DNA from: a bacterium
Lineage (GTDB): Bacteria; Patescibacteriota; Minisyncoccia; Phycocordibacterales; UBA918
Direction: 5' to 3'
DNA: 38,317 bases
Assembly: GCA_030430425.1 (NCBI GenBank)
Contig: JAUIFS010000003.1
Coordinates: forward strand, 1 to 38,317
Positions 1-38,317 of this stretch are shown here, piece after piece. A program made the position numbers and the translations under genes. Each line of letters opens with the position of its first letter. Positions within the stretch are counted from its first letter, which is position 1. The notes under the pieces are model-generated. The model was not told where the DNA came from and ran no database searches. It was given only the letters and a program-made list of their open reading frames with translations.

Positions 1-2
1 TT

Positions 3-500
3 GTTGATTTTGGGAAAACTCGAACAGGTATCGGCATTGTGTACCAAGGTGCACTTATGTACACCTCAACAATAGATATTGGTGGGGCAGATCTCTCAGC
101 TGCGCTACGGCGTCAGATTGGCGATAAAGCCGAGTCTGAACTAACAGAACTTAAAAACACACAAGGACTTGTTCGTGCTGTGGAAAGTTCTGATGTGCAC
201 GATGCACTATTGCCGACCATGTCAGCTATTATTGATGAAATAAATACGCGTATGAATTATTGGAATATGCGTGATGCTTCAAGAGGAGCGCGGCAGATAG
301 GCTCAATTATTTTGTGTGGTGGGAGTGTCAATATGAAAGGTCTCCCGGAGTATTTTACAGAAATGCTCGGTGTGTCTGCGCAGCGCGCAGATATCTGGCA
401 GAATGCTTTTTCGTTTGATAGGCATGTGCCAGAAATTTCACGTCGATATTCCTACGGATACGCTACTGCGGTAGGGCTTGCATTGGCACCATTTATGTAA
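3..500 (+). CDS. pilM: PilM-like type IV pilus actin-fold ATPase, C-terminal part
   Basis: The gene is cut by the window edge; the open frame runs in from base 3, so the first in-window start is not the real one. The visible part has two features of actin-like (ASKHA) folds: a phosphate-binding DFGKTRT stretch at the very start followed by a TIDIGG strand, and an adenosine-loop CGGSVNMKGL about 55 residues before the end. PilM is a cytoplasmic protein that binds the N-terminus of PilN and ties the pilus motor to the inner-membrane PilN/PilO platform. The next genes, 5 bases apart, are PilN- and PilO-like, which supports the call strongly. Confidence 0.87.
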   Translation, partial: VDFGKTRTGIGIVYQGALMYTSTIDIGGADLSAALRRQIGDKAESELTELKNTQGLVRAVESSDVHDALLPTMSAIIDEINTRMNYWNMRDASRGARQIGSIILCGGSVNMKGLPEYFTEMLGVSAQRADIWQNAFSFDRHVPEISRRYSYGYATAVGLALAPFM

Positions 501-505
501 ACATT

Positions 506-1051
506 ATGATTAATCTCATCCCTCCACATGCACGAAAGGAAGTGAAACACGAGTACTGGATACGTGTTGTTACAGTATGGTTTTTCCTCTGCATAACTGC
601 AATGGGCATTGTCGCGTTACTGTATATTCCGGTATATGTACTGATTCAATCACAAATAGCTGCATATGAAGAGACATATCAAAGAGCAGTGCAAAATGAT
701 AGTTCCTATAAAGAAATTCAGTCTACACTCACTCAAACCAATGCAACTGCACAGCAACTTCTACAAGGAGCTGATACGCAGTCATTTTCAGAGATTATTG
801 ATGCGTTAGAGCGTATTGCAGGGACTGCGGTGGTTATAGAAGAAATTTCGTCGCAGCGAAATGATGAAGGCTATATTGAAACCGTGCGTGTGCAGGGTAT
901 TGCTGCAACACGAGAAGAACTCGCATCGTTTCGAGACATGATCGAAGCGGCTTCTCTGTTTGCAAGTGCTGAGTTGCCAATTTCAAACCTAGCAAAAGAC
1001 AAAGACGCCTCTTTTGCGATTACCGTGAGAGTACAAGCTGATGAAATATAA
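506..1051 (+). CDS. pilN: PilN-like pilus assembly membrane protein
   Basis: The 181-residue protein begins MINLIPP, the conserved PilN start that docks into PilM. One transmembrane helix lies at about residues 24-46, followed by a helical stretch and a ferredoxin-like periplasmic (here extracytoplasmic) domain. Length is close to the family norm (about 180-200). It sits 5 bases after pilM and 5 bases before the PilO-like gene, so it is translated within the same operon. In the family PilN and PilO form a heterodimer linking the cytoplasmic motor to the pilus. The call rests on N-terminal motif, topology and gene order. Confidence 0.85.
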   Translation: MINLIPPHARKEVKHEYWIRVVTVWFFLCITAMGIVALLYIPVYVLIQSQIAAYEETYQRAVQNDSSYKEIQSTLTQTNATAQQLLQGADTQSFSEIIDALERIAGTAVVIEEISSQRNDEGYIETVRVQGIAATREELASFRDMIEAASLFASAELPISNLAKDKDASFAITVRVQADEI

Positions 1052-1056
1052 TCAAT

Positions 1057-1587
1057 ATGCACATTACTAAAAAAACAAAATTATATTTTATTATTGCAAG
1101 TGTGCTGCTGGTGCTTTGTATTGGTTTTTCGTTCTTTATACACCGTCATATAGCGCATCGTGGAGGGGAGCTGCTTGCGTATATAAAAACAGTTGCTGAG
1201 TACACCGACCGTGAACAAAAATACTCAGAACTTTCTCGATTGATTGCTGCAACACAAGAAGATCGAGAGGAGTTACATACCTATATACTCAAACGTTCTG
1301 AAACGATTGATTTTTTAGCAGAGGTTGAGGAGATTGCAAAAGCCAAGCAGGTAGAACTAAGCACAGATCGTCTTGAAGAAGAAGTGACAGATACACAGTT
1401 TGATACACTGGTGGTCACATTTGCCTTACGGGGCACAGACAAAAATGTGCGTGACATGATCCGCATCTTTGAAACAGTGCCGTATCATAGTACCGTCACA
1501 AGTATTGTAATTACTGAGAAGGGTGCTACTCAGGAAGAAGACATAGACGCAGTCATTGAATTAGTGGTAAGTCTCAACAACGTATGA
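1057..1587 (+). CDS. pilO: PilO-like pilus assembly membrane protein
   Basis: This 176-residue protein has a short basic N-terminus, one membrane helix at about residues 9-28, a charged coiled-coil region to about residue 75 and a C-terminal globular domain rich in beta-strand patterns, which is the PilO plan. Sequence similarity within PilO is always low, so the identification depends mostly on topology, length and position directly behind the PilN-like gene. It overlaps the next gene by four bases (ATGA), implying coupled translation. Confidence 0.75.
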   Translation: MHITKKTKLYFIIASVLLVLCIGFSFFIHRHIAHRGGELLAYIKTVAEYTDREQKYSELSRLIAATQEDREELHTYILKRSETIDFLAEVEEIAKAKQVELSTDRLEEEVTDTQFDTLVVTFALRGTDKNVRDMIRIFETVPYHSTVTSIVITEKGATQEEDIDAVIELVVSLNNV

Positions 1588-2048
1588 TTGATAAAAAAAG
1601 TATCATAGCAATGTCAGAGCATGTGTTTAAAAAGGGGAAAGGGTATCCCGATCGTCGTTTGATGCATCCACGCCGAGAGTGGGTGCTCGGCGTGATGATG
1701 TTTCTGACTGTTATATTCGTCGGAGGTGTTTTAGCTGCGCAGGCATATGTACAGTATCGAGACATAGAGGCACTTGAAGAAGTTGCACTACAACAAGTCC
1801 CACAGTACAACGATGTTGCAGTACAGAACGTGCTTACTTTATTTCGAGAACGGAATACGATATACGAAGATCTGACATACATGGAGCCGGCACCTGTGAC
1901 CCCAGTTACGCTTGAGGAGACTGTTGGTAGCACTACAGCACAAGATATGGTGTCGGAAGCTGAGACAGATGAATCAGTTATAGAAACTGAAGATGTAATA
2001 GATGCAGAACTAGAAACACAAGAAGGAGGGGAGTTGTTGTTTGAATAA
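1584..2048 (+). CDS. Single-pass membrane protein at the end of the pil operon
   Basis: The 154-residue product is not recognised. It has a basic cytoplasmic N-terminus (about 32 residues), one membrane helix at residues 33-53, an external helical segment and a very acidic Glu/Thr/Asp-rich tail from about residue 95 to the end. The start overlaps the PilO-like stop as ATGA and a strong terminator follows 24 bases after the stop, so it is the last gene of the pilus operon. Its place is that of PilP in classical clusters, but no lipobox or PilP signature is visible; a lineage-specific pilus platform subunit is a reasonable inference only. Confidence 0.7.
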   Translation: MIDKKSIIAMSEHVFKKGKGYPDRRLMHPRREWVLGVMMFLTVIFVGGVLAAQAYVQYRDIEALEEVALQQVPQYNDVAVQNVLTLFRERNTIYEDLTYMEPAPVTPVTLEETVGSTTAQDMVSEAETDESVIETEDVIDAELETQEGGELLFE

Positions 2049-2071
2049 GGGAGCTCGTAGTAAGGTTTATA

Positions 2072-2102
2072 GTAAAAACCGGACACGAAGTCTGGTTTTT
2101 AC
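2072..2102 (+). terminator. Terminator of the pil operon
   Basis: A nine-base-pair stem GTAAAAACC/GGTTTTTAC with an inner GAC/GTC pair and an ACGAA loop; the A/T-flanked design can stop transcription in both directions. Confidence 0.75.
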
Positions 2103-2107
2103 ATAAG

Positions 2108-2258
2108 GTGCCCCGGGAGGAATGATCCTGACGGTTTCTAAATTCGTCATACTTCCTCATTAAGAACCGCGGGACACGTCTCGCTTGTTCGTAAACTCAC
2201 ATCGCTCCGACGGTTCGATTCCTCAAAAGGTGCATTAGCACCTTTTTTCTGCGGGCAC
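2108..2258 (+). repeat. tRNA-end-mimicking structured element A1 (Arg type)
   Basis: The left end (GTGCCCCGGGAGGAAT) is an inverted copy of the 3' end of the nearby tRNA-Arg. The right end reads like a sense tRNA 3' end, GGTTCGATTCCTC, but a hairpin (AAAAGGTGC-atta-GCACCTTTT) is inserted before the acceptor-like CTGCGGGCAC. The ends pair: GTGCCC with GGGCAC and GAGGAAT with ATTCCTC. The middle holds further hairpins. It is followed by a terminator-like stem and then another inverted tRNA end. On the minus strand bases 2177-2108 can also close a 7-bp acceptor-like stem. Not a known family to me. Confidence 0.6.
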
Positions 2259-2260
2259 AA

Positions 2261-2295
2261 ACAAAAATGGCACACCGAGGAGTGCTCATTTTTGT
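2261..2295. terminator. Hairpin between two tRNA-end copies
   Basis: Stem ACAAAAATG-GCAC with GTGC-TCATTTTTGT and an eight-base loop. It separates the right end of element A1 from the inverted tRNA-Arg end that starts element A2, and its T-rich arms would terminate transcription from either side. Confidence 0.6.
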
Positions 2296-2299
2296 ACTC

Positions 2300-2460
2300 G
2301 TGCCCCCGGGAGGAATCGAAGCTTACTTTTAAACGATACGAGCAAAATGGAAATTTATTTACATTTTTGAGTGAGTGAAGAAAGAAATTTATTTACAGCT
2401 TCAGTACAGGTTGTCACCATTTTCTTTGGAAAATGCTAGGCAACCTTTTCGATTCCGTGG
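2300..2460 (+). repeat. tRNA-end-mimicking structured element A2 (Arg type, decayed right end)
   Basis: The left end (GTGCCCCCGGGAGGAATCGAA) is a precise inverted copy of the tRNA-Arg 3' end at 2509-2530. The right end CTTTTCGATTCC pairs with GGAATCGAAG, but the acceptor part is degenerate (GTGGACC) and no hairpin is inserted. Inside are a 14-base direct repeat GAAATTTATTTACA and a long hairpin GGTTGTCAC...GCTAGGCAACC. The segment 2333-2391 resembles, on the opposite strand, a motif at 36512-36577. Confidence 0.55.
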
Positions 2461-2464
2461 ACCA

Positions 2465-2505
2465 ATTTAAAAAGCTGCCAGCAAGAAGCTGACAACTTTT
2501 TAAAT
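2465..2505. terminator. Terminator-like hairpin behind tRNA-Arg
   Basis: Stem ATTTAAAAAG with CTTTTTAAAT and an inner CAGC/GCTG pair, located immediately beyond the 3' end of the minus-strand tRNA-Arg, so it most likely terminates that tRNA transcript. Confidence 0.6.
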
Positions 2506-2508
2506 CGG

Positions 2509-2580
2509 TGCCCCCGGGAGGAATCGAACCCCCATCTAAAGCTTAGAAGTCTCCTGTTTTATCCATTAAACTACAGGGGC
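2509..2580 (-). tRNA. tRNA-Arg (anticodon TCT)
   Basis: A 72-base cloverleaf: acceptor GCCCCTG pairs with CGGGGGC, D-arm GTTT/AAAC, anticodon loop CTTCTAA (TCT), T-arm GGGGG-TTCGATT-CCTCC, discriminator A. The anticodon stem is weak (G-T pairs and one A-G mismatch). The 3' CCA is not encoded, so CCA-adding enzyme is needed. It reads arginine AGA codons. Confidence 0.9.
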
Positions 2581-2814
2581 AAGTGAGAAAATAAGCAGAA
2601 ATGTGTCTCTATTTATTTTTCGAATAATGTTCCTGAAAGAAATTTTGTTGAAACGTTAGTGGAAACAAAAGTTTCTTACAGAAGGATCGTCATACAATAG
2701 CAAATTATTTAAATATAGAAAACAAAAAAGCGGCCCAGACAATCTCAAATTTTAAAAAATGAATATGATTGAAGATGTTGGGCGCGCTCTATGTTGTGTG
2801 TGATACCGTTCTTG
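2581..2814. other. Non-coding stretch, little recognisable
   Basis: No convincing gene is seen. Near 2733-2790 the minus strand offers a terminator-like end (GCCCA...TGGGC then a T-run) behind the small reading frame at 2934-2815. The rest is AT-rich sequence upstream of tRNA-Arg and may hold its promoter, but no clear -35/-10 pair could be fixed. Confidence 0.4.
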
Positions 2815-2934
2815 CTACACTGATGCAAAATCGGTAATCAATTTTTTGCTCGGCGGTTGCCAAGGACAGCGTCCGAGAAAGTGGTGAGCAGCTGCAATGG
2901 CGCGTTTCACCATGTTTTGTTTTTCACGAGACAC
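2815..2934 (-). CDS. Possible 39-residue small protein
   Basis: A GTG-started frame (MSREKQNMVKRAI...) of 39 codons, basic at the N-terminus, with HHFLGRCPWQPP in the middle. Support: an AGGAG ribosome site six bases before the GTG, a GTCACCA/TGGTGAC hairpin just upstream, and a terminator-like stem with T-run 25-80 bases after the stop. No family recognised. It could equally be a structured RNA leader whose frame is open by chance, so confidence is modest. Confidence 0.38.
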   Translation of the reverse strand: MSREKQNMVKRAIAAAHHFLGRCPWQPPSKKLITDFASV

Positions 2935-3013
2935 AAGGTGCTCCTTTCTGTCACCATGTTGTGGTGACCTTATTTCACTATACCCCTATACACTAGAGGA
3001 AAATGTGGTGTGA

Positions 3014-3022
3014 TGTGGATAA
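3014..3022 (-). promoter_or_regulatory. DnaA-box match upstream of glsB-like gene
   Basis: TGTGGATAA is a perfect complement of the consensus DnaA box TTATCCACA. Only one box is seen here, so it may be chance. Confidence 0.3.
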
Positions 3023-3085
3023 GTATCTCAGGACCTATAAATAGGAGTACAATAAAAGTAGATTACAAGATAATTTCACATATAT

Positions 3086-3325
3086 ATGGAATTAGTTTAT
3101 TTCGTGCTCGTTGGAGCAGCCGCTGGGTGGCTTGCGAGTATGCTCATGAATATCAATGCGAGCCTCGTACTGACAATCGTGCTCGGTATTGTAGGAGGTT
3201 TTGTTGGTGGATGGGGTCTGGGTCAACTGGGTGTTATGCTGCCGTGGGGAGTTGTAGGAGAAATTATTACCGCAGCAATCGGCGCGGTGGTACTTATCTT
3301 CCTCTATAAGTTGGTGACAAAGTAA
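3086..3325 (+). CDS. GlsB/YeaQ/YmgE-type small membrane protein
   Basis: The 79-residue protein is almost all membrane: three hydrophobic helices with the glycine patterns GAAAGWLAS, GIVGGFVGGWGLG and GEIITAAIGAVVL, matching the transglycosylase-associated/GlsB family in length and motif order. Family members are linked to general envelope stress but have no defined enzyme activity. A -10-like TACAAT lies about 30 bases upstream and a strong terminator follows the stop, so it is a single-gene unit. A longer overlapping frame at 3010 is a shadow. Confidence 0.85.
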   Translation: MELVYFVLVGAAAGWLASMLMNINASLVLTIVLGIVGGFVGGWGLGQLGVMLPWGVVGEIITAAIGAVVLIFLYKLVTK

Positions 3326-3347
3326 TGACTAACGATCCTGTTTAATT

Positions 3348-3379
3348 AAAAGAACCGTAGCCTAGGCTACGGTTCTTTT
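3348..3379. terminator. Perfectly palindromic terminator
   Basis: A 32-base perfect palindrome with arms AAAAGAACCGTAGCCT/AGGCTACGGTTCTTTT, ending the glsB-like transcript and able to act on both strands. Confidence 0.85.
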
Positions 3380-3466
3380 ATGATGAGTTTATAATCTGCT
3401 TCCGAAACGTGTACTGAGTTACAATAGTCACTTATTTTAAAATAATGGCAGTGTATAATTCCAATT

Positions 3467-3742
3467 ATGATTGATTTAATTTCAGGTCTATATTTGCTCA
3501 ATGCAGCAATAGTAATCGTGGCTTATGTGCCGCAAATTATTAAACTAAAAGCAATCAAGGAAAAGCCTAAAAATTTCTCTCTCCCAAGCTGGACGTTGTG
3601 GACGTATACTTCTATTGTTGCTTTTTTGTATGCAGTCTTTGTTATACAAGACACTATCTTAATTTTTGTTAATGCTTTGGCGTTGTTGAGCGTTTCGCTC
3701 GTTTTTATAATTGTTTTGTATAAGCATAGGAAATATTGCTAG
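3467..3742 (+). CDS. PQ-loop (SemiSWEET-like) membrane protein
   Basis: The 91-residue protein has three predicted membrane helices and the PQ motif AYVPQI at about residues 19-24 after the first helix, with a conserved SLPSWTLWTYTS stretch leading into the second helix. Three helices with one PQ-loop is the half-transporter plan of SemiSWEET proteins, which dimerise; the substrate (sugar or other) cannot be read from sequence. The -10 box TATAAT at 3454-3459 is only seven bases before the ATG, so the transcript is probably leaderless. Confidence 0.75.
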   Translation: MIDLISGLYLLNAAIVIVAYVPQIIKLKAIKEKPKNFSLPSWTLWTYTSIVAFLYAVFVIQDTILIFVNALALLSVSLVFIIVLYKHRKYC

Positions 3743-3805
3743 AATTTTTATATATATTTTGAAATGAATGTATAAACTAAGTGTGTAATTGGTATACTGA
3801 AAGGT

Positions 3806-4093
3806 ATGAGCACAATACAAGAACAAAAACTACGGGTAGAAACAGAGATCAGCAAATTGGAAGAAATGGGAGGTTCTCTAACAGGGAAAGCAAAGCGCAT
3901 GAGAGATACCGCGTTCACACGTTTCCCTGTTGTTTTTGCACTTCTCACTACTTTTGGACTTGTTGCTACATTTTATGGATTTGAAAAAGTTATTGATGAG
4001 ATTGCCTTTTTTTCAGAAAATCCAGTGACCGTGTTATCAGCAGGTTTGTTGGTTTTAGCATTAACCGGCACGTTGTATAAAAAACTTACGTAG
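3806..4093 (+). CDS. Two-helix membrane protein of unknown function
   Basis: Ninety-five residues: a charged coiled-coil-like N-terminus (about 30 residues), a membrane helix at about 45-60 and a second at about 74-91. Not recognised as a named family. An extended -10 (TGGTATACT, box at 3793-3798) stands seven bases before the ATG, again suggesting a leaderless message. Codon use resembles its neighbours. Confidence 0.7.
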   Translation: MSTIQEQKLRVETEISKLEEMGGSLTGKAKRMRDTAFTRFPVVFALLTTFGLVATFYGFEKVIDEIAFFSENPVTVLSAGLLVLALTGTLYKKLT

Positions 4094-4141
4094 TGAGGGG
4101 AGGATGGTGGGTTTTTATAAAATAAAAAAAGTGCCTGCCCT

Positions 4142-4269
4142 CGATGAGAGACTTTCTCGTTACAGGACCGGTACACCTTTTGGGTATTTCTGTTCGTTCC
4201 TCCAGAAATTCCGCAAAAGCTTTTCAAGTCTCCCGTAACAGTGCCTTTGCACTGTTACTTCATCGCGCA
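4142..4269 (+). repeat. tRNA-end-mimicking structured element A3 (Val type)
   Basis: The left end CGATGAGAGACTT is an inverted copy of the tRNA-Val 3' end. The right end is a sense copy, TTCAAGTCTC then CATCGCGCA, interrupted by an inserted hairpin CGTAACAGTGC-cttt-GCACTGTTAC. Ends pair (GATG/CATC, GAGACTT/AAGTCTC). The middle has GTACACCTTTTGG ... CAAAAGCTTTTC enclosing a hairpin, and this frame is shared with element A4 near tRNA-His. Confidence 0.65.
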
Positions 4270-4315
4270 CAAAAAGAAAAACGCCCCGGAGGGCGTCTTC
4301 TTTTTGTGCGCGATG
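4261..4315. terminator. Long inverted repeat joining element A3 to tRNA-Val
   Basis: CATCGCGCACAAAAAGA on the left pairs with TCTTTTTGTGCGCGATG on the right, with an inner ACGCCC/GGGCGT stem and CGGA loop. The right arm is the 3' end of tRNA-Val itself. It is the probable terminator of the tRNA. Confidence 0.75.
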
Positions 4316-4379
4316 AGAGACTTGAACTCCCGACCTTCGCAGTGTAAATGCGCTGCTCTACCAACTGAGCTAATCGCGC
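4307..4379 (-). tRNA. tRNA-Val (anticodon TAC)
   Basis: A 73-base cloverleaf with acceptor GCGCGAT/ATCGCGC, D-arm GCTC/GAGC, anticodon loop TTTACAC (TAC), T-arm GGGAG-TTCAAGT-CTCTC and discriminator A. Position 27-43 is a mismatch. No CCA is encoded. A partial copy of its 5' end lies 120 bases upstream. Confidence 0.92.
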
Positions 4380-4475
4380 GTAGTGTGTAATGTCTTACAT
4401 ACTCGCTATTTGGTATAAATGTCGTTTGCGCATTCCCATGTGTAAATGGTTCAAAGATATCCCATACCTCCTCAC
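4380..4475. other. Spacer between tRNA-Val and its 5'-end remnant
   Basis: No gene. On the minus strand the sequence CCATTTACACATGG (about 4437-4450) looks like a short anticodon arm with loop TTTACAC, suggesting that the remnant at 4476-4498 once belonged to a longer tRNA-Val copy that has been scrambled. Confidence 0.35.
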
Positions 4476-4498
4476 CTCTACAACTGAGCTAATCGCGC
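4476..4498 (-). pseudogene. tRNA-Val 5'-end remnant
   Basis: GCGCGATTAGCTCAGTT-GTAGAG repeats the first two dozen bases of tRNA-Val with one base missing in the D-loop, then diverges. No matching 3' half follows at tRNA distance, so it cannot form a functional tRNA. Confidence 0.7.
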
Positions 4499-4616
4499 GA
4501 ACGATTATCTAAATACAAAATATCTGTATTCAGGTACGCAACATAGTATCGTTTTTTAAAAAAAAATCAATAGGTTTCATGGACGAATACATATTGCACG
4601 GTATACTACGTTCACT

Positions 4617-4892
4617 ATGATGGAAATGAATTGTGTTATTACGGGAAACGTACAGGGAGTTGCATACCGTGCGTACGCACAAGACTCTGCTGATACACTT
4701 GGATTGTGTGGTTGGGTCAAGAATGCTGCCGATGGCTCTGTACTCGTGTGTGCACAAGGAACACCAGACATGCTTAAAGAATATGTTGAGTATCTGCACG
4801 AAGGTTCATTACGTGCAGAGGTTGCGAGTGTATCAGTGGAATGGCAGTCACCCAAAAAAGTATTTACTGAATTTTCGATTATTCATATATGA
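4617..4892 (+). CDS. acyP: Acylphosphatase
   Basis: Ninety-one residues, the normal acylphosphatase size. The family signature is clear: GNVQGVAYRAYAQ near residues 10-22 with the phosphate-binding loop and catalytic arginine, and GWVKNAADGSV around residues 32-42 with the catalytic asparagine. The enzyme hydrolyses carboxyl-phosphate bonds such as acetyl phosphate in the cytoplasm. Two adjacent ATGs (4617, 4620) are possible starts; -10 box TATACT is at 4602-4607. Its stop overlaps the next start as ATGA. Confidence 0.93.
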   Translation: MMEMNCVITGNVQGVAYRAYAQDSADTLGLCGWVKNAADGSVLVCAQGTPDMLKEYVEYLHEGSLRAEVASVSVEWQSPKKVFTEFSIIHI

Positions 4893-5683
4893 GAAGAACT
4901 ATGTTTGGTTTTGGAAAAGAAAAAAAAGAAGACATTGAGATCGAGATCCTTTTTGAAAATGATGCTGTGTTGGTGATTAATAAGCCTGCAGGAATTATGG
5001 TGCATCCTGACGGTCATCATGAAGGAGTCACGGTTGTTGATTGGTTTTTGGAGAGGTGTCCCGAGGCAAAGGGAGTAGGGGAACCACAAAACAATAATAA
5101 AGGAGAACCGCTTGAGCGGTCAGGAGTGGTGCATCGCCTCGATACAGAAACTTCAGGGGTGCTTGTGCTTGCCAAAACGCAAGCATCGTTTGCACACTTA
5201 AAACGTCAGTTCCATGACCGGTTCGCAAAGAAAGAATATCGTGCGTTTGTGTATGGTCCGGTGCGTGAACGGTGGGGAACCATAGACAAGCCGATTGGTC
5301 GGAGTCCAAAGGACTTTAGAAAGCGTCTTGCGTCACAGGGGGCAAAAGGAAACTTGCGTGAAGCTGCTACTGACTGGGAATGTATTGGGCAGGGGAGATA
5401 CAACGATGAAGATTTCTCATATATGAAACTAAAGCCACGCACCGGACGGACGCATCAGATTCGCGTACATTTGCGTGCCATTGATCGTCCGGTTGTGGGA
5501 GATGTGCTCTATGCAGATTATTTGATGGAAAAGTCTAACAACCTTGACCTCAAGCGTATGGCACTGCATGCCCACACACTTGAGCTACTCCTTCCAGACG
5601 GTTCGGAAGAACGCTTTATCGCACCACTTCCGCTATGCTTTGAGGAGGCCGCGGAAAAAATTGCAGAAGAAGTAGGGGAATAA
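4889..5683 (+). CDS. RluA-family pseudouridine synthase
   Basis: The 264-residue protein carries the RluA catalytic motif HRLDTETSG at about residues 82-90, with the catalytic aspartate, after the NKPAGIMVHP strand, and the GRTHQIRVHL motif near residue 190. It converts uridine to pseudouridine in rRNA or tRNA; the exact site (RluA, C or D type) cannot be told. There is no N-terminal S4 domain. The annotated start overlaps acyP by four bases; an in-frame ATG at 4901 (MFGFGKEKK) is also possible. Confidence 0.9.
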   Translation: MRRTMFGFGKEKKEDIEIEILFENDAVLVINKPAGIMVHPDGHHEGVTVVDWFLERCPEAKGVGEPQNNNKGEPLERSGVVHRLDTETSGVLVLAKTQASFAHLKRQFHDRFAKKEYRAFVYGPVRERWGTIDKPIGRSPKDFRKRLASQGAKGNLREAATDWECIGQGRYNDEDFSYMKLKPRTGRTHQIRVHLRAIDRPVVGDVLYADYLMEKSNNLDLKRMALHAHTLELLLPDGSEERFIAPLPLCFEEAAEKIAEEVGE

Positions 5684-5775
5684 TGTTGCAGGGACTTCCT
5701 TTTTTTAAACTGTTGTGGTAGATTAGGGCACGTTTTATTGCGGCTTCTTAAGCATTTAATAAAGAAATAATTATT

Positions 5776-6417
5776 ATGAACACAGTAACAACAGGTGTAG
5801 CGGTCTCTCCCGTAAATATGGAAGATCGAAAGAGCATCGGCATTCGTGCGGGTGACACGGTACGCGTACACCAGAAAATTCAAGATAAAGGTAAGACACG
5901 TATTCAAGTTTTTGAAGGTGTGGTACTTGCGCGAAAACACGGAAACGAAGCAGGAGCTACGTTTACCGTACGAAAGGTAGCGAGTGGAGTAGGAGTGGAG
6001 AAAATCTTCCCACTGTACTCACCAAATATCGATAAAATCGAGATTGTGAAGCGAGCAAAGGTTCGACGAGCGAAGCTCTACTTCATCCGAGAGAAGGTAG
6101 CGCGACAAATCAAGCGACAGATGCGTCGTATGCGACTTGTATCTATTGCTTCTGAGTCTGAAGCAGAAGCTGCAGTTAAGGCTGAAGCAGAAGCAGCTGA
6201 AGCAGCTGCTAAAGCTGAGGAAGAAGCAGCAAAGGCTGCTGAGGAAGCAAAGAAGGCTGAAGAAGCAGAAGCAGCAAAGGCTGAAGCTGAAACAGCTACA
6301 GAAGACGCACCAGAAGCTGAAGTATCTGAAGAAGAGACTCCTGCTGAGGACACTCCTGAAGAAACTGCGACTGAAGAAGCTGCAGAAGAGGCATCTGAAG
6401 AAGAAAAGAAAGACTAA
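5776..6417 (+). CDS. rplS: Ribosomal protein L19 with acidic/alanine-rich tail
   Basis: Residues 1-118 are a normal bL19: [44 protein letters not shown] and a basic end [17 protein letters not shown] further 95 residues of Glu, Ala and Lys with Thr/Pro follow, nearly doubling the usual length of about 115. The tail starts as a likely long helix (A/E/K) and ends acidic. No good Shine-Dalgarno precedes the ATG. bL19 sits at the 30S-50S interface, so the tail would be exposed. A terminator follows directly. Confidence 0.95.
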
Positions 6418-6428
6418 CTTTCTTACAC

Positions 6429-6460
6429 AAAAAACGCATCGGCATACCGATGCGTTTTTT
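6429..6460. terminator. rplS terminator
   Basis: Stem AAAAAACGCATCGG/CCGATGCGTTTTTT with a CATA loop, 12 bases after the rplS stop. Confidence 0.9.
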
Positions 6461-6510
6461 GTTTATCTGCAAAAGGATATATTAATTGGTAGACATGATA
6501 TAGTAGAGGT

Positions 6511-7170
6511 GTGGGAAAGCGTGGCCCAAAACCAAAGGGAAGGGTAGATACAATGTGGCGACCAGAGTTAGCATATGCACTGGGTCTCATTACTGCTGAC
6601 GGCTCTTTATCAAAAAATGGACGCCATATTGATTTCACTTCAAAGGATATTGCTCAATTAGAGACTTACAGAAGCTGCCTTGGGATAGAAGAGATAAAAA
6701 TTGGTTCTAAACGTAGTACGCACAAGAATAATGTTTTGTACTACAGAGTTCAGTTTGGTGACGTATTGTTTTATCAGTGGCTCGTAGACAGAGGTCTGTC
6801 ACCCAATAAGTCTAAAATAATACAAAAAGTTGATGTACCAGGTAAATACTTTTTTGATTTTGTACGCGGTGAATGGGATGGAGACGGAACAATATATTGT
6901 TCAGAAGATAAACGTTGGAAAAACAGCTATGTTGTTAGTATTGCTTTTGCAAGTGGAAGTTTGGAGTTTTTGCAATGGTTGCAAAAAGAAATTAATAGAA
7001 GAATTGGCACTACTGGACATATTCAAGAAAATGTACGAGCAATGCAGCTACGTTATGCGCGAAAAGATTCAAAAAAACTTTTTGATGCTATGTTTTATGA
7101 CGATGATCTACCACACCTCTCAAGAAAGTTTGCAAAAGCTGAAAAAATCTTTAAAATGACGGGACTCTGA
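6511..7170 (+). CDS. Free-standing LAGLIDADG homing endonuclease
   Basis: Two LAGLIDADG helices are visible: AYALGLITADG at residues 21-31 and FFDFVRGEWDGDG at about 114-126, each ending in the acidic metal-binding residue, so one chain should form the two-fold enzyme. The N-terminus MGKRGPKPKG is a basic AT-hook-like strip. Start is GTG; the extended -10 TGATATAGT (box 6499-6504) is six bases before it. No intron or intein surrounds it: the gene lies between the rplS terminator and tRNA-Leu, whose 5' end is only 11 bases past the stop. AT-rich codons (AAA, ATT) differ somewhat from neighbours, fitting transfer. It may also act as a repurposed DNA-binding protein. Confidence 0.85.
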   Translation: MGKRGPKPKGRVDTMWRPELAYALGLITADGSLSKNGRHIDFTSKDIAQLETYRSCLGIEEIKIGSKRSTHKNNVLYYRVQFGDVLFYQWLVDRGLSPNKSKIIQKVDVPGKYFFDFVRGEWDGDGTIYCSEDKRWKNSYVVSIAFASGSLEFLQWLQKEINRRIGTTGHIQENVRAMQLRYARKDSKKLFDAMFYDDDLPHLSRKFAKAEKIFKMTGL

Positions 7171-7181
7171 AGGATAGAGAT

Positions 7182-7266
7182 GCCCAGGTGGCGAAATTGG
7201 TAAACGCGTACGCTTGAGGGGCGTATGACTTCGGTCTTGCTGGTTCAACTCCAGTCCTGGGCACCA
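7182..7266 (+). tRNA. tRNA-Leu (anticodon GAG)
   Basis: Acceptor GCCCAGG/CCTGGGC, anticodon arm TACGC-TTGAGGG-GCGTA (GAG), a long class II variable arm (GACTTCGGTC) and T-loop TTCAACT. Unlike the three minus-strand tRNAs of this window, the CCA end is encoded (7264-7266). Confidence 0.95.
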
Positions 7267-7306
7267 AAAGAAAAAGTTCGAGGTTCAGCCTCGAACTTTT
7301 TCTTTT
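7267..7306. terminator. tRNA-Leu terminator
   Basis: AAAAGAAAAAGTTCGAGG pairs with CCTCGAACTTTTTCTTTT around a TTCAG loop, directly at the tRNA 3' end; the right end also abuts the promoter of the Nudix gene. Confidence 0.88.
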
Positions 7307-7320
7307 GCTATACTACAAAC

Positions 7321-7767
7321 ATGGAAACAATTAATGACTATTCATTCGGTGTGGTGCCTGTTCAAAAGGTAGGAGATGCATGGAAAGTGTTTCTTATACA
7401 TCAAATACCACGAAGAGGATCTCTCTTTTGGACCTTCCCAAAAGGACACCCAGAAGAAGGGGAAAGTCATGAAGAGACAGCGTTACGTGAGTTGCGTGAA
7501 GAGACAGGGCTTGTTCCTGATATTTTTAAGAAAGATGTAACGTTCACACAAGAGTACACCTTTATACATGATGGTCAGAGTATAGAAAAAAAAGTTGTCT
7601 ATTATTTGGGCGTTATTTCTACTGCAGAGTTTCAAATACAAATTGATGAAATCCATGAAGCGAAGTGGTGTACATTTGCCGAGGCAAGAGTATTATTAAC
7701 TCATGACATCGCGAAGCAGCTTCTGGATGAAGTTGCAGCGTATTTAGCAGATAACAATTCAGTATGA
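7321..7767 (+). CDS. Nudix hydrolase (Ap4A-pyrophosphatase-like)
   Basis: A full Nudix box is present: G-x5-E-x7-REL-x-EE-x-GL starting at GHPEEGE (about residue 43) and ending REETGL. The 148-residue length and FPKGH lead-in are typical of diadenosine-tetraphosphate or nucleotide-sugar type Nudix enzymes; the true substrate is unknown. The ATG at 7321 is chosen over an earlier frame start inside tRNA-Leu because -10 TATACT (7309-7314) is six bases before it. The stop overlaps the following small gene by four bases (ATGA). Confidence 0.9.
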   Translation: METINDYSFGVVPVQKVGDAWKVFLIHQIPRRGSLFWTFPKGHPEEGESHEETALRELREETGLVPDIFKKDVTFTQEYTFIHDGQSIEKKVVYYLGVISTAEFQIQIDEIHEAKWCTFAEARVLLTHDIAKQLLDEVAAYLADNNSV

Positions 7768-7952
7768 AAACAATCACATGCTACGACTGTGAGAGCTCGT
7801 TTCAAGCAGAAACACGCGAAGAGATTCTTGATATTCTCTACGAGCACTATATGAAAAATCATCATAGTGTTATTACTGGCGCTTCAGACGAAGCAAAAAA
7901 ACAGTGGATGGAACAGTTTGAGAAAGACTGGTCTGCAGCTGAAGAAGTGTAA
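7764..7952 (+). CDS. DUF1059-like small protein
   Basis: Sixty-two residues opening MKTITCYDCESSFQAETREEIL and containing EHYMKNHH, the layout of DUF1059 proteins: a CxxC pair (residues 6 and 9) followed by a helix and a histidine cluster, suggesting a small metal-binding fold. Function is unknown. It is translationally coupled to the Nudix gene (four-base overlap). Confidence 0.65.
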   Translation: MKTITCYDCESSFQAETREEILDILYEHYMKNHHSVITGASDEAKKQWMEQFEKDWSAAEEV

Positions 7953-7961
7953 AAAAATAAT

Positions 7962-8570
7962 ATGAATACAAAAATAGTAGTACTAATAGGGGTGGCAGTA
8001 GTGGTACTTGGCGGAGGGTATATGCTAATGCAGTCATCAGACACTTCTGGTGGAGATGTCGCAAACAATACAGCACAGGAATCTCTTTCAGAACAGAACA
8101 GCGGCAGTGGTTCATTCCGGTCGCTTATGCAACGAGGTGAAAATATCACATGTACTTTTTCTTCCACTGCAGAAGGATCAGTCTCTAACGGAACATTCTA
8201 CTACGGCGACGGTATGTACCGTGTTGAAGCTGAGACAGAAACAGACGGGGTAACCTTTGTCTCAAACATGATTGGTCTTGCAGATAAATCATACATATGG
8301 GGCGGTACACCAGCAGGTGAGATGGCAGTCGTTATTGCAAATGATACGACTGAGATGGACGAGTCGGTACATGATTTTGCTGATACTCAGCAGGGGAGTG
8401 CGGTTGATCTGGAAGCAGGTGTAGAGTATGAGTGTGATGCATGGCGACCAGTTCCATCAATGTTTGTGCCGCCGAGTGACATTGAGTTTCTTGATATGCA
8501 GGCTATGATGCAAAACATGCCTGGTATGCCTGAAGGGTTTGCATTGCCTGCAGATATGCAAACACCGTAA
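7962..8570 (+). CDS. Membrane-anchored extracytoplasmic protein
   Basis: The 202-residue product has one N-terminal membrane helix (residues 4-24), a Ser/Gly/Asn-rich linker to about residue 50, and an external domain with two cysteines (about residues 64 and 158) that could form a disulfide. Its C-terminus is Met/Pro-rich (MQAMMQNMPGMPEG). There is no lipobox cysteine at the membrane edge. Similar anchored proteins of unknown role are common in Parcubacteria-type genomes. It lies nine bases after the DUF1059-like gene. Confidence 0.75.
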   Translation: MNTKIVVLIGVAVVVLGGGYMLMQSSDTSGGDVANNTAQESLSEQNSGSGSFRSLMQRGENITCTFSSTAEGSVSNGTFYYGDGMYRVEAETETDGVTFVSNMIGLADKSYIWGGTPAGEMAVVIANDTTEMDESVHDFADTQQGSAVDLEAGVEYECDAWRPVPSMFVPPSDIEFLDMQAMMQNMPGMPEGFALPADMQTP

Positions 8571-8582
8571 CACTAAACTATT

Positions 8583-8644
8583 CCACGTACCTAAGCGGCA
8601 AAAATGGACGCAATTGCGTCCATTTTTGCCGCTTAGGTACGTGG
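8583..8644. terminator. 62-base perfect palindrome between converging genes
   Basis: Arms of 31 bases, beginning CCACGTACCTAAGCGGCAAA and meeting at CGCAATTGCG, match without a single mismatch. It lies 13 bases from the plus-strand stop and 14 from the minus-strand stop, so it can end both transcripts. Confidence 0.9.
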
Positions 8645-8657
8645 GTTTTGGTATATG

Positions 8658-9065
8658 TTACGAAAATAGTATCGTGCCGAGTAGATAACTGATGGCAGCA
8701 ACGGTAGCAGTGAGTACGGTACCCCAGACGATATCGACAAGTGTGAGTAACAGTGGCCAGTTTCGTATTGTTGCAAGATTGGTTAGGTCGTAGGTTGCGT
8801 ATGCAAAGAATCCAAACAGTGCTCCCCAGAGCACCGCTTTCATGAACGATTGTGCTTCGAGCGCAGGTTGCACCGCAAAGATGATGATACCAACGATGTA
8901 TAAGAGGTAAAAAATAATTGCTGCCGCCCAGTTCACTGGTCCCAGCAAGAAACCAAGTTGTGATTGGTAGAACTTGTTAGCAATGAGACCCAGCCAGAGC
9001 ATATCGATAATAAAAAAGACGGGAATAGTTATGAGGTAGAGATAGGTACGTTGTATGAGTGTCAT
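8658..9065 (-). CDS. DUF2177 membrane protein
   Basis: The 135-residue protein has four membrane helices and the DUF2177 hallmarks: FFIIDMLWLG in helix 1, the GPVNWAAAIIFYLLYI stretch and the LWGALFGFFAYATYDLTNLAT segment with the invariant YDLTN. Role unknown. It starts two bases after the TspO-like gene, so the two are one transcript. Confidence 0.88.
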   Translation of the reverse strand: MTLIQRTYLYLITIPVFFIIDMLWLGLIANKFYQSQLGFLLGPVNWAAAIIFYLLYIVGIIIFAVQPALEAQSFMKAVLWGALFGFFAYATYDLTNLATIRNWPLLLTLVDIVWGTVLTATVAAISYLLGTILFS

Positions 9066-9067
9066 AG

Positions 9068-9463
9068 CTATATATTAAGATACGTGATTGTTAGTTGAAG
9101 CACCGTTGCAAAGGATACCCATGCTACATACGGTATGTTTATGTACGTCACGAAAGGAACATAGGGATATATTACATACAGTGCCCAAAGCAGTGTTGCT
9201 AACACCAAGCATATATCTATTGCCGCAAGTGTATTATTTTGGAGTCCAAACTGCAGGGGTGTAAACGCAAAATTACATAACAGATTAAGGATAAAAGGGA
9301 GTAGTACTACAAAGGGAATGGTCCCTTTAAAATATAAATAGAAAACGTACCCAAAAGAAACGGCTATGATAGCGTACAGCACACCCCATACTGGTCCAAA
9401 AAGCCATGCTGGTGGTGCCCACGCAGGCTTTATGAGTGTTTGATACCAAGTGTATTGATCCAT
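9068..9463 (-). CDS. tspO: TspO/MBR-family membrane protein
   Basis: Starting at the ATG at 9463 the 131-residue protein opens DQYTWYQTLIKPAWAPPAWLFGPVW, the classic TspO entry with the W-x-P-x4-P pattern, and has five membrane helices, the family number. TspO proteins bind porphyrins/tryptophan-like ligands in other bacteria; the ligand here is unknown. A longer frame reaches back to 9562, but that part is the terminator hairpin of the upstream gene, and a -10 TACACT (9471-9476) lies seven bases before 9463. Confidence 0.9.
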   Translation of the reverse strand: MDQYTWYQTLIKPAWAPPAWLFGPVWGVLYAIIAVSFGYVFYLYFKGTIPFVVLLPFILNLLCNFAFTPLQFGLQNNTLAAIDICLVLATLLWALYVIYPYVPFVTYINIPYVAWVSFATVLQLTITYLNI

Positions 9464-9528
9464 TCTTTTTAGTGTAGCATTGTAGGTAGAAAATTTTTCA
9501 ATTTTGAACATCTGGTAGGGAAAAGAAA

Positions 9529-9572
9529 ACACCTCGCATTGTTTGATATACAGTATCTTCATTGCGAGGTGT
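9529..9572 (-). terminator. Terminator of the DUF4870-like gene
   Basis: Stem ACACCTCGCA/TGCGAGGTGT followed on the minus strand by TTTTCTTTT. It shows that the TspO frame upstream of 9463 is not translated. Confidence 0.8.
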
Positions 9573-9591
9573 AGTTGCAGAATATTTGTTT

Positions 9592-10101
9592 TTAGTACGC
9601 ACTTCCACGCATATCACGAGCGGCGTGGTAGGCAGCATTTAATGGCTGCAGAATCAACAGCACACAATAGATTAACCCAGGGAGCGCGACAAACCATAAC
9701 CACTGCGAGTTGTCAGGCTGTTGCTGTCGCAAGAGTTCTATGAGCGCCCTAATGGTAGTAAACGCGCTTTCATGCAGAAAATTTGCCGCTATTTGACTAG
9801 CAAAGTGAGTGCCAAAACTCTCTCCAATGATTAAGAGTACTGCAACCCAGTAGATTATCGGCGCAAGAAGCCCGTACAAGAACGTAAAATTAAAAGCGTC
9901 CCTCCCGTGGCGTTGTGCTGCTGGCTCAGTATGAATAAACCAAAAAAGGAACGGTATTACATACCAAACAATAATAACAAATCCTGCTGTAGCCAAGCTT
10001 GAACCCGTAGGAGTAAAAATAACAACTGCAGATCCCAGAGCAACTAAAAGGTGCATAAGGGCAACGAGTGATGATCTTTGAGTATTTTTGTTACTGGACA
10101 T
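9592..10101 (-). CDS. DUF4870-like membrane protein
   Basis: The 169-residue protein has three to four membrane helices and the motif RHGRDAFNFTFLYGL after helix 2, like the H/N-x2-A-x-NF box of DUF4870. Helix 4 lies near residues 135-152. An AAGGAG site stands eight bases before the ATG, so unlike many neighbours it uses a normal leader. Function unknown. Confidence 0.72.
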   Translation of the reverse strand: MSSNKNTQRSSLVALMHLLVALGSAVVIFTPTGSSLATAGFVIIVWYVIPFLFWFIHTEPAAQRHGRDAFNFTFLYGLLAPIIYWVAVLLIIGESFGTHFASQIAANFLHESAFTTIRALIELLRQQQPDNSQWLWFVALPGLIYCVLLILQPLNAAYHAARDMRGSAY

Positions 10102-10214
10102 CGCGAAGTCTCCTTGTCAGATGTGAGGTGCTCAATGAACTTTCGTGAGAAAGACCGTTTAAGTTCTAGTCGAACAATACTGAAATATAATATAATGTCA
10201 ACAGAGGAGGGAGA

Positions 10215-10289
10215 ATGAATATTTTGATGATTTTAATGATCAGAAATGGCGGTTTTTTTGTTTGTACTGGCACTTATAGGACTGTGTGA
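10215..10289 (+). CDS. Possible 24-residue hydrophobic peptide
   Basis: A strong AGGAGGG site stands four bases before an ATG opening a 24-codon frame (MNILMILMIRNGGFFV...). TATAAT boxes lie about 20 bases upstream. It could be a small membrane peptide, or only a leader of the structured element behind it. No family recognised. Confidence 0.28.
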   Translation: MNILMILMIRNGGFFVCTGTYRTV

Positions 10290-10353
10290 TATATTCCTCA
10301 CATCAGTCCGCCGTTCGATTCCGGACGAAAGCTATACGCTTTCTTAGTCACCC
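10290..10353 (+). repeat. tRNA-end-mimicking element A6 (partial)
   Basis: A T-arm-like piece GTCCG-CCGTTCGATTC-CGGAC is followed by a hairpin GAAAGC-tatac-GCTTTC and an acceptor-like TTAGTCACCC, the same order as in elements A1, A3, A4 and A5. A matching inverted left end is not evident, so this copy is decayed or truncated. Confidence 0.5.
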
Positions 10354-10390
10354 AAAACACAAAAGACCCCAGAAGGGGTCCGTGTGTTTT
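10354..10390. terminator. Hairpin behind element A6
   Basis: AAAACAC...GACCCC pairs with GGGGTC...GTGTGTTTT around AGAA. Every tRNA-type element in the window is followed by such a stem. Confidence 0.8.
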
Positions 10391-10537
10391 GGACACGTAC
10401 TGTCTCTCGAGTGGAGCCAATTTGAAGAATTGTGTCTTGCTTAGCTAAGCGACGCCAGGGTTTGTTTCAGGTGATGAGGGAGAAAGTGGTTCCATTGGGT
10501 CGGTGGGTATGGTGAAGAAGAATACATTTGCTTAATT
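10391..10537. other. Non-coding stretch before the toxin-antitoxin pair
   Basis: No gene or clear motif is seen; the sequence immediately behind the hairpin (GGACACGTACTGTC) may be a degenerate inverted tRNA end. Confidence 0.3.
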
Positions 10538-10554
10538 TTGTACAATATGTACAA
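10538..10554. promoter_or_regulatory. Likely operator of the toxin-antitoxin operon
   Basis: TTGTACA-ATA-TGTACAA is a perfect inverted repeat. It overlaps the -10 box TACAAT (10550-10555), which is six bases before the antitoxin ATG, as expected for autorepression by the antitoxin. Confidence 0.6.
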
Positions 10555-10561
10555 TATAGGT

Positions 10562-10813
10562 ATGAAAACTATCACTACTACCAATGCTCGTAAACAAATC
10601 GCACAGCTTATTAATGCTGTGAGGGATACGGGGGATGTGTTTGCAATAGGGCGTCGTAATCGTCCAGAAGTGCTCCTCATAAAATTTCCTGCTGAGTACA
10701 ACAGCGAATTAAATGATATTACAAACGTGAACACCTATTCAGAGAGCTTTTCGTTTTTAGAGAATGAACCAGAGACATATTCAGTAAATGATTTAAAGAA
10801 ACGATATGTATAA
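10562..10813 (+). CDS. Phd/YefM-type antitoxin
   Basis: Eighty-three residues. The N-terminal half (TITTTNARKQIAQLINAVRDTGDVFAI) has the Phd/YefM DNA-binding fold pattern, with the arginine- and asparagine-rich GRRNRPEVLL strand next; the C-terminal half is acidic and likely disordered, which in this family wraps the toxin. The start at 10562 is preferred to 10538 because the earlier one lies in the operator. It overlaps the toxin gene by eight bases, fixing translation ratio. Autoregulation is likely. Confidence 0.85.
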   Translation: MKTITTTNARKQIAQLINAVRDTGDVFAIGRRNRPEVLLIKFPAEYNSELNDITNVNTYSESFSFLENEPETYSVNDLKKRYV

Positions 10814-11132
10814 GAAAGGGACTATTGTGTTGGTCCCTTTTCCGTTTACCGATTTGTCAGGTAGCAAAGTGCGACCAGCGGTGATTGTTTCTGATGGAAA
10901 GGTTGGGTCTGACGTTGTACTTTTGTTTATCACTTCACAGTTAAAATTAAAAGGGAGACATATTGTCCAAGTCGTTCCAGATCAAGAAAATGGCATAAAA
11001 ACCAAGTCTAAAATAGTTTGTTCTAAAATTGCCACTTTGGAAGCAAAAATCATACTCGGTGAGTTAGGGGTGCTGGCACCACCAGTTTTAAAAAGTATTG
11101 ATATTGAGCTCAAAAAAGTCTTGGGCCTATAA
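10806..11132 (+). CDS. PemK/MazF-family mRNA-interferase toxin
   Basis: The 108-residue protein has the family opening KGTIVLVPFPFTDLSGSKVRPAVIVS with the conserved arginine-proline pair, the TSQ strand, and KSKIVCSKIATL with the catalytic-site threonine region. MazF/PemK toxins cut mRNA at short sites; specificity here is unknown. It overlaps a cognate Phd-type antitoxin. Phd paired with PemK is a known mix. The pair stands at the left edge of the cassette-like zone that ends at tRNA-His. Confidence 0.88.
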   Translation: MYKKGTIVLVPFPFTDLSGSKVRPAVIVSDGKVGSDVVLLFITSQLKLKGRHIVQVVPDQENGIKTKSKIVCSKIATLEAKIILGELGVLAPPVLKSIDIELKKVLGL

Positions 11133-11139
11133 CTTTTTA

Positions 11140-11262
11140 TCGGGGCGACGTCGTAGATTGAGAAAGTGCGGGGCACTTTTGCAAGAGGTTGCCAGCTGCG
11201 CCTGCAGCGACAACCTGAACAGTCTCTGTATAGAGATGTTCGAACTGTGTTTGAGTAATTAC
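11140..11262 (-). repeat. tRNA-His-end-like structured element (minus strand) with GGTTGTCGC hairpin
   Basis: On the minus strand it reads CAGTTCGAAC, then hairpins, then CTACGACGTCGCCCC, i.e. a T-loop-like part and a tRNA-His acceptor-like part separated by inserted structure. The strongest hairpin is GGTTG-TC-GCTGC-aggc-GCAGC-TGG-CAACC, closely similar to one at 17858-17890. It follows the toxin stop by seven bases. Confidence 0.5.
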
Positions 11263-11296
11263 AGGATGAAACTGTTTACATTCCAGTTTTATCTAA

Positions 11297-11944
11297 CTAA
11301 ATTACTTCTGATGATTCAGCAATCTCAAGCATTTCTCTTACGTCTTCATCTTTCAAACACTCCTCTACGTTACTCCATAGTTCAAGGTTAACCTTTGCCC
11401 ATTTTAGGTACGACTGCTTTGCTTTATCAGTGTAGAAATATATTCCACTTTCCATAAGGTGTGTTTGTTCATCACATATTTTATGGGCAAGTTTAGCAAC
11501 ATCTACGTTGTTCTCCTCAATATACTTACTGGCAAATAATATCGGAGTCACTGGCAATGCTTTAAAAAGAGTATCAGCATCACTCAATGCTTTTGACTCT
11601 AGAGAAATATCACCATGTCGATTAGTCGTGCATTCGTCCATTATGATTTTTTCAATTTTCTCTATTTCTTCTGATGAGTAACCAGCTTTTGAAAGAATCT
11701 CCTCTCGCAGACCTTTCCCTGCTTCTGGTTTAGAGTTAGATTCGACAATGTAATTCAAATCATGTACCAAAGCGGCCGACTGAACGAGAAACTCGTTCGC
11801 TCCCAATTCCTTAGCAAATACAATGCTTTTGTTTGTAACAAAAGTGATGTGATGCCATCCATGAAACAACAGTCCATCCTGATGTTGTTGGTATAAGGTC
11901 ACAAGTTGACTTCGCAATTGGTTAATTTTTTCTGTTTCAGACAT
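11297..11944 (-). CDS. HD-domain phosphohydrolase
   Basis: The 215-residue protein has the HD metal-site series: FHGWHHI near residue 28, ALVHDLNY near residue 60 (the HD pair) and SDADTLFKA near residue 125 (last aspartate). The family hydrolyses nucleotide or other phosphate esters; the substrate is not apparent. The minus-strand extended -10 TGATATACT (box 11951-11956) lies six bases before the ATG. The gene is flanked on both sides by tRNA-His-like structured repeats. Its first bases and upstream region resemble those of the DUF1697 gene. Confidence 0.83.
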   Translation of the reverse strand: MSETEKINQLRSQLVTLYQQHQDGLLFHGWHHITFVTNKSIVFAKELGANEFLVQSAALVHDLNYIVESNSKPEAGKGLREEILSKAGYSSEEIEKIEKIIMDECTTNRHGDISLESKALSDADTLFKALPVTPILFASKYIEENNVDVAKLAHKICDEQTHLMESGIYFYTDKAKQSYLKWAKVNLELWSNVEECLKDEDVREMLEIAESSEVI

Positions 11945-12016
11945 GATAAGAGTATATCAGTTCGAGCTTCCCATTAGGGTAGCTGTGAGAGCGCTATAAA
12001 TATACTTCAAAATGTT

Positions 12017-12156
12017 GGGCGACTACCGGGGTAATCTTTCATTACATGAACTGTACACCTTTTGGCTAGATTGTTTCGCTATGCTCACAATCTATCTCAA
12101 AAGCTTTTCGATTCGCGCAACGCTTTTCAGAGAAAAGTTGCGCCCAGTAGTCGCCC
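12017..12156 (+). repeat. tRNA-end-mimicking structured element A4 (His type)
   Basis: Left end GGGCGACTAC pairs perfectly with right end GTAGTCGCCC; both match the tRNA-His acceptor (inverted and sense). Between TTTTCGATTC and the right end is an inserted hairpin GCGCAAC...GTTGCGC. The middle contains GTACACCTTTTGG, a CTAGATTGT/ACAATCTAT hairpin and CAAAAGCTTTTC, as in the Val-type element A3. Confidence 0.65.
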
Positions 12157-12157
12157 A

Positions 12158-12190
12158 AATGCAAAAAACTCCCGAAGGAGTTTCTGCATT
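12158..12190. terminator. Hairpin behind element A4
   Basis: AATGCAAAAAACTCC pairs with GGAGTTTCTGCATT around CGAA. Confidence 0.75.
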
Positions 12191-12232
12191 CAGGGCGACG
12201 TCGTAGAGGACGTTCGAACTGTTTTTGAAGAG
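12191..12232 (-). repeat. Short inverted tRNA-His-like end
   Basis: Minus strand: ACAGTTCGAAC, a small GTC-ctctac-GAC hairpin and GTCGCCC. This is the mirror partner of element A4 across the hairpin, in the orientation of the true tRNA-His. Confidence 0.5.
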
Positions 12233-12259
12233 AGGAATGATACGACTGTCTTTATCCCA

Positions 12260-12796
12260 TTACTGCATAAGGTTGTTTAACTTTCGAACAGTGTTTACAT
12301 TACGAACTGTCATATTCTTATAAATCTCTGTACCAATTATGTCGTTCATCTTGCTTTTTCCATAATCTTTCTTTTTCAAATGCCAGACCACTGCACCGTC
12401 AATATAGAGCAGTGTGTCTACCTTGGGATTTGTAACAATTTTCTTGAGCGTACCTCGGTTTGCAAAACTGTTCCAAAGAAACATAACATCGGTCTTGTAT
12501 TCTTTGTCGTTGATCCAGTCGGCTGGTATCTCCTTATTTACCTTATCTATGCTTTTTTTGCCACGGAGCACAACAGGGATATCAAGTTCAAAATTTTTCT
12601 TGATGGCTCTTTCAATCTCATTAGCTATCTTCGTGGTGTCACTTTTCTTAGTTTCAAAGATTACATTCCCTGAATTTATATAGGTAGCGACATTGGTGTA
12701 CCCAAGTGACTCAAAGCAAATTTTGAGTCTAGCCATTTCTATCTTATTGTTACCGCCAACGTTGATTCCACGAAGAAGTGCGACGTACTTTTGCAT
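12260..12796 (-). CDS. DUF1697 family protein
   Basis: The 178-residue protein opens KYVALLRGINVGGNNKIEMARL and continues with YTNVATYINSGNVIFET, the two DUF1697 signatures; length is normal for the family. Function is unknown; such genes are often found in accessory DNA. The extended -10 TGGTATACT (box 12803-12808) is six bases before the ATG and the upstream region resembles that of the HD gene. It lies between two tRNA-His-like repeats. Confidence 0.9.
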   Translation of the reverse strand: MQKYVALLRGINVGGNNKIEMARLKICFESLGYTNVATYINSGNVIFETKKSDTTKIANEIERAIKKNFELDIPVVLRGKKSIDKVNKEIPADWINDKEYKTDVMFLWNSFANRGTLKKIVTNPKVDTLLYIDGAVVWHLKKKDYGKSKMNDIIGTEIYKNMTVRNVNTVRKLNNLMQ

Positions 12797-12869
12797 ACTA
12801 AAAGTATACCAGTTCTACCTTCTCGGTATGGTATCTAGAAAACCCTTATGATACTTACTTCAAAATGCT

Positions 12870-13034
12870 GGGCGGCTACTGGGAAGTTCGGTCACGAATC
12901 ACTAAGTATATTGGTTCGTCTTCGACTCCAAATCTACTAAGTGTTCTCGACCCCGACTCATTCGCGGCAAGGCCGCATCATTCCGTCTTTCGATTCCCGG
13001 ACAGAAGCAAAGCAGTTTGCTTCTTTAGCCGCCC
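12870..13034 (+). repeat. tRNA-end-mimicking structured element A5 (His type)
   Basis: Left end GGGCGGCTA pairs with right end TAGCCGCCC, and CTGGGAA with TTCCCGG; the right side TTCGATTCCCGG is followed by an inserted hairpin GAAGCAAA-gcag-TTTGCTTC. Compared with A4 one pair of the end stem has changed from A-T to G-C on both sides, a compensated change. Confidence 0.65.
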
Positions 13035-13039
13035 CATAC

Positions 13040-13066
13040 GCAAAAATCCCCGAAAGGGGATTTTGC
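13040..13066. terminator. Terminator behind tRNA-His
   Basis: GCAAAAATCCCC/GGGGATTTTGC with a GAAA loop, four bases beyond the tRNA-His 3' end. Confidence 0.8.
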
Positions 13067-13070
13067 TTTG

Positions 13071-13143
13071 GGCGACTACCGGGAATCGAACCCGAACTTC
13101 CGGTACCACAAACCGGAGCACTAACCGTTATACTATAGTCGCC
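13071..13143 (-). tRNA. tRNA-His (anticodon GTG)
   Basis: The extra 5' G and C73 that mark histidine tRNA are both encoded (GGCGACTA pairs with TAGTCGCC over eight base pairs). Anticodon arm CCGGT-TTGTGGT-ACCGG gives GTG; T-loop TTCGATT. Full CCA is not encoded. Several copies of its 3' end, in both orientations, occur in the 2 kb to its left. Confidence 0.95.
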
Positions 13144-13240
13144 ATACAGCAGTATATAAAATACCGTGTGCGCATATTTATACCTATTTTTAGTACAAAT
13201 GTCGAGTATTTTCTTGTGTGAATGCGCTACAATATTGTAG

Positions 13241-13330
13241 ATGCAAGGCGAAGGACTACAAGCAGCGATATTCCTCACATTTCTGTTAGGATGTGGTGTT
13301 GGTTTTTATCTTGCTAAGTTTATTCTTTAA
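13241..13330 (+). CDS. 29-residue single-helix membrane peptide
   Basis: The frame MQGEGLQAAIFLTFLLGCGVGF... ends in YLAKFIL and is one membrane helix with a GCGVG packing motif. It looks like a complete unit: -10 TACAAT (13228-13233) lies seven bases before the ATG, as at many genes here, and a terminator stands at 13377-13398. Too short for a family assignment. A role as a small stress or channel-associated peptide near mscL is only a guess. Confidence 0.5.
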   Translation: MQGEGLQAAIFLTFLLGCGVGFYLAKFIL

Positions 13331-13376
13331 ATGTATCCGCTTAAGCGGTATCTTGACAGCATAAAAAGTTATTATG

Positions 13377-13398
13377 TCGCTCTAGAGAGCGATTTTTT
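13377..13398 (+). terminator. Terminator TCGCTCTA/TAGAGCGA
   Basis: Palindrome TCGCTCTAGAGAGCGA followed by six T. A second short palindrome CCGCTTAAGCGG lies at 13337-13348. Confidence 0.75.
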
Positions 13399-13445
13399 GT
13401 AGTATACTCAAATAAATTTATTTATATAATAATTTGCATATTTTT

Positions 13446-13835
13446 ATGAAAGGATTTATCGAAGAGTTCAAAGCGTTTGCGGTAAAAGGAAACGTGATCG
13501 ATCTCGCCGTAGCAGTAGTTATTGGAGCTGCATTTGGGAAGATTGTTTCTTCTCTTGTTGAGAACATCATCATGCCATTGGTGGGTGTGCTCCTGGGAGG
13601 AGTGAGTTTTGCTGGTATGACCTACCAGGTAGGTGATGCGATGATCACCTACGGCGTGTTCATCCAAGCTGTTGTAGACTTTGTTATTGTTGCGTTTGTT
13701 ATCTTCATGGTAGTGAAGGCACTCAATAAAATGCAAGAAGTAGGGAAGGAAGATGAGGCTACAGACGATACTCCTGAAGAACCTTCAGAAGAAGTGAAGC
13801 TGCTACGAGAGATTCGCGACAACCTTCGCCGATAG
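13446..13835 (+). CDS. mscL: Large-conductance mechanosensitive channel MscL
   Basis: The 129-residue protein has the MscL order: N-terminal amphipathic GFIEEFKAFAVKGNVIDLAVAVVIGAAFGKIVSSLV (pore helix TM1), PLVGVLLGG, the periplasmic loop, TM2 with DFVIVAFVIF and the C-terminal helix SEEVKLLREIRDNL. The channel opens under membrane tension to release solutes on osmotic down-shock. Start 13446 is chosen because MKGFIEEFK is the family N-terminus; the frame is open four codons further. TATAAT lies about 15 bases upstream. Confidence 0.95.
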   Translation: MKGFIEEFKAFAVKGNVIDLAVAVVIGAAFGKIVSSLVENIIMPLVGVLLGGVSFAGMTYQVGDAMITYGVFIQAVVDFVIVAFVIFMVVKALNKMQEVGKEDEATDDTPEEPSEEVKLLREIRDNLRR

Positions 13836-13857
13836 GCACACTGTAGGCGTAATAAAG

Positions 13858-13886
13858 AAAGGCTGTGACGTTTCGTCACAGCCTTT
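13858..13886. terminator. Shared terminator of mscL and carD-like gene
   Basis: AAAGGCTGTGACG/CGTCACAGCCTTT around TTT. The last codons of the minus-strand gene lie inside the stem. Confidence 0.85.
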
Positions 13887-14379
13887 TCAGCTCCGGTGGA
13901 AGCTTTTTTGTGGTGAGCGCCTCTTCAACCAATCCATATACTGTCGAGTCGGGAAGCTCCATAATAAGAGAAAGCTCGTCAACCAAACGTGCGGTTGCTT
14001 CTTCAGCAAGCTGTAGGTTGGCGTACGATCGCTCCTCTCCCTCAGGGACGAATAGGTTGCACACAAGCTGTGTCAGCTCACTGATCACACCACTGGTGAG
14101 TTTTGCATTGTGGAAGCGCTGTACTTGGTGCGGATACCCACGCACTTTCTTGCGATTTGCAATGAGTTTTTGCAGCGCCTGTTCCATCGCTTTCTTTGTG
14201 GTGATCTCACGGAGAGACTGATTGTCTAGTGGTACGTGTACGGTCATCTGTTGTCGCGCAAACCAGATGCGATACATTGGTTGCACGGCTCCGTTAACGG
14301 TACTTGTTTCAATTGATTGAACGGTGCCAACCCCATGAGCAGGGTAGATCACCGTATCTCCAGGTGAAAAAGGTCTCAT
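13876..14379 (-). CDS. CarD/TRCF-type RNA-polymerase-binding regulator
   Basis: The 167-residue protein starts MRPFSPGDTVIYPAHGVGTVQSIE, the RNA-polymerase interaction domain shared by CarD, CdnL and Mfd. The rest is helical, like the DNA-binding part of CarD. CarD proteins bind the polymerase beta subunit and stabilise open promoter complexes, often at rRNA genes. The ATG at 14379 is chosen over 14403 because an AAAGGAGA site precedes it by seven bases. Confidence 0.87.
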   Translation of the reverse strand: MRPFSPGDTVIYPAHGVGTVQSIETSTVNGAVQPMYRIWFARQQMTVHVPLDNQSLREITTKKAMEQALQKLIANRKKVRGYPHQVQRFHNAKLTSGVISELTQLVCNLFVPEGEERSYANLQLAEEATARLVDELSLIMELPDSTVYGLVEEALTTKKLPPELKRL

Positions 14380-14632
14380 GGGACATCTCCTTTCTATTGG
14401 CAACTATGCATTTTTGTTGTAAGAAAAGCAAGTTTTTCACTACACAATTAACTGGCACCCTTGCGCAAGAGACAAGAAAATTGCTATCCACAGGTGCGTT
14501 TGCTCTGGCACTTTCTCACCTTCGAAATATGAGGCTTAGTTTGCACTGTATTTTTGTTAATTCATAAATTATTTATCCACAATATCCATAGTTTCAGGGG
14601 TATTTTACAAATTCACGCTGGAGGGTTACTAT
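14380..14632. other. Non-coding region with DnaA-box-like sites
   Basis: AT-rich sequence between the divergent carD-like and nrdA genes. It contains CTATCCACA at 14484-14492 (one mismatch) and TTATCCACA at 14573-14581. No gene is supported. Confidence 0.45.
14573..14581 (+). promoter_or_regulatory. Perfect DnaA box TTATCCACA
   Basis: Exact consensus in an AT-rich stretch, about 300 bases before nrdA. In E. coli DnaA binds the nrdAB promoter, so regulation of nrdA is a reasonable idea. Confidence 0.45.
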
Positions 14633-14876
14633 CTAAATATCACTCGTTGATACTCCACAAATCGAGTGTGTTTGGAGGACGAACACGCGATATTTCGCGC
14701 CATGTATTACCATACATGGTTATATCAGTGACTCCTCAATATGATCTTTCTTAGAAATAGTTGCCACAGCTTTAGCCAGCTGTATACAAACACACCATAC
14801 AATTATTTTTGTGAGAGATCTCCCATATGCCGCAACGGACTGGAGGTAGTCCGGGTGGTTTAGTAGCCCCTAAAAA
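14633..14876 (+). other. Long structured leader region of nrdA
   Basis: Several hairpins are visible: CACTCG...CGAGTG near 14641-14669, CCATGTAT-tacc-ATACATGG near 14700-14719, CAGCTTTAGCCAGCTG near 14767 and GGACTGGAGGTAGTCC near 14838-14853 just before nrdA. No known riboswitch class was recognised. No typical paired NrdR boxes were found. Confidence 0.4.
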
Positions 14877-14882
14877 TTGAAT

Positions 14883-17768
14883 ATGTTTACGGAAATTACG
14901 AAGCGAAATGGTACAACCGTACCGTTTGATCAAAATAAAATCGTCGTCGCGATGCGAAAAGCTTTTTCGCAGGAGAATACACCTGTTACTGACGATGTAC
15001 TACAGCAAATGGCTGATCGCGTCTTTGCAAAGCTTGAGGGTGTCTGTGAAAACATTACCGAAGGTCCTTGTCCTACCGTTGAGCAAGTACAAGACCTTGT
15101 GGAGGAAACACTCATGGAGCGTGGATACTTTGTGGTTGCAAAGCACTACATCCTCTACCGATTCCAACAAACCGAAGAGCGAAAAGAAGAAGTAGTAAAA
15201 GAGATTGAAGAGAATCGTTTGATGATCAAGACTGCAGACGGCGAAGAGCAGTTTTCTCGAGACAGTGTTCGCGATTATGTTGCAAAATTCACCCATGATC
15301 TTGAAAAAGACATTGATCTCGATGGTGTTGTGAATCAAATTGAACGAGAAGTGTACGATGGTATTACCACAAAAGAGCTCACCAAATTGGTGACACTCGT
15401 ACTGCGCTCAAAGATCGAGCTCGATCCTGCGTATTCACAAGTAGCTGCGCGACAGCTCTGTGGACGCATTTATGAAGAAGCAATTATCAAAGATATCGAT
15501 GTCACCGCTGCTGATTTCACAAAGAAGTATCAAGACGCGTTTGTGCGAAATATCAAGCAAGGTATTGCCGACAAGAAGTATGCTGAAGAAATGGGAGCAT
15601 TTGACCTTACCGCGATCAGTGCAGCGATCAAGCCAGAACGAGATGACCTGTTTCGCTATCTTGGTGCAGAGACACTGAATGATCGATACTTCGTACGTGC
15701 TGCCGATGGGCATATTCTTGAGACACCACAGTACATGTGGATGCGTATCGCAATGGGGCTTGCGATCAATGAAGAGGACAAAACAGCACGTGTGCTTGAG
15801 TTCTACGAAATTATGTCAACGTTACGCTTTGTGCCATCTACTCCGACGCTGTTTCACTCAGGAACACCACACCCACAACTTTCGTCATGTTACCTCAACG
15901 TGGTGGAAGACGACCTTAACCATATCTTCAAAGTGTTTGGAGACAATGCACAGCTCTCTAAGTGGGCTGGAGGTATTGGGACTGCATGGACGAAGCTTCG
16001 TGCAACGGGTGCGCTGATCAAGACTGCAGGCATCACCTCACAAGGAACCATTCCATTTCTAAAAATCTCAAACGATGTAACGGTTGCGATCAACCGTTCA
16101 GGGCGTCGGCGTGGTGCGACGTGTGTTTATATGGAAAACTGGCACTATGACTTTCCTGACTTCCTAGAGCTCCGTAAGAACACGGGAGACGAGCGACGGC
16201 GAACCCACGACATGAATACCGCAGCATGGATTTCTGACCTATTCATGAAGCGCGTGAAGGAAAATGGTGAATGGACACTTTTCTCACCAGACGAAACACC
16301 TGAACTTACCGAAACGTTTGGGAAAGAATTTGAAGAACTCTATACAAAGTATGAAGAAATGGCAGATCGTGGAGAAATCAAACTCTTCAAAAAGATGAAG
16401 GCAGTAGATCTTTGGAAGAAGCACATTGGTATGCTCTTTGAAACAGGGCATCCATGGATCACGTTTAAAGACCCTTCAAATGTGCGTTCACCACAGGACC
16501 ACGCAGGTGTGGTACACAGTTCAAACCTGTGTACCGAGATCACACTCAATACCTCAGCGACAGAAACTGCAGTGTGTAACTTGGGATCGGTACACTTCCA
16601 TAAGCACATTACCGACGGCAAGTTTGATGAAGCACTTGCGCGAGAAACAACAACAGTAGCGATGCGTATGCTCGACAACGTCATCGATATAAACTTCTAT
16701 CCAACAAAAGAGGCGCGAAACTCAAACATGAAGCATCGTCCTGTTGGACTTGGTATTGCAGGCTTCCAAGACGCACTCTATGCAATGAACATTAACTTCG
16801 ACTCTGAAGCATGTGTGCAGTTTGCAGACCGTTCGATGGAGGTTATCTCGCATGCAGCAATTGCTGCGTCGAGTAACCTTGCACGCGAGCGTGGTGCATA
16901 CGAAAGCTTCGCAGGAAGTAAGTGGGATCGCGGCATTCTGCCGGTAGACACCATTAAGCTCCTTGAGGAAAACCGTGGCATGAGTACCGGTGTAGACACC
17001 AGCGAATCACTCGACTGGTCTGCAGTGCGAGACTCTATTAAGAAGTACGGTATGCGCAACAGTAACTGTATGGCAATTGCACCAACTGCAACAACCGCAA
17101 ACATTTCTGGTGCGATTCCAGGTATTGAACCTATCTACAAGAATATCTATGTAAAGGCGAATATCTCCGGTGACTTCATTATTGTGAACACTGCGTTGGT
17201 GAACGATCTGAAGAAGCAAGGGTTGTGGAGTAAAGATATGCTTGACGCATTGAAATACAATGATGGGTCAGTTGCAAACATTGCCGAAATTCCTGCTGAG
17301 TTAAAAGCAAAATACAAAGAAACGTTTGAGATTGACATGCGCTGGCTCGTGAAGGCAGCTGCTGCACGTGGGAAGTGGATCGATCAGTCGCAGTCACTCA
17401 ACATCTTCTACTCAGGAACGTCAGGTAAAGACATTAGTGATCTTTATCAGTACGCATGGGAAGCGGGGGTGAAGACAACATACTATCTCCGCTCACTTGC
17501 AGCGTCACAGGTTGAGAAATCAACTATTGCCACTTCAGGGACACAGATTCGAAAGAAGAAAGAGTCATCAACACAACCAGCAGAACCTGCGGTTGCTACA
17601 GATGCACCTGCAGACCAGCCAGTGCCATCACCAATGGCAACGCCATCACCTATTCAGAAGGCACACATCGACGCTGCAAAGGTATCAGAGAAAATCGCTG
17701 CAAAACCAACAGGGCAAGTAAAACTACATGTCGCAGCAGACTCAGTGTGTGAGTCATGTGAAGGTTAA
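14883..17768 (+). CDS. nrdA: Ribonucleoside-diphosphate reductase, large subunit
   Basis: The 961-residue protein starts with an ATP-cone (KRNGTTVPFDQNKI, residues about 5-95). The catalytic barrel follows with STPTLFHSGTPHPQLSSCYLN, NLCTEI...CNLGS (the active-site N-C-E set) and the PTATTANISGAIPGIEP loop. The C-terminus ends CESCEG, the CxxC pair that passes electrons from thioredoxin or glutaredoxin. Between barrel and tail is an Ala/Pro linker. It makes deoxynucleotides in the cytoplasm together with NrdB, encoded 395 bases downstream. ATG 14883 is preferred over TTG 14877. Length exceeds E. coli NrdA (761) mainly by the N-terminal region and linker. Confidence 0.96.
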   Translation: MFTEITKRNGTTVPFDQNKIVVAMRKAFSQENTPVTDDVLQQMADRVFAKLEGVCENITEGPCPTVEQVQDLVEETLMERGYFVVAKHYILYRFQQTEERKEEVVKEIEENRLMIKTADGEEQFSRDSVRDYVAKFTHDLEKDIDLDGVVNQIEREVYDGITTKELTKLVTLVLRSKIELDPAYSQVAARQLCGRIYEEAIIKDIDVTAADFTKKYQDAFVRNIKQGIADKKYAEEMGAFDLTAISAAIKPERDDLFRYLGAETLNDRYFVRAADGHILETPQYMWMRIAMGLAINEEDKTARVLEFYEIMSTLRFVPSTPTLFHSGTPHPQLSSCYLNVVEDDLNHIFKVFGDNAQLSKWAGGIGTAWTKLRATGALIKTAGITSQGTIPFLKISNDVTVAINRSGRRRGATCVYMENWHYDFPDFLELRKNTGDERRRTHDMNTAAWISDLFMKRVKENGEWTLFSPDETPELTETFGKEFEELYTKYEEMADRGEIKLFKKMKAVDLWKKHIGMLFETGHPWITFKDPSNVRSPQDHAGVVHSSNLCTEITLNTSATETAVCNLGSVHFHKHITDGKFDEALARETTTVAMRMLDNVIDINFYPTKEARNSNMKHRPVGLGIAGFQDALYAMNINFDSEACVQFADRSMEVISHAAIAASSNLARERGAYESFAGSKWDRGILPVDTIKLLEENRGMSTGVDTSESLDWSAVRDSIKKYGMRNSNCMAIAPTATTANISGAIPGIEPIYKNIYVKANISGDFIIVNTALVNDLKKQGLWSKDMLDALKYNDGSVANIAEIPAELKAKYKETFEIDMRWLVKAAAARGKWIDQSQSLNIFYSGTSGKDISDLYQYAWEAGVKTTYYLRSLAASQVEKSTIATSGTQIRKKKESSTQPAEPAVATDAPADQPVPSPMATPSPIQKAHIDAAKVSEKIAAKPTGQVKLHVAADSVCESCEG

Positions 17769-17960
17769 AAAGTTCTGGGAGACCTTTTTAGGGCCTTGCC
17801 TGGTATTTCTTGAAAACTTAGAAAGAAATATCGACAAGATTGAAACTGGGAGTTTCAGAAGGTTGCCAGCTGCGAATGCAGTGACAATCTCTACTGAACT
17901 TGTAAAGTTTTTAGTCCCTCTAATAAGGGAAACTAAGTTTTCTACAGGTGTCACGTAATA
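17765..17960 (+). repeat. Structured element behind nrdA with GGTTGCCAGC hairpin
   Basis: It begins at the nrdA stop: TTAAAAAGTTC can pair with GAACTT...TTTTTA near 17897-17920. The core hairpin AGGTTG-CC-AGCTGC-gaat-GCAGT-GA-CAATCT matches the one at 11190-11220. A further hairpin AGTCCCT-ctaata-AGGGAAACT follows. Confidence 0.5.
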
Positions 17961-17976
17961 CTCTTTGAGGATACGG

Positions 17977-17982
17977 TATACT
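17977..17982 (+). promoter_or_regulatory. -10 box of nrdB
   Basis: TATACT preceded by ACGG, about 180 bases before the nrdB start; no good -35 could be fixed. Confidence 0.45.
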
Positions 17983-17996
17983 GGTAAACATACGAG

Positions 17997-18056
17997 AAAG
18001 AGGTATCTATCCGGGATTGTGAGACGCGACTTGCAGTCCCCGCTAGGTACCTCTTT
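17997..18056 (+). promoter_or_regulatory. Terminator-like structured leader of nrdB
   Basis: AAAGAGGTA pairs with TACCTCTTT followed by TTCT; inside, GGGATTG pairs with CAGTCCC. This is terminator-shaped but lies between the nrdB promoter and gene, so it may be an attenuator or riboswitch. It does not match a class I know. Confidence 0.45.
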
Positions 18057-18163
18057 TTCTATCTCTGTAGGTTGCAGGAGGTAACGGTGTACACTTGGCA
18101 TTTTTTCAGACAAGAGTACAATAACCACACAAAATAATTACAATCGTTTAAGGAATCATTACT

Positions 18164-19174
18164 ATGAACAAAACAGGAATCATCAACAATAGTTCAACCG
18201 ACCCAAATAAAATTCTTCCCATGAAGTACAAGTGGGCGCGTGAACACTACAAAGCAGGAGTAAACAACAACTGGGTACCAGAAGAGATTTCAATGCAGCT
18301 CGACATTGAGCTCTGGAAAAAAACAGGAGAGGGAGCACTTTCAGAAGAAGAGCGCCGTATGATTCTTTGGAACCTCGGCTTTTTCTCAACTGCAGAGTCG
18401 CTTACCGCAAACAACCTGGTACTTGCTGTATACAACCACGTGACCAATCCAGAGTCACGGCAGTACTTGTTGCGACAGGCATATGAAGAGGCGATCCACA
18501 CCGATACATTTATCTACTGTTGTGACTCACTAGGGCTTGATCCAGACGAGATCTACAACATGTACGAGACGATTCCTTCAATTAAGGCGAAAGATGATTT
18601 TGTAGTTGATTTCACGAAGTCAGTATTTGATCCAAACTTCAAAACAGACTCAATTGAGAATATTCAGCGGTTTGTACATGATCTCATTGGGTTCTATGTG
18701 ATCATGGAAGGTATTTTCTTCTATGCAGGATTTGCCATGATTCTTTCAATGAAGCGACAAAATAAGATGGTAGGTGTGGGAGACCAATTCCAGTATATTC
18801 TCCGTGACGAATCCATTCACCTTGCATTTGGTATCGATCTTATCAATACCATTAAGGACGAAAACCCAGAGATTTGGACTGATGCATTCCAGGCCGATAT
18901 TCGGGAAAAGATCAAGAAAGCAGTTGAGCTTGAGATGGATTATGTAGATGATGCGATGCCTAACGGCTTCCTTGGACTCAATCCACAAACGGTGAAGGAC
19001 TATGTGGAACACATTGCTGACCGCCGGTTTGAGCGACTCGGTATGGAGACTGAGTATGGGAAAGACAACCCATTCCCGTGGATGAGTGAAATAGCCGATG
19101 TATCAAAAGAAAAGAACTTTTTTGAAACACAGGTTACTGAGTATCAGAACAGTGGTTCACTCGACTGGGACTAG
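18164..19174 (+). CDS. nrdB: Ribonucleotide reductase small subunit, Mn/Fe (class Ic) type
   Basis: The 336-residue protein shows all six metal ligands of R2: E78 (STAES), E109 and H112 (EEAIH), E182 (MEGIFF), E216 and H219 (RDESIH). Residue 116, four after H112, is phenylalanine where the radical tyrosine (Y122 in E. coli) sits, and the first ligand is Glu rather than Asp. Both features define the Chlamydia trachomatis type enzyme, which uses an Mn(IV)/Fe(III) centre instead of a tyrosyl radical. The stretches around residues 71-120 and the end KNFFETQVTEYQ resemble the Chlamydia protein as I remember it. The C-terminal tail is the NrdA-binding part. Confidence 0.95.
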   Translation: MNKTGIINNSSTDPNKILPMKYKWAREHYKAGVNNNWVPEEISMQLDIELWKKTGEGALSEEERRMILWNLGFFSTAESLTANNLVLAVYNHVTNPESRQYLLRQAYEEAIHTDTFIYCCDSLGLDPDEIYNMYETIPSIKAKDDFVVDFTKSVFDPNFKTDSIENIQRFVHDLIGFYVIMEGIFFYAGFAMILSMKRQNKMVGVGDQFQYILRDESIHLAFGIDLINTIKDENPEIWTDAFQADIREKIKKAVELEMDYVDDAMPNGFLGLNPQTVKDYVEHIADRRFERLGMETEYGKDNPFPWMSEIADVSKEKNFFETQVTEYQNSGSLDWD

Positions 19175-19185
19175 CATTTCCCTCT

Positions 19186-19290
19186 AAAATCATCCAGTCT
19201 ACTTCGTTAAGCTGCGAAAAATAATTTCCATCGTACCGCTAAGTACGCTCCAATTATTTTTTTTGCTTGCCTCGTATCTCAAGCGATTTT
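19186..19290 (+). repeat. Gene-end structured element B1 (after nrdB)
   Basis: Outer arms AAAATC/GATTTT. Inner stem GCGAAAAATAATT pairs with AATTATTTTTTTTGC around a hairpin CGTAC-cgcta-AGTACG. The right flank (TTGCCTCGTATCTCAAGC) closely matches elements B2 and B3. Confidence 0.65.
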
Positions 19291-19325
19291 CTTGCAAAAA
19301 TAGAGATGCGGAGCAGAACAATTGA

Positions 19326-19364
19326 AAAACAGCACGGCGCCCAAAGGGCGCCGTGCTGTTTTTT
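19326..19364. terminator. Strong terminator before the protease gene
   Basis: AAAACAGCACGGCGCCC/GGGCGCCGTGCTGTTTT around AAA. Confidence 0.9.
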
Positions 19365-19391
19365 GTTGTGACAAATTGCTAGAATGTATTC

Positions 19392-20330
19392 ATGCGAAGT
19401 GGGTTTATCGTTAGTTTGATTGCAACACTGCTGTTCACGGGCGGGTATTTTTACTACGTCGCAGAAGCAGTGTGTCCTGCACCGCTTGCGTACTCCATAG
19501 GGCAGCTTGATGAGGAATTCGGTCTTTCGTTTGATGAAGCAAAACTTGCAATCGCTGAAGCAGAAAGTGTCTGGGAAGATGCCACTGGACAAAATTTATT
19601 TACCTACGAAACTGATGCACCATTTACCATTAATTTTATATATGATGAACGGCAGGCGGTAGCAGATGCGGAGGATACATTTAAAGCACAGCTCGACCAA
19701 ACACAGAGTGCCAGTGACGCTATAAATGAAGCATATGAAACCCTTGTTACTGAATATAACAAGTTGCAGATTGAATACAGCAAACAGGCAAAGCGGTATG
19801 AAACAAACCTTGCTGCCTATAATGCGCAAGTTGGATCACTCAATGCGCAAGGAGGCGCAGACGAGAGTGAGTACGCGGTTTTGCAAGAGCGTAAAGAAGA
19901 GCTGGACGCAGAGCGTGTGCAGCTTAACGCACGCTCTGAGGAGCTCAATGCCCTCGTGGTTGAGATCAATGATATCAGTGAACGAGGAAATAAAATCGTG
20001 GAGACTTACAACCGAGGAGTAGAAGAATACAACGACACCTTTGGAGAAAAGCGCGAGTTTACCCAAGGTACGTACAGTACAGATGGGCGTATTGATATTT
20101 TTGCATTTTCCGATAGTCAGGAGCTGCGTATAGTGCTTGCGCATGAGCTTGGGCATGCACTTTCGCTTGACCATGTTGCGAATGAATCTTCCGTCATGTA
20201 CTTCCTTATTGGTGATCAGCCGGAAGAGCTTGTGGTTTCAGAGGAAGATATTGCAGAGTTTGTACGTGTTTGCAGTAACAGAAGTGTATGGGATACAATA
20301 CAGTTATCAATCAATAATTTTATACTATAG
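19392..20330 (+). CDS. Membrane-anchored matrixin-like zinc metalloprotease
   Basis: The 312-residue protein has an N-terminal membrane anchor or signal (residues 5-26), a long charged coiled coil at about 85-215 and a C-terminal protease domain with AHELGHALSLDH, the HExxHxxxxxH zinc site, and a Met-turn SVMY. This is the metzincin (matrixin/archaemetzincin-like) layout; the active site should face outside the cell. The coiled coil could hold the protease away from the membrane. -10 TAGAAT (19380-19385) is six bases before the ATG. Substrate unknown. Confidence 0.85.
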   Translation: MRSGFIVSLIATLLFTGGYFYYVAEAVCPAPLAYSIGQLDEEFGLSFDEAKLAIAEAESVWEDATGQNLFTYETDAPFTINFIYDERQAVADAEDTFKAQLDQTQSASDAINEAYETLVTEYNKLQIEYSKQAKRYETNLAAYNAQVGSLNAQGGADESEYAVLQERKEELDAERVQLNARSEELNALVVEINDISERGNKIVETYNRGVEEYNDTFGEKREFTQGTYSTDGRIDIFAFSDSQELRIVLAHELGHALSLDHVANESSVMYFLIGDQPEELVVSEEDIAEFVRVCSNRSVWDTIQLSINNFIL

Positions 20331-20333
20331 TTT

Positions 20334-21134
20334 ATGGATACTTTATTTTCTTATCGATACATGCGGATTATCATTGCAACACTTGGTGTGATGGCAATTC
20401 TTGCGGTGGCAGGCGCAGTGGCACACATGCTTAACCTTATTTCGTATGAGCCAAACTACACGACTATCAATGTAGAAGGTGTAGCGGAAGTGACTGCCAC
20501 ACCAGACATAGGATCATTTCGTTTTACCGTAGAGGCTGAGGCTGCAGACGTTGCAGAAGCACAGAAGCTCTCCGGAGAAAAGATCAATGACATTATGAGC
20601 TATCTTAAGAATGAAGGTGGTGTAGAAGAAAAAGATATTAAAACTACAGGATACAACGCACAGCCACGGTATGAATGGGAGCGTGAAAATTGCTTAAGTG
20701 GTTTTGGTTGTGAAAGTGAACGCGTGCTGAGAGGATATGTGGTGACACAAAATGTACAAGTGAAGGTACGCAATACTGCAAAAGCCGGAGAACTTATTGG
20801 GGGTGTTGGGGGGCGTGGTGCAACGAACATGAGCGGACTCTCGTTTGAGGTGGATGATATTGAAGCACTCAAAGAAGAAGCACGTCTCCTTGCAACTGCA
20901 GATGCTAAAGAAAAGGCAGAGCGCCTGGCAGATGAACTTGAGGTGCGACTGGGTGACGTGGTGAGTTTTAATGATGGTGGCGGGCGATACCCAATGCCGA
21001 TGATGGAAAGCCGCGCGGTGATGATGGACGCTGCGTATGGTGGAGATATGGAAGAAGAGGCGTTCGCACCTGACATTGCAGTAGGGGAGGATACTATTAC
21101 TGCTCGCGTCACCATTACCTATCAAATAAAGTAG
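20334..21134 (+). CDS. SIMPL-domain (DUF541) membrane-anchored protein
   Basis: After a membrane anchor at about residues 12-37 comes the SIMPL domain: INVEGVAEVTATPDIGSFRF, a helix with KINDIMSYL, VEEKDIKTTGYNAQPRYEW and a GYVVTQNVQVKV strand, ending ARVTITYQIK. Such proteins (BP26-like) assemble into rings or channels in the envelope; the exact role here is unknown. It follows the protease by four bases, yet also has its own -10 TATACT (20321-20326) seven bases before the ATG. Confidence 0.9.
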   Translation: MDTLFSYRYMRIIIATLGVMAILAVAGAVAHMLNLISYEPNYTTINVEGVAEVTATPDIGSFRFTVEAEAADVAEAQKLSGEKINDIMSYLKNEGGVEEKDIKTTGYNAQPRYEWERENCLSGFGCESERVLRGYVVTQNVQVKVRNTAKAGELIGGVGGRGATNMSGLSFEVDDIEALKEEARLLATADAKEKAERLADELEVRLGDVVSFNDGGGRYPMPMMESRAVMMDAAYGGDMEEEAFAPDIAVGEDTITARVTITYQIK

Positions 21135-21246
21135 TAAAATTACTTAGTCTACTTTGTTAGACTGCAAAAAAAGACCCTCGCTGGGCACGTGCCCCACTCG
21201 GGTCTTTTTTCTTGTCTGCCTTGTATCCTAAGCAATTTTACTACTT
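21131..21246 (+). repeat. Gene-end structured element B2 (after SIMPL gene)
   Basis: Outer arms GTAGTAAAATT-a-CTTAG and CTAAG-c-AATTTTACTAC; the left arm includes the stop codon TAG. Inner stem AAAAAAAGACCC/GGGTCTTTTTT is a terminator. Flanks match B1 and B3. Confidence 0.7.
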
Positions 21247-21327
21247 TATTAATTACAATGTCCTGCATGTTTGCTTTTTATTATTTTTATGATATTTTTC
21301 AAAATAATATGATCTTTGGAGGCTATA

Positions 21328-21636
21328 ATGACAAAACGAACGACACTTACTGTTTCCAAAGCCGTGCCAAAGGAAGTGGCAAGGTTGCTTGAGAAGCATA
21401 TTGATGTTCAGGAGACTAATGAGTCTTCCGATCATTCTGCTTTTAATTGTGTGCATCGAGATTTTGAAGGAGACGGAGTTCCTGAGGTATATAACCGAAT
21501 TGACGATGCTGCGCTCGCTGCAGGAGTTGACCCGGATGCAGTACCTGTTGAACCAGGTGCTGAGTGCCCGCAAGTTGCACTGGAGGATGATCCTCTATGC
21601 GCACATATCATCGAACAAAAAATGAAGAAGCTGTGA
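21328..21636 (+). CDS. Hypothetical acidic protein
   Basis: About 102 residues, starting TKRTTLTVSKAVPKEVARLLEKH after a GGAGG site six bases upstream, which fixes the ATG at 21328 rather than 21316. The second half is acidic with three cysteines (FNCVHRDFEG, GAECPQV, DPLCAHI). No family recognised. A strong terminator follows, so it is a single-gene unit. Confidence 0.6.
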   Translation: MTKRTTLTVSKAVPKEVARLLEKHIDVQETNESSDHSAFNCVHRDFEGDGVPEVYNRIDDAALAAGVDPDAVPVEPGAECPQVALEDDPLCAHIIEQKMKKL

Positions 21637-21645
21637 TGTCTGCTA

Positions 21646-21677
21646 TCCGGCGGCACTTTGTGCCGCCGGACTTTACT
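21646..21677 (+). terminator. Terminator TCCGGCGGCAC/GTGCCGCCGGA
   Basis: Eleven perfect base pairs around TTT, followed by CTTTACTTTTTTT. Confidence 0.88.
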
Positions 21678-21755
21678 TTTTTTAAAACAGGAGTATCATT
21701 GTGTGTATCAAGTCCAGCGGGGCTTTTTATTTTACCCAACTATATCTATATCATT

Positions 21756-21938
21756 ATGAGTCGACTAGGAAACTACTTCCGTGACACTGCTGCAGAAATG
21801 AAGCATGTATCATGGCCAACACAAACACAGGCGTTTGTCTATACACTGCTTGTTATCGCGGTGTCAGGTATCGTTGCACTTTTCTTAGGTGCGTTTGATT
21901 ACCTCTTTACACAAATTCTTGACAAGTTACTTGGCTAA
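21756..21938 (+). CDS. secE: Preprotein translocase subunit SecE
   Basis: The 60-residue one-helix SecE: amphipathic YFRDTAAEMKHVSWPTQTQ with the conserved (V/I)-x-WP motif, then a single membrane helix. It clamps SecY in the translocon. The start at 21756 is chosen because it gives the normal N-terminus; an in-frame extension to 21597 runs through a terminator and is not credible. nusG follows by 11 bases, the usual pair. Confidence 0.93.
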   Translation: MSRLGNYFRDTAAEMKHVSWPTQTQAFVYTLLVIAVSGIVALFLGAFDYLFTQILDKLLG

Positions 21939-21949
21939 CAACTTTTATT

Positions 21950-22501
21950 ATGTCAATGCAAAAACAACAAACAGGTGGTGAGCGCCACTGGTACGCAATT
22001 CACACCTACTCAGGGTATGAAAACGCGGTAGCACGAAATCTTAAGCAGCGTATGGAGTCTTTAAACATGCAAGACCAGATTTTCGACGTGGTAGTACCAA
22101 CAGAAAAGAAGGTGCGTGTTAAGGGTGGAAAGCGTGTCACTGAAGAAGAGAAGATGTATCCAGGATACGTATTGGTAGATATGATTGTAAATGATGAGTC
22201 GTGGTACGTCGTACGAAACACGCCGCGCGTAACCGGTTTTGTTGGAAGTGGAACACAGCCAGTACCCCTGTCGCCAACAGAGTACGAAGCACTCATGAAC
22301 ATCATGTCTGATGAGACGGTGAAGCATAAAGTAGATCTTGCAATCGACGATATGGTGATGATCACTGACGGACCGTTCAAGGAACTTGAAGGAAAGATTG
22401 GTGAAGTAGATGAGGTAAGTGGTAAGGTAAAAGTGCTCGTGTCTATGTTTGGGCGGGAGACACCCGTTGAACTCGACTTTCTCCAGGTCAAAAAGGTTTA
22501 A
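21950..22501 (+). CDS. nusG: Transcription elongation factor NusG
   Basis: 183 residues. The NGN domain (HWYAIHTYSGYENAVARNLKQR, YPGYVLVDM, VRNTPRVTGFVG) is followed by a KOW domain (VMITDGPFKELEGKIGEVDE...VKVLVSMFGRETPVELDF). It binds RNA polymerase and modulates pausing and antitermination. Its last codons (CAAAAAGGTTTAA region) form one arm of structured element B3, so the end of its mRNA is expected to be base paired. Confidence 0.96.
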   Translation: MSMQKQQTGGERHWYAIHTYSGYENAVARNLKQRMESLNMQDQIFDVVVPTEKKVRVKGGKRVTEEEKMYPGYVLVDMIVNDESWYVVRNTPRVTGFVGSGTQPVPLSPTEYEALMNIMSDETVKHKVDLAIDDMVMITDGPFKELEGKIGEVDEVSGKVKVLVSMFGRETPVELDFLQVKKV

Positions 22502-22615
22502 AATCACTTCATCTGCGTCGTTGCCGTGCGAAAAATTTTTCTCACCGTACCACTAAGTACGACTCGAAAAATTTTTTGCTAGCGCCTCGCACCTAAAGCA
22601 ATTTTAAACCTTTTT
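22490..22615 (+). repeat. Gene-end structured element B3 (overlaps nusG end)
   Basis: Left arm AAAAAGGTTTAAAAT includes the last four nusG codons and pairs perfectly over 15 bases with ATTTTAAACCTTTTT. Inside, GCGAAAAATTTTT pairs with AAAAATTTTTTGC around CGTAC-cactaa-GTACG. Flanks match B1 and B2. Confidence 0.75.
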
Positions 22616-22633
22616 AGGCAACAAGAAGCAAAA

Positions 22634-22668
22634 CAAAACCTCGTGTAACCATGAGGTTTTGTTTTTTT
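22634..22668 (+). terminator. secE-nusG terminator
   Basis: CAAAACCTC...GAGGTTTTG followed by seven T. Confidence 0.88.
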
Positions 22669-22762
22669 GACAGAGTGATGAAGGGTGTAGTTTTTTTGCT
22701 CCTCATCGTTCTTTATTTCGTTGTCACTTTCTTTTGAAGCTTTTGGAATAAGGTGTTTTCTC

Positions 22763-22791
22763 TTGCCAAAGTGATAAAAATTCTGTATTCT
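22763..22791 (+). promoter_or_regulatory. rplK promoter
   Basis: TTGCCA and TATTCT separated by 17 bases, about 72 bases before the rplK start; the leader between may carry autoregulation by L11/L1-type binding, but no clear element was seen. Confidence 0.6.
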
Positions 22792-22863
22792 ACGCGAGCT
22801 TCTATTGATATTCAGTAGCTATGGACTAGTGGGTATCTATAACAAACTTTTAAACAAAAAAGC

Positions 22864-23286
22864 ATGGCAAAACAAGTATTAAACAAAATTAAAGTACAAG
22901 CAATTGGAGGAAAGGCTACACCAGCGCCACCTCTTGGACCAGTGCTTGGACAGGCTGGTATTAACATTGGTGAATTCGTAAACCAATTCAACGACCAGAC
23001 ACGTGAGCGAATGGGGGAAGTGGTTCCAACAATCATTACAGTATATGACGATCGATCATTTACGTTTGAGTGTAAGACAGCTCCAGCATCACGCATGATC
23101 CTGAAGGCTATTGGTAAAGACAAAGGCTCTGGAAAGAACCTTGTTTCAAAAGCAGGGGAAATCACAAAGGCGCAGATTCGAGAAATTTCTGAAGCGAAGA
23201 TGCAAGATCTTAATGCAGCTTCACTTGAAGCAGCTGACAAGATCATTGAAGGTACGTGTAAAAGCATGGGGGTAAAGGTCATCTAA
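22864..23286 (+). CDS. rplK: Ribosomal protein L11
   Basis: The 140-residue uL11 is complete: IGGKATPAPPLGPVLGQAGINIGEFVNQFN in the N-terminal domain and the rRNA-binding C-terminal domain KTAPASRMILKA...EITKAQIREISEAKM. It forms the GTPase-associated stalk base. rplA (uL1), which nearly always follows, is absent; a terminator and an unrelated gene come next. Loss of uL1 has been reported for parts of the Candidate Phyla Radiation. Confidence 0.97.
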   Translation: MAKQVLNKIKVQAIGGKATPAPPLGPVLGQAGINIGEFVNQFNDQTRERMGEVVPTIITVYDDRSFTFECKTAPASRMILKAIGKDKGSGKNLVSKAGEITKAQIREISEAKMQDLNAASLEAADKIIEGTCKSMGVKVI

Positions 23287-23333
23287 ACGACCTTTACCGA
23301 GCTTTTGAGGCAGGTTCGACCGGAGGGAGAAAT

Positions 23334-23369
23334 ATGTCCAAAAGGTACACAGTCTCTGTAAGAAGTTAA
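23334..23369 (+). CDS. Possible 11-residue peptide
   Basis: A strong GGAGGGAG site four bases before an ATG with the frame MSKRYTVSVRS and stop. It lies between rplK and its terminator. It could be a leaderless trace of lost coding sequence (for instance where rplA is expected) or chance. Confidence 0.25.
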   Translation: MSKRYTVSVRS

Positions 23370-23391
23370 AGCGATACAGACCATAATCCAA

Positions 23392-23430
23392 ACAAAGCCT
23401 CTCGTTAGTTGACGGGAGGCTTTGTTTTTT
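23392..23430 (+). terminator. rplK terminator
   Basis: ACAAAGCCTC...GAGGCTTTGT followed by a T-run. Confidence 0.88.
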
Positions 23431-23492
23431 GGTATAACAGCTACTGGAAATCATTCCAGGCATTGTTCACTTGACAGAAAGGAAGGTCTTCT

Positions 23493-24098
23493 ATGGCACC
23501 ACGCTTGCAGAAGCAGAAAAGTTTTTTTACTCCTCATGGAGGAAGCTCGTCACAGTTTGCGGTCGACGCAAACAGAAAGTATCCGCATCTACAGAAAAGT
23601 GTTGCTGTAATCGGTGTGCGCAAGAACGGAAAAGAGATGTGTCTGCTGCATCCCAGGAAAGCTGCTGAAGACATGCGTATCCCTCCACAGGGGAGGATTC
23701 AAAATCCTCAAGGAGATATGAGGCGTGAAGCACAACGAATCGTGAATGAAAAAGCTGGTCTTATGATTAACCTGGATCAGTTTTACTACCTTGGCTACGC
23801 ATTTACCGACCGGCATCATGCCAACGGTGATGTCACCAACAACGGTAAGCTGGTGCATTGGCTCTGTGCAGGGTTTGGTGATGATCCAAAGCTTGAACAA
23901 ACATACAGCAAGAATGAGTACGCTGATATTGTTGAATGGTGGCATGTGAAAGGTGTTCTTGGTCAAATGGCTGATCTGGATATGATGAGCGCACGAAAGC
24001 TTTACATGCTCGAGTCAGCAATCATTGAGATGCCTGACTATCATCCAGGCTTCAAGGCGAAGGTATTCCAAGACCATGCTATTTCAGTCGATGCATAA
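23493..24098 (+). CDS. Nudix-like protein with degenerate Nudix box
   Basis: The 201-residue protein has a stretch GDMRREAQRIVNEKAGL that aligns with the Nudix helix, but the REUxEE core reads RIVNEK, so two metal-binding glutamates are missing or replaced. The fold context (LGYAFTDRH..., LVHWLCAGF, VEWWHVKGV) is Nudix-like. It may bind rather than hydrolyse a nucleotide. An AAAGGAAGG site precedes the ATG. Function unknown. Confidence 0.6.
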   Translation: MAPRLQKQKSFFTPHGGSSSQFAVDANRKYPHLQKSVAVIGVRKNGKEMCLLHPRKAAEDMRIPPQGRIQNPQGDMRREAQRIVNEKAGLMINLDQFYYLGYAFTDRHHANGDVTNNGKLVHWLCAGFGDDPKLEQTYSKNEYADIVEWWHVKGVLGQMADLDMMSARKLYMLESAIIEMPDYHPGFKAKVFQDHAISVDA

Positions 24099-24105
24099 TG
24101 TAGAC

Positions 24106-24136
24106 ACGTCCCGGAATTTTCCGGGGCGTTTTTTCT
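24106..24136 (+). terminator. Terminator ACGTCCCGG/CCGGGGCGT
   Basis: GC-rich stem around AATTTT followed by six T. Confidence 0.85.
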
Positions 24137-24155
24137 GTGCTACCATTGCGCCATT

Positions 24156-24866
24156 ATGCAGCTTATACCAGTGAAAACCAGACGTGTTGAACTCCCAAAG
24201 GACGACCTCTTTGCAGTACTTGACGAGTCTTTATCTTCTGTTCAAGAGAAGGATGTGGTGCTCATTTCTTCAAAGATCGTTGCTATTGGGGAAGGGAGGA
24301 CGGTGGAAGCATCAATGGTGAATAAACAGGAGCTTGTAGAAGCGGAAGCTACACTCTGTATTCCACGTGCATACTGGAAGTCACCTTTAACTGTAGTTGC
24401 CAACGCGTTTATTGGTACCTCGGGAATTGATGAAAGTAATGCTGATGGATATCTTGTGATGCTCCCGGAAGCCCCGTTTAAAAGTGCAAAAGAAATTCAT
24501 GCGTACATAAAGAATCGTTTCGCTCTAGAAAAAGTTGGTGTGGTCATTACTGATAGTCACTCACAGCCACTACGTCGCGGAGCGTCTGGTATCTCAATTG
24601 GTTTCTGGGGTTTTGAGCCAGTAGTGGATCATGTTGGTAAAAAGGATTTGTTCGGAAGAAAGATACAAATAGAGCAGTCAAATCTCGTTGATGGGCTCGC
24701 TGCTGCAGCTACGGTTGTGATGGGTGAAGTTGATGAGTGCCAGCCAGTGGTGATTGCACGCGATGTGCCTAGTCTGCAGTTTACTGAAGAAAACCGCAAA
24801 GATATTGCATATGTTTCACCCGAGAACGATACATTCCGGGTGTTGTACGAACGATTTTTAAAATAG
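24156..24866 (+). CDS. CofE-like (F420-0:glutamate ligase family) protein
   Basis: The 236-residue protein matches the CofE family in order: DVVLISSKIVAIGEGR, GTSGIDESNADGYLVMLPEAP, the VVITDSHSQPLRRGASGISIGFWG metal/GTP site and DGLAAAATVVMGE. CofE adds glutamates to coenzyme F420, but no F420 genes are seen nearby and such cells are not expected to make F420. It may ligate glutamate or another amino acid to a different acceptor. Extended -10 TGCTACCAT lies nine bases before the ATG. Confidence 0.85.
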   Translation: MQLIPVKTRRVELPKDDLFAVLDESLSSVQEKDVVLISSKIVAIGEGRTVEASMVNKQELVEAEATLCIPRAYWKSPLTVVANAFIGTSGIDESNADGYLVMLPEAPFKSAKEIHAYIKNRFALEKVGVVITDSHSQPLRRGASGISIGFWGFEPVVDHVGKKDLFGRKIQIEQSNLVDGLAAAATVVMGEVDECQPVVIARDVPSLQFTEENRKDIAYVSPENDTFRVLYERFLK

Positions 24867-24893
24867 AAACCTTTCAATCGATTGAAAGGTTTT
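24867..24893. terminator. Bidirectional terminator between CofE-like gene and folA
   Basis: AAACCTTTCAATCGATTGAAAGGTTT is a perfect palindrome between converging genes. Confidence 0.9.
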
Positions 24894-25402
24894 TATTTTC
24901 GTATGTAGTCTATCCACTGATACTTTAGTCCGTTGTGTTCAGCTACAGGATGCTCTGTTACCACTTCAAAGTCTTCTTCAAATATAGGGAAGTGCGTGTC
25001 GCCCTCTGTGTCGTCGTCGAAAAAAGTAAGATGCAGTTTTGAGACATAAGGAAGTGCGAGTTTGTATAGTTCTGCACCACCACCAATGTGTATTTCTTCG
25101 GGGTCTTCAGCTTGTGCTCTGGCAAGCGCATCTACAAAAGAGTGTTCAATAATAGCTCCTTCATGGGCGTAGGATTCGTCCCGTGTGACTACAATATTGG
25201 TACGTCCCGGTAGTGGTTTGCCGAGTATTTCAAGAATGGACTCAAATGTTTTTCTCCCCATGATAATTGGATGCCCGACGGTGAGCTGTTTAAAGCGCTT
25301 CAGGTCTTCCGGCACATGCCACAAAAGACCATTGTCTTTACCAATAGCGCGCGTTTGCTTGCTCATCCCAGCAACGATTACAACAGGTACTTTCTTTGTC
25401 AT
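24893..25402 (-). CDS. folA: Dihydrofolate reductase
   Basis: 169 residues with DHFR motifs: VAGMSKQTRAIGKDNGLLWHVPEDLKRFKQLT (substrate side), IIMGRKTFESI (NADPH site), GRTNIVVTRD and IHIGGGAELY with the tandem glycines. It regenerates tetrahydrofolate after ThyA. An AGAGGAT site precedes the ATG, and AGTATACT just upstream (25413-25419) is a palindromic -10 shared with the divergent gene at 25444. Confidence 0.95.
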   Translation of the reverse strand: MTKKVPVVIVAGMSKQTRAIGKDNGLLWHVPEDLKRFKQLTVGHPIIMGRKTFESILEILGKPLPGRTNIVVTRDESYAHEGAIIEHSFVDALARAQAEDPEEIHIGGGAELYKLALPYVSKLHLTFFDDDTEGDTHFPIFEEDFEVVTEHPVAEHNGLKYQWIDYIRK

Positions 25403-25412
25403 ATCCTCTGCA

Positions 25413-25419
25413 GTATACT
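25413..25419. promoter_or_regulatory. Shared divergent -10 box
   Basis: AGTATACT reads the same on both strands, giving a TATACT box for folA (minus) and for the nucleotidyltransferase (plus). If transcription begins about seven bases past it, the plus-strand start must be the ATG at 25444, not 25396 or 25420. Confidence 0.5.
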
Positions 25420-25443
25420 ATGATTCACGATAACGATATAGAT

Positions 25444-25968
25444 ATGGCTATTAACGCAGGAATTTTTGGAGACCGAACCGCTTTTGAAGATCGATATATT
25501 GAAGATCATGAAAAGCTACGGGAGCTGGTGGGGTATTGGAAAAACCTAGGTTTAAAAATTGTACTTACCTCAGGAACGTTTGACCTCTTTCATATTGGAC
25601 ATGCGCAGTACTTAGAAAAGGCGAAAGAGCTCGGTGACATTCTTATTGTTGGAGTTGATAGCGACGAGAAAGTGAAAGCGCGGAAGGGTCCTGATCGACC
25701 GGTGGTGCCAGAAAATGAACGTGTACTCATTCTTGCACACATGCGTCACGCAGATGTGATCACACTTAAGCATCTTGATGATGGTAGTAACAATCTAATT
25801 AAAGTGGTTTCGCCTGACATTTTAGTAGTGTCAAAGTCGACAAAGCATAAAGAGGGTGAGGTGGACGAGAAGGCGCAGTATTGCAAAGAGATTGTGCTCA
25901 TGGAGCCGCAGTCAGAAACAAGCACAAGCGCCAAGCTACGACTAATTCAAATCAAAAAAGATGCATAA
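25444..25968 (+). CDS. Cytidylyltransferase-like nucleotidyltransferase
   Basis: About 174 residues. The class signature GTFDLFHIGHAQYLEKAKE (HxGH active site) lies near residue 44, followed by LIVGVDSDEKVKARKG and the late SKSTKHKEGE nucleotide loop in place of ISSTxxR. Relatives activate sugars, glycerol or cofactors with CTP or ATP (RfaE/TagD/FAD-synthetase types); the substrate is not clear. It overlaps the deaminase-fusion gene by eight bases, so the products may act together. Confidence 0.85.
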   Translation: MAINAGIFGDRTAFEDRYIEDHEKLRELVGYWKNLGLKIVLTSGTFDLFHIGHAQYLEKAKELGDILIVGVDSDEKVKARKGPDRPVVPENERVLILAHMRHADVITLKHLDDGSNNLIKVVSPDILVVSKSTKHKEGEVDEKAQYCKEIVLMEPQSETSTSAKLRLIQIKKDA

Positions 25969-26809
25969 AAAAATTGGTGTTGCGTATATTCCTGTACTAC
26001 ACAAAGGATATATCGATTTCTTAGAATCGCTCATACAAGAGAGTGTAGAGAAATTGTACTTGGTTGGTGACGAGATACTGGAAGCTCATGAAGAGCTTGA
26101 CTACATCAACCGAAAAGATCGCTTGCGTGCAGTTCCGGTTGAAACAATGAAAGCTTCATTGGAAGCGACAACAAATTTTGATATAGAGATACTCACACCT
26201 ACTACTGTTGTTTCTGCAGAGACGATCGTGACACCACGAGAAGATATTGGTGAAGTGATTGTGCAAACGTACTTTACAGACAAAGTTATTGAGTACCGCA
26301 ATGTATTTGTACGACGCGACAAACACACTATCGGAGAGGAGTCACATCCGGAAGCAGCTGAAATTATTTCAATGGACAGTTTTTCAAAAGAGATATGGGA
26401 TGACGTGCTTGCAGAAGCTGAAAAAAGTGCTGATTGGTATCGGCGCGTAGGTGCAGCGTTGGTGAAAGATGGAAAAGTTGTATACGTGACCCATAACGAG
26501 CATATGCCGGAAGAGCAATTACCCAACATTGAAGGGGATGCGCGCGCATTATTTAAGAAAGGGGTACATATCAATTATGTAACTGCTGCACACGCAGAAG
26601 TGGCAGCAATTGGAGCAGCAGCAAGAGAGGGGATTGCGACAGAGGGAGCAGAATTGTTTGTGACTGACTTCCCGTGCCCATACTGTGCGCGACTGATTGC
26701 AAAAGCGGGTATTGCAAAAGTGTATTTCCTGAAAGGGTATGCAGTGCTAGAGGGAGACGTTTTCCTTAAAGAAGCAAATGTTGAGGTGATCAAAGTTTCA
26801 CTCACGTAA
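25961..26809 (+). CDS. dCMP/CMP-deaminase-like protein with N-terminal extra domain
   Basis: The 282-residue protein ends in a zinc deaminase domain: HAEVAAIG (H211, E213) and PCPYC (C239, C242) after a WYRRVGAALVKDGKVV strand; this converts dCMP to dUMP or a related base. The first 140 residues form another domain, IGVAYIPVLHKGYIDFLE..., which looks like a degenerate nucleotidyltransferase fold (LHKGY where HxGH is expected). Normal dCMP deaminases are about 150 residues, so this is a fusion. It is coupled to an active nucleotidyltransferase gene just upstream. Confidence 0.85.
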   Translation: MHKKIGVAYIPVLHKGYIDFLESLIQESVEKLYLVGDEILEAHEELDYINRKDRLRAVPVETMKASLEATTNFDIEILTPTTVVSAETIVTPREDIGEVIVQTYFTDKVIEYRNVFVRRDKHTIGEESHPEAAEIISMDSFSKEIWDDVLAEAEKSADWYRRVGAALVKDGKVVYVTHNEHMPEEQLPNIEGDARALFKKGVHINYVTAAHAEVAAIGAAAREGIATEGAELFVTDFPCPYCARLIAKAGIAKVYFLKGYAVLEGDVFLKEANVEVIKVSLT

Positions 26810-26838
26810 AAAAGCCCAGCAGTGGATGCGGGGCTTTT
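26810..26838. terminator. Terminator after deaminase gene
   Basis: AAAAAGCCC/GGGCTTTT with a 13-base loop, between converging genes. Confidence 0.75.
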
Positions 26839-26846
26839 GTATATAC

Positions 26847-27287
26847 CTATAACAACTTCAGGTGTGGTGTTTGTTTTTTTAAATCGTATGCGTGTAGCAA
26901 ATCAGACCAAGGTTCTGACATTTGTTGCGTGTACACTTCTGCATACATATCGACTGTGTCGATGGTGCCTTCAATGTCAGGAAGACCTCCCCATATCATG
27001 TCTCTTTTGGAGTGATACGTATTGAAGTATTGCATGCAATCTTGGAAGTATATTTCACGGTTGCTGCTATGTACATCTTGTACAGCAATGATAGGTCCTG
27101 GCGCCACGATTCTTTTTTCCGGGCGCTGCACCATAAGGTGCCAGAATTTGAGATACTCAAGTACGAGTGTCTCAATTTTTTCAACAAGCTTTCTAGAGCT
27201 TTTGTGTGAAGGGTATGTTGCAAGAACTTCTTGTGTGAGCCATGCATGATTAATTGCATGGTTGTGATACCAGAGAACATCTGTCAT
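26847..27287 (-). CDS. GRDP-like (glycine-rich-domain-protein type) helical protein
   Basis: 146 residues. The segment YLKFWHLMVQRPEKRIVAPGPIIAVQDVH, then YFQDCMQYFNTYH, follows the helical repeat of glycine-rich-domain-containing proteins (long helix, P-x-x-x-VD-x-x-WH-x-H, then an ExDC helix), although the tryptophan is replaced. Function unknown. An AAGGAGG site precedes the ATG. Confidence 0.55.
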   Translation of the reverse strand: MTDVLWYHNHAINHAWLTQEVLATYPSHKSSRKLVEKIETLVLEYLKFWHLMVQRPEKRIVAPGPIIAVQDVHSSNREIYFQDCMQYFNTYHSKRDMIWGGLPDIEGTIDTVDMYAEVYTQQMSEPWSDLLHAYDLKKQTPHLKLL

Positions 27288-27367
27288 TTTTAATCCTCCT
27301 TAACTCTTTTGTGAATATATCGTAGAAGGTGCAATGAGACAAGTTGTATTTGTTGTATAGTGAGCAG

Positions 27368-27706
27368 ATGGCAGTTTCTGAAGAATATCTAGCATACATA
27401 CAGGAAATGCTGGAGGGTGTTGGTCTCCTTGAGTGCACGCGTTTGTTTGGCGGAGTGCTTTTTAAAGTAGATGGGGTGCAACTGGGAGTTATCCTGGATG
27501 AGGAGTTATATTTTACAGTTACTGATACGGCGCTACAGAAATGTTTTGCAGAGGAGGATTCTGTGCAGTTTACGTATGACCGTAAAGATAGATCACAGCC
27601 CGTGATTATTAAAAAGTGGTGGAAAGTGCCAGAGCGGTATCTTGATGATACAGTCTTGTTGCAACAGCTGGCACAGAAGGTGCTTGCACAAGAAAACACC
27701 GCATGA
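27368..27706 (+). CDS. TfoX N-terminal-domain protein
   Basis: 112 residues with the TfoX-N pattern: a helix, RLFGGVLFKVDGVQLGVILDEELYFTV, and SVQFTYDRKDRSQPVIIKKWWKVPERYL. In gammaproteobacteria TfoX controls competence; stand-alone N-domains occur widely with no known role. The presence of PilM/N/O in the window makes a DNA-uptake link possible but unproved. ATG 27368 is favoured by TGTATAGT (box 27356-27361) six bases upstream. Confidence 0.82.
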   Translation: MAVSEEYLAYIQEMLEGVGLLECTRLFGGVLFKVDGVQLGVILDEELYFTVTDTALQKCFAEEDSVQFTYDRKDRSQPVIIKKWWKVPERYLDDTVLLQQLAQKVLAQENTA

Positions 27707-27722
27707 TCCATGCGGTGTTTTT
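27693..27722. terminator. Bidirectional terminator
   Basis: AAAACACCGCATG/CATGCGGTGTTTT between converging genes, overlapping the last codons of the TfoX-like gene. Confidence 0.88.
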
Positions 27723-28753
27723 TATTGACCTCGTCCGTAGATATTCTTTAGTTTTTCTACATGTCCTTCGTAGTCAGATGAACAATAGAGGTCTCCATGG
27801 TCATCGTGGAAATAAAAAAGACAGTCTGAGTCTTGCGGGTTAAGTGCAGCAAGCACTGCTGCAGCAGAAGGGTTTGCAATCGGTGTAGGAGGAAGCCCTT
27901 TGTGTTGGTAGGTGTTGTAGGGTGAGTCAATGTATTTATCATCAGGAACAACCGGTGGCCACCAGCGTGTTGCATAGGGTTCTGATCCTCGTGCGTATTG
28001 CAGTGTTGCATCAAGTTGGAGTTTCATGTCGTTAAAAAGTCTGTTCCAAACTACTCCCGAAATAATACGCATATCTGCAAATGTGTACGCTTCGCGCTGC
28101 AATAGAGACGCAACGATAAGTGCTTGGGCTGCGGGAACTTTGCTTGCCACTTCTGCATTGTATCGCCGCATGATATTTTCGGTAAAGCGATCGGTAACTA
28201 GTTTTGCAACTGTTTCGGGGGATGCTTTCTTTTCTACAATATATTTTCCAGGAGCAAAGACGCCTTCAGGAAACTCTGGATATGCAATAGAAACACTCAG
28301 CGCAAACACCGCGCGCTGGGTATCATCCCATCCCATGATGTCTCCAAAAGCATCCACCACTTCTTCTTGCCGTTGTCCTGCGTATATCATCAGAACGCGA
28401 CTGTGTGGTGAGGCGAGGTTTTGGTACCATGCCAGTGCAAGAAGTTCTTTTTGAATACGTTGCAGGAAGCTTGTTTTTATTGAGGCTTCCTCTTGCGCAA
28501 AGTGTGTTGAAAGATACGTAGCAACTCCATGTTGTTCAGTGATCGTTTTGTTTTGCGGATTAACCCCAACAGGAAAGGGAAGAATTTCTTCGCTGACTTC
28601 TGTTTGAGAGGTTTTGGTAAACATGAGTTCTTTTGATTGCAATACAAACACAAACCCCGCACTGACGATGATGAGTAGCAGCAACACTGCCCCCGCAACT
28701 ACTCGTGAATAGAAAAGAAGATTTGTTGCAAAACTATACTGCACTTTTTTCAT
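27722..28753 (-). CDS. mltG: Endolytic murein transglycosylase MltG
   Basis: The 343-residue protein has one N-terminal membrane helix (about 17-38) and the YceG domain: VASLLQREAYTFADMRIISGVVWNRL with the catalytic glutamate in QREA, MKLQLDATLQYA, DSPYNTYQHKGLPPTPIANPS and the YFHDDHGDLYCS end. It cuts nascent glycan strands and so sets their length. Length is normal. Confidence 0.94.
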   Translation of the reverse strand: MKKVQYSFATNLLFYSRVVAGAVLLLLIIVSAGFVFVLQSKELMFTKTSQTEVSEEILPFPVGVNPQNKTITEQHGVATYLSTHFAQEEASIKTSFLQRIQKELLALAWYQNLASPHSRVLMIYAGQRQEEVVDAFGDIMGWDDTQRAVFALSVSIAYPEFPEGVFAPGKYIVEKKASPETVAKLVTDRFTENIMRRYNAEVASKVPAAQALIVASLLQREAYTFADMRIISGVVWNRLFNDMKLQLDATLQYARGSEPYATRWWPPVVPDDKYIDSPYNTYQHKGLPPTPIANPSAAAVLAALNPQDSDCLFYFHDDHGDLYCSSDYEGHVEKLKNIYGRGQ

Positions 28754-28771
28754 ACTTGTATTATTGCATAG

Positions 28772-28805
28772 AAAACAGCAGCCGACTCCGGCTGCTGCTT
28801 GTTTT
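28772..28805 (-). terminator. Terminator of HIT gene
   Basis: CAGCAGCCGGAGTCGGCTGCTG on the minus strand followed by TTTTC. Confidence 0.8.
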
Positions 28806-29326
28806 TATGTTGGAATTTCACCAGTTTCGTAACGCTCGGAAAATCTCGTGGCACGAATTTTGTTGTCGCTTCTTCCAGAAGGGTCTTTAAACACTGGAAT
28901 GCGTACTTCACCCGTCTCATTCACTTCAAAAACATTGATATGCAGATGGTCAACAGTTCCAGCATTTTTGTTCATAGGGCCTTCACGAACATGCGAGAGA
29001 CCCCCGGTGTATCCAAGTTCGTTGCGAACAAATTGTTTTGCATGATGAATGTCTAAAGCTTCCGCCTCGCTGAGGTCGGCTTCAAACCGTACGTGTCGAA
29101 CGGGCACAATAAGCGCGTGCAGCTTAAGAGTATCTCTCAGATATTCCTCTGGTACTTTCCAAACCATCACATGTTCAGTTTCAAAAATAACTTTGTTAAA
29201 TGTCCGATCGAGATTGCAGAAAGCGCAATGGTCCTCTTCAAAACCTTTTCGCATTTTGTAGTACTGCTTGTATGAACGGCATCCTTCTAGGCAAAAAAGG
29301 TGTTCTTCAGAAAGTGTACAGGTCAT
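28805..29326 (-). CDS. HIT-family protein with cysteine-rich N-terminus
   Basis: 173 residues. Residues about 8-37 hold two cysteine pairs (CLEGC and CAFC), a likely zinc site. The HIT fold follows: VIFETEHVMVWKVP, LHALIVPVRHV and the histidine motif DHLHINVF, where the triad is HxHxN rather than HxHxH, so hydrolase activity on nucleotidyl bonds is likely but not certain. A GGAGG site stands before the ATG. Confidence 0.82.
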   Translation of the reverse strand: MTCTLSEEHLFCLEGCRSYKQYYKMRKGFEEDHCAFCNLDRTFNKVIFETEHVMVWKVPEEYLRDTLKLHALIVPVRHVRFEADLSEAEALDIHHAKQFVRNELGYTGGLSHVREGPMNKNAGTVDHLHINVFEVNETGEVRIPVFKDPSGRSDNKIRATRFSERYETGEIPT

Positions 29327-29384
29327 TTGGACCTCCTTTGTTGATTTCTTCCACCATACTGCAGTATTGCGTACACAAAAGCAA

Positions 29385-29416
29385 GAAAAAAGCCTGCGAG
29401 AATCGCAGGCTTTTTC
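29385..29416 (-). terminator. Terminator of second HIT gene
   Basis: AAAAAGCCTGCGA/TCGCAGGCTTTTTT, followed by TCTT on the minus strand. Confidence 0.88.
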
Positions 29417-29877
29417 TATTTCTTTTTGTATCCGAGTTTTACTTTCAAACCTTCTGTTTCTTCGGACTTCTGCTCTCCAACAACAAGCTGTGCATGGAGA
29501 TGTTCGACGCTGCTACCATTGTACCCACCTTCACCAAAGCGCATGAAGAATCCGCCACCAGGTATATTATGCTCAGTCACTATTTCTGAAACGAGTGAAA
29601 AGAGTTCAGCACTAGCCTCTGGAGTTACGTCGCTGGGATTGTTGGTGTGTATTGGCTTGTACACAAACAAGAAGTGTTGCGTTGTCCCTTCGTACGGACT
29701 CATGTTTGTGGTTACAAACCAGTTGTTAGTTTCTTTGAGAATTGGTTTTGGGTGGTACTTCGCAAAGTGTTCAGCACAAAAGGGACAGACGCCGTCTGCT
29801 TCGATCTGCGCCATGAGCTTTTTTTGCTCGTCAGTCCGCGCTTCGTTGTGATCAAGTCCTGCTTTTGAAAACGACAT
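29416..29877 (-). CDS. HIT-like nucleotide-binding protein
   Basis: 153 residues with CPFC near residue 31, FLFVYKPIHTNNPSD and SVEHLHAQLVVG, the HxHxQ motif of GalT/HIT-type proteins. This motif is used for nucleotidyl transfer or hydrolysis. It starts one base after the thyA stop, so it is in one transcript with thyA; a role in nucleotide salvage or clean-up is inferred from that. Confidence 0.82.
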   Translation of the reverse strand: MSFSKAGLDHNEARTDEQKKLMAQIEADGVCPFCAEHFAKYHPKPILKETNNWFVTTNMSPYEGTTQHFLFVYKPIHTNNPSDVTPEASAELFSLVSEIVTEHNIPGGGFFMRFGEGGYNGSSVEHLHAQLVVGEQKSEETEGLKVKLGYKKK

Positions 29878-29878
29878 A

Positions 29879-30796
29879 CTAGATTGCTACGGGGATGTCT
29901 TTAATCGGCGCACCTCGTTCGTAATCGTCACCAAGCTCGAAGTCTTCTACACGGTAGCTCCAGAAGTCGGTACTGTCATTATTGAAGTGCATGGTAGGGA
30001 ATGGGAGTGTGTCTCGCTCAATGATTTCCTTAACTGCGTCGATCTGATCTACATATATATGTGCGTCGGAGATAGTGTGGACATACTCACCTGGTTCGTA
30101 GCCTGTTGCTTTACTGAGCATCATCAGGAGTGCTGCGTACTGCATCATGTTTGACGGAACACCAATAGGAACGTCACCCGAACGTTGGTACATGTGCATA
30201 TGCAGTTTGTTGTTCAGTACTCGTAAGTGTAACCATCCGTGACACGGACATACCACCACTTTTTGTTGCTTGCCCTCGCCGCGAATAGTGTATTGTGGGA
30301 CCCATGGAGAGATGAAGTGGGTCTTCAGGTGTGGCTTAAATGCGATTTGTTCGATGATGTTTTGGAATTGGTTGAATGAGTCACCTTCTGCAGTGGGGAA
30401 GTCATGGAATGCCGCACCATACGAACCAGGTCCAAGGTCACCAGGCTCGAGTCCTCGTTTCGCACATTTCTCAGGAGTGATGAAGTTTGTCCAAAACTTA
30501 CACCCGTATGACTCGAGCTCTTCGAGCGTGCGTGCACCATTGGCAAAGCCGATGATTTCTCCAACAGCCTGCTTCCAGAAGCCTTTCACACTACGCTCCG
30601 TAATCATTGGGAAACCGTTACTGAGGTCAAAGCGCATCGGTGTTGCGCCTAAGAGTGTTATGCAGTCGGTGCCTTCAGGGTTTTCTTTGGTTGTCCCAGC
30701 TTGTGACTGAGAGCGAATGCCTTTTTCGAGGATCTCTTTGAGGAGATTTTTGTATTGTTCGTTTGGAGTGCGTTCTTCGTATGGTTTGTAGTGCAT
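29879..30796 (-). CDS. thyA: Thymidylate synthase ThyA
   Basis: 305 residues. The catalytic cysteine is in VVCPCHGWLHLRV, followed by QRSGDVPIGVPSNMMQYAALL (dUMP and folate site), HTISDAHIYVDQ and the C-terminal PVAI that closes on the active site. The first 60 residues contain RTPNEQYKNLLKEIL and MRFDLSNGFPMITERSV with the phosphate-binding region. The PCH-x-x-(F/Q) segment is unusual (GWLHLRV). It methylates dUMP using methylene-tetrahydrofolate. Confidence 0.96.
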   Translation of the reverse strand: MHYKPYEERTPNEQYKNLLKEILEKGIRSQSQAGTTKENPEGTDCITLLGATPMRFDLSNGFPMITERSVKGFWKQAVGEIIGFANGARTLEELESYGCKFWTNFITPEKCAKRGLEPGDLGPGSYGAAFHDFPTAEGDSFNQFQNIIEQIAFKPHLKTHFISPWVPQYTIRGEGKQQKVVVCPCHGWLHLRVLNNKLHMHMYQRSGDVPIGVPSNMMQYAALLMMLSKATGYEPGEYVHTISDAHIYVDQIDAVKEIIERDTLPFPTMHFNNDSTDFWSYRVEDFELGDDYERGAPIKDIPVAI

Positions 30797-30987
30797 AGGT
30801 CAATTGCTTAGATAAGTAATGTGTATCAATAATACAACATCATATATATGACAGACAGAGGAGAATACAACTATGCAATAAAAAGTATACCTGTGCTCTG
30901 TACGATATGCAGAATATGTTTTCTAAATAAACTGACGTGTCCTCAGAGTGCTACACTAGTACTACTTAGAAGATAGCTAGAGTTGGT

Positions 30988-31329
30988 ATGGATTTTCAAG
31001 AATATCAAGAGAAGTCACGCGTGACCGCAAAATACCCCGACGTGGGAGATACATTTACGTACCCAACACTCGGGCTTGTGGGCGAGGCTGGTGAAGTGGC
31101 AGATAAGTTTAAGAAACATATGCGGGACAATGGTATTGCGCGACCTAGCCAGCTTTCTGAAGAGCAAAAACAAGAACTCGTAAAAGAGTTTGGGGACGTG
31201 TTGTGGTATATAGCACAGCTGTGTTCAGAATGCAGTCTGTCGCTCGCAGATGTTGCGCAGATGAACATCGATAAACTGTATTCACGTATGGATCGTGGGG
31301 TGCTTGGTGGTAGTGGAGATAATCGATAG
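30988..31329 (+). CDS. MazG-like nucleotide pyrophosphohydrolase
   Basis: 113 residues, one MazG-type four-helix unit with the acidic set GEAGEVADKFKKH and EFGDVLWYIAQLC (ExxE and ExxD). It likely hydrolyses (d)NTPs to monophosphates for pool cleaning. The Tmk gene starts five bases after its stop, so the two are cotranscribed and both act on dTMP/dUMP-type nucleotides. Confidence 0.88.
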   Translation: MDFQEYQEKSRVTAKYPDVGDTFTYPTLGLVGEAGEVADKFKKHMRDNGIARPSQLSEEQKQELVKEFGDVLWYIAQLCSECSLSLADVAQMNIDKLYSRMDRGVLGGSGDNR

Positions 31330-31333
31330 TAGT

Positions 31334-32008
31334 ATGGAACAGCAATCAAAAATAATTGTCATTGAGGGAGGAGATAGTGTGGGGAAGGCAACACAGGTTG
31401 AGTTGCTCATGAAGCGATTGCAAGCAGAAGGTATTCCCGTTGCAACCATGGATTTCCCACGCTACACACAAAATGCATTCGGTGCACTGCTTCGAGAATG
31501 TCTCGATGGAAAACATGGTGACTTCATGCAGCTTGACCCAAAAATTGCTGCGACACTCTACGCTGCAGATCGATTTGAATCAAGAAAAGAACTAGAATCA
31601 CTCTTGGCTGAGGGTAAAATAGTGATCCTTGACCGCTATGTCAGTGCAAACCTGATGCATCAAGGTGCAAAAATAGCAGACTTGCAAGAACGCGAAGCTT
31701 TTGTAGGTTGGCTCGACCATATTGAACATGGCGTGTTTGGCTGCCCACGACCTGACTTGACGGTGTACCTCGATGTGCCACCTGAAAAGAGCAAGGTGTT
31801 ACTCGACTACATGGTCAGCACGGGCAAAAAAACTGCTGATGTAGCTGAGCAAAACCGAGAGCATCAAGAACATGCAGCAACGTGTGCACAGTATCTTGCA
31901 AATACACAAGATGGTTGGGAGTCCGTGATGTGCATGGAGGGTGATGCACTACGCACCCGAGAAGATATCCACGAAGAGATATATACTATAGTACTGAAGT
32001 ATTTATAA
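31334..32008 (+). CDS. tmk: Thymidylate kinase
   Basis: 224 residues: P-loop IEGGDSVGKATQ (the usual EGxDxxGKxTQ with E-G-G), MDFPRY, LYAADRF, the LDRYVSANLMHQGAKI (DRY) motif and a lid region GKKTADVAEQNREH. Converts dTMP to dTDP. The ATG at 31334 is chosen over an in-frame upstream start inside the MazG-like gene. Confidence 0.94.
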   Translation: MEQQSKIIVIEGGDSVGKATQVELLMKRLQAEGIPVATMDFPRYTQNAFGALLRECLDGKHGDFMQLDPKIAATLYAADRFESRKELESLLAEGKIVILDRYVSANLMHQGAKIADLQEREAFVGWLDHIEHGVFGCPRPDLTVYLDVPPEKSKVLLDYMVSTGKKTADVAEQNREHQEHAATCAQYLANTQDGWESVMCMEGDALRTREDIHEEIYTIVLKYL

Positions 32009-32098
32009 ACGTATGTTGTATCCATCTGACCACATGAAACGATTTATTGAAGAAGCACGTGGTTGCGGACTGATTTTATAATTGATAACGATATACCT

Positions 32099-33367
32099 AT
32101 GAACGAATATAACTATATAAAGAAACAAGATGCAGAAATCTACGAAGCAATTATGGGCGAAGAGGCACGTGAGGCCTCAGGACTGGAACTTATTCCAAGT
32201 GAGAATTATGTGTCGCGAGCCGTTCGCGAAGCGAACGGCTCTGTGCTGACCAACAAATACTCAGAAGGGTACCCCGGGCGCCGGTATTATGGAGGACAGG
32301 ACTACACTGATGCAGTAGAACAACTTGCTATTGATCGAGCCTGTGAGCTGTTTGGGTGTACGTATGCAAACGTGCAGCCGCTTTCGGGTGCACCTGCAAA
32401 CGTGGCGATGTACTTTGCGCTTATGGAACCGGGCGACACCGTACTTGGTATGGATCTCTCGCACGGGGGACATCTCACCCATGGACATCCAACCACAAGT
32501 ATCAACAAAGTATTCAACTTCGTGCGGTACAAAATGAAGGATGTCGATACTGGTGAAATTGACTACGACGAACTTCGGGAGGTTGCACTAGAGCACAAGC
32601 CAAAAATTATCCTTGCGGGGTTTTCAGCATATTCGCGAGAGCTCGACTATCAGAAGTTTGTCGACATAGCACGAGAGGTGGGCGCGTACGCAGTTGCAGA
32701 TATGGCGCATATTGCTGGGTTGATTGCAGGCGGCGTTGTACAAAATCCGTTCGACTACGGGTTTGATGTAATCACCTCAACTACACACAAAACCATGCGT
32801 GGTCCACGTGGTGGAATGATTCTTATTCGTGAAGACAAAGAGATTGCACAGAAGATCAACAAAGCGGTATTCCCAGGACTACAGGGTGGTCCACATATGA
32901 ACCTGATTGCTGGGAAGGCGGTTGCATTTGGCGAAGCGTTACGTCCTGAGTTTAAAGAATACTGTCAGCAAGTATTGAAGAATGCAAAAGCAATGGAAAA
33001 GGTGTTTCTTGAAAAAGAGGTGCGATTGCTTGGTGGCGGAACGGATAACCATTTATTGCTTGCAGACGTCTATGGCTCACTTGGGGTAACCGGGCAAGAG
33101 GCAGAAACAGTACTCGATGAAATCGGTATTACACTCAACAAAAACATGATTGCCGATGAGTCACGCACCGCCATGGATCCTTCGGGTATTCGGTTTGGTA
33201 CGCCAGCAATGACCACGCGCGGTATGAAAGAAACTGAGGCAACACGACTTGCAGAGATTATGATTGAGGTATTGAAAGACAAAGATAATCAACAACTGAA
33301 AGATGCGCTCAAGGCTGAAGTTGAAGCGTTGTGCACATCGTTTCCGGTACCTGAGTCTTTTGTGTAG
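32099..33367 (+). CDS. glyA: Serine hydroxymethyltransferase
   Basis: 422 residues: SENYVSRAV, NKYSEGYPGRRYYGG, the PLP lysine in TSTTHKTMRGPRGGMI, and DNHLLLADV. It makes glycine and methylene-tetrahydrofolate from serine, supplying the ThyA reaction; with folA and thyA this closes the thymidylate cycle. ATG 32099 (MNEYNYIKKQD) gives the normal N-terminus; the frame is open to a TTG at 32063. TATAAT lies at about 32077-32082. Confidence 0.96.
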   Translation: MNEYNYIKKQDAEIYEAIMGEEAREASGLELIPSENYVSRAVREANGSVLTNKYSEGYPGRRYYGGQDYTDAVEQLAIDRACELFGCTYANVQPLSGAPANVAMYFALMEPGDTVLGMDLSHGGHLTHGHPTTSINKVFNFVRYKMKDVDTGEIDYDELREVALEHKPKIILAGFSAYSRELDYQKFVDIAREVGAYAVADMAHIAGLIAGGVVQNPFDYGFDVITSTTHKTMRGPRGGMILIREDKEIAQKINKAVFPGLQGGPHMNLIAGKAVAFGEALRPEFKEYCQQVLKNAKAMEKVFLEKEVRLLGGGTDNHLLLADVYGSLGVTGQEAETVLDEIGITLNKNMIADESRTAMDPSGIRFGTPAMTTRGMKETEATRLAEIMIEVLKDKDNQQLKDALKAEVEALCTSFPVPESFV

Positions 33368-33384
33368 AGCTGAAGAAAACTTTT

Positions 33385-33416
33385 AAAAAGCACAAGCGCA
33401 TGCGCTTGTGCTTTTT
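33385..33416. terminator. glyA terminator
   Basis: AAAAAGCACAAGCGCA/TGCGCTTGTGCTTTTT, a perfect palindrome. Confidence 0.9.
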
Positions 33417-33439
33417 AATAAACTGCGTATAGTAGAAGT

Positions 33440-33520
33440 GATTCAGTAGACATTTCCCTTTGTCCCCAATCCGTGTCTGCTGAACGACAGCCCTGTGCGT
33501 ATCGCACAGGGCTTTTTCTT
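33440..33520 (+). ncRNA. Candidate small RNA between glyA and DUF2914 gene
   Basis: TATAGT at 33428-33433 could start a transcript near 33440. A hairpin CAGTAGAC/GTCTGCTG with a C-rich single-stranded loop (CCCTTTGTCCCC) follows, then an intrinsic terminator AGCCCTGTGCG/CGCACAGGGCT with T-run. No reading frame fits. A C-rich loop could pair with Shine-Dalgarno regions. No known family recognised. Confidence 0.35.
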
Positions 33521-33558
33521 TTGTACATTCTTCGATGCCTCTTGTACAATACCTACAC

Positions 33559-34674
33559 ATGGAAGCAGAGCAAACACCGCAAGAAAAGACTTCGCGTGTA
33601 CCACGAAAGTCCCTCTCAAAAGTAAAGCGTCACTGGATGACGCTCTCGTTTGTGTTCGGGTTTATTATCGACAACATTACGCTTAATCGCGTGGATCAGC
33701 TGTTTGATAACTTTATTCTTGCATCATATGTACTGCTTGCAATGATTGCGCTGTTGCTCCTCTATGCTTCAGCGTCACATAAGATTCAGGGCAGAAAAGG
33801 TGAGCTTGCACGGAAATATGCTCCGTTGTTAGTGCAGTTTGCGTTTGGTGGGCTCCTCTCAGGAATGCTCATCTTTTACGGACGCTCTGGTGCATGGGCG
33901 CAGACGTGGCCATTTATGACGGTGATCCTCCTTGCTATTTATGGAAACGAAACCATTAAAGACCGCGCTTCACGTCTGATCTACAACCTTGCCATTTTGT
34001 TTATTGGTCTCTTTTCGTACACCGTTCTTGTGATCCCAGTGTTTACCGGTTGGATGGGACCATGGGTGTTTGTCGGGAGTGGATTGTTGGCGCTGTTTGT
34101 GATGTATCAGTTTGTGCAGCTGTTGCTGCGTATTGTGCCAAACTTTATGGCGATGCAAATGCGTTCCATTGTGTTTACGCTCGGAACAATTTTCTGCACA
34201 TTCAATTTTCTCTACTTTGCAAATATCATCCCGCCGATACCGCTTTCTTTGAAAGACGTTGGTATTTATCACAGTGTCGTGCGCATTGGCGACAGTATCT
34301 ATGAACTAAAGTACGAAGCGGGTCGCTGGTTTGAACCGTTTAAAAACTCAGACGATACCTATCATGCACAAGCAAATGATCAGATATTCTGTTTTGCGCA
34401 GGTATTTGCACCAACAAAGCTCGCAACGGACATTGTGCATGTATGGGAGTTTAAAAACCCCGACACCGGCGAGTGGGAAGAACATGCAAGTCTTCCGTAT
34501 AGTATTTCAGGTGGTCGTAGTGACGGGTTCCGCGGGTACACACTTATAAAAAACTATACAGACGGAAAGTGGCGCTGTTCGGTAGAAACTACGAGGGGAC
34601 AGGTGCTTGGTCGCGAGACGTTTGTTATCGACAGTACACAGGCGCCACGAGAACTTGTCACACAAGAGCGCTAA
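33559..34674 (+). CDS. Multi-pass membrane protein with C-terminal DUF2914
   Basis: 371 residues. Seven to eight membrane helices occupy about residues 25-235; a soluble C-terminal domain (about 270-365) has the DUF2914 pattern VHVWEFKNPDTGEWEEH, GGRSDGFRGYT, GKWRCSVETTRGQVLG. The domain is probably outside the membrane. Role unknown. ATG 33559 is chosen: the earlier in-frame ATG at 33535 lies in the promoter, which has TTGTAC and TACAAT (33545-33550) eight bases before 33559. Confidence 0.85.
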   Translation: MEAEQTPQEKTSRVPRKSLSKVKRHWMTLSFVFGFIIDNITLNRVDQLFDNFILASYVLLAMIALLLLYASASHKIQGRKGELARKYAPLLVQFAFGGLLSGMLIFYGRSGAWAQTWPFMTVILLAIYGNETIKDRASRLIYNLAILFIGLFSYTVLVIPVFTGWMGPWVFVGSGLLALFVMYQFVQLLLRIVPNFMAMQMRSIVFTLGTIFCTFNFLYFANIIPPIPLSLKDVGIYHSVVRIGDSIYELKYEAGRWFEPFKNSDDTYHAQANDQIFCFAQVFAPTKLATDIVHVWEFKNPDTGEWEEHASLPYSISGGRSDGFRGYTLIKNYTDGKWRCSVETTRGQVLGRETFVIDSTQAPRELVTQER

Positions 34675-34699
34675 GGCTATAGTAGCCACACACATATAT

Positions 34700-36373
34700 A
34701 TGAAGGAACAGATACAGCAGAAGATACAAACAGTGCTTGATGAACTTGGCGTTACCGACGTCCCTTTTACCGTGGAGCATCCAGCCGATCTTTCGCATGG
34801 CGACTACGCAAGTAATGTTGCACTTGTTGCATCGAAGCAGCTTGGGAAAAATCCGCGCGAACTCGCGGAGGAAATTGTGTCTAAACTCGACGAGTTTGAA
34901 ACAACTATTGCAGGTCCTGGGTTTATTAACGTCCACGCACCACGGAGTTTTTTTGTAGACCATGTTGCGCAAAGTATTGCTGCTGGAACAAACTGGGGCA
35001 AGAGTGAATTGTTGGCAGGAAAGAAGTATGTAGTTGAGTACACTGACCCAAACCCATTCAAGGAGTTTCATGTTGGGCACCTTTTTACTAACTCTGTAGG
35101 TGAATCTGTTTCTCGGCTTATAGAGTTTGCAGGTGCTGATACGAAGCGACTGTGCTACCAAGGTGATGTAGGCATGCATGTCGCCCATGCAGTATGGGGG
35201 ATGCAACAAATGGGACTTACCCCTGAAAGTAATTTTACCGCTGGTGACCTTGGAAAAGCCTACGCACTTGGCGCCACGGCATATAAAGAAGATGAGCGTG
35301 CGCAGACAGCTATCAAAGCTTTAAATAAAAAAATATACGAACGTTCAGATGAGGTAGTGAATGCCTTGTATGACAAAGGTCGTGAAGTATCACTGGCGTA
35401 CTTCGAAACTATCTACGCAATTGTTGGTACGCACTTTGATGAGTATTTCTTTGAAAGTGAAGCAGGACCAAAAGGAAAAGAGCTTGTGTTGGGTAATCCA
35501 AAGGTTTTTTCAGATAGTGACGGTGCAAAGGTATTTGAGGGAGAGCAGTATGGGCTGCATACTCGAGTTTTTCTTAACTCGGAAGGTTTGCCGACTTATG
35601 AAGCAAAAGAGCTTGCATTGGCTCAGATGAAAGAAGATCGTCTTGGTGTATATGACCACTCAATTATTTCTACATCAAATGAAATTGTTGCATACTTTAA
35701 GGTACTTAAGAAAGCAATGAGCTTTGTATATCCAGAGTTGGAAAAGAAGACAGAACATATCGGTCACGGTACGGTACGCCTCACAACAGGGAAGATGTCT
35801 TCACGGACAGGGGAGGTGATTGCAGCAATTGATTTCATTGAAGAAATAACAGATACAGCACAAGAGCGCATTGCAAGCGCAACACCCGAGCTTGCGCAGG
35901 ACAGAGCGCTAGCACAGCAAATTGCGCTTGGGGCTATTAAGTATGCGACTCTCAAAGGGAACATGCTACAAGATATGGTATTTGATAAGGAGGCAGCACT
36001 TTCTTTTGAAGGAGCATCAGGTCCGTACTTGCAGTACACGCATGCGCGTATTTGCTCAGTGCTTGCAAAAGCTGCTGATGCGGGAATAGTGCCTAGTACA
36101 GATGCAGCACCAGAAGAAGCATATGCTCTTGAGAAGATACTCTATCGATTTCCTGAAGTGGTAGAAGAAGCGATGCTGCACCGTGCACCGCACAAAGTTG
36201 CACAGTATCTCACAGAGCTTGCAGGTATGTTTAACTCATTCTATGCACAAGAAAAAATTGCCGATCCGTCTGATCCTCACGCACCCTATAAAGCACGTGT
36301 TGCACAGTCAGTTGCGCAGACTTTGAAGAATGGCTTGTGGTTGCTTGGAATAGAGGCACCAGAGCGCATGTAA
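34700..36373 (+). CDS. argS: Arginyl-tRNA synthetase
   Basis: 557 residues. Add-1-type N-terminal domain, then YTDPNPFKEFHVGHLFTN (HIGH motif), a KMSSRTGEVI motif (KMSKS type, natural in many ArgRS), and a C-terminal DALR anticodon-binding domain (TELAGMFNSFYAQEKI). ATG 34700 (MKEQIQQKIQ) is preferred to an upstream frame inside the DUF2914 gene. TATAGT lies 18 bases before it. It charges tRNA-Arg, one isoacceptor of which is at 2509-2580. Confidence 0.96.
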   Translation: MKEQIQQKIQTVLDELGVTDVPFTVEHPADLSHGDYASNVALVASKQLGKNPRELAEEIVSKLDEFETTIAGPGFINVHAPRSFFVDHVAQSIAAGTNWGKSELLAGKKYVVEYTDPNPFKEFHVGHLFTNSVGESVSRLIEFAGADTKRLCYQGDVGMHVAHAVWGMQQMGLTPESNFTAGDLGKAYALGATAYKEDERAQTAIKALNKKIYERSDEVVNALYDKGREVSLAYFETIYAIVGTHFDEYFFESEAGPKGKELVLGNPKVFSDSDGAKVFEGEQYGLHTRVFLNSEGLPTYEAKELALAQMKEDRLGVYDHSIISTSNEIVAYFKVLKKAMSFVYPELEKKTEHIGHGTVRLTTGKMSSRTGEVIAAIDFIEEITDTAQERIASATPELAQDRALAQQIALGAIKYATLKGNMLQDMVFDKEAALSFEGASGPYLQYTHARICSVLAKAADAGIVPSTDAAPEEAYALEKILYRFPEVVEEAMLHRAPHKVAQYLTELAGMFNSFYAQEKIADPSDPHAPYKARVAQSVAQTLKNGLWLLGIEAPERM

Positions 36374-36399
36374 AGTGAACAAATGCCGCAGGGCATATT

Positions 36400-36468
36400 G
36401 TGAACTTTCACAGGACAGTTCAGGTGTATTTGAGGTCCTAGCGAAAATACACCGAACTGGTATCGGGA
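36400..36468 (+). repeat. Structured element C1
   Basis: Hairpin GTGAA-ct-TTCAC, then CAGTTC-AGGTGTATTT with AATACACC-GAACTG and a loop containing CCTAGCGA, then GGTATCGGGAAA. Same order as C2. Confidence 0.6.
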
Positions 36469-36478
36469 AAAGGAATAT

Positions 36479-36510
36479 AAAAACATCACTATGTTCCAGT
36501 GATGTTTTTT
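36479..36510. terminator. Terminator AAAACATCACT/AGTGATGTTTT
   Basis: Stem around ATGTTCC followed by T-run, between the two C elements. Confidence 0.85.
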
Positions 36511-36511
36511 A

Positions 36512-36577
36512 ACTTCTTTCTATCTTCACTCACTCGGAAATGAATAAACTAACGTTATATTCATTTTTCTCGTATCG
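36512..36577 (+). repeat. TTCACTCACTC ... CTCGTATCG motif
   Basis: TTCACTCACTC, a hairpin AAATGAATA/TATTCATTT and CTCGTATCG. The same order appears on the minus strand at 2391-2333. Confidence 0.55.
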
Positions 36578-36615
36578 CTCGATAGTAATCTGAACAAAGG
36601 AGCAAAGCGACTATT

Positions 36616-36686
36616 GTGAAGGTTCACAGGACAGTTTCGGCAGATTCGAGCCTTCCTAGCGAAAATCTACCAAACTGGTATCGGGA
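36616..36686 (+). repeat. Structured element C2
   Basis: Hairpin GTGAA-gg-TTCAC, then CAGTTT-cGGCAGATT with AATCTACC-aAACTG and loop CCTAGCGA, then GGTATCGGGAAA. Stem bases differ from C1 but pairing is kept. Confidence 0.62.
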
Positions 36687-36722
36687 AATGAGCAAAGGAG
36701 TGTAACGACTATTGTGAATTTT

Positions 36723-36761
36723 GTTCCCGATTTGTTCTGCCTTTGGGCAAATCGCTGGAAC
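36723..36761 (+). repeat. Structured element C3 (diverged)
   Basis: GTTCC-CGATTTG pairs with CAAATCG-ct-GGAAC, preceded by GCGACTATTGTGAA-like sequence (ACGACTATTGTGAA) as before C2. Looks like a worn third copy. Confidence 0.45.
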
Positions 36762-36869
36762 TCGAAGTAGAAAATGATCACTCTGACTGATGGTCTTTCT
36801 GGACATTGACTCTATGCATTTGTATGGTATTTTTCAATATAAAGAGATCTTTAGAGAAAGGGTTGTACT

Positions 36870-37256
36870 ATGTTTTCGAATGTAGTTATTGCTTCTGGGT
36901 ACGGCATACTATGGATGGTATTCGCGCTGAATGCGCCGTCTGTGTATAGTGAGAGTTGGCGTGTTACGAGTTATCGTTGTGGCATCGTTGTCGTTGCTGG
37001 AGTTGCTGGCTTTTGTGCCTGGCAGTATGAGCTCACTAGTATTGTGATGGTCATCCCTTGGGTTGCGCTAGGATATCTTTACGTGTCTCTCTGTTTCCAG
37101 TGGCCTTCATTTGTCCCAAAGGGATGCCCCTACGCAACCTTTGCAGTTCGGGCAACAAAGACGACGTCTGTACCCGCGCGAAAATTGTTTCACCAGCACC
37201 AGCGTGCTGTGGCAAAACCAACACTTATTGTTGACAACACACAGGCAGGGAGATAA
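36870..37256 (+). CDS. Hypothetical membrane protein
   Basis: 128 residues with three membrane segments (about residues 5-25, 37-52 and 57-77) and a basic soluble tail rich in His, Gln and Arg. Not recognised. An AGAAAGG site stands 8 bases before the ATG. The next gene starts two bases after its stop, so they form an operon with the following small gene. Confidence 0.6.
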   Translation: MFSNVVIASGYGILWMVFALNAPSVYSESWRVTSYRCGIVVVAGVAGFCAWQYELTSIVMVIPWVALGYLYVSLCFQWPSFVPKGCPYATFAVRATKTTSVPARKLFHQHQRAVAKPTLIVDNTQAGR

Positions 37257-37258
37257 TC

Positions 37259-37450
37259 ATGGAAACAACTATTGCCTATGTACGAGATATGCTTTTTATG
37301 GCGGACCTCGGCGCATGGCAGGTGTGGCAGCATCTAGAGTTTAAACGAATGCTCGCAGAAGGATACGATGGAGAACCACCGAATGATGGTGGAGGACTAA
37401 ACATACTAACGGCGCTCTTAGCGCCGTTTTTCTTTGACAAAGTATTTTAA
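37259..37450 (+). CDS. Hypothetical small protein
   Basis: 63 residues: amphipathic N-terminus (YVRDMLFMADLGAWQVWQHLEFKRML), a Gly/Pro/Asp linker EGYDGEPPNDGGG and a hydrophobic end. AGGGAG lies 7 bases before the ATG. Odd point: the last 14 codons lie on a terminator stem, AACGGCGCTC/TAGCGCCGTTTTT (37409-37432), so many transcripts may stop inside the gene. Not a known family. Confidence 0.5.
   Translation: METTIAYVRDMLFMADLGAWQVWQHLEFKRMLAEGYDGEPPNDGGGLNILTALLAPFFFDKVF
37409..37436 (+). terminator. Terminator inside the 3' end of the small gene
   Basis: AACGGCGCT-ctt-AGCGCCGTT followed by TTTCTTT. Confidence 0.75.
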
Positions 37451-37497
37451 TTCAGGTACATATACACACAGATACAAGAAACAACGGGAGAAGTGCT

Positions 37498-37803
37498 ATG
37501 TTTGAACAGCTGTGGGTAGTTGATTTTCTGACGTTTGCAACCGTAATGCTTTTGCTTCTTGCGGTGCGTGATGCTGTTGAGGATTTTCGGCAACTTTCCT
37601 TGCCAAAGGACGCCGTGGTGATACTGCTTGACCCCCTTGTTGGGGGACGAGTGTTGGGAGTTATTACTGTGTGGTTGCTGTACGCAACCGGACATCTCTT
37701 GCTGATGTTTTTGTTCCTTGGCGGGATCGTTGGTGTACCAATGGTCTGGCGTTTGATTGCGTGTGAATCATTTTTACATGCATCCCGAAAGCGATTTCGG
37801 TGA
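37498..37803 (+). CDS. Hypothetical membrane protein
   Basis: 101 residues with two to three hydrophobic segments (about 7-24, 51-76 and 68-85) and a basic C-terminus ending SRKRFR. Not recognised. A GGGAGAAG site lies before the ATG. It forms its own unit, closed by the terminator at 37809. Confidence 0.6.
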   Translation: MFEQLWVVDFLTFATVMLLLLAVRDAVEDFRQLSLPKDAVVILLDPLVGGRVLGVITVWLLYATGHLLLMFLFLGGIVGVPMVWRLIACESFLHASRKRFR

Positions 37804-37808
37804 GTACG

Positions 37809-37836
37809 AAAAGACTGCGCATGTGCGTGGTCTTTT
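37809..37836 (+). terminator. Terminator AAAAGAC/GTCTTTTT
   Basis: Inner GCGC/GTGC stem and T-run, just after the preceding stop. Confidence 0.8.
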
Positions 37837-37839
37837 TCT

Positions 37840-37867
37840 TTGCAAAATAAATAGCGAGTGCTAGTAT
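37840..37867 (+). promoter_or_regulatory. ileS promoter
   Basis: TTGCAA and TAGTAT separated by 16 bases. The leader up to 37939 contains CTGCTTCGGCAG and a GGCAGG...GTGCCGG stem; it is too short for a T-box and no specifier was recognised. Confidence 0.5.
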
Positions 37868-37939
37868 GCAAAGGCAGGCCTGATACGTCTGCTTCGGCAG
37901 GTGCCGGAATTACTATGTCTGATATACATATCATAAAAT

Positions 37940-38317
37940 ATGAATACAAAAAAAGAGGAGAACGCTACTCCTGAAAAAAGTGACGTTGCGTTGCGTGAAG
38001 AGGCGATATTGTCCTTTTGGCAACAGCACGATATTTTTAATAAAACATTGGAGCAAGACGCTCCAAACGGTGAGTTTATTTTTTACGATGGGCCACCGTT
38101 TGCAACCGGATTGCCGCACTATGGGCACATTCTTGCGGGGACGATAAAAGACGCTATTCCGCGTTTTTGGACGATGAATGGATACCGCGTGCCGCGCAAG
38201 TGGGGCTGGGACTGCCATGGTTTGCCACTGGAGAACTTGATTGAGAAGAAGCTCGGACTTGCGACAAAACGAGACATCGAAGCATACGGTATCCAAAACT
38301 TTAACGAAGCTGCTCGT
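37940..38317 (+). CDS. ileS: Isoleucyl-tRNA synthetase, N-terminal part
   Basis: The 126 visible residues run off the right edge. FYDGPPFATGLPHYGHILAGTIKD contains the HIGH-type motif (HYGH) in the form typical of IleRS, and KWGWDCHGLPLEN follows; GLPLE replaces the common GLPVE. The ATG at 37940 is the first suitable start; an ATG at 37915 is in another frame. Confidence 0.95.
   Translation, partial: MNTKKEENATPEKSDVALREEAILSFWQQHDIFNKTLEQDAPNGEFIFYDGPPFATGLPHYGHILAGTIKDAIPRFWTMNGYRVPRKWGWDCHGLPLENLIEKKLGLATKRDIEAYGIQNFNEAAR

Follow-up and report, generated by a model that had tools for sequence, protein, structure and literature searches.

The window, by which we mean the whole 38,317-nucleotide stretch of DNA analysed, is contig C40 of genome G000, an assembly of 726 kb in 48 contigs. 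On its minus strand lies an intact tRNA-Val gene, downstream of which the 3' end of the tRNA (T) recurs once in inverted orientation (T') and once more in sense orientation (distal T), with a structured core between the two. Cores of the main type (type 1) were scored with a covariance model (CM), R1, built from seed cores. From upstream to downstream along the minus strand, the locus is composed as follows.

4524-4550, minus strand: presumed native tRNA-Val promoter, GATACTATGTTGCGTACCTGAATACAG, upstream of a broken tRNA-Val copy; resembles a motif upstream of the tRNA-Val of relatives
4475-4499, minus strand: relic of the tRNA-Val 5' end (positions 1-25), then GTGAGGAGG...
4440-4449, minus strand: anticodon-loop relic that belongs to this broken tRNA-Val copy, CCATTTACAC; from sequence
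4306-4379, minus strand: tRNA-Val (tac), intact copy; ARAGORN, and Rfam RF00005 at 68.1 bits
4306-4326, minus strand: T, tRNA-Val positions 54-74, copied in both orientations downstream; from sequence
4271-4305, minus strand: L, a terminator hairpin (palindrome) between T and T'; from the repeat listing
4260-4270, minus strand: first part of T', the inverted acceptor part of T, TCATCGCGCAC; 11 of 11 complementary
4235-4258, minus strand: hp1, a perfect 24-nt hairpin that splits T', GTAACAGTGCAAAGGCACTGTTAC; from sequence
4223-4232, minus strand: second part of T', the inverted T-arm part of T, 10 nt, TTCAAGTCTC, adjoining the core; perfect block
4156-4222, minus strand: type-1 core with two hairpins; CM R1 74.6 bits, rough E-value 3.3e-17, model match 4148-4232
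4131-4154, minus strand: distal sense copy of T, AAGTCTCTCATCG, exact at 4142-4154; from sequence

At this locus T, L and T' together form a single long palindrome. An earlier note on this DNA had described inverted and sense copies of the tRNA-Val 3' end, with a hairpin inserted between two segments. We confirmed both copies, the inverted one as two perfect blocks and the sense one at 4142-4154, after which a 7-nt interruption is followed by GCAC at 4131-4134. The positions given in the note hold, and so does the place of the hairpin, which separates the T-arm and acceptor parts of T' at about the same tRNA coordinate as in the tRNA-His copy and the second tRNA-Arg copy. In many other copies the hp1 loop reads TGGGA, and the register of the second part of T' at the core boundary is fixed, with ...GAA on the T' side and (A/G)A(G/C)(G/C) on the other. 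The 5'-end copy that had been noticed upstream of the gene is likewise real and differs from the tRNA-Val 5' end by one deletion. What the earlier note did not contain is the core itself, a covarying structured segment between T' and distal T that is common to many loci.

Further elements lie elsewhere in the window.

2383-2457, minus strand: type-1 core of the element at tRNA-Arg (2507-2580); CM R1 58.0 bits, rough E-value 1.4e-12
2111-2320, minus strand: second tandem unit at tRNA-Arg; from anatomy
12868-13069, minus strand: element of tRNA-His (13070-13142) with terminator, hairpin-split T', type-2 core and distal T; from anatomy
12030-12115, minus strand: type-1 core whose arms, T' and T, are His-like; CM R1 63.4 bits
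23260-23370, plus strand: type-1 element at the 3' end of rplK (L11); CM 31.1 bits
17795-17917, plus strand: tandem pair of type-1 cores that follows the gene for the large subunit of ribonucleotide reductase; CM
11183-11237, plus strand: free-standing type-1 core behind a hairpin; CM R1 29.8 bits

The second unit at tRNA-Arg runs from a sense copy of T (2300-2320) through a hairpin, a hairpin-split T' (2212-2224 and beyond) and a type-2 core to a distal T at 2111-2123. At rplK the T segment lies within the last codons and the stop codon falls in the loop; T', the core and a decayed distal T follow.

Reading of the tRNA 3' flanks in G000 revealed the same layout behind most of them, with arms that fit the adjacent tRNA in each case, so that the architecture is indeed independent of tRNA identity, as had been proposed. 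To put numbers on this match we scored 241 tRNAs from G000 and related genomes, the relatives being named as Candidatus Kaiserbacteria, Vogelbacteria and other Patescibacteria. Copies of the tRNA's own 3' end were found in inverted orientation at 74 of these tRNAs, in sense orientation at 73 and in both at 32, compared to 3-7, 3-7 and 0-2, respectively, when each flank was searched with the 3' end of a different, randomly chosen tRNA, so that the copies are no product of chance. Many of the 241 loci had been chosen because they bear a core, and the random-tRNA control was run on the same loci. Three genomes were also scored on every tRNA found, without core-based selection and under a strict match rule; these gave 6-8 inverted matches against control means of 0.4-0.6, and 5-9 sense matches against 0.2-0.3. 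Both in G000 and in the relatives, then, the element ends track the adjacent tRNA. We also looked for relatives in which the same flanking sequence lacks a palindromic relation to the tRNA, and found that flanks either have the palindromic architecture or are unrelated and empty.

The register of T' and T at tRNA position 54 is fixed. T' stops at the complement of T54-C56, the distal copy starts at T54 or a few bases off, and 81 distal copies run through tRNA position 73. T' and distal T are 40-250 nt apart, and no ORF was found between them in any unit of the 241-tRNA set. Next to tRNAs the element is almost always oriented like the tRNA: a same-strand tRNA begins the upstream 500 nt or lies within it for 101 of the 140 distinct cores, and no core lies behind a tRNA on the opposite strand. 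Since the distal copies have partly diverged, it could be asked which copy T' resembles. Under a rule blind to the tRNA, T' fits the intact tRNA and not the distal relic at all 30 differing positions, and under a looser rule the count is 116 for the intact tRNA versus 2 for the distal copy. T' is therefore a copy of the working gene, or is held in step with it.

The core folds into two hairpins, helix B/C and helix D, the latter with a UGUAA loop, while pairing of T' with T closes a three-way junction. Among 112 distinct type-1 copies, 94.1% of pair cells hold standard pairs (70.4% in shuffles), two-sided changes occur at all 24 of the 24 pairs, and the covariation score is 0.578; shuffles score 0.164, and slid partners no more than 0.135. 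In helices B-D, G-T mismatches outnumber A-C mismatches by 59 to 18, a count that ignores shared ancestry; such an excess is expected if the sense strand is the one that folds. By eye, the hammerhead and other known ribozyme junctions were rejected as matches to the core, their junction lengths being unfit. In the window, the only gathering-threshold matches among 4227 Rfam families were tRNAs, and when 11 loci bearing elements of type 1 and type 2 were scanned permissively, only sub-threshold matches came up, mostly over tRNAs or palindromes; Rfam thus contains no family for the element.

The type-1 core is present in G000 in 42 CM matches at E ≤ 1, about 39 of them at E < 0.01 by these rough E-values, and a CM search found it in 36 of 40 relatives. 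Under stricter filters, 18 of 286 genomes sampled from the class match, mostly in the same order. Core types besides type 1 occupy the same T'/T frame. For type 2, the sequences of a first alignment diverged too far to yield a consensus fold, and a second gave a supported three-pair helix with strong covariation at one pair only; type 2 is therefore described here by its anatomy, and all CM counts concern type 1.

Several comparisons point to mobility. Within G000, near-identical cores sit at different loci between different T and T' sequences (Glu versus Ser-tga, 91%; Gln-ctg versus an ORF end, 90%). The orthologous tRNA-Val flank is empty in four relatives and carries type 1 in some others and type 2 in yet others; in one related pair, the same tRNA-Val site holds type 1 in G018 and type 2 in G019. 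This pair also differs in the presence of a flanking element at Thr-ggt, Arg-tct, Gln-ctg and Ser-gct, and at the filled Thr-ggt site a new terminator adjoins the tRNA while the native terminator lies beyond the insert. At the rplK 3' end, the element starts at the same codon in G000, G009 and G014 (type 1) and in G032 (type 2), in every case T' is complementary to the coding sequence beside it, and at least six further genomes have no element there. This recurrence at one codon could reflect an old resident element with repeated loss instead of repeated insertion. All genomes compared are assemblies of different species, with no strain-level pair among them, and in these between-species comparisons no transposition event within one species was seen.

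Broken tRNA copies provide a second view of the insertion site. At four loci (L123, L126, L129 and L133) a broken copy, interrupted at position 53/54, lies upstream of the intact one, and the order is tRNA positions 1-53, hp1 and core, the 3' strand of the T-arm, a short inverted copy and the intact tRNA. In relative G015 (L092), the insertion that corresponds to the tRNA-Val relic of the window still has an intact core. It interrupts a tRNA-Val copy near position 25, beside an intact tRNA, and this broken copy is preceded by a motif that resembles the tRNA-Val promoter. Copies of the 5' end similar to the tRNA-Val remnant occur upstream of other tRNAs too, and often begin at tRNA position 1. 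For the tRNA-Val gene of the window, the remnant at 4475-4499 most probably represents the 5' end that the gene had at first, displaced by a second, since-decayed insertion, because a promoter-like motif lies upstream of it, as upstream of the broken copy in G015, and because a relic of the anticodon loop accompanies it. The GATACTATGTTGCGTACCTGAATACAG motif at 4524-4550 is presumed to act as the tRNA-Val promoter. The working tRNA-Val is then most likely the duplicated copy, and the locus has been struck by insertions at least twice.

We favor, with a probability of roughly 55%, the reading that these units are non-autonomous mobile hairpin elements which insert in tRNA gene loops, duplicate one side of the target and acquire their inverted arm by fold-back copying. 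The mobile part would consist of the structured core and its companion hairpin hp1. It would enter mainly the T-loop at 53/54 and the D-arm near positions 18-27, and less often the 3' ends of protein genes. Duplication of one target side would leave one intact gene per insertion, since any other outcome would kill the tRNA; usually the 3' part would be duplicated, and more rarely the 5' part, with a broken copy left upstream. T' would be written anew at each site from the 3' end of the intact gene: the 3' end of T would fold back at L and be copied up to the insertion point, after which synthesis would run on into the core and onward into the second copy of T. Fold-back copying at L fits the data because the target duplication is one-sided and the inverted copy ends exactly at the insertion point. 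The form recognized would probably be the sense single strand, either RNA or ssDNA, T' would probably be the product of DNA synthesis, and some factor presumably acts in trans. Among the candidate domains, Y1 transposase, RVT_1 and LAGLIDADG_3 are each missing from several element-rich genomes, and none tracks copy number. A homing endonuclease was rejected as the driver: LAGLIDADG genes adjoin several tRNAs, the loci checked lack a flanking tRNA 5' copy, and element copy number does not follow these genes. A more tentative proposal is that the elements form a new class, in which a protein-free folded core enters the hairpin loops of genes that are transcribed, namely tRNA D-, anticodon and T-loops, and a fold-back arm makes one family locally complementary to any tRNA it enters.

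The strong covariation of the core could instead reflect a cellular function. The units would then be structured RNAs that form the 3' portion of transcripts from tRNA genes and certain protein genes, acting as processing signal, attenuator or antisense control, with T' pairing to the end of its own gene and the core plus distal T forming the competing structure. The bias to the sense strand, the tracking of the functional gene copy by T' and the age and wide occurrence of the element in one order would also suit such a role. We nevertheless consider it unlikely. Many tRNAs have no element, its presence varies between related species, and unrelated core types fill the same slot. Cores are found also in broken tRNA copies, in another core (Gly-tcc) and apparently in an ORF (L060), and pairing of T' with T would, if the unit were transcribed, unfold the tRNA.

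Movement of a different kind, in which target-primed reverse transcription places a copy of the core RNA in a nicked tRNA gene and leaves the variable duplications as its footprint, appears improbable to us. It would account for target duplications that are long and variable in length, for duplication ends that often fall near tRNA boundaries and for the excess of G-T over A-C, which suits RNA. However, RVT_1 is absent from G000 with its 42 copies and from G013, G015, G026, G033, G034 and G037, all of them copy-rich. Several duplications moreover extend beyond the tRNA, and the distal copies show no more than a mild enrichment of CCA (14 vs 5 of 81), so that mature tRNA is not an obvious template. 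An origin of the duplicated pieces from mature tRNA as cDNA is disfavored on the same grounds, as several 5' copies extend 5-12 nt further than the tRNA and the 3' copies mostly lack CCA.

Mobilization as for REP-like elements, by an IS200/IS605 (Y1, RAYT) transposase with folded single strands as its substrate, is highly improbable. Like REP and BIME sequences, the units are small, folded and non-autonomous, present in many copies, strand-asymmetric and inserted near hairpins. Unlike REP/BIME with RAYT, however, they have target-derived arms, and the Y1 domain is missing from G018, G019, G026, G033 and G035, which hold 8-27 copies each; in the core alignment no GTAG/CTAC tetranucleotide, as found at the foot of REP hairpins, stood out by inspection. 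We give as little weight to the idea that the units are attachment-site scars left by phages or by ordinary integrative elements that target tRNA genes. Their direct repeats of the tRNA 3' end to position 73/74 do resemble attL/attR, and the presence of this end on both sides (distal T at 73 of 241 tRNAs versus 3-7 in the control) recalls tyrosine-recombinase islands and casposons. Against this, one core serves all tRNA families and some protein-gene targets, no integrase or other gene lies within the 40-250 nt between T' and T, an inverted arm and a split hairpin are foreign to att sites, and the exact core consensus pattern was not found in IMG/VR viral contigs. It is equally hard to credit that nothing mobile is involved and that imperfect terminator palindromes were perfected by quasi-palindrome template switching: the T-L-T' palindrome around a terminator invites this view, and correction of this kind would hold T' matched to T, but it would not give rise to the distal T, to broken tRNA copies or to one conserved core found at some 42 loci. 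The core copies at about 42 loci and their covariation refute template switching as the sole cause, although it may help to maintain T'.

The favored reading, a mobile hairpin with a target-copied arm, also sets the family apart from other small repeats. Rickettsia palindromic elements (RPE) and their Wolbachia relatives are small palindromic non-autonomous repeats of reduced genomes, some of them within RNA genes or ORFs, and their arms are fixed. The present elements share with RPE the small size, the palindromic and non-autonomous character and the dispersal in a reduced bacterial genome; by description they differ in that every new target would itself provide the inverted arm, in that tRNA loops are the main target and in their host, Patescibacteria being a different phylum. 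Bacterial MITEs have fixed terminal inverted repeats and a short constant target duplication, whereas here the arms differ per locus in accordance with the local target and the duplications are long and variable. Integron attC sites are imperfect palindromes of which one strand folds and in which the fold seems to count for more than the sequence. Our elements are imperfect palindromes as well, probably with one strand folding, and their fold too seems to matter over sequence; unlike attC, they carry no cassette ORFs and use many tRNA genes as sites rather than one attI. By eye, the helix B consensus AGGTTG/CAACCT shows no obvious match to the attC boxes GTTRRRY/RYYYAAC.

Mitochondrial hairpin elements, the RHE of sponges (PMC2800124) and the GC clusters of yeast (PMC4478555), are described as short, mobile-looking and intergenic, with no encoded protein. 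Mitochondrial double-hairpin elements resemble ours in being dispersed and polymorphic and in having two adjacent hairpins (here B/C and D), a likeness of form only. The host is here bacterial and not organellar. To our knowledge, mitochondrial hairpin elements have neither a target-copied inverted arm nor a long one-sided target duplication. A search of the openly licensed literature returned no description of the element, and this hairpin element family of a small uncultured bacterium is apparently undescribed.

Genes for tRNAs are classic landing sites of mobile DNA, and each integrase known to us fits one or a few tRNAs; the present family is found in the 3' flanks of numerous tRNA genes of different kinds in a reduced Patescibacterial genome, with arms adapted to every one of them. 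Should this be confirmed, nature would here have documented fold-back copying in replicate, as one reaction repeated at dozens of different sequences, and the family would offer a direct test of how palindromes originate. It would also explain the messy tRNA flanks of Patescibacteria. Annotation is affected too, by broken tRNA copies and false T-arms beside intact genes.

A number of further observations were made at individual loci. At the tRNA-Gly-tcc flank (L006), a type-1 core with its own hairpin is apparently nested in a type-2-like core, and on contig C13 of G000 (L060, about 3058-3143) a type-1 core with a T-L-T' hairpin apparently lies inside an exonuclease-like ORF. A contig labelled Bacteroidales that carries a core (L152) is probably a mis-binned Patescibacterial contig. 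Free-standing cores at L052, L053 and L046 have a conserved 5' piece (GTGAG...hairpin...CGCAAGAGG) and lie directly upstream of protein genes; the same piece occurs in D-arm insertions of tRNA copies. ORFs of LAGLIDADG type abut or overlap the 5' ends of several tRNAs (Leu-gag, Asp, Ser-tga and Tyr; 6511-7170 in the window, and L120, L159, L236 and L239), and, lacking a flanking tRNA 5' copy, look like a separate tRNA-linked element. A third repeat (ATAAATTTCTTTCTTCACTCACTC...GTAA) apparently interrupts the UGUAA loop of helix D and is bordered by GTAA on either side, at about 2320-2400 in the window and also at the Tyr and Gln-ttg loci (L024, L025). Finally, at Thr-tgt (L001) and Ile-gat (L004) an inverted repeat, CCCTCA...TGAGGG, followed by a T-run encloses the tRNA, as if an extended acceptor stem served as the terminator hairpin.
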